A stretch of DNA of 64,000 nt from Flavihumibacter petaseus NBRC 106054 (GTDB lineage Bacteria > Bacteroidota > Bacteroidia > Chitinophagales > Chitinophagaceae), in NCBI RefSeq assembly GCF_000974785.1, contig NZ_BBWV01000002.1, positions 434,001 to 498,000 of the forward strand. Direction: 5' to 3'. Positions 1 through 64,000 of the stretch are shown piece after piece. The notes beneath the pieces are model-generated. The model saw only the letters and a list, made by a program, of their open reading frames with translations. It was not told the origin of the DNA and searched no databases. The translations under genes and the position numbers were made by a program. The first letter of the stretch is position 1. Every line of letters begins with the position of its first letter.

Positions 1-519
1 AGAGGGCGGTTCGTTGCCACTCACCCAATGTGGGGTACGGAATACAGCGGCCCCGCTGCTGCAGTTAAGCATGCTTTTGAAAATAAGGCCGTGGTCATCT
101 GCAATGCAACGGACAGCGATGAAGATGCCGTTGAATGGGTAAAACAAGTTTACCGGAAGATCGGTATGCACCTTCTCGAAATGGATGCGGTATCCCATGA
201 CCTGCATGCTGCCTATGTGAGCCATATTTCGCACATCACCTCTTTTGCACTCGCCAATACTGTTCTCGAAAAGGAACGGGAAGACGAAGCCATATTCGAA
301 ATGGCCAGCGCTGGTTTCGAAAGTACCGTCCGCCTCGCCAAGAGTAACCCTGCCATGTGGGTGCCCATTTTCAAGCAGAACAGGGAAAATGTACTCGATG
401 TGCTGAATGAACATATCGCGCAGCTGCGCAAGTTCAAATCGTGCCTGGAGAAAGAGAACTACGACTATCTGCAGGAACTTATTGAAAATGCCAACCGGAT
501 CCGCAGGATCCTTAAATAG
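1..519 (+). CDS. tyrA: Prephenate dehydrogenase, C-terminal part (5' end outside window)
   Basis: The frame is open from the first base, so the N-terminal NAD-binding part lies before the window. What remains is the helical C-terminal dimerisation and substrate-binding domain of the TyrA family. It has the conserved HPM..EYSGP stretch at the left edge and a histidine-rich SHISHITSFALA segment, both typical of prephenate dehydrogenases. The enzyme oxidatively decarboxylates prephenate to 4-hydroxyphenylpyruvate, the tyrosine branch after chorismate. It is followed after 39 bases by the DAHP synthase-chorismate mutase fusion and then aroB, aroA and aroC on the same strand, which supports an aromatic amino acid operon. 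Confidence 0.9.
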   Translation, partial: RGRFVATHPMWGTEYSGPAAAVKHAFENKAVVICNATDSDEDAVEWVKQVYRKIGMHLLEMDAVSHDLHAAYVSHISHITSFALANTVLEKEREDEAIFEMASAGFESTVRLAKSNPAMWVPIFKQNRENVLDVLNEHIAQLRKFKSCLEKENYDYLQELIENANRIRRILK

Positions 520-529
520 TAATGATTTT

Positions 530-557
530 TTGACTTTTTAATTATAATCTACCTTTA
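530..557 (+). promoter_or_regulatory. Possible Bacteroidota-type promoter inside the aro operon
   Basis: TTG at 530-532 and TACCTTTA at 550-557 are 17 bases apart and match the TTG / TAnnTTTG pattern except for the last base. A transcript from here would begin near 564, inside the longest reading frame of the next gene, and would favour the in-frame ATG at 586 as start. This is inference from motif and spacing only. Confidence 0.35.
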
Positions 558-558
558 C

Positions 559-1653
559 ATGATGCAAGCAACCGATAACAAAACCATGAAACAAGTAACA
601 CAGGAAGCATGGGCAAAACGCCCCCTGATCATTTCAGGTCCCTGTAGTGCAGAGACTGAAGAGCAGGTGCTCGAAACCGCACAGCGGCTGGCCAATACGG
701 GAAAAGTAGATGTGCTTCGCGCCGGTATCTGGAAGCCACGTACCCGTCCCGGGTCTTTTGAAGGCATTGGCACGAAGGGACTTCCCTGGTTGCAGCAGGC
801 GAAAAAACTCACTGGCCTTCCCGTTGCTGTTGAGGTAGCTACCGCAAAACAGGTGGAAGATGCTTTGCATTTTGATGTGGACATCCTCTGGGTGGGTGCA
901 AGAACAACTGTGAACCCCTTCAGTGTTCAGGAAGTGGCAGACGCCCTGCGTGGTGTTGATGTGCCCGTGCTGATCAAGAATCCCATCAATCCCGACCTGG
1001 AACTCTGGCTCGGAGCGGTTGAACGTGTTGCCAAAGCAGGTATCAACCAGATCGGCCTGATCCACCGTGGTTTCTCTTCTTACGGTAATACCGAATTCCG
1101 CAATGCGCCGATGTGGCACCTTGCTATCGAAATGAAGCGCCGGAATCCGGAACTGATGATCATCAATGACCCTTCCCATATCTGCGGTCGCCGCGATATC
1201 CTGATCGATGTTGCCCAGAAGGCCATTGACCTTGACTTCGACGGTCTCATGATCGAAAGTCATATTGATCCCGATAAAGCATGGAGCGATGCCAAACAGC
1301 AGGTGACACCGGAAAGACTGGCAGAAATGCTCGACAGCATTGCCTGGAGAAAAGAAGATGTCGATTCAGCAGCTTTTCATGCTGCCCTGGAAAAATTGCG
1401 TCAGCAGATCAATCACCTGGATGACGAACTGATGCAGATCCTCGGCCAGCGAATGAAAGTAGCTGAACAAATCGGTACTTATAAAAAGAACAACGGCATC
1501 ACTATCCTGCAGACAAACCGCTGGAATGAAATTCTGGAACGTGCCTATGTAAAAGGCGACAAGCTGGGTCTGAGCAAAGAATTCATCACCCGCTATTTCG
1601 ACGCCGTTCACATGGAAAGCATCAATCACCAGAATAAAATCATGAACAGCTAA
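559..1653 (+). CDS. Bifunctional 3-deoxy-7-phosphoheptulonate synthase / chorismate mutase (type II)
   Basis: Residues about 20-265 form a DAHP synthase barrel of the KDO8P-synthase-like subclass, with ISGPCSAETEEQ, AGIWKPRTRPGSFEG, KNPINPD and NDPSHICGRRD signatures. Residues about 275-364 are an AroQ-type chorismate mutase helix bundle (LRQQINHLDDELMQIL). The protein therefore condenses PEP and erythrose-4-phosphate at pathway entry and converts chorismate to prephenate at the branch. The fusion is typical of Bacteroidota and may allow feedback through prephenate. ATGs at 559, 562 and 586 are in frame. A promoter-like element at 530-557 would favour 586 (MKQVTQEAW), but operon transcription from tyrA allows 559. 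The 16-base gap to aroB suggests co-transcription. Confidence 0.95.
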   Translation: MMQATDNKTMKQVTQEAWAKRPLIISGPCSAETEEQVLETAQRLANTGKVDVLRAGIWKPRTRPGSFEGIGTKGLPWLQQAKKLTGLPVAVEVATAKQVEDALHFDVDILWVGARTTVNPFSVQEVADALRGVDVPVLIKNPINPDLELWLGAVERVAKAGINQIGLIHRGFSSYGNTEFRNAPMWHLAIEMKRRNPELMIINDPSHICGRRDILIDVAQKAIDLDFDGLMIESHIDPDKAWSDAKQQVTPERLAEMLDSIAWRKEDVDSAAFHAALEKLRQQINHLDDELMQILGQRMKVAEQIGTYKKNNGITILQTNRWNEILERAYVKGDKLGLSKEFITRYFDAVHMESINHQNKIMNS

Positions 1654-1668
1654 GGCTGCAATACAGGA

Positions 1669-2691
1669 ATGGAAAAAAAATCTATCCGGATAGGGCAGGC
1701 TGTTACAGACTATTATTTTGGTGGCGGGCTAAAGCAACTCGCAACGGTGACGGATAAACGCCATACCGTTGTACTGACCGATGAAAACCTTTATGGCATT
1801 TACGAAAAGCAGCTGAAAGGCTGGAAGACCATCGTGCTGCCGCCGGGCGAAGCGCACAAGCAGCAAAGCACGGTAGACGGTGTGATGAACCAGTTGATCG
1901 GGGCAGAGGCAGACAGAAAGTCTACGCTGGTGGGGCTAGGTGGTGGCGTGATCACCGATCTCGCCGGATATATCGGCGCCACCTATCTGCGGGGTATCAG
2001 GGTGGGCTTTATTCCGGGTAGCCTGCTGGCAATGGTGGATGCCTCGATTGGCGGGAAGAACGGAGTTGATGTGGGCGTTTACAAGAATCTTGTGGGCACC
2101 ATCAGGCAACCTTCCTTTTTGCTTTTTGATGCAGCACTCCTGCAATCGTTACCGGAAAATGAATGGCAGAACGGTTTTGCCGAGATCATCAAACATGCCT
2201 GTATCAAAGATGCGGCGATGTTCAGGGAGCTCGAAGCAACTGATATCGCCGGATACCGTAAAAATAAAAAGGCACTGGCAGCCCTGCTTCGCCGAAACGC
2301 CCTGCTGAAAACAAAAGTGGTGCAGAAAGACGAGACAGAACAGGGTGACCGCAAGCTGTTGAACTTTGGTCATACTCTTGCCCATGCGCTGGAGAATCTC
2401 TTTCAATTGAGCCATGGGGAAGCTGTGGCCATCGGGATGGCCTATGCCAGCGAAATCTCTGCCAGCGAACTCGGCTTCAGGCAGGCTGAAAGGGTAAAGC
2501 GCGTGATCGCACAGTATGGATTGCCAACGAAGCTCAGTTTTGATCCGGATCCTGTATTTGACATCCTGAAGCATGACAAGAAGCGGGAGCGTGACTCCCT
2601 GCATTATATCCTGCTGGAAAGAATCGGCAAAGGGGTAGTACATACCCTGCCTTTGACGACCGTTAAAAAAATCATTGAACAAATTTCATAA
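1669..2691 (+). CDS. aroB: 3-dehydroquinate synthase
   Basis: This enzyme converts DAHP to 3-dehydroquinate using NAD and a divalent metal. The 340-residue protein has the family length and signatures: a GGGVITDLAG nucleotide-binding turn at about residue 91, LAMVDASIGGKNGVD, GFAEIIKHACI, and the metal-binding LLNFGHTLAHALE and LSHGEAVAIGM segments. It sits in the third position of the aro operon, 12 bases before aroA, and directly follows DAHP synthase, its metabolic predecessor. The start ATG at 1669 gives an N-terminus without a signal, as expected for a cytoplasmic enzyme. Confidence 0.97.
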   Translation: MEKKSIRIGQAVTDYYFGGGLKQLATVTDKRHTVVLTDENLYGIYEKQLKGWKTIVLPPGEAHKQQSTVDGVMNQLIGAEADRKSTLVGLGGGVITDLAGYIGATYLRGIRVGFIPGSLLAMVDASIGGKNGVDVGVYKNLVGTIRQPSFLLFDAALLQSLPENEWQNGFAEIIKHACIKDAAMFRELEATDIAGYRKNKKALAALLRRNALLKTKVVQKDETEQGDRKLLNFGHTLAHALENLFQLSHGEAVAIGMAYASEISASELGFRQAERVKRVIAQYGLPTKLSFDPDPVFDILKHDKKRERDSLHYILLERIGKGVVHTLPLTTVKKIIEQIS

Positions 2692-2703
2692 CCAGTACTA
2701 TAC

Positions 2704-3978
2704 ATGACTGTTCGAGTTGAACCATCCGTGCTCGGGGGAACCATCTACGCACCGGCTTCCAAAAGTTCCATGCAACGTGCCTGTGCAGCTGCGCTTGCGG
2801 CAGGTGGCACTACACTGATCAAGAATCCCGGGCGCTCCAATGACGATCAGGCCGCAATAGGGGTGATCTCGGCCCTGGGAGCGGAAATCAGGCAAACACC
2901 TGAAGGACTTGAAGTGACTAGTTCGGGTGTACATGCCAGTAAGGACGAAGTGTTTTGCGGGGAAAGCGGCCTTGGAATCAGGATGTTCACACCCCTGGTG
3001 GCTATGAACAGGGGACCCATCAATATCAACGGTGAAGGAAGCCTTAAAACAAGGCCTATGGATTTCTTTGATAGTATCCTGCCACAACTGGGTGTAACGA
3101 TCCATTCCAACGAAGGCAAACTTCCGCTTACAGTTGAAGGCCCTTTGCAACCGGCTGATATCCGGATAGACGGATCTCTCAGTTCGCAGTTCCTTACTGG
3201 TTTGTTACTGGCCTATGCAGCATCCGGTGCGAATGGTGTAACTATTTCAGTAGACAACCTGAAAAGCAAGCCATATGTGGATCTTACCCTCGAAGTAATG
3301 AAGGCTTTCGGCATGAACGTACCGGAGAACCGCAACTACGAGGCTTTCCATTTCGGTCAGCCCAAAACCGCTGCTGCTGCCACGAGATCCTACACGGTGG
3401 AAGGTGACTGGAGCGGTGCCGCATTCCTGCTGGTTGCAGGCGCCATTGCCGGTGATATCGTAGTAGAAGGACTGGATACCTTTTCCACCCAGGCCGATAA
3501 GGCCGTGTTGCAGGCCCTGATGCAAAGCGGTGCAGGATTAAGTATAGAAGCCAACCAGATCGCTATCCGGAAAATGCCGTTGAAGGCTTTTCATTTTGAT
3601 GCAACAGATTGTCCTGATCTCTTCCCGCCACTGGTGGCGCTTGCAGCCTGCTGTTCCGGCACTACGGTGATAGAAGGTGTTGACCGCCTGGCGCACAAGG
3701 AAAGCAACCGCGGACTTACCCTTCAGGAAGAATTTGGGAAGATGGGTGTTGAAATTACCCTGCAGGGCAACCTGATGCTTATTAAAGGCGCAGATCAGAT
3801 CAAAGGCGCAGTTCTCAATTCCCATCACGACCATCGTATAGCCATGGCTGGTGCTGTTGCTGCATTAAGAGCAGATGGTCCGTGTACTATCGGGCACGCA
3901 TCCGCCATTAATAAATCCTATCCCGATTTCTTTGACCATATTGCCCGTTTGGGTGCCAAAGTTGATATAAGCCAGTAA
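2704..3978 (+). CDS. aroA: 3-phosphoshikimate 1-carboxyvinyltransferase (EPSP synthase)
   Basis: EPSP synthase adds an enolpyruvyl group from PEP to shikimate-3-phosphate. The 424-residue protein shows the APASKSSMQRA substrate-binding loop near residue 17, a GESGLGIRMFTPL segment, DGSLSSQFLTGLL in the second half-barrel, and the late HDHRIAMA motif at about residue 377. The SSQFLTG and KSS forms resemble class II-like bacterial enzymes. The stop is followed after one base by the aroC start codon, so the two are translationally linked. Shikimate kinase and dehydrogenase genes are not in the window. Confidence 0.96.
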   Translation: MTVRVEPSVLGGTIYAPASKSSMQRACAAALAAGGTTLIKNPGRSNDDQAAIGVISALGAEIRQTPEGLEVTSSGVHASKDEVFCGESGLGIRMFTPLVAMNRGPININGEGSLKTRPMDFFDSILPQLGVTIHSNEGKLPLTVEGPLQPADIRIDGSLSSQFLTGLLLAYAASGANGVTISVDNLKSKPYVDLTLEVMKAFGMNVPENRNYEAFHFGQPKTAAAATRSYTVEGDWSGAAFLLVAGAIAGDIVVEGLDTFSTQADKAVLQALMQSGAGLSIEANQIAIRKMPLKAFHFDATDCPDLFPPLVALAACCSGTTVIEGVDRLAHKESNRGLTLQEEFGKMGVEITLQGNLMLIKGADQIKGAVLNSHHDHRIAMAGAVAALRADGPCTIGHASAINKSYPDFFDHIARLGAKVDISQ

Positions 3979-3979
3979 C

Positions 3980-4978
3980 ATGAATGCATTCGGACGTCTT
4001 TTCAGGATCAGTATTGTTGGAGAATCCCACGGCCCGGCGGTAGGTGTGGTGATTGACGGTGTTCCTGCCGGATTGCCATTGTCCGCAGATGATTTCGCCG
4101 TTGATATCGAACGTCGTAAAGGTGGACTTCAGAAAGGCACCACGCCGCGGAAAGAAGATGATTTTCCCCTGTTTCAGACCGGTCTTTTTAATGGTCATGC
4201 TACCGGTGCTCCGATGACCATTTTCTTCGAGAACAAGAACACGCGTTCCGGAGATTATGAAAAGCAGCGCGCCGTTCCGCGGCCGGGGCATGCTGATATG
4301 GTCGCTCACCAGAAATTCGGTGGTTATGAAGACTTCAGGGGCGGTGGCCATTTCAGTGGTCGCCTTACTGTAGGACTGGTAGCTGCTGGTGTTGTGGCAA
4401 AAAAGATACTGGGAGATATATCAGTAAAAGCATCCATCCTGGAGATCGGGGGAGAACCTGACATTGAAAAAGGGCTGCAAAAAGCGATTGATGCGAAAGA
4501 CAGTATCGGCGGTATAGTAGAGTGCCGGGTTAGCGGGCTTCCTGCAGGAATGGGTGAGCCTTTTTTTGATTCCGTTGAATCCCTGCTGGCGCATGCCGTT
4601 TTTGCAATTCCCGCTATCAGAGGCGTCGAGTTCGGCAGCGGTTTTGCAGCAGCCCGCATGTTTGGTGTGGAACACAATGATGCAATCGAAAACGTTTCGG
4701 GAAAGACGCGTACCAACCACGCCGGCGGTGTTGTTGGTGGCATTACCAACGGCAATGAACTGGTATTCCGCATTGCTGTGAAACCGACATCTTCCACACC
4801 TAAGGAACAACTTACCCTGAATTGGGAAACCGGGCAACAGGAAGAATTTTCTGTAAAGGGCAGGCACGACCTGTGCATAGCGTTGCGGGTACCTGTGGTA
4901 CTGGAAGCAGTAACTGCAGCTGTTTTGGCAGACCTGCTGTTACAGGTGAATGCAGTTCCCAGGGTTTGGAAATCCTGA
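3980..4978 (+). CDS. aroC: Chorismate synthase
   Basis: The enzyme removes phosphate from EPSP to give chorismate and needs reduced FMN. Recognisable signatures are FRISIVGESHGPAVG at the N-terminus, RRKGGLQKGTTPRKE, RPGHADM near residue 98, the FRGGGHFSGRLT flavin region, a THRTNHAGG-like segment (KTRTNHAGGVVGG) and the terminal GRHDLC. At 332 residues it is shorter than the usual 350-390, ending soon after the LADLLLQ helix, but no catalytic signature is missing. It closes the aromatic operon; an envelope gene begins 56 bases later. Confidence 0.95.
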   Translation: MNAFGRLFRISIVGESHGPAVGVVIDGVPAGLPLSADDFAVDIERRKGGLQKGTTPRKEDDFPLFQTGLFNGHATGAPMTIFFENKNTRSGDYEKQRAVPRPGHADMVAHQKFGGYEDFRGGGHFSGRLTVGLVAAGVVAKKILGDISVKASILEIGGEPDIEKGLQKAIDAKDSIGGIVECRVSGLPAGMGEPFFDSVESLLAHAVFAIPAIRGVEFGSGFAAARMFGVEHNDAIENVSGKTRTNHAGGVVGGITNGNELVFRIAVKPTSSTPKEQLTLNWETGQQEEFSVKGRHDLCIALRVPVVLEAVTAAVLADLLLQVNAVPRVWKS

Positions 4979-5034
4979 CGCCTGCAGACAGGTGAAAGGA
5001 AAACCCTATCTTGTTGATCCGAAACCTGAATCGC

Positions 5035-6708
5035 ATGAGATTGAAACCATATTTGTTGTGGTTGAGTTTACTGTTTTTCGTAGCCTGTGGAAACCCGTCA
5101 ACGCCCCCAAAGCCACCCAGCGAAGTGGTGATCGCTGAAAAGCCGGAAGAAGTTCAGGTTAAAGCCAGCGAACAGCTGGAGAAACTGATCAGTTTCCTGG
5201 GTGAATCGAATGGCAAGCTGAATGATTCCACCACGTTGCGCAATTACCAGTTGCTGCGTGATATTTACAGCGGTAGTGGTTATGAGCCCATATGGAGCGA
5301 AAACAATCGCTGGAAACTTCTCGGTGATTCCCTTTTTCACGTCATTTTCAAAAGCAAGGAGTTTGGCCTTTTCCCGTCGGACTATCACCTCGAACCGATC
5401 CTGGCGATACGTAACAAATTCGTGATCGATACCGCTGCGAGAAAAAATATTGCTTCCTGGACCAGGGCGGATATCCTCCTTACCGACGGATTTCTCCAGA
5501 TGGCCCGCGATCTCTACTCAGGTCGCCTGGTGAAAGACAGCATTACCATGCGGGCTGACAGTCTTTCTCCCCAACAGCTGAAGGGTTGCCTGGATACATT
5601 GCTGTTAACGAACCAGCCCCACGCCGTACTTGAACCGCTTGAACCACAACATCCGGGCTATAAGGCACTGCGCGCCGCATTACCGGGCTTCCTCGATTCC
5701 ACGCAGTTCAGGAAGTACACCTATGTGCAGTTTCCCCAGGCTGATTCTATGACGCTGATCAGGGAGGTGGCCAGGCGACTCCAGGAAGACACCCTGCTGG
5801 CGGCAGACTGGCAGGAACAGGATTCGGCAGCGTATTCAGCAGCCGTGCGGAAATATCAGTCCGCACACAGCATCCGTACCACTGGTGTCGCTGCAGAACT
5901 GACCGTCAAAAGTCTTAACAACACTGGTTGGGAAAAATTCAAGCGGATAGCGATCAATCTTGACCGTTATAAGCAGATTCCAGCCAAACTTCCCGAGACC
6001 TATATCTGGGTGAACCTGCCTTCATTTACCCTCACCCTGGTGGATATGGACACCATCGCACTGCAATCAAAAGTGATCGTTGGGGCATCAAAAACCCGTA
6101 CTCCGGTGCTGACCAGCGAGATCGTGAACTTCATTACCTATCCACAGTGGACAGTTCCTTACAGCATCATTTTCAAGGAGATGTTGCCGAAAATTCAAAA
6201 GGATACCAATTTTCTCGCCAGGCAGAACCTGATGGTGGTAGACAAGAACGATAGCGTAATCAGTCCTTCCTCGATCGACTGGTTTAAACTCAATAAGAAT
6301 CATTTTCCATACCTGATCAGGCAGCGGCAGGGGGACGACAATTCCCTGGGAGTCATGAAATTCAATTTCAGGAACAAATATGCCGTATACCTCCACGATA
6401 CCAATGCCAGGGGGTTGTTCAGCCGGAGCGCGAGGGCGCTTAGTCACGGTTGCGTACGGGTTCAGGAATGGGAAAAATTAGCACATTTTCTGGTTCGGAA
6501 TGATGAAATAAGATACCATCCTGATACGTTAAGGGCATGGATCAGCCGCCAGGAAAAGCACGTAATCTCGGATTTTGTTCATGTTCCGATATTTATTCGG
6601 TATTTTACCTGTGAGGCGGACGGTGGCCGCATTAAGTTCTTCGATGACATTTATGCGGATGACCGGATGCTGGCTGAACGGTATTTCAGGAATAAACCCA
6701 TTAATTGA
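5035..6708 (+). CDS. L,D-transpeptidase family lipoprotein (YcbB/LdtD-like)
   Basis: L,D-transpeptidases make 3-3 peptidoglycan cross-links or attach proteins to the wall. The N-terminus from the ATG at 5035 is a lipoprotein signal ending LFFVAC, with Cys21 as the likely lipidated residue. An in-frame TTG at 5011 would add eight polar residues before it and is less likely. A scaffold domain and a putative peptidoglycan-binding segment (about residues 250-300) precede the YkuD catalytic domain. Its SHGCVRVQ motif puts the nucleophile at about Cys472. The 557-residue length fits the large YcbB-type enzymes. The RlpA-like gene starts 3 bases after its stop, so the pair is probably one transcript for envelope remodelling. 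Confidence 0.9.
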   Translation: MRLKPYLLWLSLLFFVACGNPSTPPKPPSEVVIAEKPEEVQVKASEQLEKLISFLGESNGKLNDSTTLRNYQLLRDIYSGSGYEPIWSENNRWKLLGDSLFHVIFKSKEFGLFPSDYHLEPILAIRNKFVIDTAARKNIASWTRADILLTDGFLQMARDLYSGRLVKDSITMRADSLSPQQLKGCLDTLLLTNQPHAVLEPLEPQHPGYKALRAALPGFLDSTQFRKYTYVQFPQADSMTLIREVARRLQEDTLLAADWQEQDSAAYSAAVRKYQSAHSIRTTGVAAELTVKSLNNTGWEKFKRIAINLDRYKQIPAKLPETYIWVNLPSFTLTLVDMDTIALQSKVIVGASKTRTPVLTSEIVNFITYPQWTVPYSIIFKEMLPKIQKDTNFLARQNLMVVDKNDSVISPSSIDWFKLNKNHFPYLIRQRQGDDNSLGVMKFNFRNKYAVYLHDTNARGLFSRSARALSHGCVRVQEWEKLAHFLVRNDEIRYHPDTLRAWISRQEKHVISDFVHVPIFIRYFTCEADGGRIKFFDDIYADDRMLAERYFRNKPIN

Positions 6709-6711
6709 TCC

Positions 6712-7161
6712 ATGAAAATCCTTCCCCGCGTATTGCTGGCCCTCAGCCTGCTTTATACGGGAGTGGCCGTTGCACAATCGGAACAGACACAGCCACCCAC
6801 CCGGAAAAAAAGGAAAGCCAACACAGCCAAAGTGCAGTATGGCACAGCCAGTTATTATGCCAGTAAATTCAATGGCCGCAAAACTGCCAGCGGCGAGATC
6901 TACGACAGCCAGAGGATGACCGCTGCGCATAATGGATTACCGTTAGGCACATGGATCAAGGTGACCAATATGCGCAACAAACGAACCGTTATCGTTCGTA
7001 TCAATGATCGTCTTCATTACCGCAACCCGCGCCTGGTGGATCTTTCACGTGCAGCAGCAAAAAAGCTCGGTTATACCGGACACGGTCTGGCCAAGGTGAA
7101 AGTTGAAGTGCTGGGCAAGAAAACTCCTGCCGAATTACCGGCCCTGACTACGAATAAATAA
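6712..7161 (+). CDS. Septal ring lytic transglycosylase RlpA-like secreted protein
   Basis: The 149-residue protein has a signal peptide (MKILPRVLLALSLLYTGVAVAQ) and a single double-psi beta-barrel domain, with GTASYYASKFNGRKTASGE, the MTAAHNGLPLGT motif and VRINDRLHY. This matches RlpA, which in other bacteria cleaves peptide-stripped glycan strands at the septum. There is no C-terminal SPOR domain, so septal targeting must be by other means or the role differs. A basic linker (RKKRKA) follows the signal. It is probably co-transcribed with the L,D-transpeptidase upstream. Confidence 0.88.
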   Translation: MKILPRVLLALSLLYTGVAVAQSEQTQPPTRKKRKANTAKVQYGTASYYASKFNGRKTASGEIYDSQRMTAAHNGLPLGTWIKVTNMRNKRTVIVRINDRLHYRNPRLVDLSRAAAKKLGYTGHGLAKVKVEVLGKKTPAELPALTTNK

Positions 7162-7184
7162 TTTACGAATCTGAAGGCAAATTC

Positions 7185-7192
7185 TATTTTTG
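7185..7192 (+). promoter_or_regulatory. -7 promoter element of the OmpA-like gene
   Basis: TATTTTTG matches TAnnTTTG exactly. A -33 TTTG is not obvious. The predicted transcript start near 7199 lies between an in-frame TTG at 7190 and the ATG at 7214, which rules out the longer start for the gene. Confidence 0.6.
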
Positions 7193-7213
7193 TGCCTTCA
7201 AAACAACCAACTT

Positions 7214-8539
7214 ATGATGAAGAAACTGCTATTGTCATTGACGGTAGTTACGAGTGTATTGGGAAGTGTTACTGCACAGAATGCCGACTACAAAAAGCGG
7301 CCGGCGATCGGGATCCATTTTATTACAAATGATTTTGTAACGCCGCAAAGGATCAAGGAGACTTCTCTCACTGATGTGTTGAAAGATAAACAATGGGCAA
7401 AATTCGGTGAGATGGACTATGGTTTCGGCATCAGTTACCTGAAGGGTCTTTCCAATAAAATCGACTTCTCCACAACGTTAGGTGTTTCATTTTTGAGCTA
7501 TCCCCTGAAAGATAATCCCAGCAATGGCGACGATGGCGCCCTGCTGGAATGGGATGCCATGGTGAGGGCAAAAATGACAAGCGACAAATACTGGGTATCT
7601 CCCTATATCTCTGCCGGTATCGGTGCTTCCAAATGGCGTGGCTATTATGGCGCCATTATCCCGGTTGGCCTGGGTATCCAGGTAAACTTCTTTGATGAGG
7701 CTTTCCTCTTGCTGGAAACACAATACCGCACCGGCATCACCAGCACCACCAGCAACCACTTTTTCAACAGCCTGGGCATTGCCGGCAATATCGGAAAGCC
7801 AAAAGAAGAGAAAGTTGTTCCGCAGCCGCCTTTGCCGATGGTTGCGCTGGACGAAGATAAAGATGGCGTGGTGGATTCGCTGGATGCCTGCCCGACAGTT
7901 CCCGGCCTTCCTGCCCTGCAGGGATGTCCTGACCGTGATGGCGACGGCATTGCCGATAAAGATGATAAGTGTCCGGATACACCGGGTATCGCCAAATACC
8001 AGGGCTGCCCCATTCCTGATACAGATGGCGACGGTATCAATGATGAAGAAGATAAATGTCCAACAGTTGCGGGCGTAGCCAAATACGAGGGTTGTCCTAT
8101 TCCTGACCGGGATAATGACGGCGTGAATGATGATGAAGACCGTTGCCCGGATATTGCCGGACCAGCAGATAATGGCGGTTGCCCGAAACTGGAAACTTCT
8201 AAATTCAATGCTGCTGCTGTTCAGTTTGTTACTGGCAGTGCCACACTGACTGCTGCTGCAAAACGCGAGCTGGACAAGGCAGCGCGCATCCTGAACGAGC
8301 AATACCCGACGGTAAATGTTGAGATCGCGGGTCATACTGATAATACCGGGTCAGCACCTTTCAACCAGAAGCTGAGTGAAAAGCGCGCTGCAGCCGTGAA
8401 GACCTACCTGGTGAAGAAAAAGGTAAGTGCTGACAGGTTGACTGCCGTTGGCTTTGGCCAGGACCAGCCGATCGGAGACAACAAGTCAGCGTCCGGAAAA
8501 GCGCAGAACCGTCGGGTAGAATTCAAGGTTAGTCAGTAA
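7214..8539 (+). CDS. OmpA family outer membrane protein with thrombospondin type 3 repeats
   Basis: A signal peptide (MMKKLLLSLTVVTSVLG) is followed by a membrane beta-barrel of about 180 residues. Then come four calcium-binding TSP3-type repeats (DxDxDGxxDxxDxCP pattern, about residues 213-320), and a C-terminal OmpA domain that binds peptidoglycan (HTDNTG and the RVEFKV end). Such proteins link the outer membrane to the cell wall in Bacteroidota. An upstream TTG at 7190 lies inside the promoter element, so the start is ATG 7214. The gene has its own promoter and is closed by a strong hairpin terminator. Confidence 0.92.
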   Translation: MMKKLLLSLTVVTSVLGSVTAQNADYKKRPAIGIHFITNDFVTPQRIKETSLTDVLKDKQWAKFGEMDYGFGISYLKGLSNKIDFSTTLGVSFLSYPLKDNPSNGDDGALLEWDAMVRAKMTSDKYWVSPYISAGIGASKWRGYYGAIIPVGLGIQVNFFDEAFLLLETQYRTGITSTTSNHFFNSLGIAGNIGKPKEEKVVPQPPLPMVALDEDKDGVVDSLDACPTVPGLPALQGCPDRDGDGIADKDDKCPDTPGIAKYQGCPIPDTDGDGINDEEDKCPTVAGVAKYEGCPIPDRDNDGVNDDEDRCPDIAGPADNGGCPKLETSKFNAAAVQFVTGSATLTAAAKRELDKAARILNEQYPTVNVEIAGHTDNTGSAPFNQKLSEKRAAAVKTYLVKKKVSADRLTAVGFGQDQPIGDNKSASGKAQNRRVEFKVSQ

Positions 8540-8595
8540 GCGTATACTATAAGCTTTTAACCTTTTAACTACCAGTAGAATTCACTTTAAATCAT

Positions 8596-8630
8596 AACAT
8601 CCCCCGGCCTGAAACCGGGGGATGTTTTTT
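8596..8630 (+). terminator. Rho-independent terminator of the OmpA-like gene
   Basis: A GC-rich stem of 11-13 base pairs (acatcccccgg pairing with ccgggggatgt) with a 7-base loop at 8608-8614 is followed by six T residues at 8625-8630. It lies 56 bases after the stop codon. Confidence 0.92.
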
Positions 8631-8993
8631 AAATGCTAACCCATTGGCATCCTGATGCCACCTCAATGATTATCTATTGGTAACCCGGCCAGTAGCCCGA
8701 ATTTACCCGGATTCTACCCGGTTTTCATAGGGAAATCGGGTCAATTCCGGGTAAAACCAGGGGTACCAATGAGGTTCCAAAGGCTTATCAACGGGGTTGC
8801 ATCAGGGTTGATGTAAAAAAGATAAAGGCTTCTTCCCTGTTTCATATAAAATGAAAATATAATTTTGCGGCCGGTTTTTGAAAAGTGGGGGTCGCAAGGA
8901 GCCATGGGAGAACGACCCCATGTTCTTCCCGCCGCTCAGAAACCACGTCGGAGGGTCTATAAATAGGAAGTCACCAAATAAATATTCTGGAAA
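8631..8993. other. Non-coding stretch with several RNA-like hairpins
   Basis: No convincing gene is seen between the terminator and the next start. A short palindrome lies at 8645-8660. A nested stem-loop spans 8702-8755: outer arms tttacccgga and tccgggtaaa, a symmetrical 4x4 internal loop, an inner 9-pair arm with one G-U, and an 8-base loop. At 8886-8930 three hairpins compete for the same bases: ggggtcg with cgacccc, catggg with cccatg, and gggagaac with gttcttccc. This could be a structured leader or the remains of a mobile element; there is no match to a known RNA family that I recognise. Confidence 0.4.
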
Positions 8994-9512
8994 TTGAAAT
9001 ATTTGTTACTTATAACTTTCGTAATGATCTCTGGTTGTATTAGTAATTGTATAGATTGGAAGAAAAAAGCAGATAAAATTAATAGGGAGAGCCAGTTGTT
9101 GTTCTCAAATCAAAGGGAGGAGTTTGATGAATTGGCCCAATTAATCGATAGTCTGATTATAGTTGAGGCCAATTCTGTAAATTCCAAATCATATATCGGA
9201 TATACAATTGAGCGCGAAAATTATTCAGATGGAAAGGTTAATCGACAAAATGAACATCTGTCAAGACTTTTATCTGGTATAAAATATAAAGAACTCATTA
9301 TTGAATATAAAGTGCCCGGTGATTCTTTACCAATAGTAATATTATACCCAGGCAATTTAGACGATTTAAATACAGATGAAAATTGCCCGATTTTCAATGC
9401 GGAGCTGTTTTATAAACCAAACGTGAAAAGTTATGAAGTGGACAGCCCAAACTTCATATTCTTTAAATTGAGCAACAATTGGTTCATCAGATCAAGTGTG
9501 GCGACATTATGA
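8994..9512 (+). CDS. Putative lipoprotein of unknown function, AT-rich
   Basis: I do not recognise this 172-residue protein. From the TTG at 8994 it begins with a good lipoprotein signal (MKYLLLITFVMISGC, Cys15 as acceptor). No in-frame ATG lies upstream, and the next ATG at 9024 would destroy the signal, so TTG is the likely start. The rest is polar with no visible transmembrane segment. Its base composition is far more AT-rich than any neighbour, and it stands alone between structured non-coding DNA and the convergent PBP1A gene, which suggests horizontal acquisition. Confidence 0.65.
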   Translation: MKYLLLITFVMISGCISNCIDWKKKADKINRESQLLFSNQREEFDELAQLIDSLIIVEANSVNSKSYIGYTIERENYSDGKVNRQNEHLSRLLSGIKYKELIIEYKVPGDSLPIVILYPGNLDDLNTDENCPIFNAELFYKPNVKSYEVDSPNFIFFKLSNNWFIRSSVATL

Positions 9513-9795
9513 AAAGGTAAATTCCCGGTACTTCTATCGCTTCAGACCGCAAGCTTGGTATAGGCCGGGAGCAGGGTACGAAAAGATTTTATACAAGCTC
9601 CCTGAACACGTCCAACACCGACGACCACAGCTTCATTCCAGCACACATCCGGCCAGCTACCGGCCTGGAAACACTATCGCCGGAGTATAGAACAACGAAT
9701 GCCGCAATATATTAAACACTCTGATCAATACCCGGTTTTTGCCGGACCACAGTAACCCAACCCCAAACCCCAGACTACAAACCCCAAACCATTTC

Positions 9796-12210
9796 CTAGT
9801 TCTTATCCTTCTTCCCTCCAAATATCTTTCTCAAAAGTCCCTTCTTTTCCTTTTTGGGAGGCTCAACGGCAGGCGGTTTATCTCCGCCCTTTTTGTCGTC
9901 CTTTTTCTGATCCTTGTTGGCTTCCTTCAGTACATTCTGCTCTTCGTCGGACAGTTTGCTTTCAGGAGGAATGTTGGTGGTATCCGGTTCCATCATATAG
10001 TCACCGGCGCCGCCATTGCCCTGGTCTGCGCCTTCGGCGCCGGGTGGGGGCAACTGATCGATGATTGGTGTGTAGTCGTAGTTAAACTCCTTCCGGATGC
10101 TTTCAGGTTGCGTGAATCGGGCTTCGCGATCAATGCCCAGCGATTTGTCGGCATACACTTTCTGGAAGAAATACTCCCAGATCGGCATCGCCGCACGGCC
10201 GCCATAACCCAGGCCGCTTTCCAGCCGGATGAACCGGTCATCGCACCCGATCCAGGTACCACCCAGCAATTGCGGCGTAAAGCCGATGAACCATGCGTCA
10301 GCATTGTCATTGGTGGTTCCCGTTTTACCCGCCATTTCAGCTGCGCCCAATCTAGCCCGCAAACCTGCAGCCGTACCCACTTCCACCGGGCCAGCGAGCA
10401 TTTTGGTAGTGATATAGGCTGCAGACTCACTGATCACCTGGTTCATTTTTGTCTGAAAACTTTCCAGCACATTGCCGTTCCTGTCCTCAATGCGGGTGAT
10501 ATAAGTCGGCTGTACACTGAAGCCACGGTTGGCAAACATGGTGTAGCCATACAGCATTTCATACATGGAGAGATCAACAGCACCGAGACAGATGGAAGGG
10601 TAGGGCTCTATCGGGGTCTTGATATTGATGTTGTGCAGGAAGTCCACGAACTGTTTGGGGCCCACCTGCTTCATGATATAGGCAGTGGCGCAGTTCAGGG
10701 AATAGGTTAAAGCGCTGGCCATGGAAACCGTATTGCCTTTGCATTCTCCCTTTGCCGGAACCAGGCCGTAACCCGGAAAGTTCTGGGCAACATTCTCCAC
10801 CGGCGTTTCCGGTGTGAAACCCGCTTCTTCGAGCGCTTCACAATACAGGAAAGGTTTGATGGATGACCCTACCTGCCTTTTCGTGCCGATATTGACGTGA
10901 TCAAATTTGAAAGTCTTGAAATCAATTCCGCCCACCCAGGCTTTTACTTCTCCTGTAATCGGATCAGTTACCATAAAAGAAGTTTGCAGCATCTGGTGAT
11001 GATACCTGATCGAATCCATCGGCGTCATAATGGTATCCTTTTCACGCTTGGGATTCCAGGCAAATACCTTCATCGGTACTTTCTGGTTGAAACTGGCCTT
11101 AAGCGCAGCATCACTCATATTATCGTCCTTGCCGTTTTCCCACCTGTCACTGGCTTTCATGGCAGCGTCGAGTACATTGTCCCGTCCTTTCCACACGGTC
11201 CCTTTCTTAACGCTGTTCTGTGCACTTAGCACCTTTTGCAGCACCGGCATATGTCGGGCTACCGCTTCTTCCGCATACAGCTGCATACGAGGCACGATGG
11301 TGGTGTAGATCCGAAGGCCATCTTTGTAAATATCATATGGATCACCTGTACTGGGATTGTTGTGTTCCTTACACCATTTTTTGATGTCGTTCCGAACTAC
11401 TTCCCTGAGATAGGGAGCGAGGCCGGTGTTTTCATCCTGTTTCTTATAGTTGAGCACAATGGGATCCTTTTTCAGCTTGCTTGCTTCCGCAGCAGTGATG
11501 TAGTTGTTCTCCATCATCTTATTGATCACATGGTTCCTGCGGGCCAGTGCCGGCTTGGGGTTCCGGCGGGGGTTAAAGAGTGTCGGACCGTTTACCATGC
11601 CGACCAGGATTGCAGACTCTTCAACATTCAGGCGGTCGGGTTCCTTGCTGAAGAAGGTGAGTGATGCATTCCTGATGCCATATACGTTATCACTGAAGGG
11701 AACCACATTGAGGTACAATGCCAGGATCTCCTGCTTGGTGAAATTTCTTTCCAGTTTGATGGCAATAATCCATTCTTTCAGTTTCTGAATCATCCGGGTG
11801 ACCGGGTTTCTTGCCCGCTCATCAAACATGTTCAATGCCAGCTGCTGCGTAACAGTACTGCCTCCGCCTCTTGAACCCAGGAACAACAATGCCCGCAATA
11901 CGCCCTTGCCATCAATACCGGAGTGTTCGTAAAATCTTTCATCCTCAGTTGCGACCAGTGCGTTGATTACATGTTTGGAGATGTCTTTGTATTCTACGTT
12001 ACTCCTGTTGCCGCGTTCCCGGAAATACTTACCCATCAGGGTTCCGTCTGCAGCGTAGACCTCCGTTGCCTGCAGGATGGAAGGGTTTTCCAGTTCGCTG
12101 AGGGACGGGAGTTTTCCGAATACGCCAAGGTTGATCAGCAACAGCAGCAATGCAAATGCACCGATGCCAATAAAAAATAGTCTCCAAAATACGCGCGTGG
12201 CTTGTTTCAT
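9796..12210 (-). CDS. Class A penicillin-binding protein 1A (transglycosylase/transpeptidase)
   Basis: The 804-residue bifunctional peptidoglycan synthase has an N-terminal membrane anchor (residues about 10-30) and a GT51 glycosyltransferase domain with EDERFYEHSGID and GGSTVTQQLALN near residue 117. The penicillin-binding transpeptidase follows, with its three motifs in order: SSIK at about 448, SLN at about 504 and KTGTT at about 628. The C-terminal 60 residues are low-complexity and lysine-rich, probably cytoplasm-distal and disordered. It starts 15 bases after the SprE/PorW gene on the same strand, so the two are probably co-transcribed. Confidence 0.95.
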   Translation of the reverse strand: MKQATRVFWRLFFIGIGAFALLLLLINLGVFGKLPSLSELENPSILQATEVYAADGTLMGKYFRERGNRSNVEYKDISKHVINALVATEDERFYEHSGIDGKGVLRALLFLGSRGGGSTVTQQLALNMFDERARNPVTRMIQKLKEWIIAIKLERNFTKQEILALYLNVVPFSDNVYGIRNASLTFFSKEPDRLNVEESAILVGMVNGPTLFNPRRNPKPALARRNHVINKMMENNYITAAEASKLKKDPIVLNYKKQDENTGLAPYLREVVRNDIKKWCKEHNNPSTGDPYDIYKDGLRIYTTIVPRMQLYAEEAVARHMPVLQKVLSAQNSVKKGTVWKGRDNVLDAAMKASDRWENGKDDNMSDAALKASFNQKVPMKVFAWNPKREKDTIMTPMDSIRYHHQMLQTSFMVTDPITGEVKAWVGGIDFKTFKFDHVNIGTKRQVGSSIKPFLYCEALEEAGFTPETPVENVAQNFPGYGLVPAKGECKGNTVSMASALTYSLNCATAYIMKQVGPKQFVDFLHNINIKTPIEPYPSICLGAVDLSMYEMLYGYTMFANRGFSVQPTYITRIEDRNGNVLESFQTKMNQVISESAAYITTKMLAGPVEVGTAAGLRARLGAAEMAGKTGTTNDNADAWFIGFTPQLLGGTWIGCDDRFIRLESGLGYGGRAAMPIWEYFFQKVYADKSLGIDREARFTQPESIRKEFNYDYTPIIDQLPPPGAEGADQGNGGAGDYMMEPDTTNIPPESKLSDEEQNVLKEANKDQKKDDKKGGDKPPAVEPPKKEKKGLLRKIFGGKKDKN

Positions 12211-12225
12211 ATGATTCGTCTGGTA

Positions 12226-15210
12226 TTATAGATCTGGGAACAACTGTTGAAGGAATTTCCGGTAGCCCGGCAGGTCTTTGCTGGACATCAGCAGGTCCAT
12301 ATTGTCTTCCGCTACCGGTATAAAATAATACTTGTCAGCCTTGAGCCACGGTATGATCTCGCGGTTGGCGATCTCTTTGGCTTTTTTGATATAATCGACC
12401 GCTGCCTGTTCGTTGGCCAGACCTTTGATGGCAACCATCTTCACTTTGTCGTTAAGGCTTACCACCGTTACGTTCATCGGTGTGTTGTAATATTTCTCCT
12501 TGTTGTATCGGTCGAATGCATTCCTTGTTTCGTTCACATAAACCGGATCAACATCTTCCAGTATGATGGAAACGAAATGCGGTTGCTGGGCATGCCTGCT
12601 GAATTGCGTACCGGCAGGTGGTTTCGGTGCTTCTTTTTTCAGTCGTGTGCTGTCGGATACCGGCAGGTCTTTTACGATGCCGGGTACCTTGCCGGCCTTC
12701 GCTTCCGGTTCACGGATAACTGGTTCAGGAACTACAGGCGGCACTGCTTTCTGTTCTTCTACTTTCACAGGTTCTTCAACAGGGAGGGCAACACTGTCCT
12801 CTGCCGGTCTTTCAATCTGCAGGTTATTCAGGTATTGTTCGATCTCGGCGCGCCTGCTGAGCACACTGATCAGGTTGGTCGCCCTTTCTGCCAGGGGATG
12901 ATCCGGGAACTGTGTGGCGAGCTGTCCCAGGGTTTGAATGGCGAGGCTGTCCTGCCGCACTTTCATGTAATAGATGGATTCTATATAGAGCAACTGCGGC
13001 GTCCAGTGATGTACACCAAACACACTGTCTGCTGCACGTTTTGCATCAACAGCTTCCGTAAACTGACCGCTGAGGAACATGTTGTAGATCTCTTCGTAGC
13101 GGGCGGTTGCCTGCCTCACCTGGGTGCTGTCTGATTCCTGAACGGCTTTCGGATCCACGGCAAGATGGGCCTGCCGGCTATCCGGGAAATCTTTCAGCAG
13201 TTTTGCCTTGAGCTGCGCCATCTGATCGGTCTTTCCGAGGTATTGATAGCAGATATACAGGTTGTACAGGATCTCCGCTTCATTTTCGTTATTCGGGAAT
13301 TTTTCGAGGATTGTCTCATAGGCTTTTGCTGCGCCGGCATAATCCTCCAGCTTTTGCTGCAGGGTCATCCCCAGCAGGAATTGTGCACGGCGGATAGAGT
13401 CGTTGGAAACCTGCATCTGCTCGGGTGTCAGCGGAATCGGAGCCAGTAGTTTTTCCAGGCTCAGCTCATTTCCGCCTTCCGCTTCCTGACCTGTGACGCC
13501 GGCTTCGGGAACCTGCTGTGCGGGTTCCAGGTTGCTTGCACTGCTGCTGCGCCGCCAGTTGTCGGTATTCGGCCGGTTGCCCCATTTCTGCCGGAACTCT
13601 GTAAAGCCGCGCGACTTCAGGGAGTTGTTGTAGAAGTACCATTCGCCTGCATTAAAGGTGTTGAAGAGGTCAGTGGGTACTGAACTGGCATTGGGCAACA
13701 ATACGGGTCCTCCTACCTGGGGTAACGATTCTTCTTCTTTCAACCCCTGTTGTTTACGCAAAGCCTTGAGTTGTTTTTTCAGGAATGCAGTACGGTCGGC
13801 TTCCGGCATGGCGGCAAGGCGTTGTAGACTGTCCTGCCGCTGGAGTACATAAAGCTGTTCCGTTACCAGGCCCAGTACTGCTTTCCGGTTTTCCAGGTTT
13901 TGTCCATCGGCTTCCGGCAACTGGTTGGTCTCAACACTGTCATAAAACATTTTGGCATTGAGGTATTGCTGCTGTTCGAAAGCCAGGTCGCCGAGCATCA
14001 GGTAAGATTTTGTTTTCTGCTCCGGGTTGTTAAAGCTGTATTTCACGCTTTTCAACAAGTGTCCCTGTGCCTCAGGTAGTTTTTCCCTGCGCAGGTCGAT
14101 TCTTGCGATTGTATAATAAATCAGGTCGCGGTAATTGGTATAGCGTTCCTTTTTTGCCATTTTTTCAAGCGCGGCCACAGCGGCCTGCCAGTCAACTTCG
14201 TTGATGTTGTCGAATTGCTGGGTGGATTGCAATTGTGCGGCCACTTCCAGTACCGGGTTGAGGGTATGTTTTATGGCGCGGGCGAAAGCATCTTTGGCTG
14301 CTGCGCGGTTGCCGGAAAGACCGTAAAGCTGGCCAAGGAGGTATTCCCAGCGTGACAATTCGTTTTTATCAGCGGCCTGGGGGAGCGCTTTTTCGAGGTA
14401 CCAGGCAGCGCTGTCGTATTGTGGCCGGTTATAGAAGTAATATGCCGTCACTTCCGCGAGGGCCGGTTGCAACCTATTGGGAAAAGTCGGATCATGCTGA
14501 AGTGTCTGGATCAGGGTTCCCGCAGCCGCCATATTTCCCTGTGTAATATAGGTGCGGATCAGCCAGATCAATCCATCATTGCGGCTGGGCGGCTCGGAAA
14601 AAACACGCTGGGGGAGGTTCCGTTTCTCTTCTGTAGATACCTGCATGGCATTTCCGCCCTCATTGGCGTTGGAAGCGATATAAAGGTCATAGCCATCGGC
14701 ATCTTTCGGTGCAAAGGCATAGTTCATGTAATGAAAAGTCATATAGGCGGAATCCAGCTGGTTCCTGTAATAATAGGCCTGCCCCATAAGCAGGTACAGG
14801 TTGTCCATCCAGTTGCTTCTCAGGTCATGAAGGAGAATACCGGCATTTACTTTATAGATAACCGAATCAAGTTCAATTTTCTGTGTGGAAGTGGCTTCCA
14901 GGCTGTAGTTATAAAAAGGCAATAATTCTGTGTACCGGTCAATATGTTGCGCTTTGGCATCGTTGACGACCTTCTCCAGTTTGGCTTCAGCGTTAAAGGC
15001 GTAGTTGTAGTGGGTGTAGGTGTTCTGGAAAAAACGACGGGTAACCGTAAATCTCTTTTCTCCCGTTTTTTCTGCCCGCAGGGTACGATTCTCGTACTTG
15101 GCAGGTTTTTTAAGGTCAGGGTCCAGCGTTGGCTGCCCCCAACCGGTGAAAAAACAGGTAAGGCAGAATATTAAACAAACGATATATCTGTTACCCTGGC
15201 GTTTGGTCAT
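12226..15210 (-). CDS. Type IX secretion system periplasmic TPR protein SprE/PorW
   Basis: The 994-residue secreted protein starts with a hydrophobic signal and then shows the family-specific region KKPAKYENRTLRAEKTGEK and RRFFQNTYTHYNYAFNA. It continues with many tetratricopeptide helices (TYITQGNMAAAGTLIQ, GQLYGLSGNRAAAKDAF and others) and ends with a repeat-like C-terminal domain after a proline-rich linker at about 800-870. SprE in Flavobacterium johnsoniae and PorW in Porphyromonas are needed for type IX secretion and gliding. The canonical members are lipoproteins; here the signal has cysteines but no standard lipobox, so anchoring is uncertain. Other T9SS genes are not in the window. 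Confidence 0.85.
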   Translation of the reverse strand: MTKRQGNRYIVCLIFCLTCFFTGWGQPTLDPDLKKPAKYENRTLRAEKTGEKRFTVTRRFFQNTYTHYNYAFNAEAKLEKVVNDAKAQHIDRYTELLPFYNYSLEATSTQKIELDSVIYKVNAGILLHDLRSNWMDNLYLLMGQAYYYRNQLDSAYMTFHYMNYAFAPKDADGYDLYIASNANEGGNAMQVSTEEKRNLPQRVFSEPPSRNDGLIWLIRTYITQGNMAAAGTLIQTLQHDPTFPNRLQPALAEVTAYYFYNRPQYDSAAWYLEKALPQAADKNELSRWEYLLGQLYGLSGNRAAAKDAFARAIKHTLNPVLEVAAQLQSTQQFDNINEVDWQAAVAALEKMAKKERYTNYRDLIYYTIARIDLRREKLPEAQGHLLKSVKYSFNNPEQKTKSYLMLGDLAFEQQQYLNAKMFYDSVETNQLPEADGQNLENRKAVLGLVTEQLYVLQRQDSLQRLAAMPEADRTAFLKKQLKALRKQQGLKEEESLPQVGGPVLLPNASSVPTDLFNTFNAGEWYFYNNSLKSRGFTEFRQKWGNRPNTDNWRRSSSASNLEPAQQVPEAGVTGQEAEGGNELSLEKLLAPIPLTPEQMQVSNDSIRRAQFLLGMTLQQKLEDYAGAAKAYETILEKFPNNENEAEILYNLYICYQYLGKTDQMAQLKAKLLKDFPDSRQAHLAVDPKAVQESDSTQVRQATARYEEIYNMFLSGQFTEAVDAKRAADSVFGVHHWTPQLLYIESIYYMKVRQDSLAIQTLGQLATQFPDHPLAERATNLISVLSRRAEIEQYLNNLQIERPAEDSVALPVEEPVKVEEQKAVPPVVPEPVIREPEAKAGKVPGIVKDLPVSDSTRLKKEAPKPPAGTQFSRHAQQPHFVSIILEDVDPVYVNETRNAFDRYNKEKYYNTPMNVTVVSLNDKVKMVAIKGLANEQAAVDYIKKAKEIANREIIPWLKADKYYFIPVAEDNMDLLMSSKDLPGYRKFLQQLFPDL

Positions 15211-15331
15211 CGGCGCAAACTAAATGGATTAAAACTACCGTGCAAGAAATTTATTTTAAAGTTATCCAATTTTTTTGGCCCGGATTTTATGTAAGTTGTG
15301 GACCTCATTCTGAAATAAGTGAACAATTTTA

Positions 15332-15727
15332 ATGCCTGAAAGCAATACAGATACCACCTTTAAGCGTTTACGTAACCGGTACCGGCTGGTAGTGATGAAT
15401 GACGACAGTTATGAGGAGGTGGTTACCTTCAAATTATCGCGGTTGAGTGTATATATCGGGCTGAGTACCATATTTGTAGTGTTGACCAGTCTTACTGTGG
15501 CATTGATTGTTTTCACCCCCCTGAAGCTTTATATCCCTGGTTACGGGTCTGTAAGTGCGACAAGGGAACTCCGGCAGCTCAAAATGCGGACGGATTCACT
15601 GGAACAGGCGATGGAGTTCAAAGACAAGTACCTGCAAAGCATCAAGAGCGTTTTACAGGGAGATGCGACCGTTAAACTGGATACCACCTCCCTCAATATA
15701 CCGGCAACGGAAACGACCACTGATTAA
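15332..15727 (+). CDS. Short bitopic membrane protein upstream of bactofilin
   Basis: The 131-residue protein has a cytoplasmic basic N-terminus (RLRNRYRLVVMNDDSYEE), one transmembrane helix at about residues 38-60, then FTPLKLYIPGYGS and a short coiled coil (RELRQLKMRTDSLEQAM). It resembles, from memory, the N-terminal part of the membrane-anchored M23 peptidases often encoded before bactofilin in this phylum, but the peptidase domain is absent and the frame ends with a stop. It starts 10 bases before bactofilin. The function is unknown; a scaffold linking bactofilin polymers to the membrane is possible. Confidence 0.75.
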   Translation: MPESNTDTTFKRLRNRYRLVVMNDDSYEEVVTFKLSRLSVYIGLSTIFVVLTSLTVALIVFTPLKLYIPGYGSVSATRELRQLKMRTDSLEQAMEFKDKYLQSIKSVLQGDATVKLDTTSLNIPATETTTD

Positions 15728-15737
15728 ATCCATTACT

Positions 15738-16160
15738 ATGTTCAACGGAAAATCCAAATCTGAATTTGCTACTGAGACAACGGGCAACAGCACCAGCCTT
15801 ATTGGAAGCGGTACCACCCTGAAAGGCGATCTGTCCAGCAATGGCGACATGCGCATTGATGGTACCCTTATCGGAAACGTGATCAGCACGGCCAAAGTGG
15901 TGATTGGCGCCAATGGGGTGGTAGAAGGTGATATCATCGGCCAGCAGGCGGATATCATGGGCAAAGTTACCGGCACCATCAAAGTAAAGGAACTGCTTCA
16001 GCTGAAGGCATCCGGTATTGTGAATGGCAATATTCACGCCGGCAAACTGCAGATCGAACCTGCTGCTACCTTCAATGGAGCGTGCCATATGGGAACCCCG
16101 GTAGAAATTGCCGAGGCACCCAAAATGAATGATAAGCAAAAAGACTCCAAGGCAGCCTGA
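15738..16160 (+). CDS. Bactofilin family cytoskeletal protein
   Basis: This 140-residue protein has the bactofilin core of about 100 residues (SLIGSGTTLKGDLSSNGD, RIDGTLIGNV, GDIIGQQADIMGKVTG), a right-handed beta-helix that polymerises without nucleotide. Flexible tails flank it. Bactofilins organise cell-wall enzymes and cell shape. The frame is open further upstream, but ATG 15738 starts right after the previous gene and matches the family N-terminus. The last 32 bases overlap the start of the AtpZ/AtpI-like gene, which indicates a translationally coupled operon. Confidence 0.93.
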   Translation: MFNGKSKSEFATETTGNSTSLIGSGTTLKGDLSSNGDMRIDGTLIGNVISTAKVVIGANGVVEGDIIGQQADIMGKVTGTIKVKELLQLKASGIVNGNIHAGKLQIEPAATFNGACHMGTPVEIAEAPKMNDKQKDSKAA

Positions 16161-16380
16161 GGATAGCAACAGCTGGACGCGATGGCTTGGCCTGGGCGCC
16201 CGATTCGTTGCTGTAATCACGCTTTCCCTGTTAGCCGGTTCCTGGCTGGACAAACGGCTGGGTACCGGCATGCCCCTATTGATTTGGATATTACCTTTGT
16301 GCCTGATCGCTGTCACCCTGTATCAGCTGGTGAAAGAAACAGCACGTCGCAATAATGGAAATAAAGACTCCGGCGCGTAA
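16129..16380 (+). CDS. AtpZ/AtpI family membrane protein
   Basis: An 83-residue protein with two transmembrane helices (about 21-38 and 48-64) separated by the short SWLDKRLGTGMP turn characteristic of the AtpZ/AtpI family. These proteins are encoded at the head of F1Fo-ATP synthase operons and help ring assembly or magnesium supply. Here it overlaps the bactofilin 3' end by 32 bases and the next membrane protein by 26 bases, but the ATP synthase genes themselves do not follow. Confidence 0.8.
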   Translation: MISKKTPRQPEDSNSWTRWLGLGARFVAVITLSLLAGSWLDKRLGTGMPLLIWILPLCLIAVTLYQLVKETARRNNGNKDSGA

Positions 16381-16750
16381 AACTGCCCTGCTCCCCCTGA
16401 TTGTTATTTTTTTACTGGTTAATGTAGTCCTGATGATCTGGAACAAACGACTCACTGCCATGGGGGTAGATGTTCCGGTATTGCAGGTTGGTAACCTGGT
16501 GCTATTCCTGCTATTCCTGCTTTCCGGCCTCATGTACCGGGGTTCTTCCAACACTACACAGGCATTTCTCCGCCCGGTATATGGCGGCATGATGTTAAAA
16601 CTGTTCGGAGGCGTTATTGCCGCATTTATATACATATATGTAATGCGGGAAAAAGTGAATAAACCCGCATTATTCGGTTGCATGTTCCTGTATGTGTTGT
16701 ACAGTGCGCTGGAATTGCGCACGCTACTGAAAAAGAACCCGGCTCACTGA
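16355..16750 (+). CDS. Four-helix membrane protein, ATP synthase-accessory-like
   Basis: A 131-residue protein with four predicted hydrophobic helices (about 12-30, 44-60, 74-94 and 103-118). The gene overlaps the AtpZ/AtpI-like gene by 26 bases. In many Bacteroidota a small four-helix protein occupies this position between AtpI and atpB, which suggests an AtpI-like accessory role; this rests on context and topology, not on a clear motif. The SprT-like gene starts 3 bases after its stop. Confidence 0.7.
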   Translation: MEIKTPARKTALLPLIVIFLLVNVVLMIWNKRLTAMGVDVPVLQVGNLVLFLLFLLSGLMYRGSSNTTQAFLRPVYGGMMLKLFGGVIAAFIYIYVMREKVNKPALFGCMFLYVLYSALELRTLLKKNPAH

Positions 16751-16752
16751 CG

Positions 16753-17373
16753 ATGCCCAAGAAAGAATACCCACTCCAGCAATTGGAACATTTTTTACCG
16801 GCCGGTGCTTTCCAGAAAGTGGTCGTCTACCTCCATCATTACAGGGTGCACCTCAGCATTACCCGTGAACGGAAAAGTCTGCTTGGGGATTACCGCCATG
16901 CGCACAAGAATGAGCATCACCGGATCAGTGTGAACGGCAATCTGAATCCCTATGCCTTTCTGATTACCCTGGTGCACGAGCTGGCCCACCTGCTCACCTT
17001 TGAGAAATATGGCCACCGCGTAATGGCACATGGCCAGGAGTGGAAAGCGCTGTATAAACTGTTGCTTCAGGATTTTCTTGGCCGGAATATTTTTCCTGCC
17101 GATGTGGAAGCGGCTCTTTTCAAAAGTCTCCATAACCTGCCGGCCAGCAGCTGCGCTGATGAACCACTTATGCGTGTGTTGCGGAACCATGACCATCCTG
17201 CGGAGCGGTCAACCCTGGTGGAAGAATTACCGGAAGGGACATTGTTTTCTATTGCGGGCGGACGCATCTTCCGAAAGGGAAAAAAGTTACGAAAACGTTA
17301 CCAGTGCAAAGAAGTGGCGACGGGAAAACTGTATCTCTTCAGCGGACTTTATGAGGTGGAGCTGGCTTCCTGA
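16753..17373 (+). CDS. SprT-like zinc metalloprotease domain protein
   Basis: The 206-residue protein has the SprT-like HELAH zinc motif at about residues 76-80, followed by GHRVMAHGQEWK, whose second histidine is the expected third ligand. The C-terminal part (RIFRKGKKLRKRYQCKEV) resembles a degraded zinc-ribbon with few cysteines. The SprT family includes the DNA-protein crosslink protease Spartan; the bacterial role is undefined. ATG 16753 is preferred over a longer frame from 16678, which lies inside the previous gene. Its 3' end overlaps the convergent GNAT gene by 25 bases. Confidence 0.85.
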   Translation: MPKKEYPLQQLEHFLPAGAFQKVVVYLHHYRVHLSITRERKSLLGDYRHAHKNEHHRISVNGNLNPYAFLITLVHELAHLLTFEKYGHRVMAHGQEWKALYKLLLQDFLGRNIFPADVEAALFKSLHNLPASSCADEPLMRVLRNHDHPAERSTLVEELPEGTLFSIAGGRIFRKGKKLRKRYQCKEVATGKLYLFSGLYEVELAS

Positions 17374-17861
17374 TCATCCAGGTTTTTAAGCATCCATAGT
17401 CCACATCCGAAATGACCGGAGTTGCCCATTGGTGCCTTCAGGTACCTGAAACCGAATTTCTCGTACATGGACAGTGCCTTTTTCAATTCGGGCATGGTTT
17501 CAAGGTAAACTTCCCGGTATCCCAGCATGGAGGCTTCTTTAAGGCAATGGGTAACCAGCGTACCACCGGTTCCCTTTCCCCTGGCAGCAGGGGTGAGGTA
17601 CATCTTGACCAATTCACAGCAACCTTCCGGCAAGCTTTCTGTCGGGAAGATGCCTGCACCGCCCAGAAGACGTCCATCGGGCTCCTCGGCAACAAAATAA
17701 GCGCTGCGGGGTTGCCGGAAAAGTTCAAACAGATGATCAGTAGTGGGATCAAAGTAGACAGTGCCGGGTTTATCGGCACCGAATTCAGCCAGTGCTGCAC
17801 GGATGATCCCGGCTAGCACTGCATTATCTTCCGGAAGAATGGGCCTGACGCGTAAACTCAT
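17349..17861 (-). CDS. GNAT family N-acetyltransferase
   Basis: The 170-residue protein has a complete GNAT fold: the acetyl-CoA pyrophosphate loop RGKGTGG after the beta4 strand (VKMYLTP) at about residues 87-100, and a MYEKFGFRYL alpha4 motif. The substrate is unknown. It is the last gene of the minus-strand amidoligase cluster, 16 bases after the small membrane peptide. GNAT enzymes are frequent in such clusters, so an N-acyl or N-acetyl modification of the product is possible (inference). Confidence 0.88.
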   Translation of the reverse strand: MSLRVRPILPEDNAVLAGIIRAALAEFGADKPGTVYFDPTTDHLFELFRQPRSAYFVAEEPDGRLLGGAGIFPTESLPEGCCELVKMYLTPAARGKGTGGTLVTHCLKEASMLGYREVYLETMPELKKALSMYEKFGFRYLKAPMGNSGHFGCGLWMLKNLDDQEASSTS

Positions 17862-17877
17862 GGCCCAAATCTAATGA

Positions 17878-17964
17878 TCAGGCTAATACGAGGGCAAATA
17901 CTGAATAAAATACCACCAGCGAGGTGAGTATGGCGGCGAGAAATACTCTATCTACGTTTTTCAT
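17878..17964 (-). CDS. 28-residue single-span membrane peptide
   Basis: A short frame encodes MKNVDRVFLAAILTSLVV followed by ten more residues and a TGA stop. It has a basic start and one hydrophobic helix. An AAAAGG sequence sits seven bases before the ATG, unusual in this phylum where such sites are rare, and supports real translation. It lies between the cupin gene and the GNAT gene on the same strand. Function unknown; it could regulate or anchor a neighbouring enzyme. I cannot assign it to a named family. Confidence 0.5.
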   Translation of the reverse strand: MKNVDRVFLAAILTSLVVFYSVFALVLA

Positions 17965-18039
17965 AAATGGACCTTTTGCGAATAACGTGCCAAACCCCCG
18001 TTATGGTATGTAGCGAAAGCTTAATATTTTGATTGTCAG

Positions 18040-18354
18040 CTAGCGGTAGGCTTCCCTTACCGGCGTCCAGCTGTCGATCACCCGGCAATCGGTCAGTGCA
18101 AGGCCGCTGTGCGGAACATTGGGCGGGATCACCTGCACATTTCCCGGGCCGAACACGGTGGTTTTGCCGCCGATCGTCATCTGTAGCTCACCTTCAGTAA
18201 TATAGGTAATCTGTTCATTCACATGGGAATGTTCGGGAATCACAGCTCCCTTTCTGATTTCCCAGACGCCCAGGGTGCTGGATTCACCGTGAAGCATTTT
18301 GCCAAAAAGTCCCGGCAGGAACTCCTTTGCCGGAATATCGTTGAGGTGTAACAT
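18040..18354 (-). CDS. Cupin domain protein
   Basis: A single-domain cupin of 104 residues with both cupin motifs: PEHSHVNEQITYITEGELQ (metal-binding histidines and glutamate) at about 41-58 and PPNVPHSGLAL with the last histidine at about 81. Such small cupins act as isomerases, dioxygenases or metabolite sensors; nothing here fixes the substrate. It begins 15 bases after the ATP-grasp-like gene on the same strand, so it is probably part of the amidoligase operon. Confidence 0.87.
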   Translation of the reverse strand: MLHLNDIPAKEFLPGLFGKMLHGESSTLGVWEIRKGAVIPEHSHVNEQITYITEGELQMTIGGKTTVFGPGNVQVIPPNVPHSGLALTDCRVIDSWTPVREAYR

Positions 18355-18369
18355 ATGAGGCTGAATTGA

Positions 18370-19563
18370 TTATTGTTCCATGAAGCAGACTGATCCGCCG
18401 ACCCATCGCTTATCCTTATTGTAGCGGACTCCGATCATCTTTCCCTTGCTGAGGCGGGCAAGATTGATGGCAGGCCTGGGCCTTTCCCAGTCATCTTTCC
18501 AAAGGTACATGATCCGGATCTCCGTTTTGGCCGGGCCATCGGGCGTCGGGATGACGTCCGCATAATTCACCTTCTGCTGGAGGATCCAGTTTTCGGGATC
18601 GCTGATGCGTTCAATGTCAGCCTGTTCCACATCAATCACCACACCCTGTCCCGCAAAGGAAAACAGCGGTTTCAATACATACCGTGAAAGGTCTGCCGGC
18701 AACTGTTTGAGTTCATCCAGGTAATAAGTGGGTGGTACATAGGGATGGCGGATCAGCGGTAACGTGAACTTGCTGATGCGGTAAAACCAGTTGGGATGCG
18801 GCACCCATTCAACGTCCAGGTCCTGTGTAATGTCAACAAAATTACCCAGGCTGGCACGGTTGGCGTTCAGGTCATCGAAGATAACGCGGTTGTATATGCG
18901 CCGGATCCGCTGTTTCTTGCCATTGAGGAGGTAATACAGTTTCCGGCCTTCCTGGATCAGTTCGGTTATGCATACCAGTTGTATGCCGGTATAGTCGCGG
19001 GTGCAGTAAAAGTCGATCCTCGTTTTCTGCTCATGCGGCCTGATCTCCAGCAGGATGACTTCCTCAGCCTGATGGTTTCCCAACAGCACTTCCCGCAAAT
19101 CACGGAGATAAGTGTCGCGGTTATAGCCACCGAGGTATTGCTGATAATTGGCGGGTATCTCAAAATGCCGCCGCAGCACATCAGGATAGTACACCTGGAA
19201 CCCGTAAAGGGTAGGGAAGCCCTGCATCTCGATCAGTTGCGGCTCCAGTTCGCCGGCGGAATTCGTGCAAACACCAAAATCAAAAGCAATCATTTGCGGC
19301 TGGCCTGTCTCATGTGGAACATATTCCTTAACGGGAATACTTCTTTCCGTCGCCTCGGGGAATGAATCCTCCAGCACCGCGTCAATGATCGTTTCACAGG
19401 CATCCAGCATTTTAGCCGTAAATGCCTTGTCAACGAAGACCGGCGTTTCTGCCACGCGGAAATCTATTGCATTGGGATAACCGCTATGAAGATCATTCAG
19501 AAATTCCTGGTATTTCTCTTCTGTAAAATGATTATTGTAGGCTGCTCGCAGTTCGGGAACCAT
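18370..19563 (-). CDS. ATP-grasp-like protein of the amidoligase cluster
   Basis: A 397-residue protein without a precise family name that I can recall. The C-terminal third has ATP-grasp features: a lysine on a glycine-rich strand (LKPLFSFAGQGVV), a WILQQ strand at the adenine pocket, KTEIRIMYLW, and NLARLSKGKM for metal and phosphate binding. The N-terminal part carries FGVCTNSAGELEPQLIEMQ, resembling a substrate domain. It probably forms an amide bond from a carboxylate and an amine using ATP. The frame is open to 19659, but ATG 19563 (MVPELRAAYN) gives a normal 32-base overlap with the upstream amidotransferase gene instead of 128 bases. Confidence 0.7.
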   Translation of the reverse strand: MVPELRAAYNNHFTEEKYQEFLNDLHSGYPNAIDFRVAETPVFVDKAFTAKMLDACETIIDAVLEDSFPEATERSIPVKEYVPHETGQPQMIAFDFGVCTNSAGELEPQLIEMQGFPTLYGFQVYYPDVLRRHFEIPANYQQYLGGYNRDTYLRDLREVLLGNHQAEEVILLEIRPHEQKTRIDFYCTRDYTGIQLVCITELIQEGRKLYYLLNGKKQRIRRIYNRVIFDDLNANRASLGNFVDITQDLDVEWVPHPNWFYRISKFTLPLIRHPYVPPTYYLDELKQLPADLSRYVLKPLFSFAGQGVVIDVEQADIERISDPENWILQQKVNYADVIPTPDGPAKTEIRIMYLWKDDWERPRPAINLARLSKGKMIGVRYNKDKRWVGGSVCFMEQ

Positions 19564-20407
19564 GAAGGGCGCTTTTGTTATCGGGCAATTGTGCCAGTGA
19601 ACTGCTGATGAAGTTAGGCAAAACCTGCTGGTAGGTCCAACGGATTTTATCCGGATCATCCAGGTGCTCGATCATGCTTTTCCATTTCTCCAGGCCGTGA
19701 CTGTTAATCACGGTTTCTTTTTTGTCTTCCCGCTGCAGGTACATGCTCATGCCGGTTGCATCGGCTTCCGGATGGAACTGTGTGCCGATCATATATGGGT
19801 TGAATCGGATGGCCATCATTGCCCTTTCCAGCGGAACGTGGGGGCGGTCTTTTTCGATCGCAAGGATCTTTGCACCCAGTTGCCGGATCCGCACATAGTC
19901 GGGCTGTATTACCTGGAAATCGCGGCTGTCCACCGAATAAAAGGGGTCCCTGAGGTTCTCAAAAACCGGTTCACCGTGGGCACCCGGGAGGATATGGACC
20001 GGGAACACGCCGAATGCCGTAGACCGGCGACGCGTTACCTGTCCCACACCAAAATGGCGGCAAGCCAGCTGATACGAGTGGCAAATGAAGAAAACGAATT
20101 TTTTGGCGGAGTGAGCGGGGTCGGCATTAAAAAGTTCGATGTTGCGGAGCCATCCGAAGTAAACATTTTCCCATTCCGAACCGGCGGATTCAAGGGGACT
20201 CCCCGGACCGCCGCTGGAAATGTACAGATCAAAACTGAGGTCGGGTACCTGGTGTTTGATCCTCACCTCAAATTCCTCCCACACCAGGTTAATGCCGTGA
20301 TGTTCGCGATACGAGGTAAGGATTTCACGGATACAGCGCATTCCCTGGTTTTCCGCGCCTTCATAGAGATCCAATACTGCTATCCTGATGTGTTTAGCCT
20401 CATCCAT
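19532..20407 (-). CDS. Class I glutamine amidotransferase-like protein
   Basis: The 291-residue protein contains the GATase1 triad: nucleophile Cys in FFICHSYQLA (about residue 109) and the His-Glu pair in GTQFHPEAD (about 212-214), with oxyanion-forming SSGGPGSP. It is stand-alone, like GMP synthase-type amidotransferases or gamma-glutamyl hydrolases, with an extra C-terminal helical region of about 70 residues. It may supply ammonia or hydrolyse or transfer a gamma-glutamyl group in the pathway of this cluster. ATG 20407 (MDEAKHIRIAVLD) is preferred over 20425. Confidence 0.82.
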   Translation of the reverse strand: MDEAKHIRIAVLDLYEGAENQGMRCIREILTSYREHHGINLVWEEFEVRIKHQVPDLSFDLYISSGGPGSPLESAGSEWENVYFGWLRNIELFNADPAHSAKKFVFFICHSYQLACRHFGVGQVTRRRSTAFGVFPVHILPGAHGEPVFENLRDPFYSVDSRDFQVIQPDYVRIRQLGAKILAIEKDRPHVPLERAMMAIRFNPYMIGTQFHPEADATGMSMYLQREDKKETVINSHGLEKWKSMIEHLDDPDKIRWTYQQVLPNFISSSLAQLPDNKSALHGSRTASSLQ

Positions 20408-20512
20408 GTATTCAAAAATAAGCAATTTCGGGCCGCAGGTGGCGCTGGTAAGCCGTTACGGGCAAATGGATTGCCCTTTCGGGCAGCATGCGGTTGATGC
20501 TGTTCAGTCTGC

Positions 20513-22156
20513 TCATTTGGCGCCATGTACTTTTTTACCGCCTACATAGGTTGCTTCCACCCTGGTTTGCAGGATCTTTTCCGGCGCTACAGTCAGCAGG
20601 TCCTGGTCCAGCAAAACAAAGTCTGCCCATTTTCCCTTTTCCAGGCTGCCTTTTTCGCCTTCTTCAAAATTGGCTTTCGCTGCCCAGATGGTCATGCCTC
20701 TGAGGGCAGCTTCACGGGAAAGTGCATTTTCCATCTGAAAACCGCTGTCCGGCTTTCCAGCTGCATCTTTTCGCACCACCGCAGCATAAAAGGTTTTAAA
20801 TGGTGAGATGTCTTCCACCGGGAAATCGGTTCCCAGGGGGATCCAGCCATTTTGCTGCAGCAGTTGCTTATAGGCATACGCACCCTTCACGCGTTCCGGC
20901 CCAAGTCTTTTCCCTGCCCAATACATGTCTGATGTGGCATGAGTGGGTTGAACCGAGGGAACGATGGACGCAGCACCAAATTTTGCAAAATCTTCCGGCG
21001 CAATGACCTGGGCATGTTCGATCCGCCAGCGCTTATCGTTTTTGCCTTCGAGTCGCCGTAAGTAAGTGTTCAGTATCGTCCGGTTGCCACTGTCGCCGAT
21101 GGCGTGGGTGCACATCTGGAAATCGAGCGCCGCAAGCTCGTTGGCCACCGAGTCGAAATGTTTCGGGTCGCTGAGCAGAAAACCATAATGACCAGTCTGA
21201 TCAGCATAAGGTGCAAGCAGGCAGGCACCCCTTGATCCAAGGGCACCGTCAGCATATACTTTAAAGGCCCGTACCGACAGCCGGTCAGTTTTGATCTTTC
21301 CCTTTTTACGGGCGAATTCATAGTTTGCCGGGGCGTCACTCAGCATCGCGTAAACGCGCATGGACAGTTTTCCTGTTGTCTGCATACTATCGATAAAGCT
21401 GACCACACGGGCATCCAGGCCGCAGTCGTCAACCGTTGTCAGTCCAACGGCAAAGCAGTTCTGTTGCGCATCAAGTAATGCATGCTCCACATCAGCCGGG
21501 CCGGGAGCCGGTATTTTCGCATATACGAGGTCAACGGCATTGTCCACCAGCAAACCGGTCAGCCGGTTTCGATCAGTATGAACTTCACCACCGGTGAGGG
21601 TCATGCCAGGCTGCACGCCGGCAAGCGAAAGTGCCTTTGCGTTGGCGATGGCGGCATGTCCATCGATCCGAGTCAGCAAAACCGGACGGTCGGGAAATAA
21701 AGTGTTCAATACATCATTGTTGGGAAATGCCTGGACGGCCCAGTCATTTTGGTCCCAGCCTCTTCCGATCAGCCATCCGTCGGGATGACGCACTGCGAAG
21801 GCCTTCATTGTATCAAGGATCGCCTCCCAGGAAGTTGTGCCGGTCAGGTCTGCCGTCTGCAACCCGAGGCCGTAATTGAAAAAGTGGCAATGCGCATCAA
21901 TAAAGCCGGGATACAGGAATTTGCCACCTGCATCCAGAAGGTCAGGCGCATCGAATTGACCGAAGATCGCGTCATCTGACCCCGTTTCAACGATCTTTCC
22001 GTCTTTGATCGCCATTGCTGACACCCTGGAAAAAGTACTGTCTATCGTGTAGATTTTGGCGTTGTAAACGATCAGGTCTGCTTTTTTCCGGCTGCAGGAG
22101 ACACAACAAATGATGCAGAGAATTGCCGTAAGGCGGGAAATTGTTTTAAATGCCAT
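20513..22156 (-). CDS. Amidohydrolase family lipoprotein (YtcJ-like)
   Basis: A 547-residue metal-dependent amidohydrolase with a lipoprotein signal (CIICCVSCS, Cys21) and the family core: YPGFIDAHCHF near residue 100, HAAIANAKAL, the carboxyl-terminal VEDISPFKTFYAAVVR, and GKWADFVLLD. YtcJ-like enzymes hydrolyse amide or ester bonds of aromatic or formylated substrates. Being exported, it may act on the cluster product or its precursor outside the cytoplasm. Its start overlaps the carboxylate-amine ligase stop by 11 bases, and a 105-base gap follows it. Confidence 0.88.
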   Translation of the reverse strand: MAFKTISRLTAILCIICCVSCSRKKADLIVYNAKIYTIDSTFSRVSAMAIKDGKIVETGSDDAIFGQFDAPDLLDAGGKFLYPGFIDAHCHFFNYGLGLQTADLTGTTSWEAILDTMKAFAVRHPDGWLIGRGWDQNDWAVQAFPNNDVLNTLFPDRPVLLTRIDGHAAIANAKALSLAGVQPGMTLTGGEVHTDRNRLTGLLVDNAVDLVYAKIPAPGPADVEHALLDAQQNCFAVGLTTVDDCGLDARVVSFIDSMQTTGKLSMRVYAMLSDAPANYEFARKKGKIKTDRLSVRAFKVYADGALGSRGACLLAPYADQTGHYGFLLSDPKHFDSVANELAALDFQMCTHAIGDSGNRTILNTYLRRLEGKNDKRWRIEHAQVIAPEDFAKFGAASIVPSVQPTHATSDMYWAGKRLGPERVKGAYAYKQLLQQNGWIPLGTDFPVEDISPFKTFYAAVVRKDAAGKPDSGFQMENALSREAALRGMTIWAAKANFEEGEKGSLEKGKWADFVLLDQDLLTVAPEKILQTRVEATYVGGKKVHGAK

Positions 22157-23258
22157 AAAGGAATTGATCTTTGATATAGTCTACGACTGCTACCATACTG
22201 TTGGTTTCATGGTACACGCGGAGCTGACGGTCTGCGCCGGTTCCTGTTTCCAGCAAATTAGGTACCAGCTGCAGGATATGCCGGCTGCCGAGGTGATCAA
22301 CCACATCATCCACAAAGTCGAGGAGTTCATAGATCAGCACGCGCATGTTAACTTCTTCTTCCTTGCCGAAGTCAATGAGTCGTCCATCCAGGCCGTAACG
22401 GCTGGCGCGCCATTTGTTTTCATTGATCAGTGCACGGGAATACTGAATATAGTTCATGTTCTGGGTGCGCAATTTGTAGATCTTGGCGCATACTGCCTGG
22501 AAAAGGGCTGCAATCAGGATCGTTTCATGCGTAGTCATGGGAACATCGCAGATGCGGAACTCCACAGTATTGAAAAAAGGATGCACCCGAAGGTCCCACC
22601 AGATTTTTTTCGCGTTGTCGATACAATTGGTCTTCACCAGCAGTTTGATGAAATTGTCGTAATCTTCAATTGTAGCGAAATATTCAGGGATGCCAGTCCG
22701 CGGAAATTTGTCGAAAACTTTTGTCCGGAATGATTTATATCCTGTTTGTCTGCCTTCCCAGAAAGGGGAGTTGGTGCTCAGGGCATAAATATGGGGAAGG
22801 AAATAACGTGTGCTGTTCGCGATATGGTTGGCCATTTCACGGCTTTCCATACCCACATGCACGTGCAGGCCGAAGATGAGATTACTTCTCGCAGCTTCCT
22901 GCAATTCGTTTACAATTTCACTGTAACGCACATGGTCGGTGATGAGCTGGCTTTCCCAATGGCTGAAGGGATGGGTGCCCGATGCGCCCATGGCAAAACC
23001 GAGTTCTCCCGCGACCTGTGCGATGGTCTTCCGGAGATTGCCCACATCATGCAGCGCTTCATCGATGTCGCGGCAGATATCTGTACCTACTTCCACTACA
23101 GCCTGATGCATTTCCGCCTTGACCTTATCCTTGATCAGTTTTTGTCCTTCCAGAACGATCCGTTGCTCATGGCTTTTAAGCTCTCGTGTATTCGGATCAA
23201 TCACCATGTACTCTTCTTCTACACCCAGGGTGAACTGCTGGTAATTGATTGTGCTCAA
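22146..23258 (-). CDS. Carboxylate-amine ligase, GCS2 (YbdK) family
   Basis: The 370-residue protein belongs to the glutamate-cysteine ligase 2 family, with the N-terminal GVEEEYMVID metal-binding strand, GTHPFSHWE near residue 94, HVHVGMESRE near 130, and the WDLRVHPFFNTVEFRICD region. E. coli YbdK makes gamma-glutamylcysteine weakly, but most members have unknown carboxylate and amine substrates. It overlaps the amidohydrolase start, and an inverted TTTAG repeat separates it from the upstream ATP-grasp gene. It is a likely first amide-forming enzyme of the cluster. Confidence 0.92.
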   Translation of the reverse strand: MSTINYQQFTLGVEEEYMVIDPNTRELKSHEQRIVLEGQKLIKDKVKAEMHQAVVEVGTDICRDIDEALHDVGNLRKTIAQVAGELGFAMGASGTHPFSHWESQLITDHVRYSEIVNELQEAARSNLIFGLHVHVGMESREMANHIANSTRYFLPHIYALSTNSPFWEGRQTGYKSFRTKVFDKFPRTGIPEYFATIEDYDNFIKLLVKTNCIDNAKKIWWDLRVHPFFNTVEFRICDVPMTTHETILIAALFQAVCAKIYKLRTQNMNYIQYSRALINENKWRASRYGLDGRLIDFGKEEEVNMRVLIYELLDFVDDVVDHLGSRHILQLVPNLLETGTGADRQLRVYHETNSMVAVVDYIKDQFLYGI

Positions 23259-23267
23259 TGTAAAAAG

Positions 23268-23445
23268 TGTTTAGATGTTTAGATGTATAGAAGTTTAGTA
23301 GTTTACCACCCGACGTTTGAATATTTCCTGTGATTGTTAGATGCTTGTGGTTGTGGGTAACCGTAGTTTGACATTTTAATAGTTGAAGCGTTAAATCTGC
23401 GGGGAACTAACAAATAAACCAGTAAACAGTTAAACTACTAAACTA
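23268..23445. repeat. TTTAG-type intergenic element with inverted arms (copy 1)
   Basis: Left arm 23268-23310 and right arm 23405-23445 are made of TTTAG words on opposite strands. They share a perfect 14-base inverted match (23292-23305 with 23431-23444). About 95 bases separate them. The right arm supplies the TAG stop of the ATP-grasp gene. A second element of the same layout lies at 50124-50285. Confidence 0.7.
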
Positions 23446-24391
23446 ATTTCTTCTTCGCCGCGCTTCTCGTTACATACTCGCCCCAGGTCAGGTTATCCTG
23501 ATTGGGCTGGTGTGCCATCGCTTTTTCAATGGCAAAATTGGCGGCAGTTTCTACTACCCAGGCGAAATTGTCTTCCCCTACACTTTTGATATCAGCATCC
23601 GGGGCCGGATTGCAAAAGTCGATGGCATAGGGGATGCCATCCCGCAACGCGAGTTCAACCGTATTGAAATCATAACCGAGGTAGTGGTTGATGCGGAGCA
23701 CGATGTCCTCCATCAGTTTCAGTTTTTCAGGGCTGGGACTGAAACCAGCCTGGTACCTGAGGTGATGCGGATTGCGCGGTTCATATGGCATGATCCGTAC
23801 ATATTTGCCGCCGATACAATAGCACCGGTAATATTCCTCAAACACGATCTCTTCCTGCAGCAGCATTACCAGTTCGCCTGTTTCTCCGTGCTTTTCAAAA
23901 AAGTCATTCATGCTTACCAGCTTGTACACATTCTTCCAGCCGCCGCCGGCAAATGGCTTCATATATGCGGGAAATCCGATATAATTAAAGATGCTCTCCC
24001 AATCCAGCGGATAGGCCAGGTTGCTGAACGACTGATCCGTCGTATCAGCGGGATGATCCCGTGAGGGGAGGATCACGGTTTTGGGTACCGGAACACCGAT
24101 CTTGGTAGCCAGGCAGTTGTTGAAGAATTTTTCGTCTGCGCTCCACCAGAATGGATTATTGATCACCGCTGTACCACAAAGCGCAGCGTTTTTCAGGTAG
24201 GCCCGGTAAAAGGGGACGTCCTGTGAAATCCGGTCAAGTATAACCGCATAGTCAGTTGCTTCACCCTGAACGACTTTGGAGATGTTCACCGGTTCAGCCG
24301 TTATACCCTCGATTTGTTTGCTGTTAATCCTCTCGATAAAGGCCATGGGAAAGCTCCTTTCCTGGCCAAACAGGATGCCGATCTTCTTCAT
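23438..24391 (-). CDS. ATP-grasp ligase (RimK/D-Ala-D-Ala ligase-like)
   Basis: The 317-residue protein has an N-terminal Rossmann-like lobe (KKIGILFGQERSF), then ATP-grasp strands: PAYMKPFAGGGWKNV with the adenine lysine and glycine loop at about 144-158, LLQEEIVFEEYYR, and the metal-binding LALRDGIPYAIDFCNPAPD at about 266-284. It likely activates a carboxylate as acyl phosphate and couples it to an amine. It is the first minus-strand gene of the cluster; the esterase gene diverges 88 bases away. The TAG stop lies in a repeat arm, so the last residues (AAKKKLV) may have been affected by repeat insertion. Confidence 0.87.
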   Translation of the reverse strand: MKKIGILFGQERSFPMAFIERINSKQIEGITAEPVNISKVVQGEATDYAVILDRISQDVPFYRAYLKNAALCGTAVINNPFWWSADEKFFNNCLATKIGVPVPKTVILPSRDHPADTTDQSFSNLAYPLDWESIFNYIGFPAYMKPFAGGGWKNVYKLVSMNDFFEKHGETGELVMLLQEEIVFEEYYRCYCIGGKYVRIMPYEPRNPHHLRYQAGFSPSPEKLKLMEDIVLRINHYLGYDFNTVELALRDGIPYAIDFCNPAPDADIKSVGEDNFAWVVETAANFAIEKAMAHQPNQDNLTWGEYVTRSAAKKKLV

Positions 24392-24479
24392 GCGCGCGCT
24401 GCGGTTTAATGGTTACTAACTGCAGTCAATATACTGGATTTTCGGCAAAAACCTGTAATTTACCGGCTTTACAACCTGC

Positions 24480-25322
24480 ATGAGAGGAACTGAAGTACAA
24501 CAACCCGTGAGCCTGGAAAACAGTAATGCAATTGAACACATCCGACTGGAAATTGAGTCGGTGTGGCTGGACAGAACCGTTATATCGGAAGCCTTCTTTC
24601 CAGGAGCGATTTCCCCCTCCGTTACACCATCGCTGTTGCTGATGAATGATGGTCAGCACCTCACAGAACTGGATGTTACCGCTTTACTGGAAGAAGGGTA
24701 CCATAGCGGAACGTTGCGGCCGCTTGTCGTGATCGGGATCCATGCGGGTCCGGAAAGGAAACGTGAATATGGTACCGCTGCACAGGCCGACTATCTCGGG
24801 CGGGGTGACAAAGCAAATGCCTATACGCAGTTTGTCTTCAGGGAATTGTTGCCGGCATGGCGGAAGGCGCTTCCGTGGAGCGAATTCCGCGAGAAAATAT
24901 TCGCAGGATTTTCCCTTGGCGGTTTGAGTGCGCTTGATATTGTCTGGGCCCATCCGCACGAGTTTACCAAAGTAGGTGTGTTCAGTGGATCATTTTGGTG
25001 GCGCAGCCTCGACCAGGATGATGCAGCATACAACGATAACCTGCACCGGATCATGCACCAGATGATCCGCAAAGGCAACTTTGCTCCATGGCTGCAGTTC
25101 TTCTTTGAAACAGGATCGCTGGATGAGACCAATGACCGCAACGGCAACGGCATTATCGATTCCATTGACGATACCTGTGACCTGATCACCGAACTGAAAA
25201 CCAAAGGTTATCCTGCAGAACAAATCGCCTATCTCGAAATAGCAGATGGCAAGCATGATATCACCACCTGGTCCAGGGCGATGCCCGCTTTTCTCCGCTG
25301 GGCATTTGCGTATGGACAGTAG
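24480..25322 (+). CDS. Esterase, alpha/beta hydrolase fold (Fes/esterase D-like)
   Basis: A 280-residue cytoplasmic esterase of the enterochelin esterase/antigen 85-like family. The nucleophile serine is in FAGFSLGGLSA at about residue 142, and VFSGSFWWRS follows. The final histidine is in DGKHDITTW at about residue 260, and an aspartate is expected near FFETGSLDE. It is transcribed divergently from the ATP-grasp gene across 88 bases, a common layout for a cluster with a shared control region. It may hydrolyse an ester or thioester intermediate. It ends 3 bases from the convergent hydrolase gene. Confidence 0.85.
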   Translation: MRGTEVQQPVSLENSNAIEHIRLEIESVWLDRTVISEAFFPGAISPSVTPSLLLMNDGQHLTELDVTALLEEGYHSGTLRPLVVIGIHAGPERKREYGTAAQADYLGRGDKANAYTQFVFRELLPAWRKALPWSEFREKIFAGFSLGGLSALDIVWAHPHEFTKVGVFSGSFWWRSLDQDDAAYNDNLHRIMHQMIRKGNFAPWLQFFFETGSLDETNDRNGNGIIDSIDDTCDLITELKTKGYPAEQIAYLEIADGKHDITTWSRAMPAFLRWAFAYGQ

Positions 25323-25325
25323 CGG

Positions 25326-26120
25326 TCATTTCCGCAGGAAATCCAGCACCGCAACCGCAAATTCAGGTGTTCTTACCGCACCACCGTGATCGCCGGGTAC
25401 TGTTACATATTTTCCATTTGAAAACAGGTCTGCCAGATCAGACGCCTTGCCGTTATCGGAATCTTCCTTCCCGCAAACTACCAGTACGGGTTGTTTCACT
25501 TTTGCCAGTGCCGCTTTCGGTGTGGATGGTTGTTCCTTTTGCAACAGGGCGAGTGCCTGCTGGTCGAGTCCACTCTGCTGAACATAACGCACCATAGGTT
25601 CCAGCTCTTTCACCGTGTCGCCGCTGAGTGCACGGTAAAACATTTTGCGGCGGGGCCATTCGGGATCTGTAAAATCAGTTCCCATCCCACCCATTACTGC
25701 ACGCCGTAATCGTTTATCCATTACAAGCAGTCTTGCAGTAATGATCGATCCCCGCGAATAGCCGACGGCAGTGTACTGCTCCAGGTTGAATTTGTCAGCC
25801 AGCAGCATGATGTCTTTTGCCTCTGCATCATTCGCATAGGCGTCAGCCAGATGCGGTTTTCCAGATTTTCCGTTACCCCTCAGGTCCATGGTAATCACCC
25901 GGTAACCCGAACGCAGCAATGAATCATACAAAGCTGTTTTTTTCCAGCTCTCACCATTTACAATAAACCCGTGAATCAGCAGCACAGGATCTCCGTTCCC
26001 CCTGGATTCATAATAAATGGGCGTGTGACCTATACCATCCAGGTAGCCCGAATCAACCTGGCCGTATACTTTTACAGTCAGCAGGAGCATCATCGTCATG
26101 CCGCCAAACACTCTTTTCAC
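25326..26120 (-). CDS. Secreted alpha/beta hydrolase
   Basis: Residues from the GTG at 26120 give a signal peptide (basic KR, hydrophobic MTMMLLLTVKV, cleavage after YGQ). The hydrolase core follows: LLIHGFIVNGESW oxyanion region, MDLRGNGKSGKP, and the nucleophile elbow AVGYSRGS, with the late VPGDHGGAV histidine. Length from there is 264 residues. The longer frame to 26294 reads through a CGCAAAG-type intergenic repeat and gives arginine-lysine junk, so it is rejected as coding. The substrate is unknown; it could be a lactonase for the divergent sugar-acid genes (inference only). Confidence 0.82.
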   Translation of the reverse strand: MKRVFGGMTMMLLLTVKVYGQVDSGYLDGIGHTPIYYESRGNGDPVLLIHGFIVNGESWKKTALYDSLLRSGYRVITMDLRGNGKSGKPHLADAYANDAEAKDIMLLADKFNLEQYTAVGYSRGSIITARLLVMDKRLRRAVMGGMGTDFTDPEWPRRKMFYRALSGDTVKELEPMVRYVQQSGLDQQALALLQKEQPSTPKAALAKVKQPVLVVCGKEDSDNGKASDLADLFSNGKYVTVPGDHGGAVRTPEFAVAVLDFLRK

Positions 26121-26144
26121 AATTTCCCCAAAACCAACCCTTCC

Positions 26145-26214
26145 CCTTTGCGTCTTTGCCCCTTCGCGAGCTTTGCGGGAAATAATTTGCGTGCTTTCCA
26201 TTCTTTGCGAGCTT
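26145..26214. repeat. CGCAAAG-type intergenic repeat (copy 1)
   Basis: Read on the minus strand, the block contains repeated CGCAAAG/GGCAAAG words with roughly 9-base phasing between the divergent hydrolase and dehydratase genes. Related blocks lie at 46631-46680, 46857-46905 and 51575-51612. Confidence 0.6.
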
Positions 26215-26267
26215 TTCCCAAAGTAAGCAGCAAAAACCATAAATTGAAAACTCTTCAACCACATGAT

Positions 26268-27980
26268 ATGCAGAAAGCACTGCGCAGCCAGCAATGGTTT
26301 GGAAAAAAAGGAAAAGATGGATTTATCTATCGCTCATGGATGAAAAACCAGGGGCTGCCGGACGACGAGTTTACCGGGAAGCCTGTTATCGGGATCTGCA
26401 ATACCTTCAGCGAACTGACACCCTGCAATGCTCATTTCCGGGAACTTGCTGAATCGGTTAAACGGGGCGTATTGCAGGCGGGTGGCATTCCTTTCGAATT
26501 TCCCGTAATGTCGCTGGGTGAAACACTGATCCGCCCCACCGCCATGCTTTACCGGAACCTGGCCAGCATGGATGTGGAAGAATCTATACGTGCAAACCCT
26601 GTGGATGGGGTCGTATTGCTTTGTGGTTGTGATAAAACAACGCCATCCCTCGTGATGGGCGCCTGCAGCGTTGATATACCTGCCATTGTTGTTTCCGGTG
26701 GTGCGATGCTCACGGGTAAGTTCCAGGGCAGGGATATCGGCACTTCGGATGTGTGGCGGTTTGCCGATGCGTTGAAATCCGGCGCACTGGCAGAAGAATT
26801 GCTCAACAGCGCTGAAGGCAGCATGTGCCGCAGCAGGGGGCATTGTGCAGTCATGGGAACTGCTTCGTCGATGGCTTGTATGGTAGAGGCACTGGGACTA
26901 ACCCTTCCGGGTAATGCAGCGATCCCCGCGGCCGATTCCAGAAGGAAAACCATCGCCCAGTTATCCGGCCGGCGGATCGTTGAGATGGTAGCGGAAGACC
27001 TTGTTCCTTCGCAGATCCTTACCCGGAAAGCTTTTGAGAATGCTATCAGGGTAAATGCAGCCATTGGTGGTTCCACCAATTTTGTGGTGCATCTCCTCGC
27101 AATTGCGGGAAGAATCGGTGTACCGCTAACGCTGGAAGATTTTGATCAACTCTCCCTGGATGTTCCGCTTGTTGCGAACATACAACCCAGTGGCAAATAT
27201 TTCATGGAAGACTTTTATTACGCCGGTGGCTTGCCTGCACTGATGAATGTTATCGCTCCTTTCCTTCACCGGGAAGTAATTACCGCGAACGGAAAAAGCG
27301 TGGCAGAAAATATTACGGATGCGGTAAGTTTCAACCAGGAGGTGATCGGTACACTGGAACAGCCGTTCCGGGAGCAAAGTGGTATTATGGTGCTGAAAGG
27401 AAATCTTTGCGCGTCAGGAGCGGTGCTGAAGCCATCTGCCGCAACGCCGCAGTTATTGCAGCATCGCGGCCCTGCGGTGGTATTCGAGCATATTGAAGAC
27501 TACAAGGCACGTATTGATGATCCGGATTTGCCGGTCACGGCAGACAGCATCCTGGTATTGAAACAGGTCGGCCCAAAAGGATACCCTGGTATGCCTGAAG
27601 TGGGCAATATGACACTTCCTGCAAAACTGCTTGCGGCTGGCGTTACAGACATGGTGCGCATTTCAGATGGCCGGATGAGTGGAACAGGTTTCGGTACGGT
27701 GGTATTGCATGTGTCGCCGGAATCTGCCGACGGTGGCCTGTTGGGATTGGTGCAGGATGGTGATATCATCGAACTGGATGCTGCCGCAAGAAAGCTGACG
27801 CTGGTGGTTGAGCCCGCAGAAATTGAAAGGCGCCGCGCTGTGCAACAACCTTTTGAAAGTCCTTACGCCCGCGGATATGTGCAATTGTATGTACGGCATG
27901 TTGAACAAAGCCACCTGGGCGCCGACTTTGATTTTTTACGGGGTGGTTCGGGTAGTACCGTTACGCGTGATTCGCATTGA
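26268..27980 (+). CDS. IlvD/Edd family dehydratase, sugar-acid type
   Basis: A 570-residue iron-sulfur dehydratase. GICNTFSELTPCN (Cys44 and Cys53), LLCGCDKTTPS and CRSRGHCAVMGTASSM hold the cluster ligands and active site. The RSWMKNQGLPDDEF segment and GKFQGRDIGTSDVWR are typical of pentonate and hexonate dehydratases such as L-arabinonate dehydratase, rather than the branched-chain amino acid enzyme IlvD. It removes water from an aldonic acid to give a 2-keto-3-deoxy acid. ATG 26268 matches the family start; the open frame upstream is repeat DNA. An SDR gene follows with overlapping stop and start region, so the two probably form one catabolic unit. Confidence 0.85.
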   Translation: MQKALRSQQWFGKKGKDGFIYRSWMKNQGLPDDEFTGKPVIGICNTFSELTPCNAHFRELAESVKRGVLQAGGIPFEFPVMSLGETLIRPTAMLYRNLASMDVEESIRANPVDGVVLLCGCDKTTPSLVMGACSVDIPAIVVSGGAMLTGKFQGRDIGTSDVWRFADALKSGALAEELLNSAEGSMCRSRGHCAVMGTASSMACMVEALGLTLPGNAAIPAADSRRKTIAQLSGRRIVEMVAEDLVPSQILTRKAFENAIRVNAAIGGSTNFVVHLLAIAGRIGVPLTLEDFDQLSLDVPLVANIQPSGKYFMEDFYYAGGLPALMNVIAPFLHREVITANGKSVAENITDAVSFNQEVIGTLEQPFREQSGIMVLKGNLCASGAVLKPSAATPQLLQHRGPAVVFEHIEDYKARIDDPDLPVTADSILVLKQVGPKGYPGMPEVGNMTLPAKLLAAGVTDMVRISDGRMSGTGFGTVVLHVSPESADGGLLGLVQDGDIIELDAAARKLTLVVEPAEIERRRAVQQPFESPYARGYVQLYVRHVEQSHLGADFDFLRGGSGSTVTRDSH

Positions 27981-27982
27981 TC

Positions 27983-28789
27983 ATGGCTGCAGTTAAACAC
28001 CAACTTCAATCAAGCTACATGCAGACAAGCTTTATCGGACAAACAGCGATTGTCACCGGGGCAGCACAGGGCATTGGCTTTGAAATCTGCCGGCAGTTGT
28101 CTGCCAAAGGAGCTTTCCTGGTGTTGAATGACCGCGACGAACAACTGGCAGCTGCAGCGATTGAAAAGTTGTCTGCCGAAGGCGGACGTGGCATTGCCGT
28201 TGCCGGTGATGCCGGCAGTATGCATTGCATCCGCGAGTTGGTTGCTACGGCTTTAAAGGAAACAGGAAGGCTGGATCTGCTGGTTGCCAACGCGGGTATC
28301 ACGCTGTTCGGTGATTTCTTTACCTATACGCCGGAGGACTTCCAGCAGGTAATGCAGACCAACCTGGCAGGTACTTTTTTCCTGGCACAGGCTGCCGCAA
28401 AGGAGATGCGTTCACAGGCTTCCGGCAGTAGCGGAAGTTTTCTGTTTATGTCTTCCGTTACCGGACACCAGGCACACCAGCATCTTGCCGCATACGGTAT
28501 GACCAAGGCCGCCCTTGAAATGCTGGCCCGTCACCTGGTTCCGGAACTGGCGCCCCTTGGTATCAATGTGAATGCCGTGGCACCGGGCGCAACCATGACA
28601 GAACGTACCGCAGCAGACGCTGATTATGCTTCTGTCTGGTCGCGCATCACACCCATGGGGCGACCTGCCACCACTGCCGATATTGCATCGGCCGCATGCT
28701 TCCTGCTGTCTCCGGCTGCCCGCCACATCACCGGGCAAACCCTGATCATCGATGGCGGATGGACGGCCATGAGTCCACCACCTTTTTAG
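27983..28789 (+). CDS. SDR family NAD(P)-dependent oxidoreductase
   Basis: A classical short-chain dehydrogenase of 268 residues with TGAAQGIG at the cofactor site, NAGIT, the serine-tyrosine-lysine set in MSSVTGH and YGMTK, and the C-terminal IDGGW. It starts 2 bases after the dehydratase stop. An ATG at 28019 (MQTSFIGQTAIVTG) is a possible alternative start that gives the usual SDR N-terminus, and a TTG at 27977 overlaps the dehydratase. Paired with an aldonate dehydratase, it probably oxidises a sugar or a deoxy-keto-acid intermediate. Confidence 0.88.
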   Translation: MAAVKHQLQSSYMQTSFIGQTAIVTGAAQGIGFEICRQLSAKGAFLVLNDRDEQLAAAAIEKLSAEGGRGIAVAGDAGSMHCIRELVATALKETGRLDLLVANAGITLFGDFFTYTPEDFQQVMQTNLAGTFFLAQAAAKEMRSQASGSSGSFLFMSSVTGHQAHQHLAAYGMTKAALEMLARHLVPELAPLGINVNAVAPGATMTERTAADADYASVWSRITPMGRPATTADIASAACFLLSPAARHITGQTLIIDGGWTAMSPPPF

Positions 28790-28930
28790 CCCAAAGCACG
28801 CCAAAACAGTACACCTGCTGTATCAATAACGGACATGCGCGCCGCCTGGAAAACGAGTGTGTACTGATAATCAATTGGTTATAATCTGGTATTGCCCTTG
28901 TTTAGCAATAGGGACCAACAACACCATAGC

Positions 28931-31303
28931 ATGCTGTTCAATTATTTCAAAACTGCCTGGCGCACCCTTCTTAAGAACAAATTCAATTCCGTAATCACCA
29001 TCGGAGGGCTCACCCTGGGCCTGGCGATCGGATTGTTGATCCTGCTCTGGGTAAAAGATGAAAAATCCTACGACACTTTCGCTGCCAATGGCCGTCAGAT
29101 CTACAAACTGGAAAACATGGCCGGCACCGGTTCCAGCCGGCAGCTGTGGACCAACACCAATGCGGCAATCGGACCGCTGGGCGTAAACGCCTTCCCCCAG
29201 ATACAATCCCAGGTGCGAACCACTTATGATTACACCCATTCTATCTTCCGTTTTGAGAATAAGTCCTTCCAGGAAGATTATAAATTCTTTGTGGACTCCA
29301 ACTATTTCCGTTTCATGAATTTTCCCCTGGTTGCAGGTGATCCGGAAAAACCATTTACCGACAACCAGTCAATTGTGCTCAGCCGCCGTATGGCGGAAAA
29401 GTATTTCGGCACGGCTAATGCTGTGGGCAAAACGCTGATCGCAGATGATACCATTCCACTACGGGTAAGTGGCATCATTGCGAATCCCCCGGCAAACAGC
29501 AGTTTCCGTCTTTATGAAATGCTGCTGCCAATGGCCGCGCTGGAAAAATATATGTATGCAGGTGAACCCGGAAAGGCTTTCATCAACGATTTCAACCAGT
29601 ACAATTACAACACTTACCTGACACTTCATGAAAATACCAGCCTGAAAGACCTCAGCGTCCGCCTCCGTGATCTTCATCTGCAACACAAGGCAGATGACAC
29701 CGATATCGAATACCTGTTTCTGCCGTTGGAAAAGATGCACCTGTTCAGGGCCGATGGGGGAGACAATGGCTACAAGACGGTTCAGTTGTTTACTTTGATC
29801 GCCGTGCTGATCCTCGTGATCGCCTGTATCAATTATGTAAATCTGTCCACTGCGAGGTCGCTGCTGCGTGCCAAGGAAGTAAGTCTCCGGAAAATATCAG
29901 GAGCCAACAGGTCGCAGTTGTTTCTCCAGTTCATCGTGGAGACGACGTTGTTGTTTGCCATTGCCACAACACTGGCCCTTGCCCTGATCCCCGTACTGCT
30001 GCCTTATTTCAACCAGTTATCGGGCAAAGAACTCGAATTCGGACTGACCGATACGGGGGTCTGGAAACTGATCGGGCTGACGACACTGGGAACTCTTGTT
30101 TTGTCAAGCATCTATCCTGCCGTCCTATTGTCTTCTTTTGAGCCCCTTAAAGCGATCAAGGGGAAGATCACCCCCCGTTTCAATGATGTATTGTTCCGGA
30201 AGGGACTTGTAGTGGTGCAGTTTTGTTTTTCAATCATGCTGATCGCCGGTACGATCGTGATCGGGCGGCAATTGAAGTTTATCCGCGAAAAATCGCTGGG
30301 CTATAATAAAGACCAGGTATTCAGTTTCACCATGCGCGAAATGGGCAATCATTATGATGTAGTGAAGGCGTCGCTTGAAAAACAACAAGGCATCAGTGCC
30401 GTTACGCGGTCGGACAATAACAATATTGTTTCGCTTGGTTCGATGACCGGCAACACCGATTTCGACGGAAAGGAACCCAACTCGACCTTCATGATCCACG
30501 TGATGGCGATTGATAAAGACTTCCTTCCCTTCTTTAAAATGGATCTTGCCAAAGGAAATAATTTTACCGGCAGCAAGGCCGATAGCAGCCATGTGATCCT
30601 CAATGAAACAGCCGTGCGGGAAGCCAATCTTGGCCCGGATCCGATCGGAAAGCGATTCCGGATCTGGCAGAATAACGCTACTATTATTGGGGTGGTGAAA
30701 GATTTCCACTATGCTTCCATGAAAGACAAGATCGGGCCGGTGGTCATGTTCTATAACCCAAATGTGGAGAACAGGATTTATATCCGTACCCGGGGAGGAC
30801 AGGCGCAGCAGGCGATTGCCGCTGCGGAGAAAAGTTTTAAACAATACAATAGTAACTATCCTTTCAAATATGCTTTCCTGGATGAAACCTATGACCAGTT
30901 GTACCGGTCAGAAACCAGGGTAGGTAACCTGTTCAAGGTATTTGCTGCCATTGCCGTATTCATTTCGTGCCTTGGATTGCTGGGGCTTACTGCCTATGCC
31001 GCGCAGGTTCGTCTCCGGGAAATCGGGATCAGGAAAGTGCTTGGTGCCAGCACGACGGGTATCGTCCGGTTACTGGCAGGTGACTTTATCCGGCTGGTAT
31101 TACTGGCGATAGTGATCGGCAGTCCTGTTGCCTGGTGGTTCATGAGCAAATGGCTGGAAGATTTTGCCTATCGTGCGCCGCTCAGTGTGACCGTGTTTTT
31201 CTGGTCTGGTATCGCTGCTGTAGGGATTGCCTTGATCACGATCAGCCTGCAATCGCTAAAAGCGGCATTGACCAATCCTGTCAAAACATTGCGTTCCGAA
31301 TAA
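28931..31303 (+). CDS. FtsX-like ABC transporter permease (MacB family)
   Basis: A 790-residue integral membrane protein with the duplicated layout common in this phylum: an N-terminal helix (SVITIGGLTLGLAIGLLIL) and a large periplasmic MacB_PCD domain, then three helices. A second half follows with another periplasmic domain (about 430-650) and three C-terminal helices in the FtsX domain (RLREIGIRKVLGASTTGIV). It is likely the permease of an exporter whose ATPase is encoded elsewhere, since no ABC ATPase is adjacent. ATG 28931 (MLFNYFKTAWRTLLKNKFN) gives the family N-terminus. A bidirectional terminator follows. Confidence 0.9.
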   Translation: MLFNYFKTAWRTLLKNKFNSVITIGGLTLGLAIGLLILLWVKDEKSYDTFAANGRQIYKLENMAGTGSSRQLWTNTNAAIGPLGVNAFPQIQSQVRTTYDYTHSIFRFENKSFQEDYKFFVDSNYFRFMNFPLVAGDPEKPFTDNQSIVLSRRMAEKYFGTANAVGKTLIADDTIPLRVSGIIANPPANSSFRLYEMLLPMAALEKYMYAGEPGKAFINDFNQYNYNTYLTLHENTSLKDLSVRLRDLHLQHKADDTDIEYLFLPLEKMHLFRADGGDNGYKTVQLFTLIAVLILVIACINYVNLSTARSLLRAKEVSLRKISGANRSQLFLQFIVETTLLFAIATTLALALIPVLLPYFNQLSGKELEFGLTDTGVWKLIGLTTLGTLVLSSIYPAVLLSSFEPLKAIKGKITPRFNDVLFRKGLVVVQFCFSIMLIAGTIVIGRQLKFIREKSLGYNKDQVFSFTMREMGNHYDVVKASLEKQQGISAVTRSDNNNIVSLGSMTGNTDFDGKEPNSTFMIHVMAIDKDFLPFFKMDLAKGNNFTGSKADSSHVILNETAVREANLGPDPIGKRFRIWQNNATIIGVVKDFHYASMKDKIGPVVMFYNPNVENRIYIRTRGGQAQQAIAAAEKSFKQYNSNYPFKYAFLDETYDQLYRSETRVGNLFKVFAAIAVFISCLGLLGLTAYAAQVRLREIGIRKVLGASTTGIVRLLAGDFIRLVLLAIVIGSPVAWWFMSKWLEDFAYRAPLSVTVFFWSGIAAVGIALITISLQSLKAALTNPVKTLRSE

Positions 31304-31348
31304 AGAGTGTTTTTTTAGCAGTAGTAAATTGGTATTATCTTGAAAGCA

Positions 31349-31374
31349 AAACCCCCTGCTTCAGCAGGGGGTTT
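31349..31374. terminator. Bidirectional hairpin terminator
   Basis: A perfect 11-base-pair stem (aaaccccctgc with gcagggggttt) with a TTCA loop lies between the convergent permease and LytTR regulator genes, with A residues on one side and T residues on the other. Confidence 0.88.
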
Positions 31375-31390
31375 ATTTATAGGCATGACC

Positions 31391-32122
31391 TTATTTCTTC
31401 CATAATTTATTGGAAAGGATTTTCTCCATCACCTGTTCCCGGTACTGTCGACCGATCGGTACGCGCCCGGAAGGCAGGATGATCTCGCCATTGTCGATGG
31501 CTTCCACCTTGCTGAGGGAGACCAGGAAGGATTTGTGCACCCGCAGGAATCGCGATCTGTCCAGTTGTTCTTCAACCTGTTTCAGGTTGAGCAGGGTCAT
31601 GAATTTTCCCCGAGTGGTGTAAAGGGCAACATAATTCTGTAATGCCTCAATATGCAACAGGTCGGCCAGGTAGATCTTTTCATATTTGTAATCGCATTTG
31701 ATGAAAAAGAAATCCGGTACAAGTGCTGTTCCCGCAGTTGCGCTGGATTGATAGTGCAATTGAAGCTGCTGGAGTTCTCTTGCTTTATTAACTGCCTTAA
31801 AAAACCGGTTGAAGGTAATGGGCTTAAGGAGATAGTCCACCACATCGAACTGAAAACCATCGAGCGCATAGCTGGGGTAGGCTGTGGTGATTATTATCAT
31901 TGGCTTCCTGTTAGCCATACGGAGGTATTCGATCCCATTCATTAGTGGCATCTGGATATCGAGAAAAACGAGATCAATGGATTGCCCGCCGAGCAATTTT
32001 GACAACTCGATGGGATTGGAACCCGTACCGGCAAGTTCAAGAAAGTCAACCTCCCTTGCGTAGTTGACCACACATTCCCGGGCCAGCGGCTCATCGTCAA
32101 TTACGACGCAACGAAGTGTCAT
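31391..32122 (-). CDS. LytTR family response regulator
   Basis: A 243-residue two-component regulator: a receiver domain with VIDDEP and the phosphoacceptor aspartate in LVFLDIQMP at about residue 55, then a LytTR DNA-binding domain (about 145-240) with LHIEALQNYVALYT, the RFLRVHKSFLVSL motif and GRQYRE. Its start ATGA overlaps the kinase stop by 4 bases, so it is translationally coupled. The nearby divergent outer-membrane protein gene is a possible target. Confidence 0.95.
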   Translation of the reverse strand: MTLRCVVIDDEPLARECVVNYAREVDFLELAGTGSNPIELSKLLGGQSIDLVFLDIQMPLMNGIEYLRMANRKPMIIITTAYPSYALDGFQFDVVDYLLKPITFNRFFKAVNKARELQQLQLHYQSSATAGTALVPDFFFIKCDYKYEKIYLADLLHIEALQNYVALYTTRGKFMTLLNLKQVEEQLDRSRFLRVHKSFLVSLSKVEAIDNGEIILPSGRVPIGRQYREQVMEKILSNKLWKK

Positions 32123-33237
32123 ACTGCAAGTTTTTGAAACTGTTTTTCCTGTTTCAGCAGGATTGACAGTGACACCTTGAAATCTGTCGCTTCCTGCTGC
32201 AGGTCTAATTTATAGATGTCCGGATATATTAGTTCCAGCCTTCTTTGCACGTTTTTCAATCCAATCCCGGACGAAGGGGGAAGGGAAGACCGGTTAAGCA
32301 GCCGTGAAGAGGTACTGTTGCTGGTGGACAGATAAAGGGTGTCTTCCGCCAAATTAATATTGATCCGGATATGGTTAGATTTTTCTTTGTCCTGCGAAAC
32401 ATGTTTGAAGGCGTTTTCAACAAAAGGCAGCAGGATAAAGGGCGCAATAAGCAAACTTCCTGTAGGATCAGTTGGAATAGTGATGGTTGTCTCTACATGG
32501 GTGTCGTGTCGCAATTGTTCCAGGCTGATAAAATTAGCCAGGAAATCAAGTTCCTGCTGCAATGGGATTTGCGCATCATTGCATTCATACAACTGGTGCC
32601 GCAACAGGTCCGAAAACTTTGCCAAAGCATCAGATGCCATGGAAGGGTTTTTGTGGATCAGTACAAATATGGAATTGATGGTATTGAACAGGAAGTGGGG
32701 ATTGATCTGGGATTTAAGGAATTTCAATTCGGTTTCGAGTTTCTCCTTTTCCAGGGCCTGTTCCCGTTTTCTGCTCCTGATCCAGTTTCCGGCAAGTTTC
32801 AGACTCATCCCCAGTGTTGTACTGGCAACCGTGGATGGAAATGTGTTGATCTGAAAAAAGTAACTATAGTGCGATGGCGGAATCCCGTATAATTCCTGGA
32901 AGTCGCGCCCGGACAGCCACGCGCTTACGTAATATCCCGGCACGATCAGTATGGCCGTCACCAGCATGGTAAGCAGCAACAAGCCTGCATACCACCAATA
33001 CCTGCCTTTCGCCAGGTAGCGCGGGATCAGATAATACAAATTGAAATAGACGCAGAGGGCCTGAAAGATGACGTAGAACAAAAATTTTATGGAGTAAGGC
33101 GTAAAGAACAGGTTGTTTGCGACCGCCCACACACTTCCGATAGTGAGGGTCCACCACAGGTAATGATAGACAAACCAGAAGGGCAGGTGGTACAATTTAT
33201 ACCGGTACCACCAGCGGGTATGTAAAGGTGAATTCAC
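32119..33237 (-). CDS. Sensor histidine kinase, LytS/YehU-type (His_kinase)
   Basis: A 372-residue membrane kinase with four predicted transmembrane helices in the first 160 residues. The His_kinase dimerisation motif INPHFLFNTINSI carries the phosphoacceptor His, and the ATP-binding domain has LPFVENAFKHV and SSGIGLKNVQRRL. No periplasmic sensor domain is obvious, so the membrane part probably senses. The open frame extends to 33438 but begins with 67 unstructured proline-rich residues. The GTG at 33237 (NSPLHTRWWYRYKL) is the more natural start. Confidence 0.9.
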   Translation of the reverse strand: MNSPLHTRWWYRYKLYHLPFWFVYHYLWWTLTIGSVWAVANNLFFTPYSIKFLFYVIFQALCVYFNLYYLIPRYLAKGRYWWYAGLLLLTMLVTAILIVPGYYVSAWLSGRDFQELYGIPPSHYSYFFQINTFPSTVASTTLGMSLKLAGNWIRSRKREQALEKEKLETELKFLKSQINPHFLFNTINSIFVLIHKNPSMASDALAKFSDLLRHQLYECNDAQIPLQQELDFLANFISLEQLRHDTHVETTITIPTDPTGSLLIAPFILLPFVENAFKHVSQDKEKSNHIRININLAEDTLYLSTSNSTSSRLLNRSSLPPSSGIGLKNVQRRLELIYPDIYKLDLQQEATDFKVSLSILLKQEKQFQKLAV

Positions 33238-33473
33238 TTGTTTAAAATTAGCCAAAAATCGAGTGCTGTACCCCGTTTGAGGATGACCAGCATCCAAACA
33301 TTGACAAGAGGTGCCTGGACAGGGCTGAAATGCAGATGCCGGCTTTTTCAGGGTTTTTTCCGGTAGCCGGAAGAAGGGCAGCGGCTCATCAATAATTTCC
33401 TGTCGTACAGCAATCGGAATTTTTCCTGCTGGCAGCAACAGTTTTCTTTACGGGCAATCAGCAAAAACCAACC

Positions 33474-35933
33474 ATGAAGATTATATTGATCCTGCTGCAG
33501 GTGTTCCTTTCGGCTTATTCCATAGCCCAGGTAACGGGATCGGTCAGGAATGCCGGTAACCGGGCTGTTCCAGCTGCCAGCATATTGTTAATGGCTGATT
33601 CCGGCAGCATTGTAAAAGCGGTTCAGTCAAATGATTCCGGTGATTTTCGCATAAGCGGGATGGATAGTGGCAGCTACTTTGTAAAGATCAGTTCGATAGG
33701 ATATGTCACCTGGAAATCTCCGGTTTTCAACTGGAAGGGAGCACCGTTTTCAGTTGCGTTGGGTGAGATTGAATTGCAAGCCGGGGAACAGTTGCTCAGC
33801 GCGGTATCGGTAAAAGCTCCGGCATCCATGATCCGTCAGACCGGCGAAGGGCTGGTGATTGACCCCACCAAAAGCCTGCTGACAACCGGGAGCACCATTC
33901 TCCAGGTGCTGGAAAGGTCATCCGGTATCAGTATCGACTATCAAAACAACAGCATTACGGTAAATGGTAAGCAGGGGGTGCAGGTGATGCTGGATGGCAG
34001 GCTGCTGATGCTTTCTCCGGAACAGGTGCTGCGGCTGCTCAGCGGAATGAATGCTGAAAACCTTGAAAAGATAGAAATACTCAGTACGCCGGGGGTTAAA
34101 TACGATGCGGAAGGAAGCGCCGGCATCATTAACATTGTTTCCAGGAAACAACGTGGCCGGGGAACCCTCGCCAATGTATCACTGACTGCCGGATATGGGA
34201 GGGGCGAAAAAGTGCTCGCCGGTGTTCAGCTGACGCATCACAAAGGCCGGTTTCGATTGAATGGAAATTACAGCTATTCTCTTGATCACACCTATAGCGA
34301 CATTGATATTCAAAGTGGCCAGCTGATGCCTTTACTGGGCGGGGCGCTGGCAGTGACTTCTGTCTCCGCGGCCAACAGGCGGCAGCAGCAACACGATGCA
34401 GGCCTGGGTATGGAAATGGATCTGGATTCCCGGACGAAAGCAGGTATACAAATGAATTTGAACAGCAGCCTTGGTCCGATGCATACGGAAACCATTGCCA
34501 CGTACACTGTATTGCCCGATTCATCGCTTTACTTCAGGGGAAATATCGATTCGCGGAACAGGTGGAATAACCTGTTATCCACCTTGTACCTCGAAAAACA
34601 GTCCGTCAAGAAAGGAAAATGGAGATTGGGGGTCGATTTTCTTTCTTTCCGGAACACCAATCCCAATACCGTTAACAGCAGCTTTCTCAATGAAGCAGGC
34701 GAAAAAGCAGGCGGCAATGACAGCCTTTTTTCACCCTGGCAACGTGGCTACGCGGAAACCAGGATCAATGTGGCGGTGGGAAAACTGGACTACGAGCGGC
34801 CGCTTTCCGGCACCTGGAAAATAGAATCCGGATTGAAGGCTTCTGTTACCCGGGTGAACAGCAGTGCTGGCATTGAGTCACTGGTAGATGATGTCTGGAT
34901 TGACCGGACTGGTGCAGCAACGGAAACAGGCATGCGGGAGGCAATCCTCGCAGCTTATGCCAATGCCACGGTAAAACCTGTAACAAACCTGTCCATCTCA
35001 CTGGGTCTCCGGTACGAATATTCCATGATGGAACCTGTCGGCAAATCCGGGAATGTACAGGCTGCTCCGGTGCGCCGGTTGGGTGCGCTTTTCCCGGCAT
35101 TTTTTCTGAACCGGCAAACGGGTGCCGGTGGCGAGTGGCAATTGTCGTTTACCAAAAGAATCAGCCGACCCTCCTACAATGACCTTGCTACCTATGTGGT
35201 GTACAGCGATCCTACTGCTGTCTTTACGGGTAATCCATTCCTTCAGCCGGCGATCCTGTATAATTTCAGAATAGGTTACAGTCAGAAGGGGTACAGTCTT
35301 TCCATGGTGCTTAGTGACGAGAAAAACGCTATTATCCGCTACCAGCTTGGGTATGGCCCGGTTGAGGGCTTGCTATATGTTGCTCCCAGGAATCTTGGTG
35401 GCCGGAAAAGCATTGACCTGACTTTGAGTTTGCCCATTGCTATTACCGAATGGTGGAAGCTCCAGATCGGTGGCAGTGGCGGTCCCCGGAAGTTCGAACT
35501 GACTCACACACCGCTACCAGCAGCAACAACCTATTTCGGTTTCACTGCCAATGCATCCATCGACCTGCGGTTTCCGAAAGCCTACGGTATGGAAATTTCT
35601 GGCTGGTACAGTGGCTCTTCGTATAATGGAAATGTGATGAATAAAGGTTTCGGATCACTGAATGCCGCTATTAAAAAAGTGCTGGACAAGAACCGCGGCA
35701 CGTTGCAGCTGACCGCGAACGACCTGTTGCGGAGTATCCGGGTATACAACTATTATGGGGCCGTTACGCCGGAAGTGTTTTCCATAAAAAATGAGGTGAT
35801 CTACAAGGCGGAGAGCACCCGTTTTCCAATCATCAAACTCAGCTATACCCGGACTTTTGGTTCCCTGGTAAAAAAGAAGGCTGAACAGGTGCCGGACAGG
35901 AAGGAAGAAGAAAGCCGTGTGAGGAAGGAGTAA
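33474..35933 (+). CDS. Outer membrane beta-barrel protein with carboxypeptidase-like N-terminal domain
   Basis: The 819-residue protein has a signal peptide (MKIILILLQVFLSAYSIAQ) and a carboxypeptidase-regulatory-like beta-sandwich (SVRNAGNRAVPAASILLM), followed by a plug (LQVLERSSGISIDYQNNSI, LDGRLLMLSPEQVL, IEILSTPGVKYDAEGSAGIINI). The large barrel resembles the OMP_b-brl_3 TonB-dependent-receptor relatives. No recognisable TonB box is seen. It diverges from the LytS-type kinase gene across about 235 bases, so the two-component system may regulate it. A hairpin shared with the convergent receptor follows. Confidence 0.88.
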   Translation: MKIILILLQVFLSAYSIAQVTGSVRNAGNRAVPAASILLMADSGSIVKAVQSNDSGDFRISGMDSGSYFVKISSIGYVTWKSPVFNWKGAPFSVALGEIELQAGEQLLSAVSVKAPASMIRQTGEGLVIDPTKSLLTTGSTILQVLERSSGISIDYQNNSITVNGKQGVQVMLDGRLLMLSPEQVLRLLSGMNAENLEKIEILSTPGVKYDAEGSAGIINIVSRKQRGRGTLANVSLTAGYGRGEKVLAGVQLTHHKGRFRLNGNYSYSLDHTYSDIDIQSGQLMPLLGGALAVTSVSAANRRQQQHDAGLGMEMDLDSRTKAGIQMNLNSSLGPMHTETIATYTVLPDSSLYFRGNIDSRNRWNNLLSTLYLEKQSVKKGKWRLGVDFLSFRNTNPNTVNSSFLNEAGEKAGGNDSLFSPWQRGYAETRINVAVGKLDYERPLSGTWKIESGLKASVTRVNSSAGIESLVDDVWIDRTGAATETGMREAILAAYANATVKPVTNLSISLGLRYEYSMMEPVGKSGNVQAAPVRRLGALFPAFFLNRQTGAGGEWQLSFTKRISRPSYNDLATYVVYSDPTAVFTGNPFLQPAILYNFRIGYSQKGYSLSMVLSDEKNAIIRYQLGYGPVEGLLYVAPRNLGGRKSIDLTLSLPIAITEWWKLQIGGSGGPRKFELTHTPLPAATTYFGFTANASIDLRFPKAYGMEISGWYSGSSYNGNVMNKGFGSLNAAIKKVLDKNRGTLQLTANDLLRSIRVYNYYGAVTPEVFSIKNEVIYKAESTRFPIIKLSYTRTFGSLVKKKAEQVPDRKEEESRVRKE

Positions 35934-35939
35934 AAAAGA

Positions 35940-35966
35940 ACAGGTAGCGAAATATTCGCTACCTGT
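35940..35966. terminator. Hairpin between convergent outer-membrane genes
   Basis: A perfect 12-base-pair stem (acaggtagcgaa with ttcgctacctgt) has a 3-base loop. On the minus strand it is followed by a T-rich run, so it should terminate the TonB-dependent receptor transcript; for the plus strand it may only protect the 3' end. Confidence 0.8.
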
Positions 35967-35989
35967 CAGTTCAGGGATTAGAGATACTA

Positions 35990-38900
35990 TTAATTGAAAG
36001 TGTACCGGATGCCCACCTGGCCCTGCCAGCGGGAACCGAAGGTCATACTCCAGGGAATTGAATTCGGCGTATAGGTATATCCTTTGACGTTATTCACTGT
36101 TGCTGTGTTCAGGATGGTAAACGCCTGGTTGGTTACAATGAACTGCCGTCCCCACTCTTTATTGATCAGGTTGGTCAGGTTGAAAATGTCAAACGTGAGT
36201 TGAAGCCCGTGACGTTTGCCGCCTGCCGTGATAAAGAAATCCTGGGCAATACGGGCATCGATTACATGCTCCCACGGGGTACTTGAAGCATTTCTTTCTG
36301 TATACTGACCTTTACGTTTGCTCAGGTACTTATCATTGTCAATATAGGCGAAGAAGGCATCAGACTGCTGTTTTGCAGTATACCTTACCTGCCCGTTCTG
36401 GATCAGGTCAACAAAATTGATCTGGCTGGGATCAGCCGGTACATAGAGCAGGTCATTTCCGAATCGACCGTCGCTGTTAAGGTCAACGTTTACGAGGTAG
36501 GTGAACCGCTGGCCGCTGTTACCTGAATAAAACAGGGATACTGATGTTTTGAAATGTTTCGCATATTCTTTACCATAAGTAGCTGTTGCCAGGAAACGGT
36601 GTGTAAGGGAGTAGTTGCTGATAGCCAGTGGAGCATTGTTGGGATCACCCACAACCTGAACAAATTCCCAGTTCGATAGGGCAGTTGAACTGGCGCCGCT
36701 GTTTACATCTGTTGCGCCGTTGTGGTTATAGGAAACCTGTGTGTAAAGGTTCTTGAACGCTTTGCTTAAGGTGAAGCCGATATTGTAGCTAAATCCTTTA
36801 CTGGTATTGGTCAGGTACAGCGCATTGGTAATGGACGGATTTATCCGGCGGGCAGCATTGTTGGCACCGAAAGCGATCCTGTCATCATAACCATTGTTGT
36901 AGGCCGGGTCAACAACACCTACAGCCGGGGTAAGGTTAACATCCTGGTAGAATACGTTGTTGATCGTTTTGCTGTAGATGAACTCCAGGGTGGCATTAAT
37001 TCCACCAGGTAGTTTGGCATCTACGCCGACGTTGCCTCTGAAAACCTGGGGAAGTTTGAAGTTCTTATCCATCAGGTTGGTTTCAAAGCTGTTGCCGGCG
37101 GCGCCAATATTGCTCTGATTGTTGGGATCCGGATCAAAGCCTTTTCCGCCATTTACATCAAAGGGGGGCTGTGTGGGTGAATTGTCCGTTTGGCTGGTAG
37201 TACGCAACATCATACCGGTTCCGCCATACTGGTTGGAAATCCACACGAAGGGAACGCGGCCGGAGAAAATACCAACACCACCGCGTACGATCAGGCTGCG
37301 GTCACCCTCAACGTCATAGTTGAAGCCGACGCGGGGAGACCACATCAGTTGTCCATTGGGAATGTTCTGTGTGTTATACTTGCCGCCATAGGTTGAATCC
37401 ACTACAGGATTGTACGTTGGTTCATCGGGTAGCACGGGTACGTCAAGACGAAGTCCGTAAGTGAGTCGGAACTGTGGATTGAACTGGATCTCATCCTGTG
37501 CGTAGAAGCCCAGCTGGGCTGCATTAAACTCAGCTGCGGGACGGGGATTCGTGGTTTTATTTGCTGAAAATGACACGTCGAATTGCCGGGGGAAGTTTCC
37601 GTAGAAATCATCCAGGCTGTTAAACCGCCAGCGGCCATTGAGGTTATTGATGAACAGGTTCCTGAATTGGAAAAATTCATTATGCGTGCCGAAGGTGAAG
37701 GTATGCTTGCCTTTAAATAGTTTCAGGTTGTCGGTAATTTCAAAGATATCCTGGTCCAGTTCGTTGGCAGTTGAACTTCTTTCAGAACCCAGTTGAAGTG
37801 TACCGCCACCTTTGGTGATTTCGATCGATGGGAAGAGTGAACCGTAGGTGCTGCGGTAGTCGCGAATGCGGTGCAGGCCCAGGATGAGGTTGTTGGAAAC
37901 TGAATTGGAGAACCGGCTTCTCAATTCAAGAACAGTGATGTTCTGTTTGTTATTGAAACGATAGGTGTTGTTACCGAAACGGAATAGGGTTCTTGAGCGC
38001 GTGATGTTGTCATCGTAGGCATCAATATAGTTGTGGCGAAGGGTTAGACGATGCTTCTCATTGATATTCCAGTCAATTCTGGCGAAGAATTTATTGCTTT
38101 GTGTTTCTGCATCAAAAATATCGGCGGTACCTGCTTCATAATTATACTTGCTTTTCATATAGTCGGTAAGCTGGGTAGCTTCCGCCTTGGTAAGTACTGC
38201 GCCGTCATCGCCGGCGTTGAAGGTAGTCGGTGCGGAGCGGCGGGCCAGTTCAGCATTGGCAAAGAAGAACAATTTGTTTTTGATGATAGGGCCGCCCAGC
38301 CGGATACCATATTGTTTGTCGCTGAACTCCGTGGTTTTTACCTTGCTGACAGGGTCCTTGCCGGTCATGCCTTCATTACGGAAGAAATAATAAACAGATC
38401 CTTCCAGGTTATTCGTTCCGGAACGGGTTACAGCATTTACTCCACCACCGGTAAAGTTGCCGTAAGTGATATCATAGGGGGCCAGCACCACCTGGATCTC
38501 CTGGATCGCATCCAGGGAAATAGGCGTGGTATTGGCTTGTCCGCCGGGCGTACCGTTGCTGGCCAGACCAAATACATCATTATTCACAGCTCCGTCAATG
38601 GTAATATTATTGAAACGGTTGTTCATCCCGCCAAAAGAGTTGCCGTTGGCCTGAGGCGTCATCCGTGTAAAATCGGAAAGGCTCCTGTTGAGTGTGGGCA
38701 TGGAAGCCAGTTGTTCTTTACTGATATTGGTCGATGCGCCGGTTTTGCGGCGACTCGTGCCGCGCTGGGCAGAAACCACCACGTTGGTAAGTTCTTTGGA
38801 ACTGCCTTTCAGGTCTCCATCCAGGCGAAAGTTATCTCCAAGTGTCAGTGTAATTCCTGATTCCTGGTAGGGGTCAAATCCCACATGGGTAATTTCAACA

Positions 38901-39130
38901 GAATAGGGCCCGCCGGGAATCATGTTGGGAATATTGTAATTCCCGTTCTTGCCGGTCCGGGTGGAATAAATTGTGCCTGTCGGGATATGGACAGCTTTCA
39001 CCGTAGCATTTTCCAGGATTTCGCCGGTGGCAGATTTCACGACACCGTTCAGGCTGCTGCTTGTTACCTGCCCCAGCATTACCGCCGGAAAAAGTAACAT
39101 AATTAAAATCTGTAAGATGTTTCTTGTCAT
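35990..39130 (-). CDS. TonB-dependent receptor, Oar-like, with carboxypeptidase regulatory-like domain
   Basis: A 1046-residue outer-membrane transporter: signal peptide ending PAVMLGQ, carboxypeptidase-like domain (SSLNGVVKSATGEILENATV), a TonB-box-like LTNVVVSAQRG, and a plug with MPTLNRSLSDFTRMTPQ and FNNITIDGAVNNDVFG. The 22-strand-type barrel ends in VGIRYTFN with the terminal aromatic residue. It resembles Oar of Myxococcus and the large Bacteroidota receptors without a SusD partner; no susD-like gene is adjacent. The ligand is unknown. Confidence 0.92.
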   Translation of the reverse strand: MTRNILQILIMLLFPAVMLGQVTSSSLNGVVKSATGEILENATVKAVHIPTGTIYSTRTGKNGNYNIPNMIPGGPYSVEITHVGFDPYQESGITLTLGDNFRLDGDLKGSSKELTNVVVSAQRGTSRRKTGASTNISKEQLASMPTLNRSLSDFTRMTPQANGNSFGGMNNRFNNITIDGAVNNDVFGLASNGTPGGQANTTPISLDAIQEIQVVLAPYDITYGNFTGGGVNAVTRSGTNNLEGSVYYFFRNEGMTGKDPVSKVKTTEFSDKQYGIRLGGPIIKNKLFFFANAELARRSAPTTFNAGDDGAVLTKAEATQLTDYMKSKYNYEAGTADIFDAETQSNKFFARIDWNINEKHRLTLRHNYIDAYDDNITRSRTLFRFGNNTYRFNNKQNITVLELRSRFSNSVSNNLILGLHRIRDYRSTYGSLFPSIEITKGGGTLQLGSERSSTANELDQDIFEITDNLKLFKGKHTFTFGTHNEFFQFRNLFINNLNGRWRFNSLDDFYGNFPRQFDVSFSANKTTNPRPAAEFNAAQLGFYAQDEIQFNPQFRLTYGLRLDVPVLPDEPTYNPVVDSTYGGKYNTQNIPNGQLMWSPRVGFNYDVEGDRSLIVRGGVGIFSGRVPFVWISNQYGGTGMMLRTTSQTDNSPTQPPFDVNGGKGFDPDPNNQSNIGAAGNSFETNLMDKNFKLPQVFRGNVGVDAKLPGGINATLEFIYSKTINNVFYQDVNLTPAVGVVDPAYNNGYDDRIAFGANNAARRINPSITNALYLTNTSKGFSYNIGFTLSKAFKNLYTQVSYNHNGATDVNSGASSTALSNWEFVQVVGDPNNAPLAISNYSLTHRFLATATYGKEYAKHFKTSVSLFYSGNSGQRFTYLVNVDLNSDGRFGNDLLYVPADPSQINFVDLIQNGQVRYTAKQQSDAFFAYIDNDKYLSKRKGQYTERNASSTPWEHVIDARIAQDFFITAGGKRHGLQLTFDIFNLTNLINKEWGRQFIVTNQAFTILNTATVNNVKGYTYTPNSIPWSMTFGSRWQGQVGIRYTFN

Positions 39131-39298
39131 GGTGTGGGTTGGTTTACAGCTGCAAAGAAAAAGAATAATCGCGTCAAGGCGTTATGACAATATTAACAAA
39201 TTGTAAGCTGCATCATGTGTAACCGGACTATAACCAATTATTACCATGTATCCGGCCGATCTTATCGGCTATACCGAACAAGCCGCCCTAATAATCGT

Positions 39299-39306
39299 TA
39301 GTTTTG
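39299..39306 (+). promoter_or_regulatory. -7 promoter element of ribBA
   Basis: TAGTTTTG matches TAnnTTTG. The expected transcript start near 39313 gives a leader of about 14 bases before the ATG at 39327. No flavin riboswitch is present, as there is no room for one. Confidence 0.6.
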
Positions 39307-39326
39307 TACTTAAATCCTGAAAACGC

Positions 39327-40532
39327 ATGTTGGATACTATAGAGTCTGCCATTGAGGATATCCGCCAGGGTAAAATGCTGATTGTGGTAGATGACGAGGA
39401 CCGTGAAAATGAAGGTGATTTTGTGATCGCCGCCCGGTTTGTGACCCCCGAAATCATCAATTTTATGAGTAAGGAGGGCCGTGGACTGATCTGCGCGACT
39501 CTGATCGAAGATCGTTGCGATGAGCTACAGCTGGAAATGATGGTTAACAGCAATACAGCACTTCATGAAACTGCGTTTACCGTGTCCGTCGACCTTCTCG
39601 GTCATGGTTGTACTACCGGAATTTCCGCCCACGACCGCGCTGCGACGGTCCAGGCCCTGATCAACCCGGCTACCAAACCATCCGACCTGGGTCGTCCCGG
39701 TCATATTTTTCCTTTGCGTGCCAAGAAGGGCGGGGTCCTTCGCCGTGCCGGTCATACGGAAGCTTCCATCGACCTTGCACGCCTGGCCGGCCTCGAACCT
39801 GCCGGCGTACTGGTGGAGATCCTGAATGAAGACGGAACTATGGCCCGCCTCCCGGAACTCCGCGAACTGGCTAAGAAATTCGACATGAAGCTGGTTTCCA
39901 TCAAGGCGTTGATTGAATACCGGATCAAGCGGGAAAGCCTGATCGAAGAAGTGGTGCGCGTGGATATGCCCACCAAATACGGCCATTTCAAAATGGTTGC
40001 CTTCCGCGAAAAACATACCCAGAACGAACATATTGCCCTGATCAAGGGCGAGTGGGACAAAGACGATCCCATCCTTGTCCGCGTTCATTCTTCCTGTTTT
40101 ACGGGTGATATCCTGGGTTCCCTGCGCTGCGACTGCGGAGAACAGCTGCATAAAGCCCTCCAGATGGTGGAAGCCGAAGGGAAGGGAATGGTATTATATA
40201 TGAACCAGGAGGGAAGGGGTATCGGCCTGATGAACAAACTCCGCGCCTATAAACTACAGGAGGAAGGCATGGACACGGTAGAAGCCAACCTGCACCTCGG
40301 TTTTCCGATGGATCAGCGCGACTATGGCGTCGGTGCCCAGATTCTGCGTGCCCTGAACATAACCAAACTCCGACTGATCAGCAACAACCCCCGCAAACGG
40401 GCCGGCCTTGTCGGTTATGGTATCGAGATTGTTGATACAGTTCCTATCAAAATCAAACCGAACCCTCATAATGAGAAGTATCTGAAGACCAAGCGGGATA
40501 AGCTGGGGCACAGGATATTGGACTCCGAGTAA
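39327..40532 (+). CDS. ribBA: Bifunctional 3,4-dihydroxy-2-butanone-4-phosphate synthase / GTP cyclohydrolase II
   Basis: This 401-residue fusion supplies both precursors of riboflavin. The N-terminal half (residues about 1-200) has DHBP synthase signatures [12 protein letters not shown] and [15 protein letters not shown]. The C-terminal half has GTP cyclohydrolase II with the zinc cysteines in [27 protein letters not shown] and the arginine loop. Both active sites look complete. It stands alone, with its own promoter and a very short leader, and converges on tamB. Confidence 0.97.
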
Positions 40533-40547
40533 AAAGGGGTAAGGTTA

Positions 40548-40584
40548 AGTTTGGAAGTTTATCAGTTTAGATGTTTAATAGTTG
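40548..40584. repeat. TTTAG-type repeat, single arm
   Basis: The block carries four to five phased GTTTA/GTTTAG words between the convergent ribBA and tamB genes. It resembles one arm of the paired elements at 23.3 and 50.1-50.3 kb, with no obvious partner nearby. Confidence 0.5.
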
Positions 40585-40667
40585 CGATCCGTGACTGAAG
40601 GTGGTTTTGTAGGGGTAGATGTCGTGCCCAGAGCTGCAGGCTGTTGCCTGGACGCTATTGTGCAACC

Positions 40668-43600
40668 TTACAGCGTAGAGCCTGAACTGTCGGAGGAAAT
40701 GGGATCGGCGGGTGCACCCTGGCGGAATGGCTTCTTCTTCTTGCGCCGCAGTAATTCATTGAAACGGTCAAATTCCTTGCGATAGGAGAAACTTACACCC
40801 GAACGTTGCAGCGCATTCTGCGCGATATAACTCCAGTTGTTGCGGTAGAAAAAGGTGAGCCTGAATTTTCCGTCAGGAGTAAGTTTGTATTCTGCTGTCA
40901 CATCCGGAAGGAACTGGAAGGTGGATGTCTGCTGAGCACTGATCCCAAAATCAATGGCGCTTCCTACAATAAAGGTCAGCCTTTCGTTCAGGTAGCTCTT
41001 CGATACATTCACGTTGATGTTGGTACGGTCGGGAAGCAGGATCTGTGAATTCGATGCACCGGTAATATTGGTGCCGCTGTAAAGTGAAGCACTGAGGTTC
41101 ACTTTCAGGCTTTTGTCGTTGAATACGTTTTGCAGCAGTTTAGAAAATTCATTCGTCAGCACAGAACTCAGAAACCCGGAGATACTGTTCACTACAAGGC
41201 TTTCAAATGCAGCTCCGGCAAATGCACCGGAATTGTTGCTGACGCTTCCTGCGGCGGTCAGTGGTCCAAATGTATTAAAGAGGATCAGGTAGGATACCTG
41301 TTTATTCAGCTCATTCTCATCCCGCTGGATTACACCTATCAGGGCTGCAGCTTCTGAGTTGTTTTTCAGCGCGCTGTTATCGGGAAGTTCAATCTGGAAC
41401 TTAATCCTGGGTGCGGTAAGTTTTTCTGTTATACTCGCAATAACATTTACCTGGCCGCGGTACCGTTTCACATCTTCGCTGTTCACATAAAAGCCGCCGC
41501 TGCTCAGCAGGTCGCTAAAGCGCACATTTTCTGCTTCATACAAAGCGTCAATCTTGATTGTGGCGTCATATGGGTCACCATTCCAGGAAATGGAATTACC
41601 CCGGTCAGGCATCAGTTTGAATGTCTTCTTCCAGGCCTGGAAATTGAAATTATAATATCCGCTCTCAATTTCATAACGGCCGTTCATGGTGAAGTTCTGG
41701 TTGGTGCCTACCCTCATTTTCAGGTTGCCATTTCCCCGTGCCTGGATGATATCACCGGTTGTTTCGTCGATGATCATGTACACCGTAGCTTTATTATTTG
41801 CTGTGATATCAAGGTTTACGGTCAGGTTGCTTTCCTTGCCATAGGGGCGATAGGTTTCCATCTCTTTGCCGTATTGCTTCCACACGATGAAATCTGCATC
41901 TGCACTTTCCCGGCTGTTTCCGGAATTGATATAAACCTTGCTGCTGTCTGTTGGCTCACCCGCAATGTCCATCACCATGTCATATTGCGGTCCGGTAAAG
42001 TTCATGGTAGCCCGTCCGATCACATTTCCATAAAACAGGTTGTTGTCGGTCCGTTTCGTATTCAGCAGCAACATTTTGTTCGTTCGTACACGGAAATCGA
42101 AAGCCATATCCTTAAAATTGTTGTGGTACAACTTTCCTTCCGTAAGTTCTCCTTTATTGCCCAGGGTATCCTGCAGCTGGAATTTTCCGAAATCGATCTG
42201 GCCATCTGAAAAATGAATCTGCGCAGCCGGAATTTTATAATACACTTTGGTGTAGTCCACGAGCAGACCACCTTCCTGAAGACTTACGTCGCCCAGGTAT
42301 TTCAGGTTGTTCGCCTTGCCCACTATGCGGAGTTGCCCGGTCGCCCGCCCTTCTACTTTGGAAAAGATGCTGGTCAGGTACTGCTGCAACACACCGATCT
42401 TCGTATTGTTGAACTCCGTCAGGATGTTCACTTCGTCAGAAAGACTGTCTTTTGTATTGACGAGGCCATCAATATTAAAATGATAATCTGCATTCGCCGA
42501 AATTGTTTTGAATGCCACCTTTCCCGATTTACTGGAATAGGTAGCGGAGAGATCCAGTACACCGACGGAGTCGTTATCCAGCCGGAATTGTTCAGCCCTG
42601 GCATTGCTTTCCACCTGAAGATTACCGAAAGGCTCAATCACCTCCACCGTGCCCGTAAGTTCTCCTTCGATGCGGTTGGATTTTACAAAGAATGGTGTGA
42701 AGTCCCCGATATTGATCCGTTTCAGATCCACTTTCAGGTCATTGCCCCGCCCTATCGAAGAGGGAGCACTCGTGATCATTATTTCCTGGACGCCACTATG
42801 TATCCTTACGCCATCCGTTGTCACCAATTCCCGGCTGAGAATCAATTCACCGCCTTTGTCGATCACCCATTGCTTGTTGTTAATGTCAAAAGTGGAGGGG
42901 TGGAAATTGATGCGGATACCATTTTTCAGGGTTTGTACCGTTGCCGAAATATCGGCGGTATTTAAAGTCTGATTGGCACTGGTCTTGATGTTTACATTCG
43001 AAATGTCATTGCTTGCATTAACCGACAGCTGCGTGCCTGGGAAATGCAGACTGTCGTTAACATAAGTGTCGCCGATGCTGGCAGCAACACTCAGTGAATC
43101 ATAGTTGCCCCGGCCCTGCAGTTTGACATCATAAAATGCCAGTTTGTTATAACCGAACTGCGGAACCTCTGCATCGATATCAAAAACATTCTCGCGGGTA
43201 TTGAGCCTGCCGTTGATGGTGCTGTAGTTGAAGCCTTTCAGACGTTTGTCCAGGAGATCAAGGTAATCATCCACTTTTCGGGTAGTGATGTAGAAACTGA
43301 AGTTGTCTGTCACCTTCTTACGCGATGCGGCGATATAACTTGGATAGTATCGGTTGAGGAAAGTCTGGAATGCATCCGGCAGCGTACTGATATTAAATTC
43401 GCCGGCCAATACCGCTTCGAATTCATTGCTCTTCACGGATATGGTTTTGTTGTCGTTACTGAGTACGGATGATTCCACATAGAGGGAATCAAATGAAATT
43501 CGTTGTCCGTTCTTGAAGACGGATGCGTCAGAAATCCGGGCTGTACCGATGAAGTTGTCGATCGTGTTTCCTGAAAAATCCATATTGAAACTGCCATTAA

Positions 43601-45473
43601 AATCCACTTCATCCTTGGTGAATTTGAGGGCATGCAGGTTCGCATTATTTACCAGTGCGTTGAAATTGAAAAGTGGAACCTTGCCGGACAAATCCACGAG
43701 CCCCTTCATGGTAGCCTCCAGGTGTTCGTCGTTAATGGCGAGATTACCGTTAAACAACCGTTTGGCAACTGTACCATCCACTGCTATATCCTTATAACGA
43801 TAGCCATTGTATTCCAGGAAGGGCAGGGTTCCTTTCAGGGTTGCTTCCAGGGAACTCATGGTAAAACCTTTTCCCTGGATATCCCCCTCAAAGGCGAGAC
43901 TCCCCAATATGGGCAATTCCAGCAGGGTGCCCAATTGCAATCCCGTCGTATTGACCGTCCCCTTGTAAGTGGGTGGGCCCTTTTCAGGAATCTTCATGTT
44001 CACATCAGTGCTGAGGGTACCCAAAGCAGTTTCGATTGTGCCGTAGGTTACAAAATCGCGGATGAAACCTGTAAAGCTCCCCTTGAATTTGAGCCAGTCG
44101 AGTTTATCCAGCCGCAGTTCTTTGATGTCTTTGATCTGTGGGAAGATCCGGACCGCGCTCTCATAGTTAGTGCGAAACTCATTGGCCGTAAAATCAATAT
44201 AGGTACTGTCGATATCCGGTAGTCCTTTGAGTGCGATATCACCATCGAGATAGGTGTTGTTGCCGGCGGTGATCTTCAGATGCTTACCCATCAGGTCGCT
44301 TACGGGACCTTTGATTCTGCCGGTGATTGACAGTTGTTTTTTCCAGTCAGCCAGCGCGGGAGCGAAATAAGCTATATCATCACTATTGATAGTGGCGTCA
44401 ACAAAACTGCCGTCAAGTGTGACTTTTTCAATAAAATCACTCATGTCGTCGAAAGTCTTGTACCGCATGGCGAAAGCATTGCGCAGCCGGCTTTTGCCGG
44501 TTCTGATATCAAGCTGATGAAATTCCATGCCTTCCGGATGGAATTTCAGGTTTGCCTGAAGTTTTTTGACTTCGAACCCGGAGCGTTCCTTTGTAGCAAT
44601 ATCGATTTTCGCAGAAATTGTATCCCTTTTCAGGATGACATCGGTGAAATGACTGTTGATGTCGTACCAAACAAAGTGGGCGCCATCAAAATAGTAATAT
44701 GGCTTTCGTTCGGTATACACATCATTCTTGAACGCACCTTCCCGGATATTCATGTCCCGGATGGCGATATTCCAGCCGCCGGAATTCCAACGCAGCCTGG
44801 TGCTGTCATTCGGCGGAATCTTTTCCTGACGCATCCGGGTACGTGGTGGCCGGTACCCCTCATAGTTATAAATGGAAAAAATAGGATTGTCGATATTCAG
44901 CCTGCTGATGACAATCTCCTTCTGGTGCAGATCGAACCTGTCCGTTTCCAGCACCAGCTCCTTCATCGTTAAGCCCATATTCTCCCCCCGCCATTCATCC
45001 TGTTGCAGCAATCTGATATTCTTCAGATCCACATTTTTGACGGACAATTCAATGGGATTGTTCTTTTTAGCAGAAGGCGGGGCAGCAAAATAGTCAAGCA
45101 GGAACTGATAGTTCCAGACGGAATCCTTGCGGTGGAGGTAGATCGAAGCGTTTTCGAGGCCCAGGTATTTGAGTTCTACCTTGTCTTTCACAAAAAACCA
45201 GTCGGTAATATTGACCTTCAGCGCACCGGCATACAAGAGGGTGTCTTTATTCAGATCCCTTACCAGGGTCCCCTTCAGTTCGAGTGTATTGAAGAATTTG
45301 AGCCGGATATGGGAGACCCTCACTTCCGTTTTCAGCGCTTTTGACAGCCGGCTGGCTGCCTGCCGGGCGATATAATTCTGCATGAAACTTGTCTGCAGCA
45401 AAAAATAGATCAGTACTACCAGAAGCAGTAGCGAAAGAAGAATGTAGCCAATTATGGAGAGTACTCTTTTCAC
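40668..45473 (-). CDS. Translocation/assembly module TamB-like protein
   Basis: The 1601-residue protein has an N-terminal membrane anchor (IGYILLSLLLLVVLIYFLL) and a very long repetitive beta-structure, as in the AsmA/TamB bridge proteins. The C-terminal TamB domain includes GNGNLKMRVGTNQNFTMNG, IELPDNSALKNNSEA and a final beta segment, FRLTFFYRNNWSY. Such proteins span the periplasm as a groove that carries phospholipids or helps insert barrels, working with a TamA/Omp85 partner that is not in the window. It diverges from the isoaspartyl peptidase gene. Confidence 0.9.
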   Translation of the reverse strand: MKRVLSIIGYILLSLLLLVVLIYFLLQTSFMQNYIARQAASRLSKALKTEVRVSHIRLKFFNTLELKGTLVRDLNKDTLLYAGALKVNITDWFFVKDKVELKYLGLENASIYLHRKDSVWNYQFLLDYFAAPPSAKKNNPIELSVKNVDLKNIRLLQQDEWRGENMGLTMKELVLETDRFDLHQKEIVISRLNIDNPIFSIYNYEGYRPPRTRMRQEKIPPNDSTRLRWNSGGWNIAIRDMNIREGAFKNDVYTERKPYYYFDGAHFVWYDINSHFTDVILKRDTISAKIDIATKERSGFEVKKLQANLKFHPEGMEFHQLDIRTGKSRLRNAFAMRYKTFDDMSDFIEKVTLDGSFVDATINSDDIAYFAPALADWKKQLSITGRIKGPVSDLMGKHLKITAGNNTYLDGDIALKGLPDIDSTYIDFTANEFRTNYESAVRIFPQIKDIKELRLDKLDWLKFKGSFTGFIRDFVTYGTIETALGTLSTDVNMKIPEKGPPTYKGTVNTTGLQLGTLLELPILGSLAFEGDIQGKGFTMSSLEATLKGTLPFLEYNGYRYKDIAVDGTVAKRLFNGNLAINDEHLEATMKGLVDLSGKVPLFNFNALVNNANLHALKFTKDEVDFNGSFNMDFSGNTIDNFIGTARISDASVFKNGQRISFDSLYVESSVLSNDNKTISVKSNEFEAVLAGEFNISTLPDAFQTFLNRYYPSYIAASRKKVTDNFSFYITTRKVDDYLDLLDKRLKGFNYSTINGRLNTRENVFDIDAEVPQFGYNKLAFYDVKLQGRGNYDSLSVAASIGDTYVNDSLHFPGTQLSVNASNDISNVNIKTSANQTLNTADISATVQTLKNGIRINFHPSTFDINNKQWVIDKGGELILSRELVTTDGVRIHSGVQEIMITSAPSSIGRGNDLKVDLKRINIGDFTPFFVKSNRIEGELTGTVEVIEPFGNLQVESNARAEQFRLDNDSVGVLDLSATYSSKSGKVAFKTISANADYHFNIDGLVNTKDSLSDEVNILTEFNNTKIGVLQQYLTSIFSKVEGRATGQLRIVGKANNLKYLGDVSLQEGGLLVDYTKVYYKIPAAQIHFSDGQIDFGKFQLQDTLGNKGELTEGKLYHNNFKDMAFDFRVRTNKMLLLNTKRTDNNLFYGNVIGRATMNFTGPQYDMVMDIAGEPTDSSKVYINSGNSRESADADFIVWKQYGKEMETYRPYGKESNLTVNLDITANNKATVYMIIDETTGDIIQARGNGNLKMRVGTNQNFTMNGRYEIESGYYNFNFQAWKKTFKLMPDRGNSISWNGDPYDATIKIDALYEAENVRFSDLLSSGGFYVNSEDVKRYRGQVNVIASITEKLTAPRIKFQIELPDNSALKNNSEAAALIGVIQRDENELNKQVSYLILFNTFGPLTAAGSVSNNSGAFAGAAFESLVVNSISGFLSSVLTNEFSKLLQNVFNDKSLKVNLSASLYSGTNITGASNSQILLPDRTNINVNVSKSYLNERLTFIVGSAIDFGISAQQTSTFQFLPDVTAEYKLTPDGKFRLTFFYRNNWSYIAQNALQRSGVSFSYRKEFDRFNELLRRKKKKPFRQGAPADPISSDSSGSTL

Positions 45474-45531
45474 TTTTATATTCGCTACTTTGCGGATCGG
45501 GTCAGGTGCTATAAACGAACGAATTTACTAT

Positions 45532-46581
45532 ATGAGACTGATATACACTATCGTAGGTTTAATGCTTTTTAACATGGGATTGGCGCAACAAAAGCCGGGA
45601 ACGGCAGGGGAAAAATACGTGCTGGTGATTCACGGCGGTGCCGGCACGATCCTGAAGAGCCAGATGAGCCCCGAAAAAGAGAAGGCTTACAGGGAAGGTT
45701 TAACACAGGCACTGGAAAAAGGGTATGCCATCCTGAAGTCCGGCGGATCGGCCCTGGACGCCGTTACCGCTGCGGTGACGGTACTGGAGGATAACCCCCT
45801 TTTCAACGCAGGCAAGGGGGCTGTATTTACCCATGAAGGGAAAAATGAAATGGATGCGGCTATCATGGATGGCAGCAAACAGGCGGCCGGCTCGGTGGCC
45901 GGGGTTACGGTCATCCGGAACCCGATCCTTGCGGCACGGGCTGTGATGGAAAAAAGCAATCACGTCATGATGACGGGCAAGGGCGCTGAAGCATTTGCCG
46001 CCAGCCAGGGAATCGCCATCGTAGATCCATCGTATTTTTACACGGAAGAACGCTGGAAATCCCTTCAGCGCGTAAAGACTGAAGACTCCCTGAAGACCGA
46101 ACTTGACCATGGGAATAAACCCGGCAATAAAGGCACAGCCTTTCAATTTGAAAATAAAGACTCAAAATTCGGGACCGTGGGCGCCGTTGCACTCGACAAA
46201 TCCGGCAACCTTGCTGCAGCCACCAGTACCGGCGGTATGACCAATAAACGTTACGGACGGGTAGGGGACGCGCCGATCATCGGGGCGGGTACCTATGCGA
46301 ACAATGCCACCTGCGCCGTCAGCTGTACCGGTTGGGGGGAATATTTTATCCGCCTCGTGGTAGCGAAATCCATCAGCGACCAGATGGAATATGGCCACAG
46401 GTCACTTGACGAAGCCACCCGCGACCTGATCATGACCAAAGTTCCCGCCCTCGGCGGTGACGGCGGACTCATCGCGGTTGACCGGGAGGGTAATTATGCG
46501 ATGCCGTTCAACACCGAAGGCATGTATCGCGGTGTGGTTAAAGCTGACGGAAAGATCGAAGTGTATATCTATAAACATTAG
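45532..46581 (+). CDS. Isoaspartyl peptidase / L-asparaginase (Ntn-hydrolase)
   Basis: A 349-residue exported Ntn-hydrolase with a signal peptide from ATG 45532 (MRLIYTIVGLMLFNMGLAQ). It then has LVIHGGAGTI, NPLFNAGKGAVFT, MDAAIMDG, and the autocleavage site GTVGAVALD, where the threonine at about residue 207 becomes the nucleophile of the beta chain. GGMTNKRYGRVGDAPIIGAGTYA provides substrate contacts. It hydrolyses beta-aspartyl dipeptides or asparagine in the periplasm. A longer frame from 45454 overlaps the tamB start region and is rejected. A TACTTTG box at 45487-45493 may be its promoter. Confidence 0.93.
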   Translation: MRLIYTIVGLMLFNMGLAQQKPGTAGEKYVLVIHGGAGTILKSQMSPEKEKAYREGLTQALEKGYAILKSGGSALDAVTAAVTVLEDNPLFNAGKGAVFTHEGKNEMDAAIMDGSKQAAGSVAGVTVIRNPILAARAVMEKSNHVMMTGKGAEAFAASQGIAIVDPSYFYTEERWKSLQRVKTEDSLKTELDHGNKPGNKGTAFQFENKDSKFGTVGAVALDKSGNLAAATSTGGMTNKRYGRVGDAPIIGAGTYANNATCAVSCTGWGEYFIRLVVAKSISDQMEYGHRSLDEATRDLIMTKVPALGGDGGLIAVDREGNYAMPFNTEGMYRGVVKADGKIEVYIYKH

Positions 46582-46630
46582 GAAAAGCATATTGCAGCCT
46601 CGGTGCTGGCGCGCCTTTCACGCTAAGGTA

Positions 46631-46680
46631 TTTCACGCAATGGCGCGCTGGCGCGCCACGCAAAGGGGCAAAGGCGCCAA
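46631..46680 (+). repeat. CGCAAAG-type repeat arm (copy 2)
   Basis: TTTCACGCAATGGCGCG, then GGCGCGCCACGCAAAG and GGGCAAAGGCGCC. The reverse complement of 46857-46905 aligns with it over about 45 bases with few differences. Confidence 0.65.
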
Positions 46681-46856
46681 GTGATAAGCTGTGCAAGGGT
46701 AAATTAATTGTTCGTGTAAAAAGTATTGTGCGGTCGTTTCGGGTTTTTAGACTAGGTATTGAACAAATGCAAAATTGCGGTGATGTACATCCCTCGCCGC
46801 CCTGGTTCTTCCCGTTTAGTAATACCCTCAATCCCCTTTGCAGAAACAAAAACCAT

Positions 46857-46905
46857 TCTTTGCGGCTTTGCCCATTTGCGGGGCGCGCCTGCGCCCTTGC
46901 GTGAA
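46857..46905 (-). repeat. CGCAAAG-type repeat arm (copy 3, inverted)
   Basis: Read on the minus strand it gives TTTCACGCAAGGGCGC, then GGCGCGCCCCGCAAATG and GGCAAAGCCGCAAAG, an inverted partner of 46631-46680. Confidence 0.65.
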
Positions 46906-46954
46906 AATGAAGTAGCGTGAACTACCGGCATTTTATAAAATAGCGGGAAAACGA

Positions 46955-47779
46955 TCAGCGTACCAACGCCTTCCGGAGCACGACCAATTCTTCGAGCAAT
47001 CCTTCGAGCAAGTCAAGCTGCAGCATATTGGCGCCATCGCTCAACGCCTCTGCGGGCTTCGGGTGGGTTTCGATGAATAGTCCGTCTGCCCCCGCAGCCA
47101 GTGCTGCTTTGGCAATTGTGCCGATCAGCTGCGGGTTGCCGCCAGTTACACCGGTTGTCTGGTTTGGCTGCTGAAGGCTGTGGGTGACGTCCATTACAAC
47201 GGGAACGCCGTGGGCCTTCATCCAGGGAATATTGCGGAAATCAACGACCAGGTCCTGGTACCCGAAAGTCGTGCCACGTTCTGTCAGGATGATTTTGTCA
47301 TTTCCGGCTTTTCGGATCTTGTCCACTGCAAATTTCATTGCGGGACCGCTTACAAACTGGCCTTTTTTGACATTTACGATCTTGCCGGTATGCGCCGCTG
47401 CCTGCAACAGGTCGGTCTGCCGGCACATGAATGCGGGGATCTGCAGCACATCCGCATAACCGGCAGCAGGAGCTGCTTCATCGTGCGCATGTATATCGGT
47501 AGTAGTGGGTAAGCTAAATTTTTCACCGGTTTTCTTCAGCAGCTCCAGGCCTATGTCGTCACCGAGCCCTGTGAAGGAAGAGGCGCTGGTCCGGTTTGCC
47601 TTGCGGTAGGAGGATTTAAATATATAGGGAATGCCCAGTCGTTTGCAGATGCCGCTTACCTTTTCAGCAACCTGCAGCAGAAGGGCTTCGTTTTCAATAA
47701 CGCAGGGACCCGCGATCAGGAAAAATTGCTTGTCGTCGTAAGTTTGTCCCTTGAACAGATCTTTTAAAAATGGTTCCAT
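46955..47779 (-). CDS. kdsA: 3-deoxy-8-phosphooctulonate synthase
   Basis: KdsA condenses PEP with arabinose-5-phosphate to make KDO-8-phosphate for lipopolysaccharide. The 274-residue protein has FFLIAGPCVIEN, FKSSYRKANRTSASSFTG, LPTTTDIHAHDEA, the VKKGQF loop, RGTTFGYQDLVVDFRN and VMDVTHSLQQPN. ATG 47779 (MEPFLKDLFKGQ) is the natural start; 23 further codons up to 47848 would run into the divergent promoter. It diverges from the threonine dehydrogenase gene. Confidence 0.96.
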   Translation of the reverse strand: MEPFLKDLFKGQTYDDKQFFLIAGPCVIENEALLLQVAEKVSGICKRLGIPYIFKSSYRKANRTSASSFTGLGDDIGLELLKKTGEKFSLPTTTDIHAHDEAAPAAGYADVLQIPAFMCRQTDLLQAAAHTGKIVNVKKGQFVSGPAMKFAVDKIRKAGNDKIILTERGTTFGYQDLVVDFRNIPWMKAHGVPVVMDVTHSLQQPNQTTGVTGGNPQLIGTIAKAALAAGADGLFIETHPKPAEALSDGANMLQLDLLEGLLEELVVLRKALVR

Positions 47780-47835
47780 TGCATGAAGGTATGAAAACGA
47801 TTGCGCCCGGCTCACCAAAAAAGCGCGGGGATTTG

Positions 47836-47843
47836 TACGTTTG
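47836..47843 (+). promoter_or_regulatory. -7 promoter element of the threonine dehydrogenase gene
   Basis: TACGTTTG matches TAnnTTTG exactly. The expected transcript start near 47850 leaves about 12 bases before the ATG at 47862. Confidence 0.6.
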
Positions 47844-47861
47844 CACACCTAATCTGTATAC

Positions 47862-48821
47862 ATGATCAAAGAGAAAATTCTCGTAATCGGCGCCTGCGGC
47901 CAGATCGGCGTTGAACTGACACTTGCCCTCCGAAAGATTTATGGCAATCAGCAGGTAATTGCTTCCGATCTGCGGGAAGAAAACGATTTGCTGAAGGGTA
48001 CGGGACCTTATGTGTCTATCGATGCGCTGAACAAGGAAATGCTGCATGTACTCATCATCCGGCAGAACATCACACAGGTTTACCTGCTTGCTGCCATTCT
48101 CAGTGCGACGGGAGAAAAGAACCCCAACCTTGCCTGGCACCTGAATATGCAGAGCCTCCTCAATGTGCTTGACATTGCACGTGAAGAGAAATTGCATAAG
48201 GTCTACTGGCCTTCCTCCATCGCCGTTTTCGGTCCTACATCACCAAAAAAGAATTGCCCCCAGTACACCATCATTGAACCCACCACGGTCTATGGCATTT
48301 CCAAGTATGCCGGTGAGTTCTGGTGCAATTATTATTTTCAGCGGTTCGGTGTGGATGTACGCAGCCTCCGATATCCGGGACTCATCAGTTATAAATCAGC
48401 ACCCGGTGGCGGCACAACCGACTATGCCGTGGAGATCTATCACGAAGCATTGGAGGAAAAGACGTATAAATCCTTCCTGAAAGAAGATACCTATCTGCCT
48501 ATGATGTATATGCCCGATGCTATCCGGGCAACCATTGAGCTGATGGAAGCACCTGCAGACAAAATCACGGTACGTACTTCCTATAATCTTTCCGGAATGA
48601 GTTTTTCTCCGAAAGAAATAGGTGCTTCCATACGCAGGGAAATCCCCGATTTCTCCCTTACCTATGAACCGGACTACCGTCAGGCGATTGCGGACAGCTG
48701 GCCGCAAAGTATTGATGACAGTGTTGCCCGTCGTGACTGGGGCTGGAAAGAGGAATTTGATCTTGATGGCATGACAAAGGATATGCTGGAGAATTTGAAG
48801 GGGCAGTACAGCAATGAGTAA
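47862..48821 (+). CDS. SDR-type L-threonine 3-dehydrogenase
   Basis: The 319-residue extended SDR has the NAD motif VIGACGQIG, LLAAILSATGEKNP, WPSSIAVFGPTSP, the YGISKYAGE catalytic tyrosine-lysine pair, RYPGLISYKSAPGGGTTDY and DSWPQSIDDS. These are the hallmark blocks of the epimerase-like threonine dehydrogenases known from Flavobacterium frigidimaris, different from the zinc-dependent Tdh. It converts L-threonine to 2-amino-3-oxobutanoate; the usual partner ligase (kbl) is not in the window. Confidence 0.93.
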   Translation: MIKEKILVIGACGQIGVELTLALRKIYGNQQVIASDLREENDLLKGTGPYVSIDALNKEMLHVLIIRQNITQVYLLAAILSATGEKNPNLAWHLNMQSLLNVLDIAREEKLHKVYWPSSIAVFGPTSPKKNCPQYTIIEPTTVYGISKYAGEFWCNYYFQRFGVDVRSLRYPGLISYKSAPGGGTTDYAVEIYHEALEEKTYKSFLKEDTYLPMMYMPDAIRATIELMEAPADKITVRTSYNLSGMSFSPKEIGASIRREIPDFSLTYEPDYRQAIADSWPQSIDDSVARRDWGWKEEFDLDGMTKDMLENLKGQYSNE

Positions 48822-48871
48822 ACTGCAGATTTCAGCGATAATCCTTATATTGCCGACTAATTTGGTAGACT

Positions 48872-50116
48872 ATGAAGCGGTTTTTGATCCTGTTGCTGGC
48901 AGCATTGCCGGGTTATTTCACTTTTGCGCGTTCTGGTGACGGCTCTCCAGTACCGCTGAAAACGGGTAACTGGAAAGGTGTATTGCAGCGTGCTGACGGT
49001 GGCCAGATCGTTTTCATTTTTGACGTCCGGTATGAAAAAGGAAAACCGTTATTGCGCATCCATAATGCGGGAGAGCGGTTGGAAGTGAAACAGGTGAGCC
49101 AGTCCGCCGACTCTGTGTTTATCGAAATGCCGTTTTTTGAATCTTCTTTCCGGTTACAGCAGCAACCGGATGGTTCGCTTGCCGGTAACTGGATCAAAGG
49201 TACCAGCAGCAAAACCATCGTGATGCCCTTCACTGCCACCCCCGGCAACATCCCGCGTTTCACGGCGGCGGCAGCTCCCCAGGCCAATCTGACTGGCAAG
49301 TGGGAACTCACATTTTCAAAAAACGGCGATACAACTCCTGCTGTTGCTCAGCTGCAACAGAAAGGCGCGTTGCTTACCGGAAGTATCCTGACTCCCACCG
49401 GCGATTACCGCTACCTGGAAGGGATCGTTGCGGGTGACAGCCTTTACCTCAGCACCTTTGACGGTAGCCACGCCTATGTATTTACAGCTGCAGTCGGTGA
49501 GGGGCAAACGCTCAGGGGTGGCCGTTTTATATCAGGCCCTGTTTACCAGGAAGATTTTACAGGCAGGAAAAATGAGCAGGCTATGTTGCCTATGGAAGAA
49601 GTGGCCATGCGGCTGAAAGGGGATGAGGACCGGCTCAATTTCAGGTTTCCCGATATCAATGGCAAGCCGGTGGGCATCAATGACAAACGATTCGCCGGAA
49701 AAGTGGTGATCGTGCAGATCATGGGCAGCTGGTGCCCGAACTGCATGGATGAAACAGCCTTCCTGAGTGAATATTACCGCAGGAACCGCGGGCGCGGGGT
49801 GGAAATGGTTGCCCTTGCCTATGAGTATAGCACCGATACGGCCCGATCGAACAAGACGCTTCGCAAATTCCGCGATCGCTTCAATGTAACGTACCCGATA
49901 CTGCTGACCGGCGTTACAACGGGTGATACCTTGCGGACACAGAAAACATTGCCGCAGCTGACAGAGATCAAATCTTTTCCCAGTACTGTCTTTATCGGCC
50001 GCGACGGCCGGGTGAAAAAAGTGCACGGCGGCTTTTTTGGTCCCGCTACCGGAGAAGCTTATACGCAGTATAAGGCGGAGTTTGAAGAAACGGTGAATAG
50101 TTTGCTGGTGGAGTAA
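48872..50116 (+). CDS. TlpA-like thioredoxin-domain secreted protein
   Basis: The 414-residue protein has a signal peptide (MKRFLILLLAALPGYFTFA). A beta-rich N-terminal region of about 240 residues with two lipocalin-like repeats (GNWKGVLQRADGGQIVF and GKWELTFSKNGDTTP) comes next. The C-terminal thioredoxin domain has the SWCPNC redox pair at about residue 287 and the cis-proline in KSFPSTVFIG. Such proteins reduce or isomerise disulfides, or donate electrons for cytochrome c maturation, in the periplasm. The TAATTTG box at 48858-48864 would give an almost leaderless transcript. Confidence 0.88.
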   Translation: MKRFLILLLAALPGYFTFARSGDGSPVPLKTGNWKGVLQRADGGQIVFIFDVRYEKGKPLLRIHNAGERLEVKQVSQSADSVFIEMPFFESSFRLQQQPDGSLAGNWIKGTSSKTIVMPFTATPGNIPRFTAAAAPQANLTGKWELTFSKNGDTTPAVAQLQQKGALLTGSILTPTGDYRYLEGIVAGDSLYLSTFDGSHAYVFTAAVGEGQTLRGGRFISGPVYQEDFTGRKNEQAMLPMEEVAMRLKGDEDRLNFRFPDINGKPVGINDKRFAGKVVIVQIMGSWCPNCMDETAFLSEYYRRNRGRGVEMVALAYEYSTDTARSNKTLRKFRDRFNVTYPILLTGVTTGDTLRTQKTLPQLTEIKSFPSTVFIGRDGRVKKVHGGFFGPATGEAYTQYKAEFEETVNSLLVE

Positions 50117-50123
50117 GGGAAGA

Positions 50124-50285
50124 GTTGTTTAGTAGTTTGGGAGTTTAGTTGTTTAGTGGTTGCTTTGTTGCTGGAGGAGTTACAATTGTCCTGACGACAA
50201 CTTCAAACTCATTGTTCCGCCGAAATATTTCATCATTTCCGGTCCCCCAACTTGTAAACAAATAAACAGCTAAACTCTTAAACTG
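50124..50285. repeat. TTTAG-type intergenic element with inverted arms (copy 2)
   Basis: Left arm 50124-50160 and right arm 50253-50285 form an inverted repeat with a 22-base core (50134-50155 with 50263-50284, about 20 of 22 matching). About 95 bases of unrelated sequence lie between. It sits between convergent genes and could act as a two-way terminator. Confidence 0.7.
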
Positions 50286-50306
50286 CAGCTCCAGGCTCTT
50301 CCTTCA

Positions 50307-50717
50307 TTACATCAAAGCCAGATCTGCCACAGTCTTTGTATCCAGTACTGTCAACGTTGCGTCACGTACTTCACGCATGAGATGATTCAGGCCGCAGCTC
50401 TTTTCATCGCAATCAGCGCAACGTTTGTAGAAATTAAGGCTGGCGCAGGGTACCAGGGCGATCGGGCCGTCTAGCAGCCGGATGACTGTGGAGACTTTGA
50501 TCTTTTGCGGCGGCTGCGCAAGAAAATAGCCACCGCCTTTTCCTTTTTTGCTTTCCAGGAGCCCGGCCTTGCGGAGGTCCAGCAGAATGCTTTCCAGGAA
50601 TTTGATGGGAATGCTTTTTTCTTCGGCAATTTCAGCAATCAATACTGGTCCCTTTTTGTCCTGCTGGGCCAGGTAACTTAATGCCTTCAGCCCATACTGG
50701 GTTTTCTTCGAGATCAT
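50307..50717 (-). CDS. Rrf2 family transcriptional regulator
   Basis: A 136-residue winged-helix regulator with MISKKTQYGLKALSYLA, the recognition helix region IPIKFLESILLDLRKAG, the wing KKGKGGGYFLAQPP, and a cysteine set (CASLNFYKRCADCDEKSCG) that can bind an iron-sulfur cluster as in IscR, NsrR or CymR relatives. It starts 8 bases after dapB on the same strand, so it may be read through from the parA-dapB operon. The regulated genes are unknown. Confidence 0.92.
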   Translation of the reverse strand: MISKKTQYGLKALSYLAQQDKKGPVLIAEIAEEKSIPIKFLESILLDLRKAGLLESKKGKGGGYFLAQPPQKIKVSTVIRLLDGPIALVPCASLNFYKRCADCDEKSCGLNHLMREVRDATLTVLDTKTVADLALM

Positions 50718-50725
50718 AGCCTAAT

Positions 50726-51442
50726 TTACAATCCTAATACGTCTTTCATCGTATAAATGCCTTTTTTTCCGGCCAAAAATTCCGCCGCAAGCACCGCGCC
50801 GGTGGCAAATCCGGTCCGGCTGTGCGCAGTATGGATGATTTCGATATCGTCAATAGCAGAGGAATACAACACTTTGTGGGTTCCTGGTGCCGGATCAATC
50901 CTTTCACTGATAATTGCCAGTTCCTCCGCCTTGTCGCTCGCATGATTCACCCATTGCTTCTTGGCGGGGTATCGTTGGAGGATCTGTTCCGCGAGGCTAA
51001 CCGCCGTACCGCTTGGGGCATCCTTTTTCTGCGTATGGTGGATTTCTTCCATCCGGATCGCATATTCGGGATGCGGCGCCATCAGTTCTGCGAGGCGTTT
51101 GTTAACCTCAAAGAAGATATTCACCCCTACGGAAAAATTACTGGCATACAGGAAACTGCCCTGCTCCTGCAGGCAGTATTCTTCGATTGCTTCGTATTTG
51201 TCCAGCCAGCCGGTGGATCCGCAAACCACGGGTACATGGAAACTGAGCAACCGTTTCAGGTTGTCAAATGTGCTATGGGGGGAAGTAAATTCAATGGCAA
51301 CATCGACCCTGGCCAGGTTTTCTGCCGTGAATGCATCCATATTTCCCAGGTCAATCGTCAGCACGATCTGATGTCCGCGGGACAAGGCAATCTGTTCGAT
51401 CGCTTTTCCCATTTTTCCATATCCAATAAGCGCAATATTCAT
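50726..51442 (-). CDS. dapB: 4-hydroxy-tetrahydrodipicolinate reductase
   Basis: DapB reduces hydroxy-tetrahydrodipicolinate in the lysine/diaminopimelate pathway. The 238-residue protein has the NAD(P) turn GYGKMGKAIEQIA, VAIEFTSPHS, VVCGSTGW, the catalytic EIHHTQKKDAPSGTA block at about residues 133-147, and HSRTGFATGAVLAAEFL. It pairs with dapD at 57.3 kb. A CGCAAAG repeat lies between it and the DUF5683 gene, 228 bases in all. Confidence 0.96.
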   Translation of the reverse strand: MNIALIGYGKMGKAIEQIALSRGHQIVLTIDLGNMDAFTAENLARVDVAIEFTSPHSTFDNLKRLLSFHVPVVCGSTGWLDKYEAIEEYCLQEQGSFLYASNFSVGVNIFFEVNKRLAELMAPHPEYAIRMEEIHHTQKKDAPSGTAVSLAEQILQRYPAKKQWVNHASDKAEELAIISERIDPAPGTHKVLYSSAIDDIEIIHTAHSRTGFATGAVLAAEFLAGKKGIYTMKDVLGL

Positions 51443-51574
51443 AGGGCGTAAAGTTAATCAGAAAAGAAAGACAGACAAGCCGCGTCCCGGCAACCTGCAT
51501 TTCTTTCCCGAGTGCGCAACTTCACACGGGAATTTAACAACGTTGCATAGTACTGGAGAGGTTCGCATAAATAC

Positions 51575-51612
51575 ATCTTTGCGGCTCTGCACCTTTGCGT
51601 ACTCTGCGTGGA
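51575..51612 (-). repeat. CGCAAAG-type repeat (copy 4)
   Basis: On the minus strand the block reads CCACGCAGAGTACGCAAAG, then GTGCAGAGCCGCAAAGATG, with the same roughly 9-base word phasing as the other copies, between dapB and the DUF5683 gene. Confidence 0.55.
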
Positions 51613-51670
51613 ATAAAAAAAGCGCGCAGCGCCAGCCAATTAAGCGGGAAAAATCGTTGCGTGCTTTTCC

Positions 51671-52357
51671 TTACCGAACAGACAGTGGTGCTGATCGCTT
51701 CGCTTTATGAATATCAAAGGCGAGGCTTAGTCCCGCAGTGCCCGGCGAGAACCCTGCCGTCGCCATGGCCGATCCGGTGCTGCTTACGCCGGGGAAGGTG
51801 GGCTTGATCCTCATACTGATATTGGGACTGACATCAAAATCCTTCAGGTGGGCATCAACGGTAGCATCCACTACATTGAGTCCCCAGAAAAGCATAAAGA
51901 TCAGTACCGAGTAGTCGATATTCCTGCGAAACTCCCGGCGGTAGTTGTCGAGTGAGGTCGTTTCGTCCGGAACGAAAGGTTTCAGGTAATCGGCAACATC
52001 GTCATACTCATCGGTAAGCTTATTGACGCTCACTTTGTACGCATAGTTCACCTCGTTGTAGGTCTTCACGTTGTTGATAAATACAGCGCCTGTAATGCCC
52101 AGCGCAGCATACACAATCGGGATCTTCCAGTATTTTTTGTTGTATGCCTGTCCCCAGCCCGGAATGATTGCGGAACGTATGGCTGCCTTCCTGGGACTGT
52201 GTTTGGTAGTGGTATCGTCAATATTAAGCGGTGAGACGTCCATTTTCTGTGCAGTGACACTGTCCAGGCTTCCCCGCACCTGGGCAATAGCGGGCCGCGT
52301 GGCCAGCAGCCCCGGAATTCCCAGTAACAAAAGACACCAAATGCGGATGCTTTTCAT
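51671..52357 (-). CDS. DUF5683 domain-containing membrane protein
   Basis: A 228-residue protein with a signal peptide, the conserved block RKAAIRSAIIPGWGQAYNKKYWKIP, two membrane segments (VYAALGITGAVFI and YSVLIFMLFWGLNVVDATVDAHL), and a C-terminal tail. DUF5683 genes regularly follow parB in Bacteroidota. The function is unknown. It starts 4 bases after the parB stop, so it is probably in the par operon. Confidence 0.88.
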   Translation of the reverse strand: MKSIRIWCLLLLGIPGLLATRPAIAQVRGSLDSVTAQKMDVSPLNIDDTTTKHSPRKAAIRSAIIPGWGQAYNKKYWKIPIVYAALGITGAVFINNVKTYNEVNYAYKVSVNKLTDEYDDVADYLKPFVPDETTSLDNYRREFRRNIDYSVLIFMLFWGLNVVDATVDAHLKDFDVSPNISMRIKPTFPGVSSTGSAMATAGFSPGTAGLSLAFDIHKAKRSAPLSVR

Positions 52358-52361
52358 GTAT

Positions 52362-53282
52362 TTAGTTCACCTGCACACCCATCGATTCAAGGAGCTTATT
52401 CAGTTCCTGGATCGAATAATATTCCAGTGTGATACTGCCATGTCCTTTTTTGTTATGGTTCAGTTTTACACGGGTGCTGAAATGCGTTGCTAAATTATCT
52501 TCTATTTTCTTGTAGGCAGGGGGAAGTGCCTGATTTGCAGCAGATTTAACAGTGTTACCACCTTCCTTGTACATTTTGCGGACAAGCTCTTCGGTTTGTC
52601 TCACCGACAAACCTTTCTCTTTGATCTCCTTGAAGATGAAGAGTTGCTTGTCTACCACATCAACGTTGATCAGCGCCCGGGCATGTCCCATACTGATCAC
52701 ATTGTTCCTTACCGCTACCTGGATATCGGGTGGCAGCTTTAGCAGGCGAATATAATTGGCAACGGTACTTCTTTCCTTGCCCATCCTTTCGGCGACCTGC
52801 TCTTGCGTATAAGTGAGTTCATCCATCATGCGCTTGTAGCTGAGGCTCACTTCGATTGCATTCAGGTCTTCACGCTGCAGGTTTTCCAGCAGGGCCAGTT
52901 CAAGGAGTTGCTGGTCGTTTGCCTGGCGCACATAGGCCGGCATGTCTTTCAGGCCGGCGATCTTGGCAGCACGGAAACGGCGTTCACCGGAAATCAGGCG
53001 GTATTTTCCTGACGGCAGTTTGGAAACCGTTACGGGCTGGATGATATCATGGATCCTGATGGAAGCCGCAAGTTCATTCAGGGCCTGCTCATCGAAATCG
53101 TGGCGGGGCTGTTTGGGATTGGTTTCAATCTCCGTCAGTGCAATCCTGTTCATGCTGGTAGCCGCTTCCACCACCTGCGGCTTCAGCTGGCCGGAGGTGT
53201 TCTTAAGGTCGGCATCTATATTCTGGAGTAAGGAACGTATCCCTTTTCCAAGGGCATCATTTTTTTTATTGGGAGTAGACAT
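52362..53282 (-). CDS. parB: Chromosome-partitioning protein ParB
   Basis: A 306-residue ParB/Spo0J protein: N-terminal CTPase domain with SGERRFRAAK at about residues 93-102, helix-turn-helix for parS (EQVAERMGKERSTVANYIRLLKLP), and a C-terminal dimerisation helix. It spreads from parS and loads SMC. It follows parA by 15 bases. I see no clear parS palindrome (GTTTCACGTGAAAC type) in the window. Confidence 0.95.
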   Translation of the reverse strand: MSTPNKKNDALGKGIRSLLQNIDADLKNTSGQLKPQVVEAATSMNRIALTEIETNPKQPRHDFDEQALNELAASIRIHDIIQPVTVSKLPSGKYRLISGERRFRAAKIAGLKDMPAYVRQANDQQLLELALLENLQREDLNAIEVSLSYKRMMDELTYTQEQVAERMGKERSTVANYIRLLKLPPDIQVAVRNNVISMGHARALINVDVVDKQLFIFKEIKEKGLSVRQTEELVRKMYKEGGNTVKSAANQALPPAYKKIEDNLATHFSTRVKLNHNKKGHGSITLEYYSIQELNKLLESMGVQVN

Positions 53283-53297
53283 GTGACAATAATAATT

Positions 53298-54119
53298 TTA
53301 GGATTCATCTTCTTCGGGCACTTCAATAATCCGGTCTTCCTGGCTGATCTTCGTCATATTGTTCTTTTGCAGGATCTCTTTCGCCAGGTTGAGGTAGTTC
53401 ACAGAACCCTTGCTAAAGGCGTCATACAGGATAACAGGTTTTCCGACAGACGGCGCTTCGCTGATCCTGGTGTTGCGGTGAACAATGGTATCGAATACCA
53501 GTTCATCGAAGTGGCGGCGCACTTCACTGACCACCTGGTTGCAGAGACGAAGACGGCCATCGTACATGGTCATCAGAATGCCTTCAATTTCCAGTTCCTG
53601 GTTGAGGCGGTTCTGAACGATTTTGATCGTATTCAGGAGTTTACCGAGGCCTTCCAGGGCGAAGAATTCCGTTTGTACAGGAACGATCACCGAATTGGCG
53701 GCTGTTAATGCGTTGACGGTAATCAGGCCAAGGGAAGGGGAGCAGTCGATCACTACAAAATCATAATCATCCAGCACCGGTTGCAGAATTCCTTTGAGCA
53801 CCTGTTCCCGGTTGGGGTAGTTGATCATTTCGATCTCGGCACCGACAAGGTCGATGTGAGAAGGAACAACATCGAGATGGGGCACTTCCGTTTTCAGGAT
53901 CACGTCCCGGATCGGGGTCTGATTGACCATGCAATCATAAAGGCTCTGGGTAATGTTATGCAGGTCAAAACCCACGCCGGTGGTGCTGTTCGCCTGGGGA
54001 TCAGCATCCACCAGCAGCGTGCGGAATTCGAGTACCGCGAAACTCGCTGCCAGGTTAATAGCCGTGGTGGTTTTGCCCACGCCGCCTTTCTGATTTGCTA
54101 CGCCGATAATTCTAGCCAT
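53298..54119 (-). CDS. parA: Chromosome-partitioning ATPase ParA
   Basis: A 273-residue deviant Walker-type ATPase with KGGVGKTTT near residue 11, LVDADPQAN, and [10 protein letters not shown]. It works with ParB to segregate origins. The frame is open to 54248, but that overlaps the hydrolase gene by 119 bases. ATG 54119 ([10 protein letters not shown]) is the family start. The hydrolase, parA, parB, DUF5683 and perhaps dapB form a minus-strand operon. Confidence 0.96.
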
Positions 54120-54129
54120 AATAGGGTCC

Positions 54130-54813
54130 TTATAAAGCAATACTGCCGCCAATGGCGGGCAGGTGCAATTTTCTGCCGGCAGCGGAAAATACCTGCTGCG
54201 CAGCCTGGTGATCGATCTTGATATATCCGAAAGTATCGTAATGCACACCGACTACCTGCTGGCATTGAACCATTTCGGCAGCGGCTAACGCATCGTGAAC
54301 GTCCATCGTAAAATTGTCGCCAATCGGCAATACCGCAAAATTAAGTTTTGCCCAGCGGGGGATCAGCTGCATGTCAAGGGTAAGCGAAGTATCGCCGCTA
54401 TAATAGAAATTGCCGGCGTCAGAAAACAGGATAAAACCCATGGGGTTGCCGCCATAGCTGCCATCGGGCAATCCGCTGGAATGCTGCGCCACCACACATT
54501 TTACCCGGAAATCACCAAAGTCCCAACTGCCGCCGGTATTCATCGGATGGGTATTCTCCACGCCATTTTTATTCAGCCATTCATGGATCTCAAAACTGGC
54601 GATCACTTTCGCGCCCGTCCTTTTGGCAACAGCAATGGCATCCGCCACATGGTCACCATGCCCGTGCGACAACAGGATATAATCCGCCGGAATGGTATTC
54701 ACGTCCACCACATCCTTTGCCAGCTCATTATAAGTGACAAACGGATCGAAGAGTACGTGTTTCCCGTTGAGCCTCACGGAAAAACAGGAGTGACCATAAT
54801 AGGTGAATTGCAT
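54130..54813 (-). CDS. Metal-dependent hydrolase, UPF0173 / UlaG-like metallo-beta-lactamase fold
   Basis: A 227-residue protein of the metallo-beta-lactamase fold with the metal-binding [10 protein letters not shown] at about residue 50, [11 protein letters not shown] and [11 protein letters not shown]0173 proteins hydrolyse phosphodiester-type or other ester bonds; the natural substrate is not established. It is first in the operon that includes parA and parB, and has a good promoter box upstream on the minus strand. Confidence 0.9.
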
Positions 54814-54841
54814 GGCTGATTACCTTTAGGGGTAAGGATGG

Positions 54842-54849
54842 CAAAAATA
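54842..54849 (-). promoter_or_regulatory. -7 promoter element for the hydrolase-parAB operon
   Basis: On the minus strand the site reads TATTTTTG, an exact TAnnTTTG match. The expected start near 54835 leaves a leader of about 22 bases before the ATG at 54813. Confidence 0.55.
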
Positions 54850-54878
54850 ATATTTCAGGCCAACAAAAAAGGAACAAC

Positions 54879-55379
54879 ATGTACACCATCATTTCCGGGA
54901 CCAACAGACCAGGGAGTAATACGATTAAAATAGCCGCCCAATATCAGGAATTACTGAAAGCCAAAGGAATAGATGCAAAGATGATTTCACTGGAGAATCT
55001 TGAAGTCGGCACCCGCAACGACGCGATCCGTGCCCTGGAAGAAACCATTCTGATCCCATCAGAAAAATTCATATTTGTTTCTCCTGAATATAACGGGAGC
55101 ATTCCCGGGGTACTGAAATCTTTATTTGACAGCAGCGATATTCAGCGCGTATGGTGGGGGAAAAAAGCGTTGCTGACTGGGGTATCCACCGGCAGGGCAG
55201 GGAATCTGCGTGGTATGGAACACCTTACCGGTATCCTCCATTATATGAAAGTAGTGGTGCATCCGAACAAACTGCCTATCTCGGTGGTAAATGTGCTGTT
55301 GAACCTGGATGGCACAATCAAAGACCCTGCTACCCTCAGGGCCATTGACCAGCAGCTGAATGAGTTCATCGCATTTTAA
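54879..55379 (+). CDS. NADPH-dependent FMN reductase family protein
   Basis: A 166-residue flavodoxin-like reductase with the FMN phosphate loop GTNRPGSNT at residues about 6-14, SPEYNGSIPGVLKSLFD and GVSTGRAGN. It belongs to the ArsH/ChrR/azoreductase-like group that reduces flavins, quinones or chromate. It diverges from the UPF0173 hydrolase and lies 9 bases before the phosphoesterase gene, so those two are probably co-transcribed. Confidence 0.92.
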   Translation: MYTIISGTNRPGSNTIKIAAQYQELLKAKGIDAKMISLENLEVGTRNDAIRALEETILIPSEKFIFVSPEYNGSIPGVLKSLFDSSDIQRVWWGKKALLTGVSTGRAGNLRGMEHLTGILHYMKVVVHPNKLPISVVNVLLNLDGTIKDPATLRAIDQQLNEFIAF

Positions 55380-55388
55380 ATTTTACGC

Positions 55389-56636
55389 ATGCGAAACACC
55401 GGATTTCTCTGGATCATCATCGCGATCCTCATCGTTCTGGATATTTATGTTTACCAGGCCCTTAAAGTAGTCAGCCAATCCGCCGGTTCAAGGCTCCGGC
55501 TGATCCTGACCACCGCGTACTGGACTATTTCCGTTGCCACTATTGTGCTGCTGGCCGGGTTGCCCTACCTGCAAAGCGAACAATGGCCCAAAGCCCTGCG
55601 CACCTACAGCTTCGCCATTATCGTAGGATTATTCTTTTCCAAACTTATTGCCAGCACCTTCTTCCTGGTGGACGATGTACGCCGCGGCATGACCTGGATG
55701 GTCGGCAAGCTGTTCAGTAATCCTTCTGTACCGGTATCCCAGGGCGCAGATGGCATCACCCGATCTGCTTTTCTCAGCTGGCTGGGACTGGCGGCCGGGG
55801 GTACGCTTTTCAGCTCACTCGTGTATGGCTTTTCCAACAAATACAATTACCACGTTAAAAAGGTAAAGCTGAAATATGCCAACCTGCCACAGGGGTTCAA
55901 AGGACTAAAGATCCTGCACATCAGCGATATCCATTCCGGCTCATTCACTGATCACGAGGCCGTGTTAAAAGGGGTGCATACCATCCTGAAGCAACAGGCC
56001 GATATCGTACTGTTCACAGGCGACCTGGTTAACGACCGCGCCGTCGAAATGGATACTTACAAATCCGTTTTCTCCCAGGTAAAAGCGCCGATGGGCGTCT
56101 ATTCCACCCTGGGCAACCATGACTATGGCGACTATTACCGCTGGGAATCACCGGAAGCCAAGGTGGCGAACCTCGAATCACTGAAAGCAGTGCATGGCGA
56201 GATCGGCTGGCGCCTGCTGATGAATGAGCATGTTGTACTGGAAAGAGGCGGAGACAAGATCGCGCTGCTCGGCATTGAGAACTGGAGTGCCAAGGGAAAC
56301 TTTCCAAAATACGGGAAGATGGATCAGGCTTATCCCGGAACGGCTGACTATCCATTTAAGATCCTGATGAGCCATGATCCCAGTCATTGGGAGGGTGAAG
56401 TGAAACAGGTGTATCCCGATATCGACCTGATGCTCAGCGGCCATACCCACGGCATGCAGTTCGGGGTGGAACTGCCCGGGTTCAAGTGGAGCCCGGTACA
56501 ATATATGTATAAACAGTGGGCGGGACTATATGAAGACGGCAAGCAGAAACTCTATGTGAACCGCGGGTTTGGTTTCATTGGCTACCCGGGCAGGGTGGGC
56601 ATACTCCCGGAGATCACGGTGATCGAATTGGTTTGA
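55389..56636 (+). CDS. Membrane metallophosphoesterase (YkuE-like)
   Basis: A 415-residue protein with about four N-terminal transmembrane helices (residues about 5-25, 36-58, 66-90 and 118-140), then a calcineurin-like phosphoesterase with all metal motifs: HISDIHSGS, FTGDLVNDR, LGNHDYGDY, SHDPSHW and SGHTHGMQ. Relatives act on UDP-linked lipids or phospholipids at the membrane. The substrate here is unknown. Confidence 0.92.
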   Translation: MRNTGFLWIIIAILIVLDIYVYQALKVVSQSAGSRLRLILTTAYWTISVATIVLLAGLPYLQSEQWPKALRTYSFAIIVGLFFSKLIASTFFLVDDVRRGMTWMVGKLFSNPSVPVSQGADGITRSAFLSWLGLAAGGTLFSSLVYGFSNKYNYHVKKVKLKYANLPQGFKGLKILHISDIHSGSFTDHEAVLKGVHTILKQQADIVLFTGDLVNDRAVEMDTYKSVFSQVKAPMGVYSTLGNHDYGDYYRWESPEAKVANLESLKAVHGEIGWRLLMNEHVVLERGGDKIALLGIENWSAKGNFPKYGKMDQAYPGTADYPFKILMSHDPSHWEGEVKQVYPDIDLMLSGHTHGMQFGVELPGFKWSPVQYMYKQWAGLYEDGKQKLYVNRGFGFIGYPGRVGILPEITVIELV

Positions 56637-56676
56637 CTTTAACAGGCAGGCTTAACCGTAACCAGGGGCCATCCGC

Positions 56677-56684
56677 TATCTTAG
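56677..56684 (+). promoter_or_regulatory. Possible -7 promoter element of the PorT-like gene
   Basis: TATCTTAG differs from TAnnTTTG at one position and lies 18 bases before the ATG at 56703, at the usual distance. Confidence 0.35.
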
Positions 56685-56702
56685 CAGTTACAACTATCCC
56701 AT

Positions 56703-57296
56703 ATGAAAGTCAAATTGCTTCTGGCGGCAGCATTGTTTTGTGCAGCGACCGCTACCCAGGCCCAGGGCCTCCATTTCGGAATTAAAGGCGGCGCCAACAT
56801 CACCAAGGTTGATGGCAAGGCCATGAGTGATGAATTTAATTTCGGTTACCACCTCGGCGGTTTTGCGGAGATCGGTTTCGGAAAAAAGATCTTCATCCAG
56901 CCGGAATTGTTATGGTCACAATATACCGGTCAGACCGGCAGTGATTTTTCTGATATTGTAGATGGCGCATTGCCCGGTTCCAACAACCAGGATATTAAAT
57001 TGAATTATCTCCAGATTCCTATTACGCTCAATTATCGGCTGCTCGACTGGCTCAGCCTGCAGGCCGGTCCGCAGTTCAGTGTGTTGCTGGACAATGAGAA
57101 AAGCCTGCTGGAAAACAGCAAGGACGCTTTCAGTGCGGGTGATTTCTCCATAGTGGGCGGTGCACAGATCAACTTTGGTGCATTCCGGGTTACCGGACGT
57201 TATTTCACCAGTCTGAATGACATCAGTTCTTCGGAGATCGAGAATGCCTGGAAGAACAAAGGCTTCCAGATCGGCGTTGGTTTCAAGATCCTGTAA
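56703..57296 (+). CDS. Outer membrane beta-barrel protein, PorT-like family
   Basis: A 197-residue protein with a signal peptide (MKVKLLLAAALFCAATATQAQ) and eight or so beta strands of an OMP_b-brl_2 (PorT-like) barrel: HFGIKGGANITKVDG, FGYHLGGFAEIGF, IQPELLWSQY, LQIPITLNYRL, and the C-terminal FQIGVGFKIL. Most family members have no known function. It precedes dapD by 36 bases. Confidence 0.88.
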   Translation: MKVKLLLAAALFCAATATQAQGLHFGIKGGANITKVDGKAMSDEFNFGYHLGGFAEIGFGKKIFIQPELLWSQYTGQTGSDFSDIVDGALPGSNNQDIKLNYLQIPITLNYRLLDWLSLQAGPQFSVLLDNEKSLLENSKDAFSAGDFSIVGGAQINFGAFRVTGRYFTSLNDISSSEIENAWKNKGFQIGVGFKIL

Positions 57297-57332
57297 GGGC
57301 AAGTTTCGCTACATTAGCGGAAATTTTTTGCT

Positions 57333-58145
57333 ATGGAGCTCAAAGAGCAGATTCTGCAGGCCTGGTCTGACAGGGAATTATTGAAAGATGGGAACTATGC
57401 AGACGCCGTACGGTCTGTGATGGAAGAACTGGATAAGGGTCGCCTCCGCGTGGCTTCTCCAGGTGAGAACGGGTGGGTAGTGAATGAATGGGTGAAGCAG
57501 GCCATTCTCATGTATTTCGGTATTCAACAGATGAAGACCTGGGAAGTAGGTCCTTTTGAGTTTTACGATAAGATGTCGCTCAAGAGCAATTATGCCAGTC
57601 TCGGTGTACGGGCAGTTCCTCATGCGGTAGCGCGTTATGGTGCATTTATTGCGCGGGGTGTGGTCCTGATGCCCAGTTATGTAAATATCGGTGCTTATGT
57701 GGATGAAGGCACTATGGTGGATACCTGGGCTACGGTAGGCAGTTGCGCACAGATCGGCAAAGGCGTGCACCTGAGTGGTGGCGTGGGCATTGGCGGCGTA
57801 CTGGAGCCGCTGCAGGCCAGTCCGGTGATCATTGAAGATGGTGCATTTATCGGAAGCCGTTGTATTGTGGTGGAAGGCGTGGTAGTGGAGAAGGAAGCCG
57901 TGTTGGGCGCAAACGTGGTGTTGACGAAAAGTACCAAGATTATCGATGTGAGCGGTGCGGGTCCCGTTGAACATAAAGGCCGCGTTCCGGCACGCAGTGT
58001 GGTGATCCCGGGCTCTTATACAAAGAAATTCCCCGCAGGCGAATACCAGGTGGGCTGTGCGCTGATCATCGGTCAGCGGAAAGCCAGCACCGATCTCAAG
58101 ACCAGCCTGAACGATGCGTTGCGTGATTTCAACGTAAGCGTATAA
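57333..58145 (+). CDS. dapD: 2,3,4,5-tetrahydropyridine-2,6-dicarboxylate N-succinyltransferase
   Basis: DapD succinylates tetrahydrodipicolinate in the diaminopimelate pathway. The 270-residue protein has an N-terminal helical domain and a left-handed beta-helix of hexapeptide repeats (VNIGAYVDEGTMVDTWATV, CAQIGKGVHLSGGVGIGG, DGAFIGSRCIVVEGVVV), with the family GSYTKKFPAGEY end. With dapB at 51 kb it shows that this organism uses the succinylase route. Its stop overlaps the next start by one base (TAATG). Confidence 0.96.
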   Translation: MELKEQILQAWSDRELLKDGNYADAVRSVMEELDKGRLRVASPGENGWVVNEWVKQAILMYFGIQQMKTWEVGPFEFYDKMSLKSNYASLGVRAVPHAVARYGAFIARGVVLMPSYVNIGAYVDEGTMVDTWATVGSCAQIGKGVHLSGGVGIGGVLEPLQASPVIIEDGAFIGSRCIVVEGVVVEKEAVLGANVVLTKSTKIIDVSGAGPVEHKGRVPARSVVIPGSYTKKFPAGEYQVGCALIIGQRKASTDLKTSLNDALRDFNVSV

Positions 58146-59074
58146 TGCGCTGGACCGGAGTATTGCTCGTTTTTTTCGGCGCAGTAATGTTTTCCACGAA
58201 GGCCATCTTGGTCAAACTGGCTTTCCGTGAAGTACAGATGGATGCGGTAACGCTCCTTGCATTGCGGATGCTTTTTTCGATGCCCTTTTTTCTGGGAGCA
58301 GCCTTCTGGTCAAAACAACAGGGAGAAAACAAATTGACCACACGGCAATGGACAGCTGTAGCGGTACTGGGACTGCTCGGGTATTACCTGAGCAGTCTCT
58401 TCGATTTTGTAGGATTGCAATACATCTCCGCTGGCCTCGAGCGGCTGATTCTATTTCTTTATCCCAGTTTCGTTGCGCTGATCAATTTTATCTGGTTGAA
58501 GCAGGTGCTGAGTAAACGGCAGCGCTGGGCCCTGCTGCTTACCTATACCGGCCTTGCCATCGCTTATCTAGGCGAATTCCAGGTGGATCAGCAGAATCCG
58601 AATTTCCTGTTGGGCAGCTTCCTCATCTTTCTATGTTCCATTACCTATGCCTTCTATATTGCCGGCAGTGGAAAAATGATTCCCCAGGTGGGTGTTACCC
58701 GCTTCACCGCCTACGCCATGCTGGCCAGTACATTTGGTGTGTGGGTGCATTTCCTCCTGACGCATTCCGTCAATGCCCTGCAGTTTAGTCCTGCTGTGTG
58801 GCGCTATGGTATCCTGCTGGCCGTATTCGCCACGGTGATCCCGGCTTTCATGATAGCGGCAGGGATGAAAAGAATCGGATCTAACAACGCCGCGATTGTT
58901 TCCAGTATTGGCCCGGTAAGTACGATTGTGCAGGCATATTTCTTCCTTGGCGAAAAGATGCATGCGGGACAATTTATCGGCACAGTGCTGGTGGTGGCCG
59001 GCGTGATCCTGATAGGGTGGAAGGGGGGAGTAAGGTTGACTAAAGGCGAAATTCGACAAGATTCAAGACTATGA
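58145..59074 (+). CDS. DMT family transporter (EamA)
   Basis: A 309-residue inner-membrane protein with ten predicted helices arranged as two EamA repeats (LLVFFGAVMFSTKAILVKLA and the second starting FLLGSFLIFLCSITYAFYI). Such drug/metabolite transporters export amino acids, sugars or other small molecules; the substrate cannot be read from the sequence. Translational coupling to dapD is likely from the one-base overlap. Confidence 0.9.
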   Translation: MRWTGVLLVFFGAVMFSTKAILVKLAFREVQMDAVTLLALRMLFSMPFFLGAAFWSKQQGENKLTTRQWTAVAVLGLLGYYLSSLFDFVGLQYISAGLERLILFLYPSFVALINFIWLKQVLSKRQRWALLLTYTGLAIAYLGEFQVDQQNPNFLLGSFLIFLCSITYAFYIAGSGKMIPQVGVTRFTAYAMLASTFGVWVHFLLTHSVNALQFSPAVWRYGILLAVFATVIPAFMIAAGMKRIGSNNAAIVSSIGPVSTIVQAYFFLGEKMHAGQFIGTVLVVAGVILIGWKGGVRLTKGEIRQDSRL

Positions 59075-59105
59075 AAAAACTTTTAGAGGAAAATTCAATT
59101 GGTGG

Positions 59106-59609
59106 ATGGTCGTCCTGCGGGTTGTAGCATTGACCTTATTTGGCGGTTTGTTTTTGCTAATGTCTTATTTAACCATCCTGGCTTTCGGACACCAATCCGC
59201 ATTCGGCATATTTCTGTTGCAATTGTTCATGGGTGGCTGTTTATGCGGATTTTCATTAATTATATGTTGCCAGGTTTTTGCTGGACTCCTTCGGCAGCGG
59301 TATTCCGTGACCATAAATACTGATCATCTGGAAATCACCAATATTTTTTCTGCTAAAACGGATGTCGTTGAGATGGCAGCAGTAAGGGGTTTCAGTACTT
59401 CTGATATTATTACCAGGTATCGCACAATACATATGGTAATTCTATATTTTCAGGATGGGAGTGTAAAAGAATTCCCTGGAACTACCTTGAGGAATTTCAA
59501 ACAATTGAAACCCGCGCTTAGAACTATTAATGTGCCCTACCTGGGTCATGAACGATATAGTGTCAGTTTACTGGGCCAGCGATATTATTCATTTTTATGG
59601 CAGGAATAG
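59106..59609 (+). CDS. Hypothetical membrane protein
   Basis: I do not recognise this 167-residue protein. It has two N-terminal transmembrane helices (about 4-27 and 35-58) and a soluble beta-rich C-terminal part (VTINTDHLEITNIF, RTIHMVILYFQDGS), similar in layout to PH-like membrane proteins. The frame stays open upstream to 59040 with protein-like residues (DYEKTFRGKFNWW) but no ATG, GTG or TTG, so the real start may be a rare ATT at 59061 or the ATG at 59106. Confidence 0.65.
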   Translation: MVVLRVVALTLFGGLFLLMSYLTILAFGHQSAFGIFLLQLFMGGCLCGFSLIICCQVFAGLLRQRYSVTINTDHLEITNIFSAKTDVVEMAAVRGFSTSDIITRYRTIHMVILYFQDGSVKEFPGTTLRNFKQLKPALRTINVPYLGHERYSVSLLGQRYYSFLWQE

Positions 59610-59620
59610 CAAACACAGAT

Positions 59621-59650
59621 TTTGCCGGGAACAATAATTTCCTATATTTG
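59621..59650 (+). promoter_or_regulatory. Promoter of tRNA-Leu
   Basis: TTTG at 59621-59624 and TATATTTG at 59643-59650 are separated by 18 bases, an exact Bacteroidota consensus pair. The expected start near 59657 is about 19 bases before the tRNA. Confidence 0.8.
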
Positions 59651-59675
59651 CACCCCGTTACGCCAGTAACAGGAT

Positions 59676-59757
59676 GCCCAGGTGGCGAAATTGGTAGACG
59701 CACCGTCTTCAGGTGGCGGCGCCGCGAGGTGTGCTGGTTCGAATCCAGTCCTGGGCA
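59676..59757 (+). tRNA. tRNA-Leu (anticodon CAG)
   Basis: An 82-base class II tRNA. The acceptor stem GCCCAGG pairs with CCTGGGC, discriminator A at 59757, and the 3' CCA is not encoded. The anticodon arm CCGTC-TTCAGGT-GGCGG has anticodon CAG. A variable arm (GCGCCGCGAGGTGTGC region) and the T arm TGGTTCGAATCCAG are present. Its own promoter and terminator flank it. Confidence 0.96.
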
Positions 59758-59763
59758 CAAAGG

Positions 59764-59788
59764 CCCCGACGATTGTCGGGGTTTTTTT
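59764..59788 (+). terminator. Terminator of tRNA-Leu
   Basis: ccccgac pairs with gtcgggg around a GATT loop and is followed by seven T residues. A further hairpin (ttgaaagc with gctttcaa) lies just downstream. Confidence 0.92.
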
Positions 59789-59908
59789 ATTGGGCGGCGT
59801 TGAAAGCTCGCTTTCAAAAGTAGACCAATAAAAAAACTGAGCGGCGCGATAGTGACGCTGGACCTTTGGGTACGCCCCTCGCAGGAGTACCTGGATCAAG
59901 GACACATT

Positions 59909-60003
59909 AATCCAGTCCTGGGCACAAAGGCCCCGACGATTGTCTGGGTTTTTTATTGGTGCGCATTGAATCTTTACTTTCTTAAGCAAACCAATAAAAA
60001 ATG
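59909..60003 (+). repeat. Duplicate of the tRNA-Leu 3' end and its terminator
   Basis: Bases 59909-59959 repeat 59742-59793 (the end of the tRNA T arm, acceptor stem and terminator) with a missing T and one or two substitutions. Weaker similarity continues to CCAATAAAAAA (59825 region and 59991-60001), so a unit of about 95 bases was duplicated 167 bases downstream. The terminator stem of the copy carries a mismatch. The layout resembles an attachment-site scar. Confidence 0.75.
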
Positions 60004-60198
60004 GATTAATTCAATTTCTTAGAAACCTGAGGAGGTGAAATTGCCAGTCAACGTTTTGGGAGTTGTTTGGGAAGCTGTTTTGATGGTTCGGCTAATGGCA
60101 ATTCTTGTTGTGAAAATATCATACATATCCACAGCAGGGGTGGTGACCAGGGAGAACTTATTGCCTGTAACCCCGTAATTTAACCGGAAATTTTCCTC

Positions 60199-60489
60199 AT
60201 GAAAGCATTGTTCAGATTTTTCCTTTTCTGCGGACTCATCGCTGTTGCAGCATATTTTACCAAACCTTCGGAGACCACTATCCGAAAAGCAATACGTGAG
60301 CATTATATGGAGCACGCCGACGCTGGTCCAAGGGGATCCGTAACCGAGTCTATTGCGGGAGGACTGGCAAAGCTGGCTGCCGAAAAGTCGATTATAGTAG
60401 CGGATCAGGTGGTATACCGGACGGCAATATCCAGAGTTACCGGAGACGTTACAGCCATTGCTGCTTTTGGGCGGGTGTTTTTCCTGTGA
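60199..60489 (+). CDS. Small exported or membrane-anchored protein of unknown function
   Basis: A 96-residue protein with an N-terminal hydrophobic segment (MKALFRFFLFCGLIAVAAYF) directly followed by TKPSETTIRKAIREHY. It has some resemblance to DUF4359-type small proteins (NPSxxxY start after the helix), but this is a weak impression. The C-terminal half is beta-rich and ends abruptly in GRVFFL. Alone between the duplicated tRNA end and a gene-poor gap. Confidence 0.55.
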   Translation: MKALFRFFLFCGLIAVAAYFTKPSETTIRKAIREHYMEHADAGPRGSVTESIAGGLAKLAAEKSIIVADQVVYRTAISRVTGDVTAIAAFGRVFFL

Positions 60490-60786
60490 GCCTGGTATTC
60501 CGGTAACTGAAACAGTTCCCTGTTTTGGCAGGTTATTTTGTGGTATTGAGCACCTCACAGCGTTTGTCAGAGAATAGACGCCAGTTTAGCCCCACAGAGA
60601 CTAACATTTTCTCCTCGTTGTTTGTCTTCCATATCGATAAACACAACGTGCTACCAGTTAGATTTTAAGATACACATCGTCGCAGCAAGACGACAGATCA
60701 CACAGTATTTCATAATGCTGAATTCTCATTTCCGTAACAAGTAGGTAATATGCCCTTCAGAACTTGCGGGCAAATAACCACTTACT
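60490..60786. other. Gene-free stretch
   Basis: No convincing frame, promoter pair or strong hairpin is seen. The direct run-up to the gene at 60787 lacks a TAnnTTTG match. Confidence 0.5.
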
Positions 60787-61170
60787 ATGAAACTGTTATT
60801 CATCAGCCTGTGTGCGTTTGTTAGTGTATCCGTAAATGCGCAATCAGAAAAACAGTCCCAGTTAAATCAGCAATGCAGAAAGAACGACCCTGGTTTCGAT
60901 GTTATCGTGAAACCGGAGCAGGGCGGATCCTTTGTCTTACAGTTGGATAACCCGGAAATGAAAAAAATCAGTATCCAGATCAGTCATGCGGAATTAGGGA
61001 CGGCGGTAGATACTGTGGTGCAGTCTGCTACTTATTATTGCCGGTACCGGTTTGACCTTGCGGAAGACGGTAATTATACCATCAGGGTAGGCAACGGAAA
61101 ACAAGTTGTTTCCAGGAAGCTGCAAATCGAAACCAGGGCATTTGTAACAAGGCAAATTGAAATCAGGTAG
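60787..61170 (+). CDS. Small secreted protein of unknown function
   Basis: A 127-residue protein with a signal peptide (MKLLFISLCAFVSVSVNAQ). The mature part looks like a small all-beta domain (FDVIVKPEQGGSFVLQLDN, YYCRYRFDLAEDGNYTIRVGNG), comparable to an immunoglobulin-like or T9SS C-terminal-like sandwich, although no sorting motif is certain. Two cysteines are present (about residues 30 and 79). No family name can be given. Confidence 0.6.
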   Translation: MKLLFISLCAFVSVSVNAQSEKQSQLNQQCRKNDPGFDVIVKPEQGGSFVLQLDNPEMKKISIQISHAELGTAVDTVVQSATYYCRYRFDLAEDGNYTIRVGNGKQVVSRKLQIETRAFVTRQIEIR

Positions 61171-61178
61171 TATTGGTG

Positions 61179-61421
61179 TCAGGCAGCATTGATGATGTGT
61201 CGGATTCCTGCTTCCGTCAGGCGTACCAGGCTTCGCTGTTCTGCGCCTTCCAGCCGGATAAGACCGGTTTCCTGTAAGGTTTGCAGGTGCTGTGTGATAA
61301 TGTCCCAGGTCAGCGGGTGCCGGAGCAGGATTTCCGAAGGTGTAACGGCGTACCGCGTTGGCTGCGCTTCGTTACATACGGTGTTGTATAAGACCTGCAG
61401 GGTTATCGTGGCGCCATTCAT
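61179..61421 (-). CDS. Small winged-helix DNA-binding protein
   Basis: An 80-residue protein with a winged-helix pattern: VTPSEILLRHPLTWDIITQHLQTLQETGLIRLEG for helices 2-3 and wing entry, then QRSLVRLTEAGIRHI as the wing and last helix. It resembles MarR/PadR-like minimal regulators. The frame extends upstream to 61496, but ATG 61419-61421 gives a compact domain. It converges on the small secreted protein gene with only 8 bases between. Confidence 0.6.
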   Translation of the reverse strand: MNGATITLQVLYNTVCNEAQPTRYAVTPSEILLRHPLTWDIITQHLQTLQETGLIRLEGAEQRSLVRLTEAGIRHIINAA

Positions 61422-61516
61422 GAACCTAAAATATGGTGTGGCGCCGAAAAGTGAAAATCGAGTTATGCACAATGCGATCAACTGTAAATGTTGCAACCAG
61501 GGTATTGTAGATGGTT

Positions 61517-61558
61517 AAAGCGCTTCACCAGGCACGTAGATGCAAAGTGAAGCGCTTT
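61517..61558. terminator. Hairpin downstream of the collagen-like gene
   Basis: A perfect 12-base-pair stem (aaagcgcttcac with gtgaagcgcttt) with an 18-base loop lies directly after the minus-strand collagen-like gene; only a short T run follows on that strand. Confidence 0.65.
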
Positions 61559-61563
61559 CTGAT

Positions 61564-62510
61564 TTATTCCTGGGTGCCTATGAAGTGCATCGCTGCTTCA
61601 TAATTTGTCCAGTCGATATTAAGTTTGGCCGCCCGGGCAGCCACGCCGCCTGGAATGATCACATACCTGTACTGCAAAAGCGTGGACAAGTTGACACTAT
61701 TGCTATTATCATGTGTGAAACGGGAAACAAGGATTTTGCCAGTCATAGGGATAAATGCGATGGTATTTGGCTTATCTCCGGCATATGAAGTATAGGGCAA
61801 TACCATCACACCGCCACCATATGTAAAGTATACCTGGATCAGTGAATTGCTCAGGTTCTCCGATGTTATCGATGGAGCATTGACATACCCACCTTCACGG
61901 ATGAATGGTCGATGATGCTGTCATTGAATTTCGACGCATAGTTCCATCCGGAATAGATCACGTTTGCTGTTCCCGGATCTCCTTTCGGACCTTTCAGGCT
62001 GACCGGCGCATTCCATCCATTGGTATCTTTCGGACCATAAAGGTTATAGGTGTCTTTGTCCAGAAAATAATCCCCGGGGGTACCAATATTGGCAGCAGGA
62101 ATTCCTGTACCTGCTATAATAGAATTCCCGTTTGCACCTGCCGCGCCAGTAGCGCCAGCGGCTCCCGCAGCTACCGTAGCTCCCGTAGCACCAGTGGCTC
62201 CTGTAGCACCAGTTGCTCCCGTAGCTCCGGCCAGCAACAGGGGTGTTCCCCATCCGGAAACCGTTTTAGGGCCATACAGTTTGGATGAACTCAGGTCGAG
62301 ATAGAAGTCTCCATTGACGCCTGACGTTACTTCGGGGGCGCCGTTGCCGCTCACGATTTGTGTGCCGTCCGGCCCCTGGATGCCGGCTGCGCCCTGTGCG
62401 CCTGCCGGACCTGCCGGTCCTGTTTCTCCGGTATCTCCTTTTTTACAGGAAAACAACAGGGAAGTAACGATATGGAAAAATGGTATCGGGAATTCGACGG
62501 TCAGCCGCAA
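61564..62510 (-). pseudogene. Collagen-like lipoprotein, frameshifted
   Basis: Two frames together encode one protein. The first has a lipoprotein signal ending LLFSCKKGDTGE, a collagen-like region with GPAGPAGAQGAAG and about 20 GAT/GAA triplets, and two YFLDKDTYNLYGPK/DFYLDLSSSKLYGPK repeats, and breaks at KVG. The second continues in the next frame as YVNAPSITSENLSNS and runs to GTQE at 61567. A missing G in the run at 61888-61890 (plus strand CCC) explains the break. No ATG start exists: TTG at 62510 or 62561 are the only options. This suggests decay, or a sequencing error at the homopolymer. It is probably a surface-exposed fibrous protein in relatives. Confidence 0.7.
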
Positions 62511-62610
62511 GAACGGCCGATTGGGGAATTTATTGACCACCCGGTAAGGCACACGGTACAACTACCGCTAATTCTTTATCGGCTACTATAATATCCGGAA
62601 GCATGGATTA

Positions 62611-62641
62611 TTTGGCAGGTAATGGTTTTTGTTTAACTTTG
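62611..62641 (+). promoter_or_regulatory. Promoter of the first TetR gene
   Basis: TTTG at 62611-62614 and TAACTTTG at 62634-62641, with 19 bases between, match the Bacteroidota consensus exactly. The expected start near 62648 falls within the operator at 62644-62663. Confidence 0.8.
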
Positions 62642-62643
62642 CT

Positions 62644-62663
62644 GTTTGACAATAATGTCAAAC
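62644..62663 (+). promoter_or_regulatory. Palindromic TetR operator 1
   Basis: GTTTGACA-ATAA-TGTCAAAC is a perfect inverted repeat with 8-base arms. It covers the predicted transcript start of the TetR gene, a classic arrangement for autorepression. A related site lies at 63301-63316. Confidence 0.75.
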
Positions 62664-62670
62664 ATTGCCC

Positions 62671-63279
62671 ATGGCTATCAAAGACAGCAATACGGAAAAA
62701 CAGATCGTGGAGGCAGCCCGCCATATCTTTTTCAAGGAAGGACGGTTCAAAGCCACCACCCAGGAAATCGCTGATGCCGCAGGTGTCACCCGTACCCTGT
62801 TGAATTATTATTTCCGGTCACGGGACGTGCTGTTTGAGAAAATCCTGCAGGACGCCAGGGAAAACATGGACGCGAAACTCAAAACCGTCATGGAAGGAAG
62901 CAGCAGCTTCCGGGAAAAAATTGAATACTTCATTGATGTTTTTATTGAGCAATCCCTCAACCTGCCCTATATCGACGCCTATATGATCTCCCGGATGAAT
63001 GACGGGATCCTTAACCCGGATGAAGTGGTGGACAAGCTGGCGACCAGGGATATGCATACCAAAGTGAAGCGCTTCCTGAAAGAAATAGAAACGGAGATAG
63101 AGAAAGGGACCATCCCCCATATGACCCCATTGGATTTCATGGTCAACCTCAGCTCCCTGCTGGCTTATCCCGGGGTAGCCCAGCCAATGTTCAAAAAAAT
63201 ATTCCAGATGAGTGATAAACAATACCGGCAATTCCTGGCGCAACGGAAAGCCGCCATTTTAAAAGCCTTGTTCAAATAG
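62671..63279 (+). CDS. TetR/AcrR family transcriptional regulator
   Basis: A 202-residue regulator with the TetR helix-turn-helix at residues about 10-55 (EAARHIFFKEGRFKATTQEIADAAGVTRTLLNYYF) and an all-helical ligand-binding domain. The ligand is unknown. ATG 62671 is chosen over the in-frame TTG at 62665. It is followed by a second TetR gene, and then by a gene cut by the window edge. The palindromes before both genes make self- or cross-regulation likely. Confidence 0.93.
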   Translation: MAIKDSNTEKQIVEAARHIFFKEGRFKATTQEIADAAGVTRTLLNYYFRSRDVLFEKILQDARENMDAKLKTVMEGSSSFREKIEYFIDVFIEQSLNLPYIDAYMISRMNDGILNPDEVVDKLATRDMHTKVKRFLKEIETEIEKGTIPHMTPLDFMVNLSSLLAYPGVAQPMFKKIFQMSDKQYRQFLAQRKAAILKALFK

Positions 63280-63300
63280 GCGATTTTTTTTGCCTGTGAA

Positions 63301-63316
63301 TTGACATAAATGTCAA
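63301..63316 (+). promoter_or_regulatory. TetR operator 2
   Basis: TTGACA-TAAA-TGTCAA has 6-base perfect arms and the same 4-base spacing and TGTCAAAC half-site as operator 1. It lies 19 bases before the second TetR start. Confidence 0.65.
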
Positions 63317-63335
63317 ACAATATATTCAAACAATA

Positions 63336-63959
63336 ATGTTAGAATTAAAAGTTAAAATTGAAAAGGAAGCCTGCAGTTTATTCAGCCGGTTCGGTATAAA
63401 AAGCATTACCATGGCGGAGCTCGCAGGTAAAATGGGGATCAGCAAAAAGACCATCTATTCCTGTTTTCAGAACAAACAGGAACTGGTGGACGCTGTCTAT
63501 ACACCGCAGCTGAAAGAGGCAAAGGCAGCCTGCCTGGCCAGCATCGCCACAGCAGAAGATGCCATCGAAGAATGCCTCCTCTGCTGGATCAGTCTCCGCC
63601 CCGTGATCACCTTCTTCCGGCAGAAAGCATTCTCCGATATCCAGCGGGAATTTTATCCGCTGTCTGCCCGCTATCAGCAATTCAGGAATGTCTTCCTCCG
63701 CCAGATGATCGAAAAGAATATTGAACGCGGACATTCAGAAGGCTTATACCGTCCATCCATCCATCCTGCCATCATCGCAAGCCTGCAAACCATACTCATC
63801 GAAGCGATGAGCGGGGAAATCCCTTTGTCCGGCAAATGGTCTGAGGACACCGTCGATGAACAGATTCTCCTGCACTACCTCAATGGCCTAGTTACTGCAC
63901 GGGGTGCAGCACTTCTTGAACAGTATGAACAACAGTATTTAATAACTCCACAGGCATAA
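63336..63959 (+). CDS. TetR/AcrR family transcriptional regulator
   Basis: A 207-residue TetR-type regulator with helix-turn-helix ACSLFSRFGIKSITMAELAGKMGISKKTIYSCF (residues about 12-45) and a helical effector domain with RHSEGLYRPSIHP-like content. It differs from the first TetR in the recognition helix (ISKKTIYS against VTRTLLNY), although both genes share operator-like sites. Tandem TetR genes like these often precede TolC-RND efflux operons in Bacteroidota. Confidence 0.92.
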   Translation: MLELKVKIEKEACSLFSRFGIKSITMAELAGKMGISKKTIYSCFQNKQELVDAVYTPQLKEAKAACLASIATAEDAIEECLLCWISLRPVITFFRQKAFSDIQREFYPLSARYQQFRNVFLRQMIEKNIERGHSEGLYRPSIHPAIIASLQTILIEAMSGEIPLSGKWSEDTVDEQILLHYLNGLVTARGAALLEQYEQQYLITPQA

Positions 63960-63982
63960 AACAACTTTTTCTCTTTAATCGA

Positions 63983-64000
63983 ATGAAAATGAAACAACCG
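63983..64000 (+). CDS. Start of a gene cut by the window end
   Basis: An ATG at 63983 opens a frame (MKMKQP) 24 bases after the TetR stop; only six codons are visible. By context it may be an outer-membrane efflux component, but the sequence itself cannot show this. Confidence 0.3.

Follow-up and report, generated by a model that had tools for sequence, protein, structure and literature searches.

A conserved four-gene unit of Bacteroidota with three ligases of amide-bond-forming type probably directs the synthesis of a small peptide-like compound

In a 64,000-nucleotide stretch of the Flavihumibacter petaseus NBRC 106054 genome (the window), genes for several ligases of amide-bond-forming families lie next to genes for hydrolases and other enzymes, raising the question of which of these genes form a functional unit and what such a unit might make. 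The coordinates and family calls of the original prediction were upheld on re-examination (Table 1). It had counted eight minus-strand genes; seven longer than 100 aa were found, and the 28-aa microORF at 17878-17964 would be the eighth. The tight spacing that it described applies to three junctions (overlaps of 11 bp between GCS2 and the amidohydrolase gene and of 32 bp between GAT and AG2, and a 15-bp gap between AG2 and the cupin gene), but not to the other three, where the gaps are 179 bp (AG1/GCS2), 105 bp (amidohydrolase/GAT) and 178 bp (cupin/GNAT). The AG2 start codon is most likely the ATG at 19563, rather than the ATG of the longest open reading frame at 19659, because homology in 25 aligned rows, whose start codons had been picked for closeness to this position, begins there and the open frames of two relatives comprise just 398 codons. 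None of the PADLOC anti-phage defence models matched any of seven proteins of the locus.

Table 1. Genes of the ligase locus and its surroundings, in window coordinates.
Feature	Coordinates	Strand	Length	Remarks
AG1, RimK/LysX-like unpermuted ATP-grasp ligase	23438..24391	-	317 aa	first gene of the unit
GCS2, YbdK-type carboxylate-amine ligase	22146..23258	-	370 aa	
Amidohydro_3 metal-dependent hydrolase	20513..22156	-	547 aa	PF07969, 317 bits; lipoprotein-like N-terminus; accessory
GAT, class I glutamine-amidotransferase-fold protein	19532..20407	-	291 aa	
AG2, predicted circularly permuted ATP-grasp (glutathione synthetase/glutathionylspermidine synthetase/YgiC fold)	18370..19563	-	397 aa	
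Small cupin	18040..18354	-	104 aa	PF07883; accessory
Membrane-type microORF	17878..17964	-	28 aa	directly upstream of GNAT; outside the unit
GNAT acetyltransferase	17349..17861	-		judged outside the unit
PF00756 esterase	24480..25322	+	280 aa	divergent; enterochelin-esterase-like score far under that family's cut-off

The cluster is genuine, but its boundaries have to be redrawn: the conserved unit consists of the four genes AG1, GCS2, GAT and AG2. Gene content was compared across 395 Bacteroidota genomes, as raw counts that ignore shared ancestry and stand without an unrelated-gene control. AG2 is present in 114 of these genomes, where it is accompanied by AG1 in 110 and by GCS2 in 109; similarly, 84 of the 86 GAT genomes carry AG1. 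The trio AG1, GCS2 and AG2 occurs in 105 genomes, about one quarter of the sample, in 44 of them without clustering. All four genes are found in 64 genomes, and AG1, GAT and AG2 are present without GCS2 in 4 more. The four genes are clustered in 38 of the 64, which belong to 7 families, and every one of these 38 has the order AG1>GCS2>GAT>AG2; in the other 26 the genes are not all together, partly due to contig breaks, and the content is still kept. The grouping of these four genes and the esterase gene exceeds chance by far. Thus, the claim that two ATP-grasp proteins and a GCS2 ligase are kept together in relatives held for this core, by co-occurrence as well as by fixed order. No description of the AG1/GCS2/GAT/AG2 unit was found in the literature searched; the Iyer 2009 ATP-grasp amidoligase survey, the likeliest place for it, lay outside that search; it reportedly includes a ligase of the GCS2 fold next to a class I hydrolase of the GATase fold, and may list the unit.

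The remaining neighbours are less constant. The amidohydrolase gene lies within the unit, and the cupin gene adjoins AG2, in 15 of 33 relatives' loci each, all from the family of the window (only 5 of the 33 loci come from other families). Both are lineage-restricted accessories, and the amidohydrolase, seen only in the window's family, no longer stands as a general pathway step. Of 36 loci, the window counted, 24 have a PF00756-type esterase gene no more than 1.5 kb from AG1. The GNAT protein had been proposed as a tailoring or recycling enzyme; in 10 of 13 same-genus loci its gene lies about 8–9 kb from AG2 (the locus edge limits the stretch), beside the 28-residue microORF, and it was rejected as a member of the unit on account of this distance. 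It is found nearer AG2, with one gene between, in one further locus (L045). The microORF is kept in all 11 same-genus loci tested (11 of 13 fetched), at the GNAT position and not in the ligase cluster.

The original prediction had left in doubt whether the protein encoded at 18.4-19.6 kb, AG2, has the ATP-grasp fold. No Pfam family scored above cut-off with AG2; however, its predicted structure (pLDDT 92.3) matches ATP-grasp proteins over the whole length. Structure comparison gave Z scores of 26.2 with E. coli YgiC (344 residues aligned, rmsd 3.5), 26.2 with YjfC and 25.4 with the glutathionylspermidine synthetase GspS, and the top 26 matches are all of the GSS, GspS, TryS, YgiC, Cp1B or 3n6x type or their relatives (Z 19.8-26.2). 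On this structural model, AG2 is a circularly permuted ATP-grasp protein of the GSS/GspS/YgiC type. Residues K298, P299, G305 and G307, which correspond to the ATP-loop lysine and a glycine-containing loop, are invariant in 25 of 25 rows, and the loop aligns with KPIFSREGANV of YgiC (E 0.099). YgiC, YjfC and GspS thus share with AG2 one fold over the whole model (343-344 residues aligned) and the ATP-loop lysine, but differ from it by an identity of only 9-17% and by the linkage of AG2 to GCS2, AG1 and GAT. In addition, AG2 lacks the glutamate of the YgiC KPxFSRE loop (KPLFSFAG versus KPIFSREG) and we have therefore assigned it to the fold but to neither the YgiC nor the GspS family. Its presumed metal site, assigned by position only, is an invariant E112-x-Q114 in place of E-x-N; together with the missing glutamate, this makes an altered catalysis possible. 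Passages of PMC12568646 name YgiC and YjfC peptidylpolyamine synthetases, and describe Cp1B, the ATP-grasp of the E-64 pathway, as a standalone ligase in NRPS-independent pseudopeptide synthesis. Cp1B (9cjn) resembles AG2 (Z 22.3, 356 residues aligned, rmsd 3.7); nevertheless it is fungal, and its partner ligase according to these passages is an amide bond synthetase and not a GCS2 protein (PMC12568646).

The two other ligases are closer to described families. GCS2 matches PF04107 with 200 bits, passes the NCBIfam PRK13515 equivalog (513.8 bits, cut-off 371) and is aligned with E. coli YbdK (PDB 1r8g) by a profile match of 1.4e-55 over positions 6-338 of 369; unlike YbdK, it is part of a multi-ligase unit. 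The GhExE signature of the family, as given in PMC2588565, is present: all 10 rows share G12, E14, E15 and E16. For AG1, the ATP-grasp fold and a RimK-like character are confirmed at the level of the predicted model (pLDDT 78.5), which superimposes on RimK with a Z score of 18.9 (rmsd 3.5, 262 residues aligned); K145, the GGGW loop, E246, D258 and N261 are invariant in 13 of 13 rows. AG1 scores 24.7 bits against the NCBIfam rimK_fam cut-off of 143.4, and is above cut-off for no Pfam family, R2K_2 included. With RimK as its nearest structural match, and graspetide ligases among its best Foldseek matches, the unit might modify a protein or a ribosomal peptide, by RimK-like tail addition or as a graspetide system, rather than make a free small molecule. 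In 11 of 13 AG1 rows, weak scores with the R2K clade (best E 0.0015) point the same way. We nevertheless regard this as improbable, as the cluster holds no conserved precursor-like small ORF: we compared the 11 intergenic ORFs of window positions 17001-25500 that encode 18-100 aa with 11 loci of the same genus, and no ORF within the ligase cluster was firmly matched, the only firm matches being the GNAT-linked microORF and an overlapping opposite-strand ORF (best 8.7e-6). The presence of a GCS2 ligase and of a slot for a hydrolase would also better suit free metabolites.

The folds of GCS2, AG1 and AG2 parallel those of gamma-glutamylcysteine ligase, glutathione synthetase and glutathionylspermidine synthetase, and the three enzymes, acting in this sequence, could make a glutathione-like or glutathionylspermidine-like thiol. 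Such a product appears decidedly improbable: all 29 relatives encode BshC of bacillithiol synthesis, whether or not they have the cluster, so that the main thiol is probably bacillithiol, which is still compatible with a second thiol. In a search confined to the prokaryotic glutathione synthetase, its domain GSH-S_ATP (PF02955) had no match in genome G000; it exceeds the cut-off in 6 of the 29 relatives and in only 1 of 15 genomes of the window's genus.

GAT has the class I GATase fold (PF00117, 32 bits, cut-off 22.8), and Cys109, His212 and Glu214, which we take to be its catalytic triad, are invariant in 16 of 16 rows. The fold and the full triad would allow a true amidotransferase, whose glutamine hydrolysis feeds ammonia to AG2, as CarA does for the ATP-grasp protein CarB, yielding a peptide amide. 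GAT directly precedes and overlaps AG2 in the window, firm matches to the two proteins occur in exactly the same genomes among 59 relatives (34 each), and GAT lies inside 69 of 80 named AG2 loci, 53 of which show neither AG1 nor GCS2 in the fetched stretch (all four genes are inside just 14 of the 80). This pairing, tighter than that of AG1 or GCS2 with AG2, keeps ammonia donation alive; yet we consider it rather unlikely. The usual nucleophile motif of class I amidotransferases is C-x-G-x-Q, from which the C-H-S-F/Y-Q of GAT departs. GAT is missing from 45 of the 114 AG2 genomes, and 16 GAT genomes carry AG1 without AG2, although the four such loci that were read have another permuted ATP-grasp gene beside GAT. 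Finally, in 7 genomes of 5 families the GAT slot is occupied by an M29 metallopeptidase-like gene, whose product is not expected to supply ammonia.

This exchange favours GAT as a hydrolase. Of the 45 AG2 genomes that lack GAT, 8 have a close M29 orthologue, against none of the 35 tested genomes with GAT, and the M29 label requires 4 changes on the ligase tree. As 37 of the 45 contain neither GAT nor a close M29 gene, the trimming step would not be universal; proteins of the M29 fold, moreover, need not be peptidases. Passages of PMC2588565 predict neighbourhoods of a GCS2-like family and a 'glutamine amidotransferase-like thiol peptidase', which likewise adjoin a GCS2-fold ligase and a class I GATase-fold hydrolase, but these passages contain no AG1, AG2 or M29 exchange. 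In the unit described here, the combination of GCS2 with a class I GATase-fold hydrolase resembles the PuuA/PuuD logic, by which amines would be glutamylated, processed and released by a PuuD-like GAT in a catabolic route. This is highly improbable, as three ligases exceed the needs of such a route and no further partner gene recurs within the unit in the loci compared, whose neighbours are only partly annotated.

The four-gene set probably makes a small peptide-like compound, and our preferred, still tentative, reading is that AG1, GCS2 and AG2 are three ATP-dependent amide-bond formers of one NRPS-independent pathway to a small gamma-glutamyl peptide-type compound, with GAT as a hydrolase. 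GCS2 would most likely form a gamma-glutamyl amide, AG1 would add an amino acid in the manner of RimK, and AG2, as a YgiC/GspS/GSS-type enzyme, would attach an amine or an amino acid to a carboxylate as a cap. GAT would most likely act next to AG2 as a Cys-His-Glu hydrolase that trims an intermediate or the product, for example by removing a gamma-glutamyl group; elsewhere in the phylum, the M29-type metallopeptidase may take over this task. The esterase next to the unit might cleave or recycle an ester or thioester.

A more specific and rather doubtful proposal is that a YbdK-type ligase, a RimK-like ligase and a new permuted ATP-grasp family form a standard three-ligase line for a widespread primary or signalling metabolite of Bacteroidota, probably an amine- or polyamine-capped gamma-glutamyl peptide, which would be processed by an interchangeable hydrolase, either one of the Cys-His-Glu GATase fold or an M29 metallopeptidase. 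If this is true, the frequency of the trio in the sampled genomes implies that a common class of bacterial compounds has been missed so far, and a compound kept so widely is likely to be important in physiology. AG2, which is above no Pfam cut-off, is a candidate for biocatalytic amide-bond formation, and an operon slot in which a metallopeptidase-like gene can replace one of cysteine-hydrolase fold offers a specific and testable clue to the chemistry. All four genes lie within the fetched stretch in Niastella yeongjuensis DSM 17621, Longitalea luteola and Gynurincola endophyticus, among others, and the question can therefore be approached at the bench.

Part of the amidoligase prediction for this region of a Chitinophagaceae genome held. 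The original prediction had placed at 17349-25322 an uncharacterised cluster including an amidohydrolase, a cupin, a GNAT acetyltransferase and an esterase. The claim stood for a core of four genes, encoding a RimK-like ATP-grasp protein (AG1), a YbdK-type carboxylate-amine ligase (GCS2), a class I glutamine-amidotransferase-fold protein (GAT) and a circularly permuted ATP-grasp protein (AG2), whereas the gene count and membership were both corrected. This unit is a predicted amidoligase cluster, of a known kind in a variant form.

Positions of the core genes, their neighbours and the variant loci
Feature	Position	Strand	Remark
AG1	23438-24391	minus	first in gene order
GCS2	22146-23258	minus	second in gene order
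Amidohydrolase	20513-22156	minus	between GCS2 and GAT
GAT	19532-20407	minus	between amidohydrolase and AG2
AG2	18370-19563	minus	between GAT and cupin
Cupin	18040-18354	minus	after AG2
MicroORF, 28 aa, membrane-type	17878-17964	minus	some distance past cupin
GNAT	17349-17861	minus	after microORF
Esterase	24480-25322	plus	divergent from AG1 side
Variant loci	L071:4659-9034, L072:3719-8715, L074:3747-8370, L075:4086-7236		

In a set of 59 near relatives the numbers of carriers were 34 for AG2, 34 for GAT, 33 (firm matches) for AG1 and 32 for GCS2, these counts excluding weak matches (AG1 in G042, G047 and G055; GAT in G041). Four phylum searches of the same 395 Bacteroidota genomes identified AG1 in 134, GCS2 in 129, AG2 in 114 and GAT in 86, the AG2 carriers spanning 26 families as counted by eye. 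AG2 was accompanied by AG1 in 110 and by GCS2 in 109 of its 114 genomes; the AG1, GCS2 and AG2 trio was present in 105 genomes and all four genes in 64. The four genes were clustered on one strand in 38 of these 64 (7 families, by eye), invariably in the order AG1, GCS2, GAT, AG2 (38/38), and the other 26 kept all four genes without having them all together, a class that includes contig breaks such as those of G121, G164 and G306. The clustering count left out most unlinked GCS2 rows and six AG1 rows; inspection of these genomes by eye found none with the trio together and one missed AG1-GCS2 pair (G263). Because the genes co-occur in genomes even when they are unlinked, these data are best explained by AG1, GCS2, GAT and AG2 belonging to one shared pathway, the Fisher tests of co-occurrence being blind to shared ancestry. 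Genomes outside Bacteroidota were covered by a single scan, restricted to the matches listed.

Neither AG1 nor AG2 scored above any cut-off in the Pfam comparison, and the Pfam family GSP_synth gave faint scores in 12 of 25 AG2 homologues (best E 0.0048). The protein alignments and profiles each comprised part of the available rows (A1, 25; A2, 13; A3, 16, with L031 dropped; A4, 10; A5, 5; A6, 4). Structure models built on small alignments, 25 rows for AG2 and 13 for AG1, had mean pLDDT values of 92.3 and 78.5 respectively. The AG1 model matched RimK (Z 18.9, 262 aligned residues, rmsd 3.5), as well as LysX/ArgX and other ATP-grasp ligases. The AG2 model matched enzymes of the circularly permuted type: YjfC and YgiC (both Z 26.2), which PMC12568646 names peptidylpolyamine synthetases, GspS (25.4), eukaryote glutathione synthetases (24.8 and below) and the E-64 ligase Cp1B (22.3). 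The protein at 18.4-19.6 kb, whose fold had been in doubt, has the permuted ATP-grasp fold in the model and so passes the check that the original prediction set for it. The Z differences among the top rows of this model are too small to pick its nearest substrate class. Compared with YgiC, AG2 retains the ATP-loop lysine but is without the glutamate that YgiC has in this loop.

A GCS2 enzyme makes a gamma-glutamyl amide, an enzyme of the RimK/LysX type attaches an amino acid, and one of the YgiC/YjfC/GspS/GSS type puts an amine or an amino acid on a peptide as its cap. The most economical reading, to which we give somewhat less than an even chance, is that GCS2, AG1 and AG2 would together build a small product of the gamma-glutamyl peptide type, that GAT, or a metallopeptidase of family M29 encoded in its place, would trim the product or an intermediate, and that the esterase would handle the product; the step order, the substrates and the product are those that we infer. 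A glutathione-like thiol serving as a glutathione substitute is a less likely product, because each of 29 relatives has BshC and the genome of the window lacks GSH-S_ATP. Modification of a protein or RiPP was also weighed, against which stands the lack of a conserved precursor ORF in the stretch tested; no ribosomal precursor peptide for the unit was found there. Amine catabolism was weighed as well. Searches for a mobile or defence origin came back empty for AG2 among plasmids, for AG1 among phages and in PADLOC.

Among the AG2 matches listed (80 named loci), the fetched stretch contained GAT in 69, GCS2 in 16 and all four genes in 14, so that among these matches no two genes of the unit pair as closely in this part of the phylum as GAT and AG2; in the 59 relatives the two genes also have identical distributions. 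Because GAT stays so near AG2 and shares its distribution in this way, donation of ammonia by GAT to AG2 is the strongest rival reading, yet we hold it to be rather unlikely, since a gene of the M29 family can occupy the GAT slot and a metallopeptidase is not expected to supply ammonia. In five loci the gap that separates AG2 from GCS2 holds a gene of 339-342 aa of this family (membership by Pfam for two of the five, the others aligning at 64-71% identity). In a search of 80 of the 114 AG2 genomes (all 45 GAT-less and 35 of the 69 GAT-bearing), a close M29 orthologue was found in 8/45 GAT-less versus 0/35 GAT-bearing genomes, and seven of the eight lie between AG2 and GCS2, in 5 families counted by eye. 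Ten of the 35 GAT-bearing genomes, and three of the eight with the close orthologue, have a more distant M29 relative (E 1e-14 to 4e-37). On a three-ligase tree of 38 loci, which is unrooted and gives no direction for the exchange, the M29 label takes 4 changes to explain with loci of neither gene included, and GAT and M29 are only 3 changes apart once those loci are removed; the M29 locus L064 groups with the GAT locus L167 in family f54 (SH-aLRT 99%). Of the five loci with neither gene, three come from genomes that carry GAT at another place. That GAT and M29 genes share one slot speaks for GAT as a hydrolase, as proposed in the gamma-glutamyl peptide reading; this evidence is suggestive rather than proof, because 37 of the 45 GAT-less genomes have neither GAT nor a close M29. 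GAT also matched homoserine O-succinyltransferase (PDB 2vdj, E 2.4e-4).

A literature search yielded no paper that we recognised as describing the unit; the Iyer 2009 survey may list it, and we do not claim its absence from print. The unit is notable for its breadth in Bacteroidota, for an AG2 family with no Pfam model above cut-off, and for the GAT/M29 exchange.

The accessory genes are less constant. In 33 relatives' loci, drawn from the same 59 genomes, the amidohydrolase and the cupin each accompany the core in 15, all from the family of the window, and 20 further loci were given no label for either. In 24 of 36 loci, the window included, AG1 has an esterase of the PF00756 type no more than 1.5 kb away, 12 of these loci being from the genus of the window; the esterase profile was built partly from loci later counted with it. 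Membership of GNAT was not borne out, and we rejected it as a pathway member: in 10 of the 13 loci from the same genus it sits beside the microORF at ∼8–9 kb from AG2, and the genes in between encode a TonB receptor, a fusion of an RND pump with an outer-membrane factor, and an HlyD protein. All 11 same-genus loci compared keep the microORF, which lies 16 bp upstream of GNAT in the window, at the GNAT position ∼9 kb from AG2; the microORF and GNAT may form a microprotein/acetyltransferase pair. The cupin-GNAT gap of the window (17965-18039) is without the transport genes of its same-genus relatives, which in L031-L034 and L036-L043 comprise the TonB receptor, a 126-aa protein, the AcrB-type pump fusion (∼1455 aa) and the HlyD protein; the pump fusion is found in 12 of 13 same-genus loci and in L047. 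Two small genes of 157 and 111 aa, with no Pfam match, lie between GCS2 and the amidohydrolase (L036:5568-6397 and equivalents) in eight and six same-genus loci respectively, and are absent from the window.

A sister arrangement without AG2 was read in four loci of other families (ORFs in the GC-rich loci L073, L076 and L077 were picked on the wrong strand). Here a CP_ATPgrasp_2-like permuted ligase of ∼460 aa lies between AG1 and GAT, and esterases are found nearby in three of the four loci.
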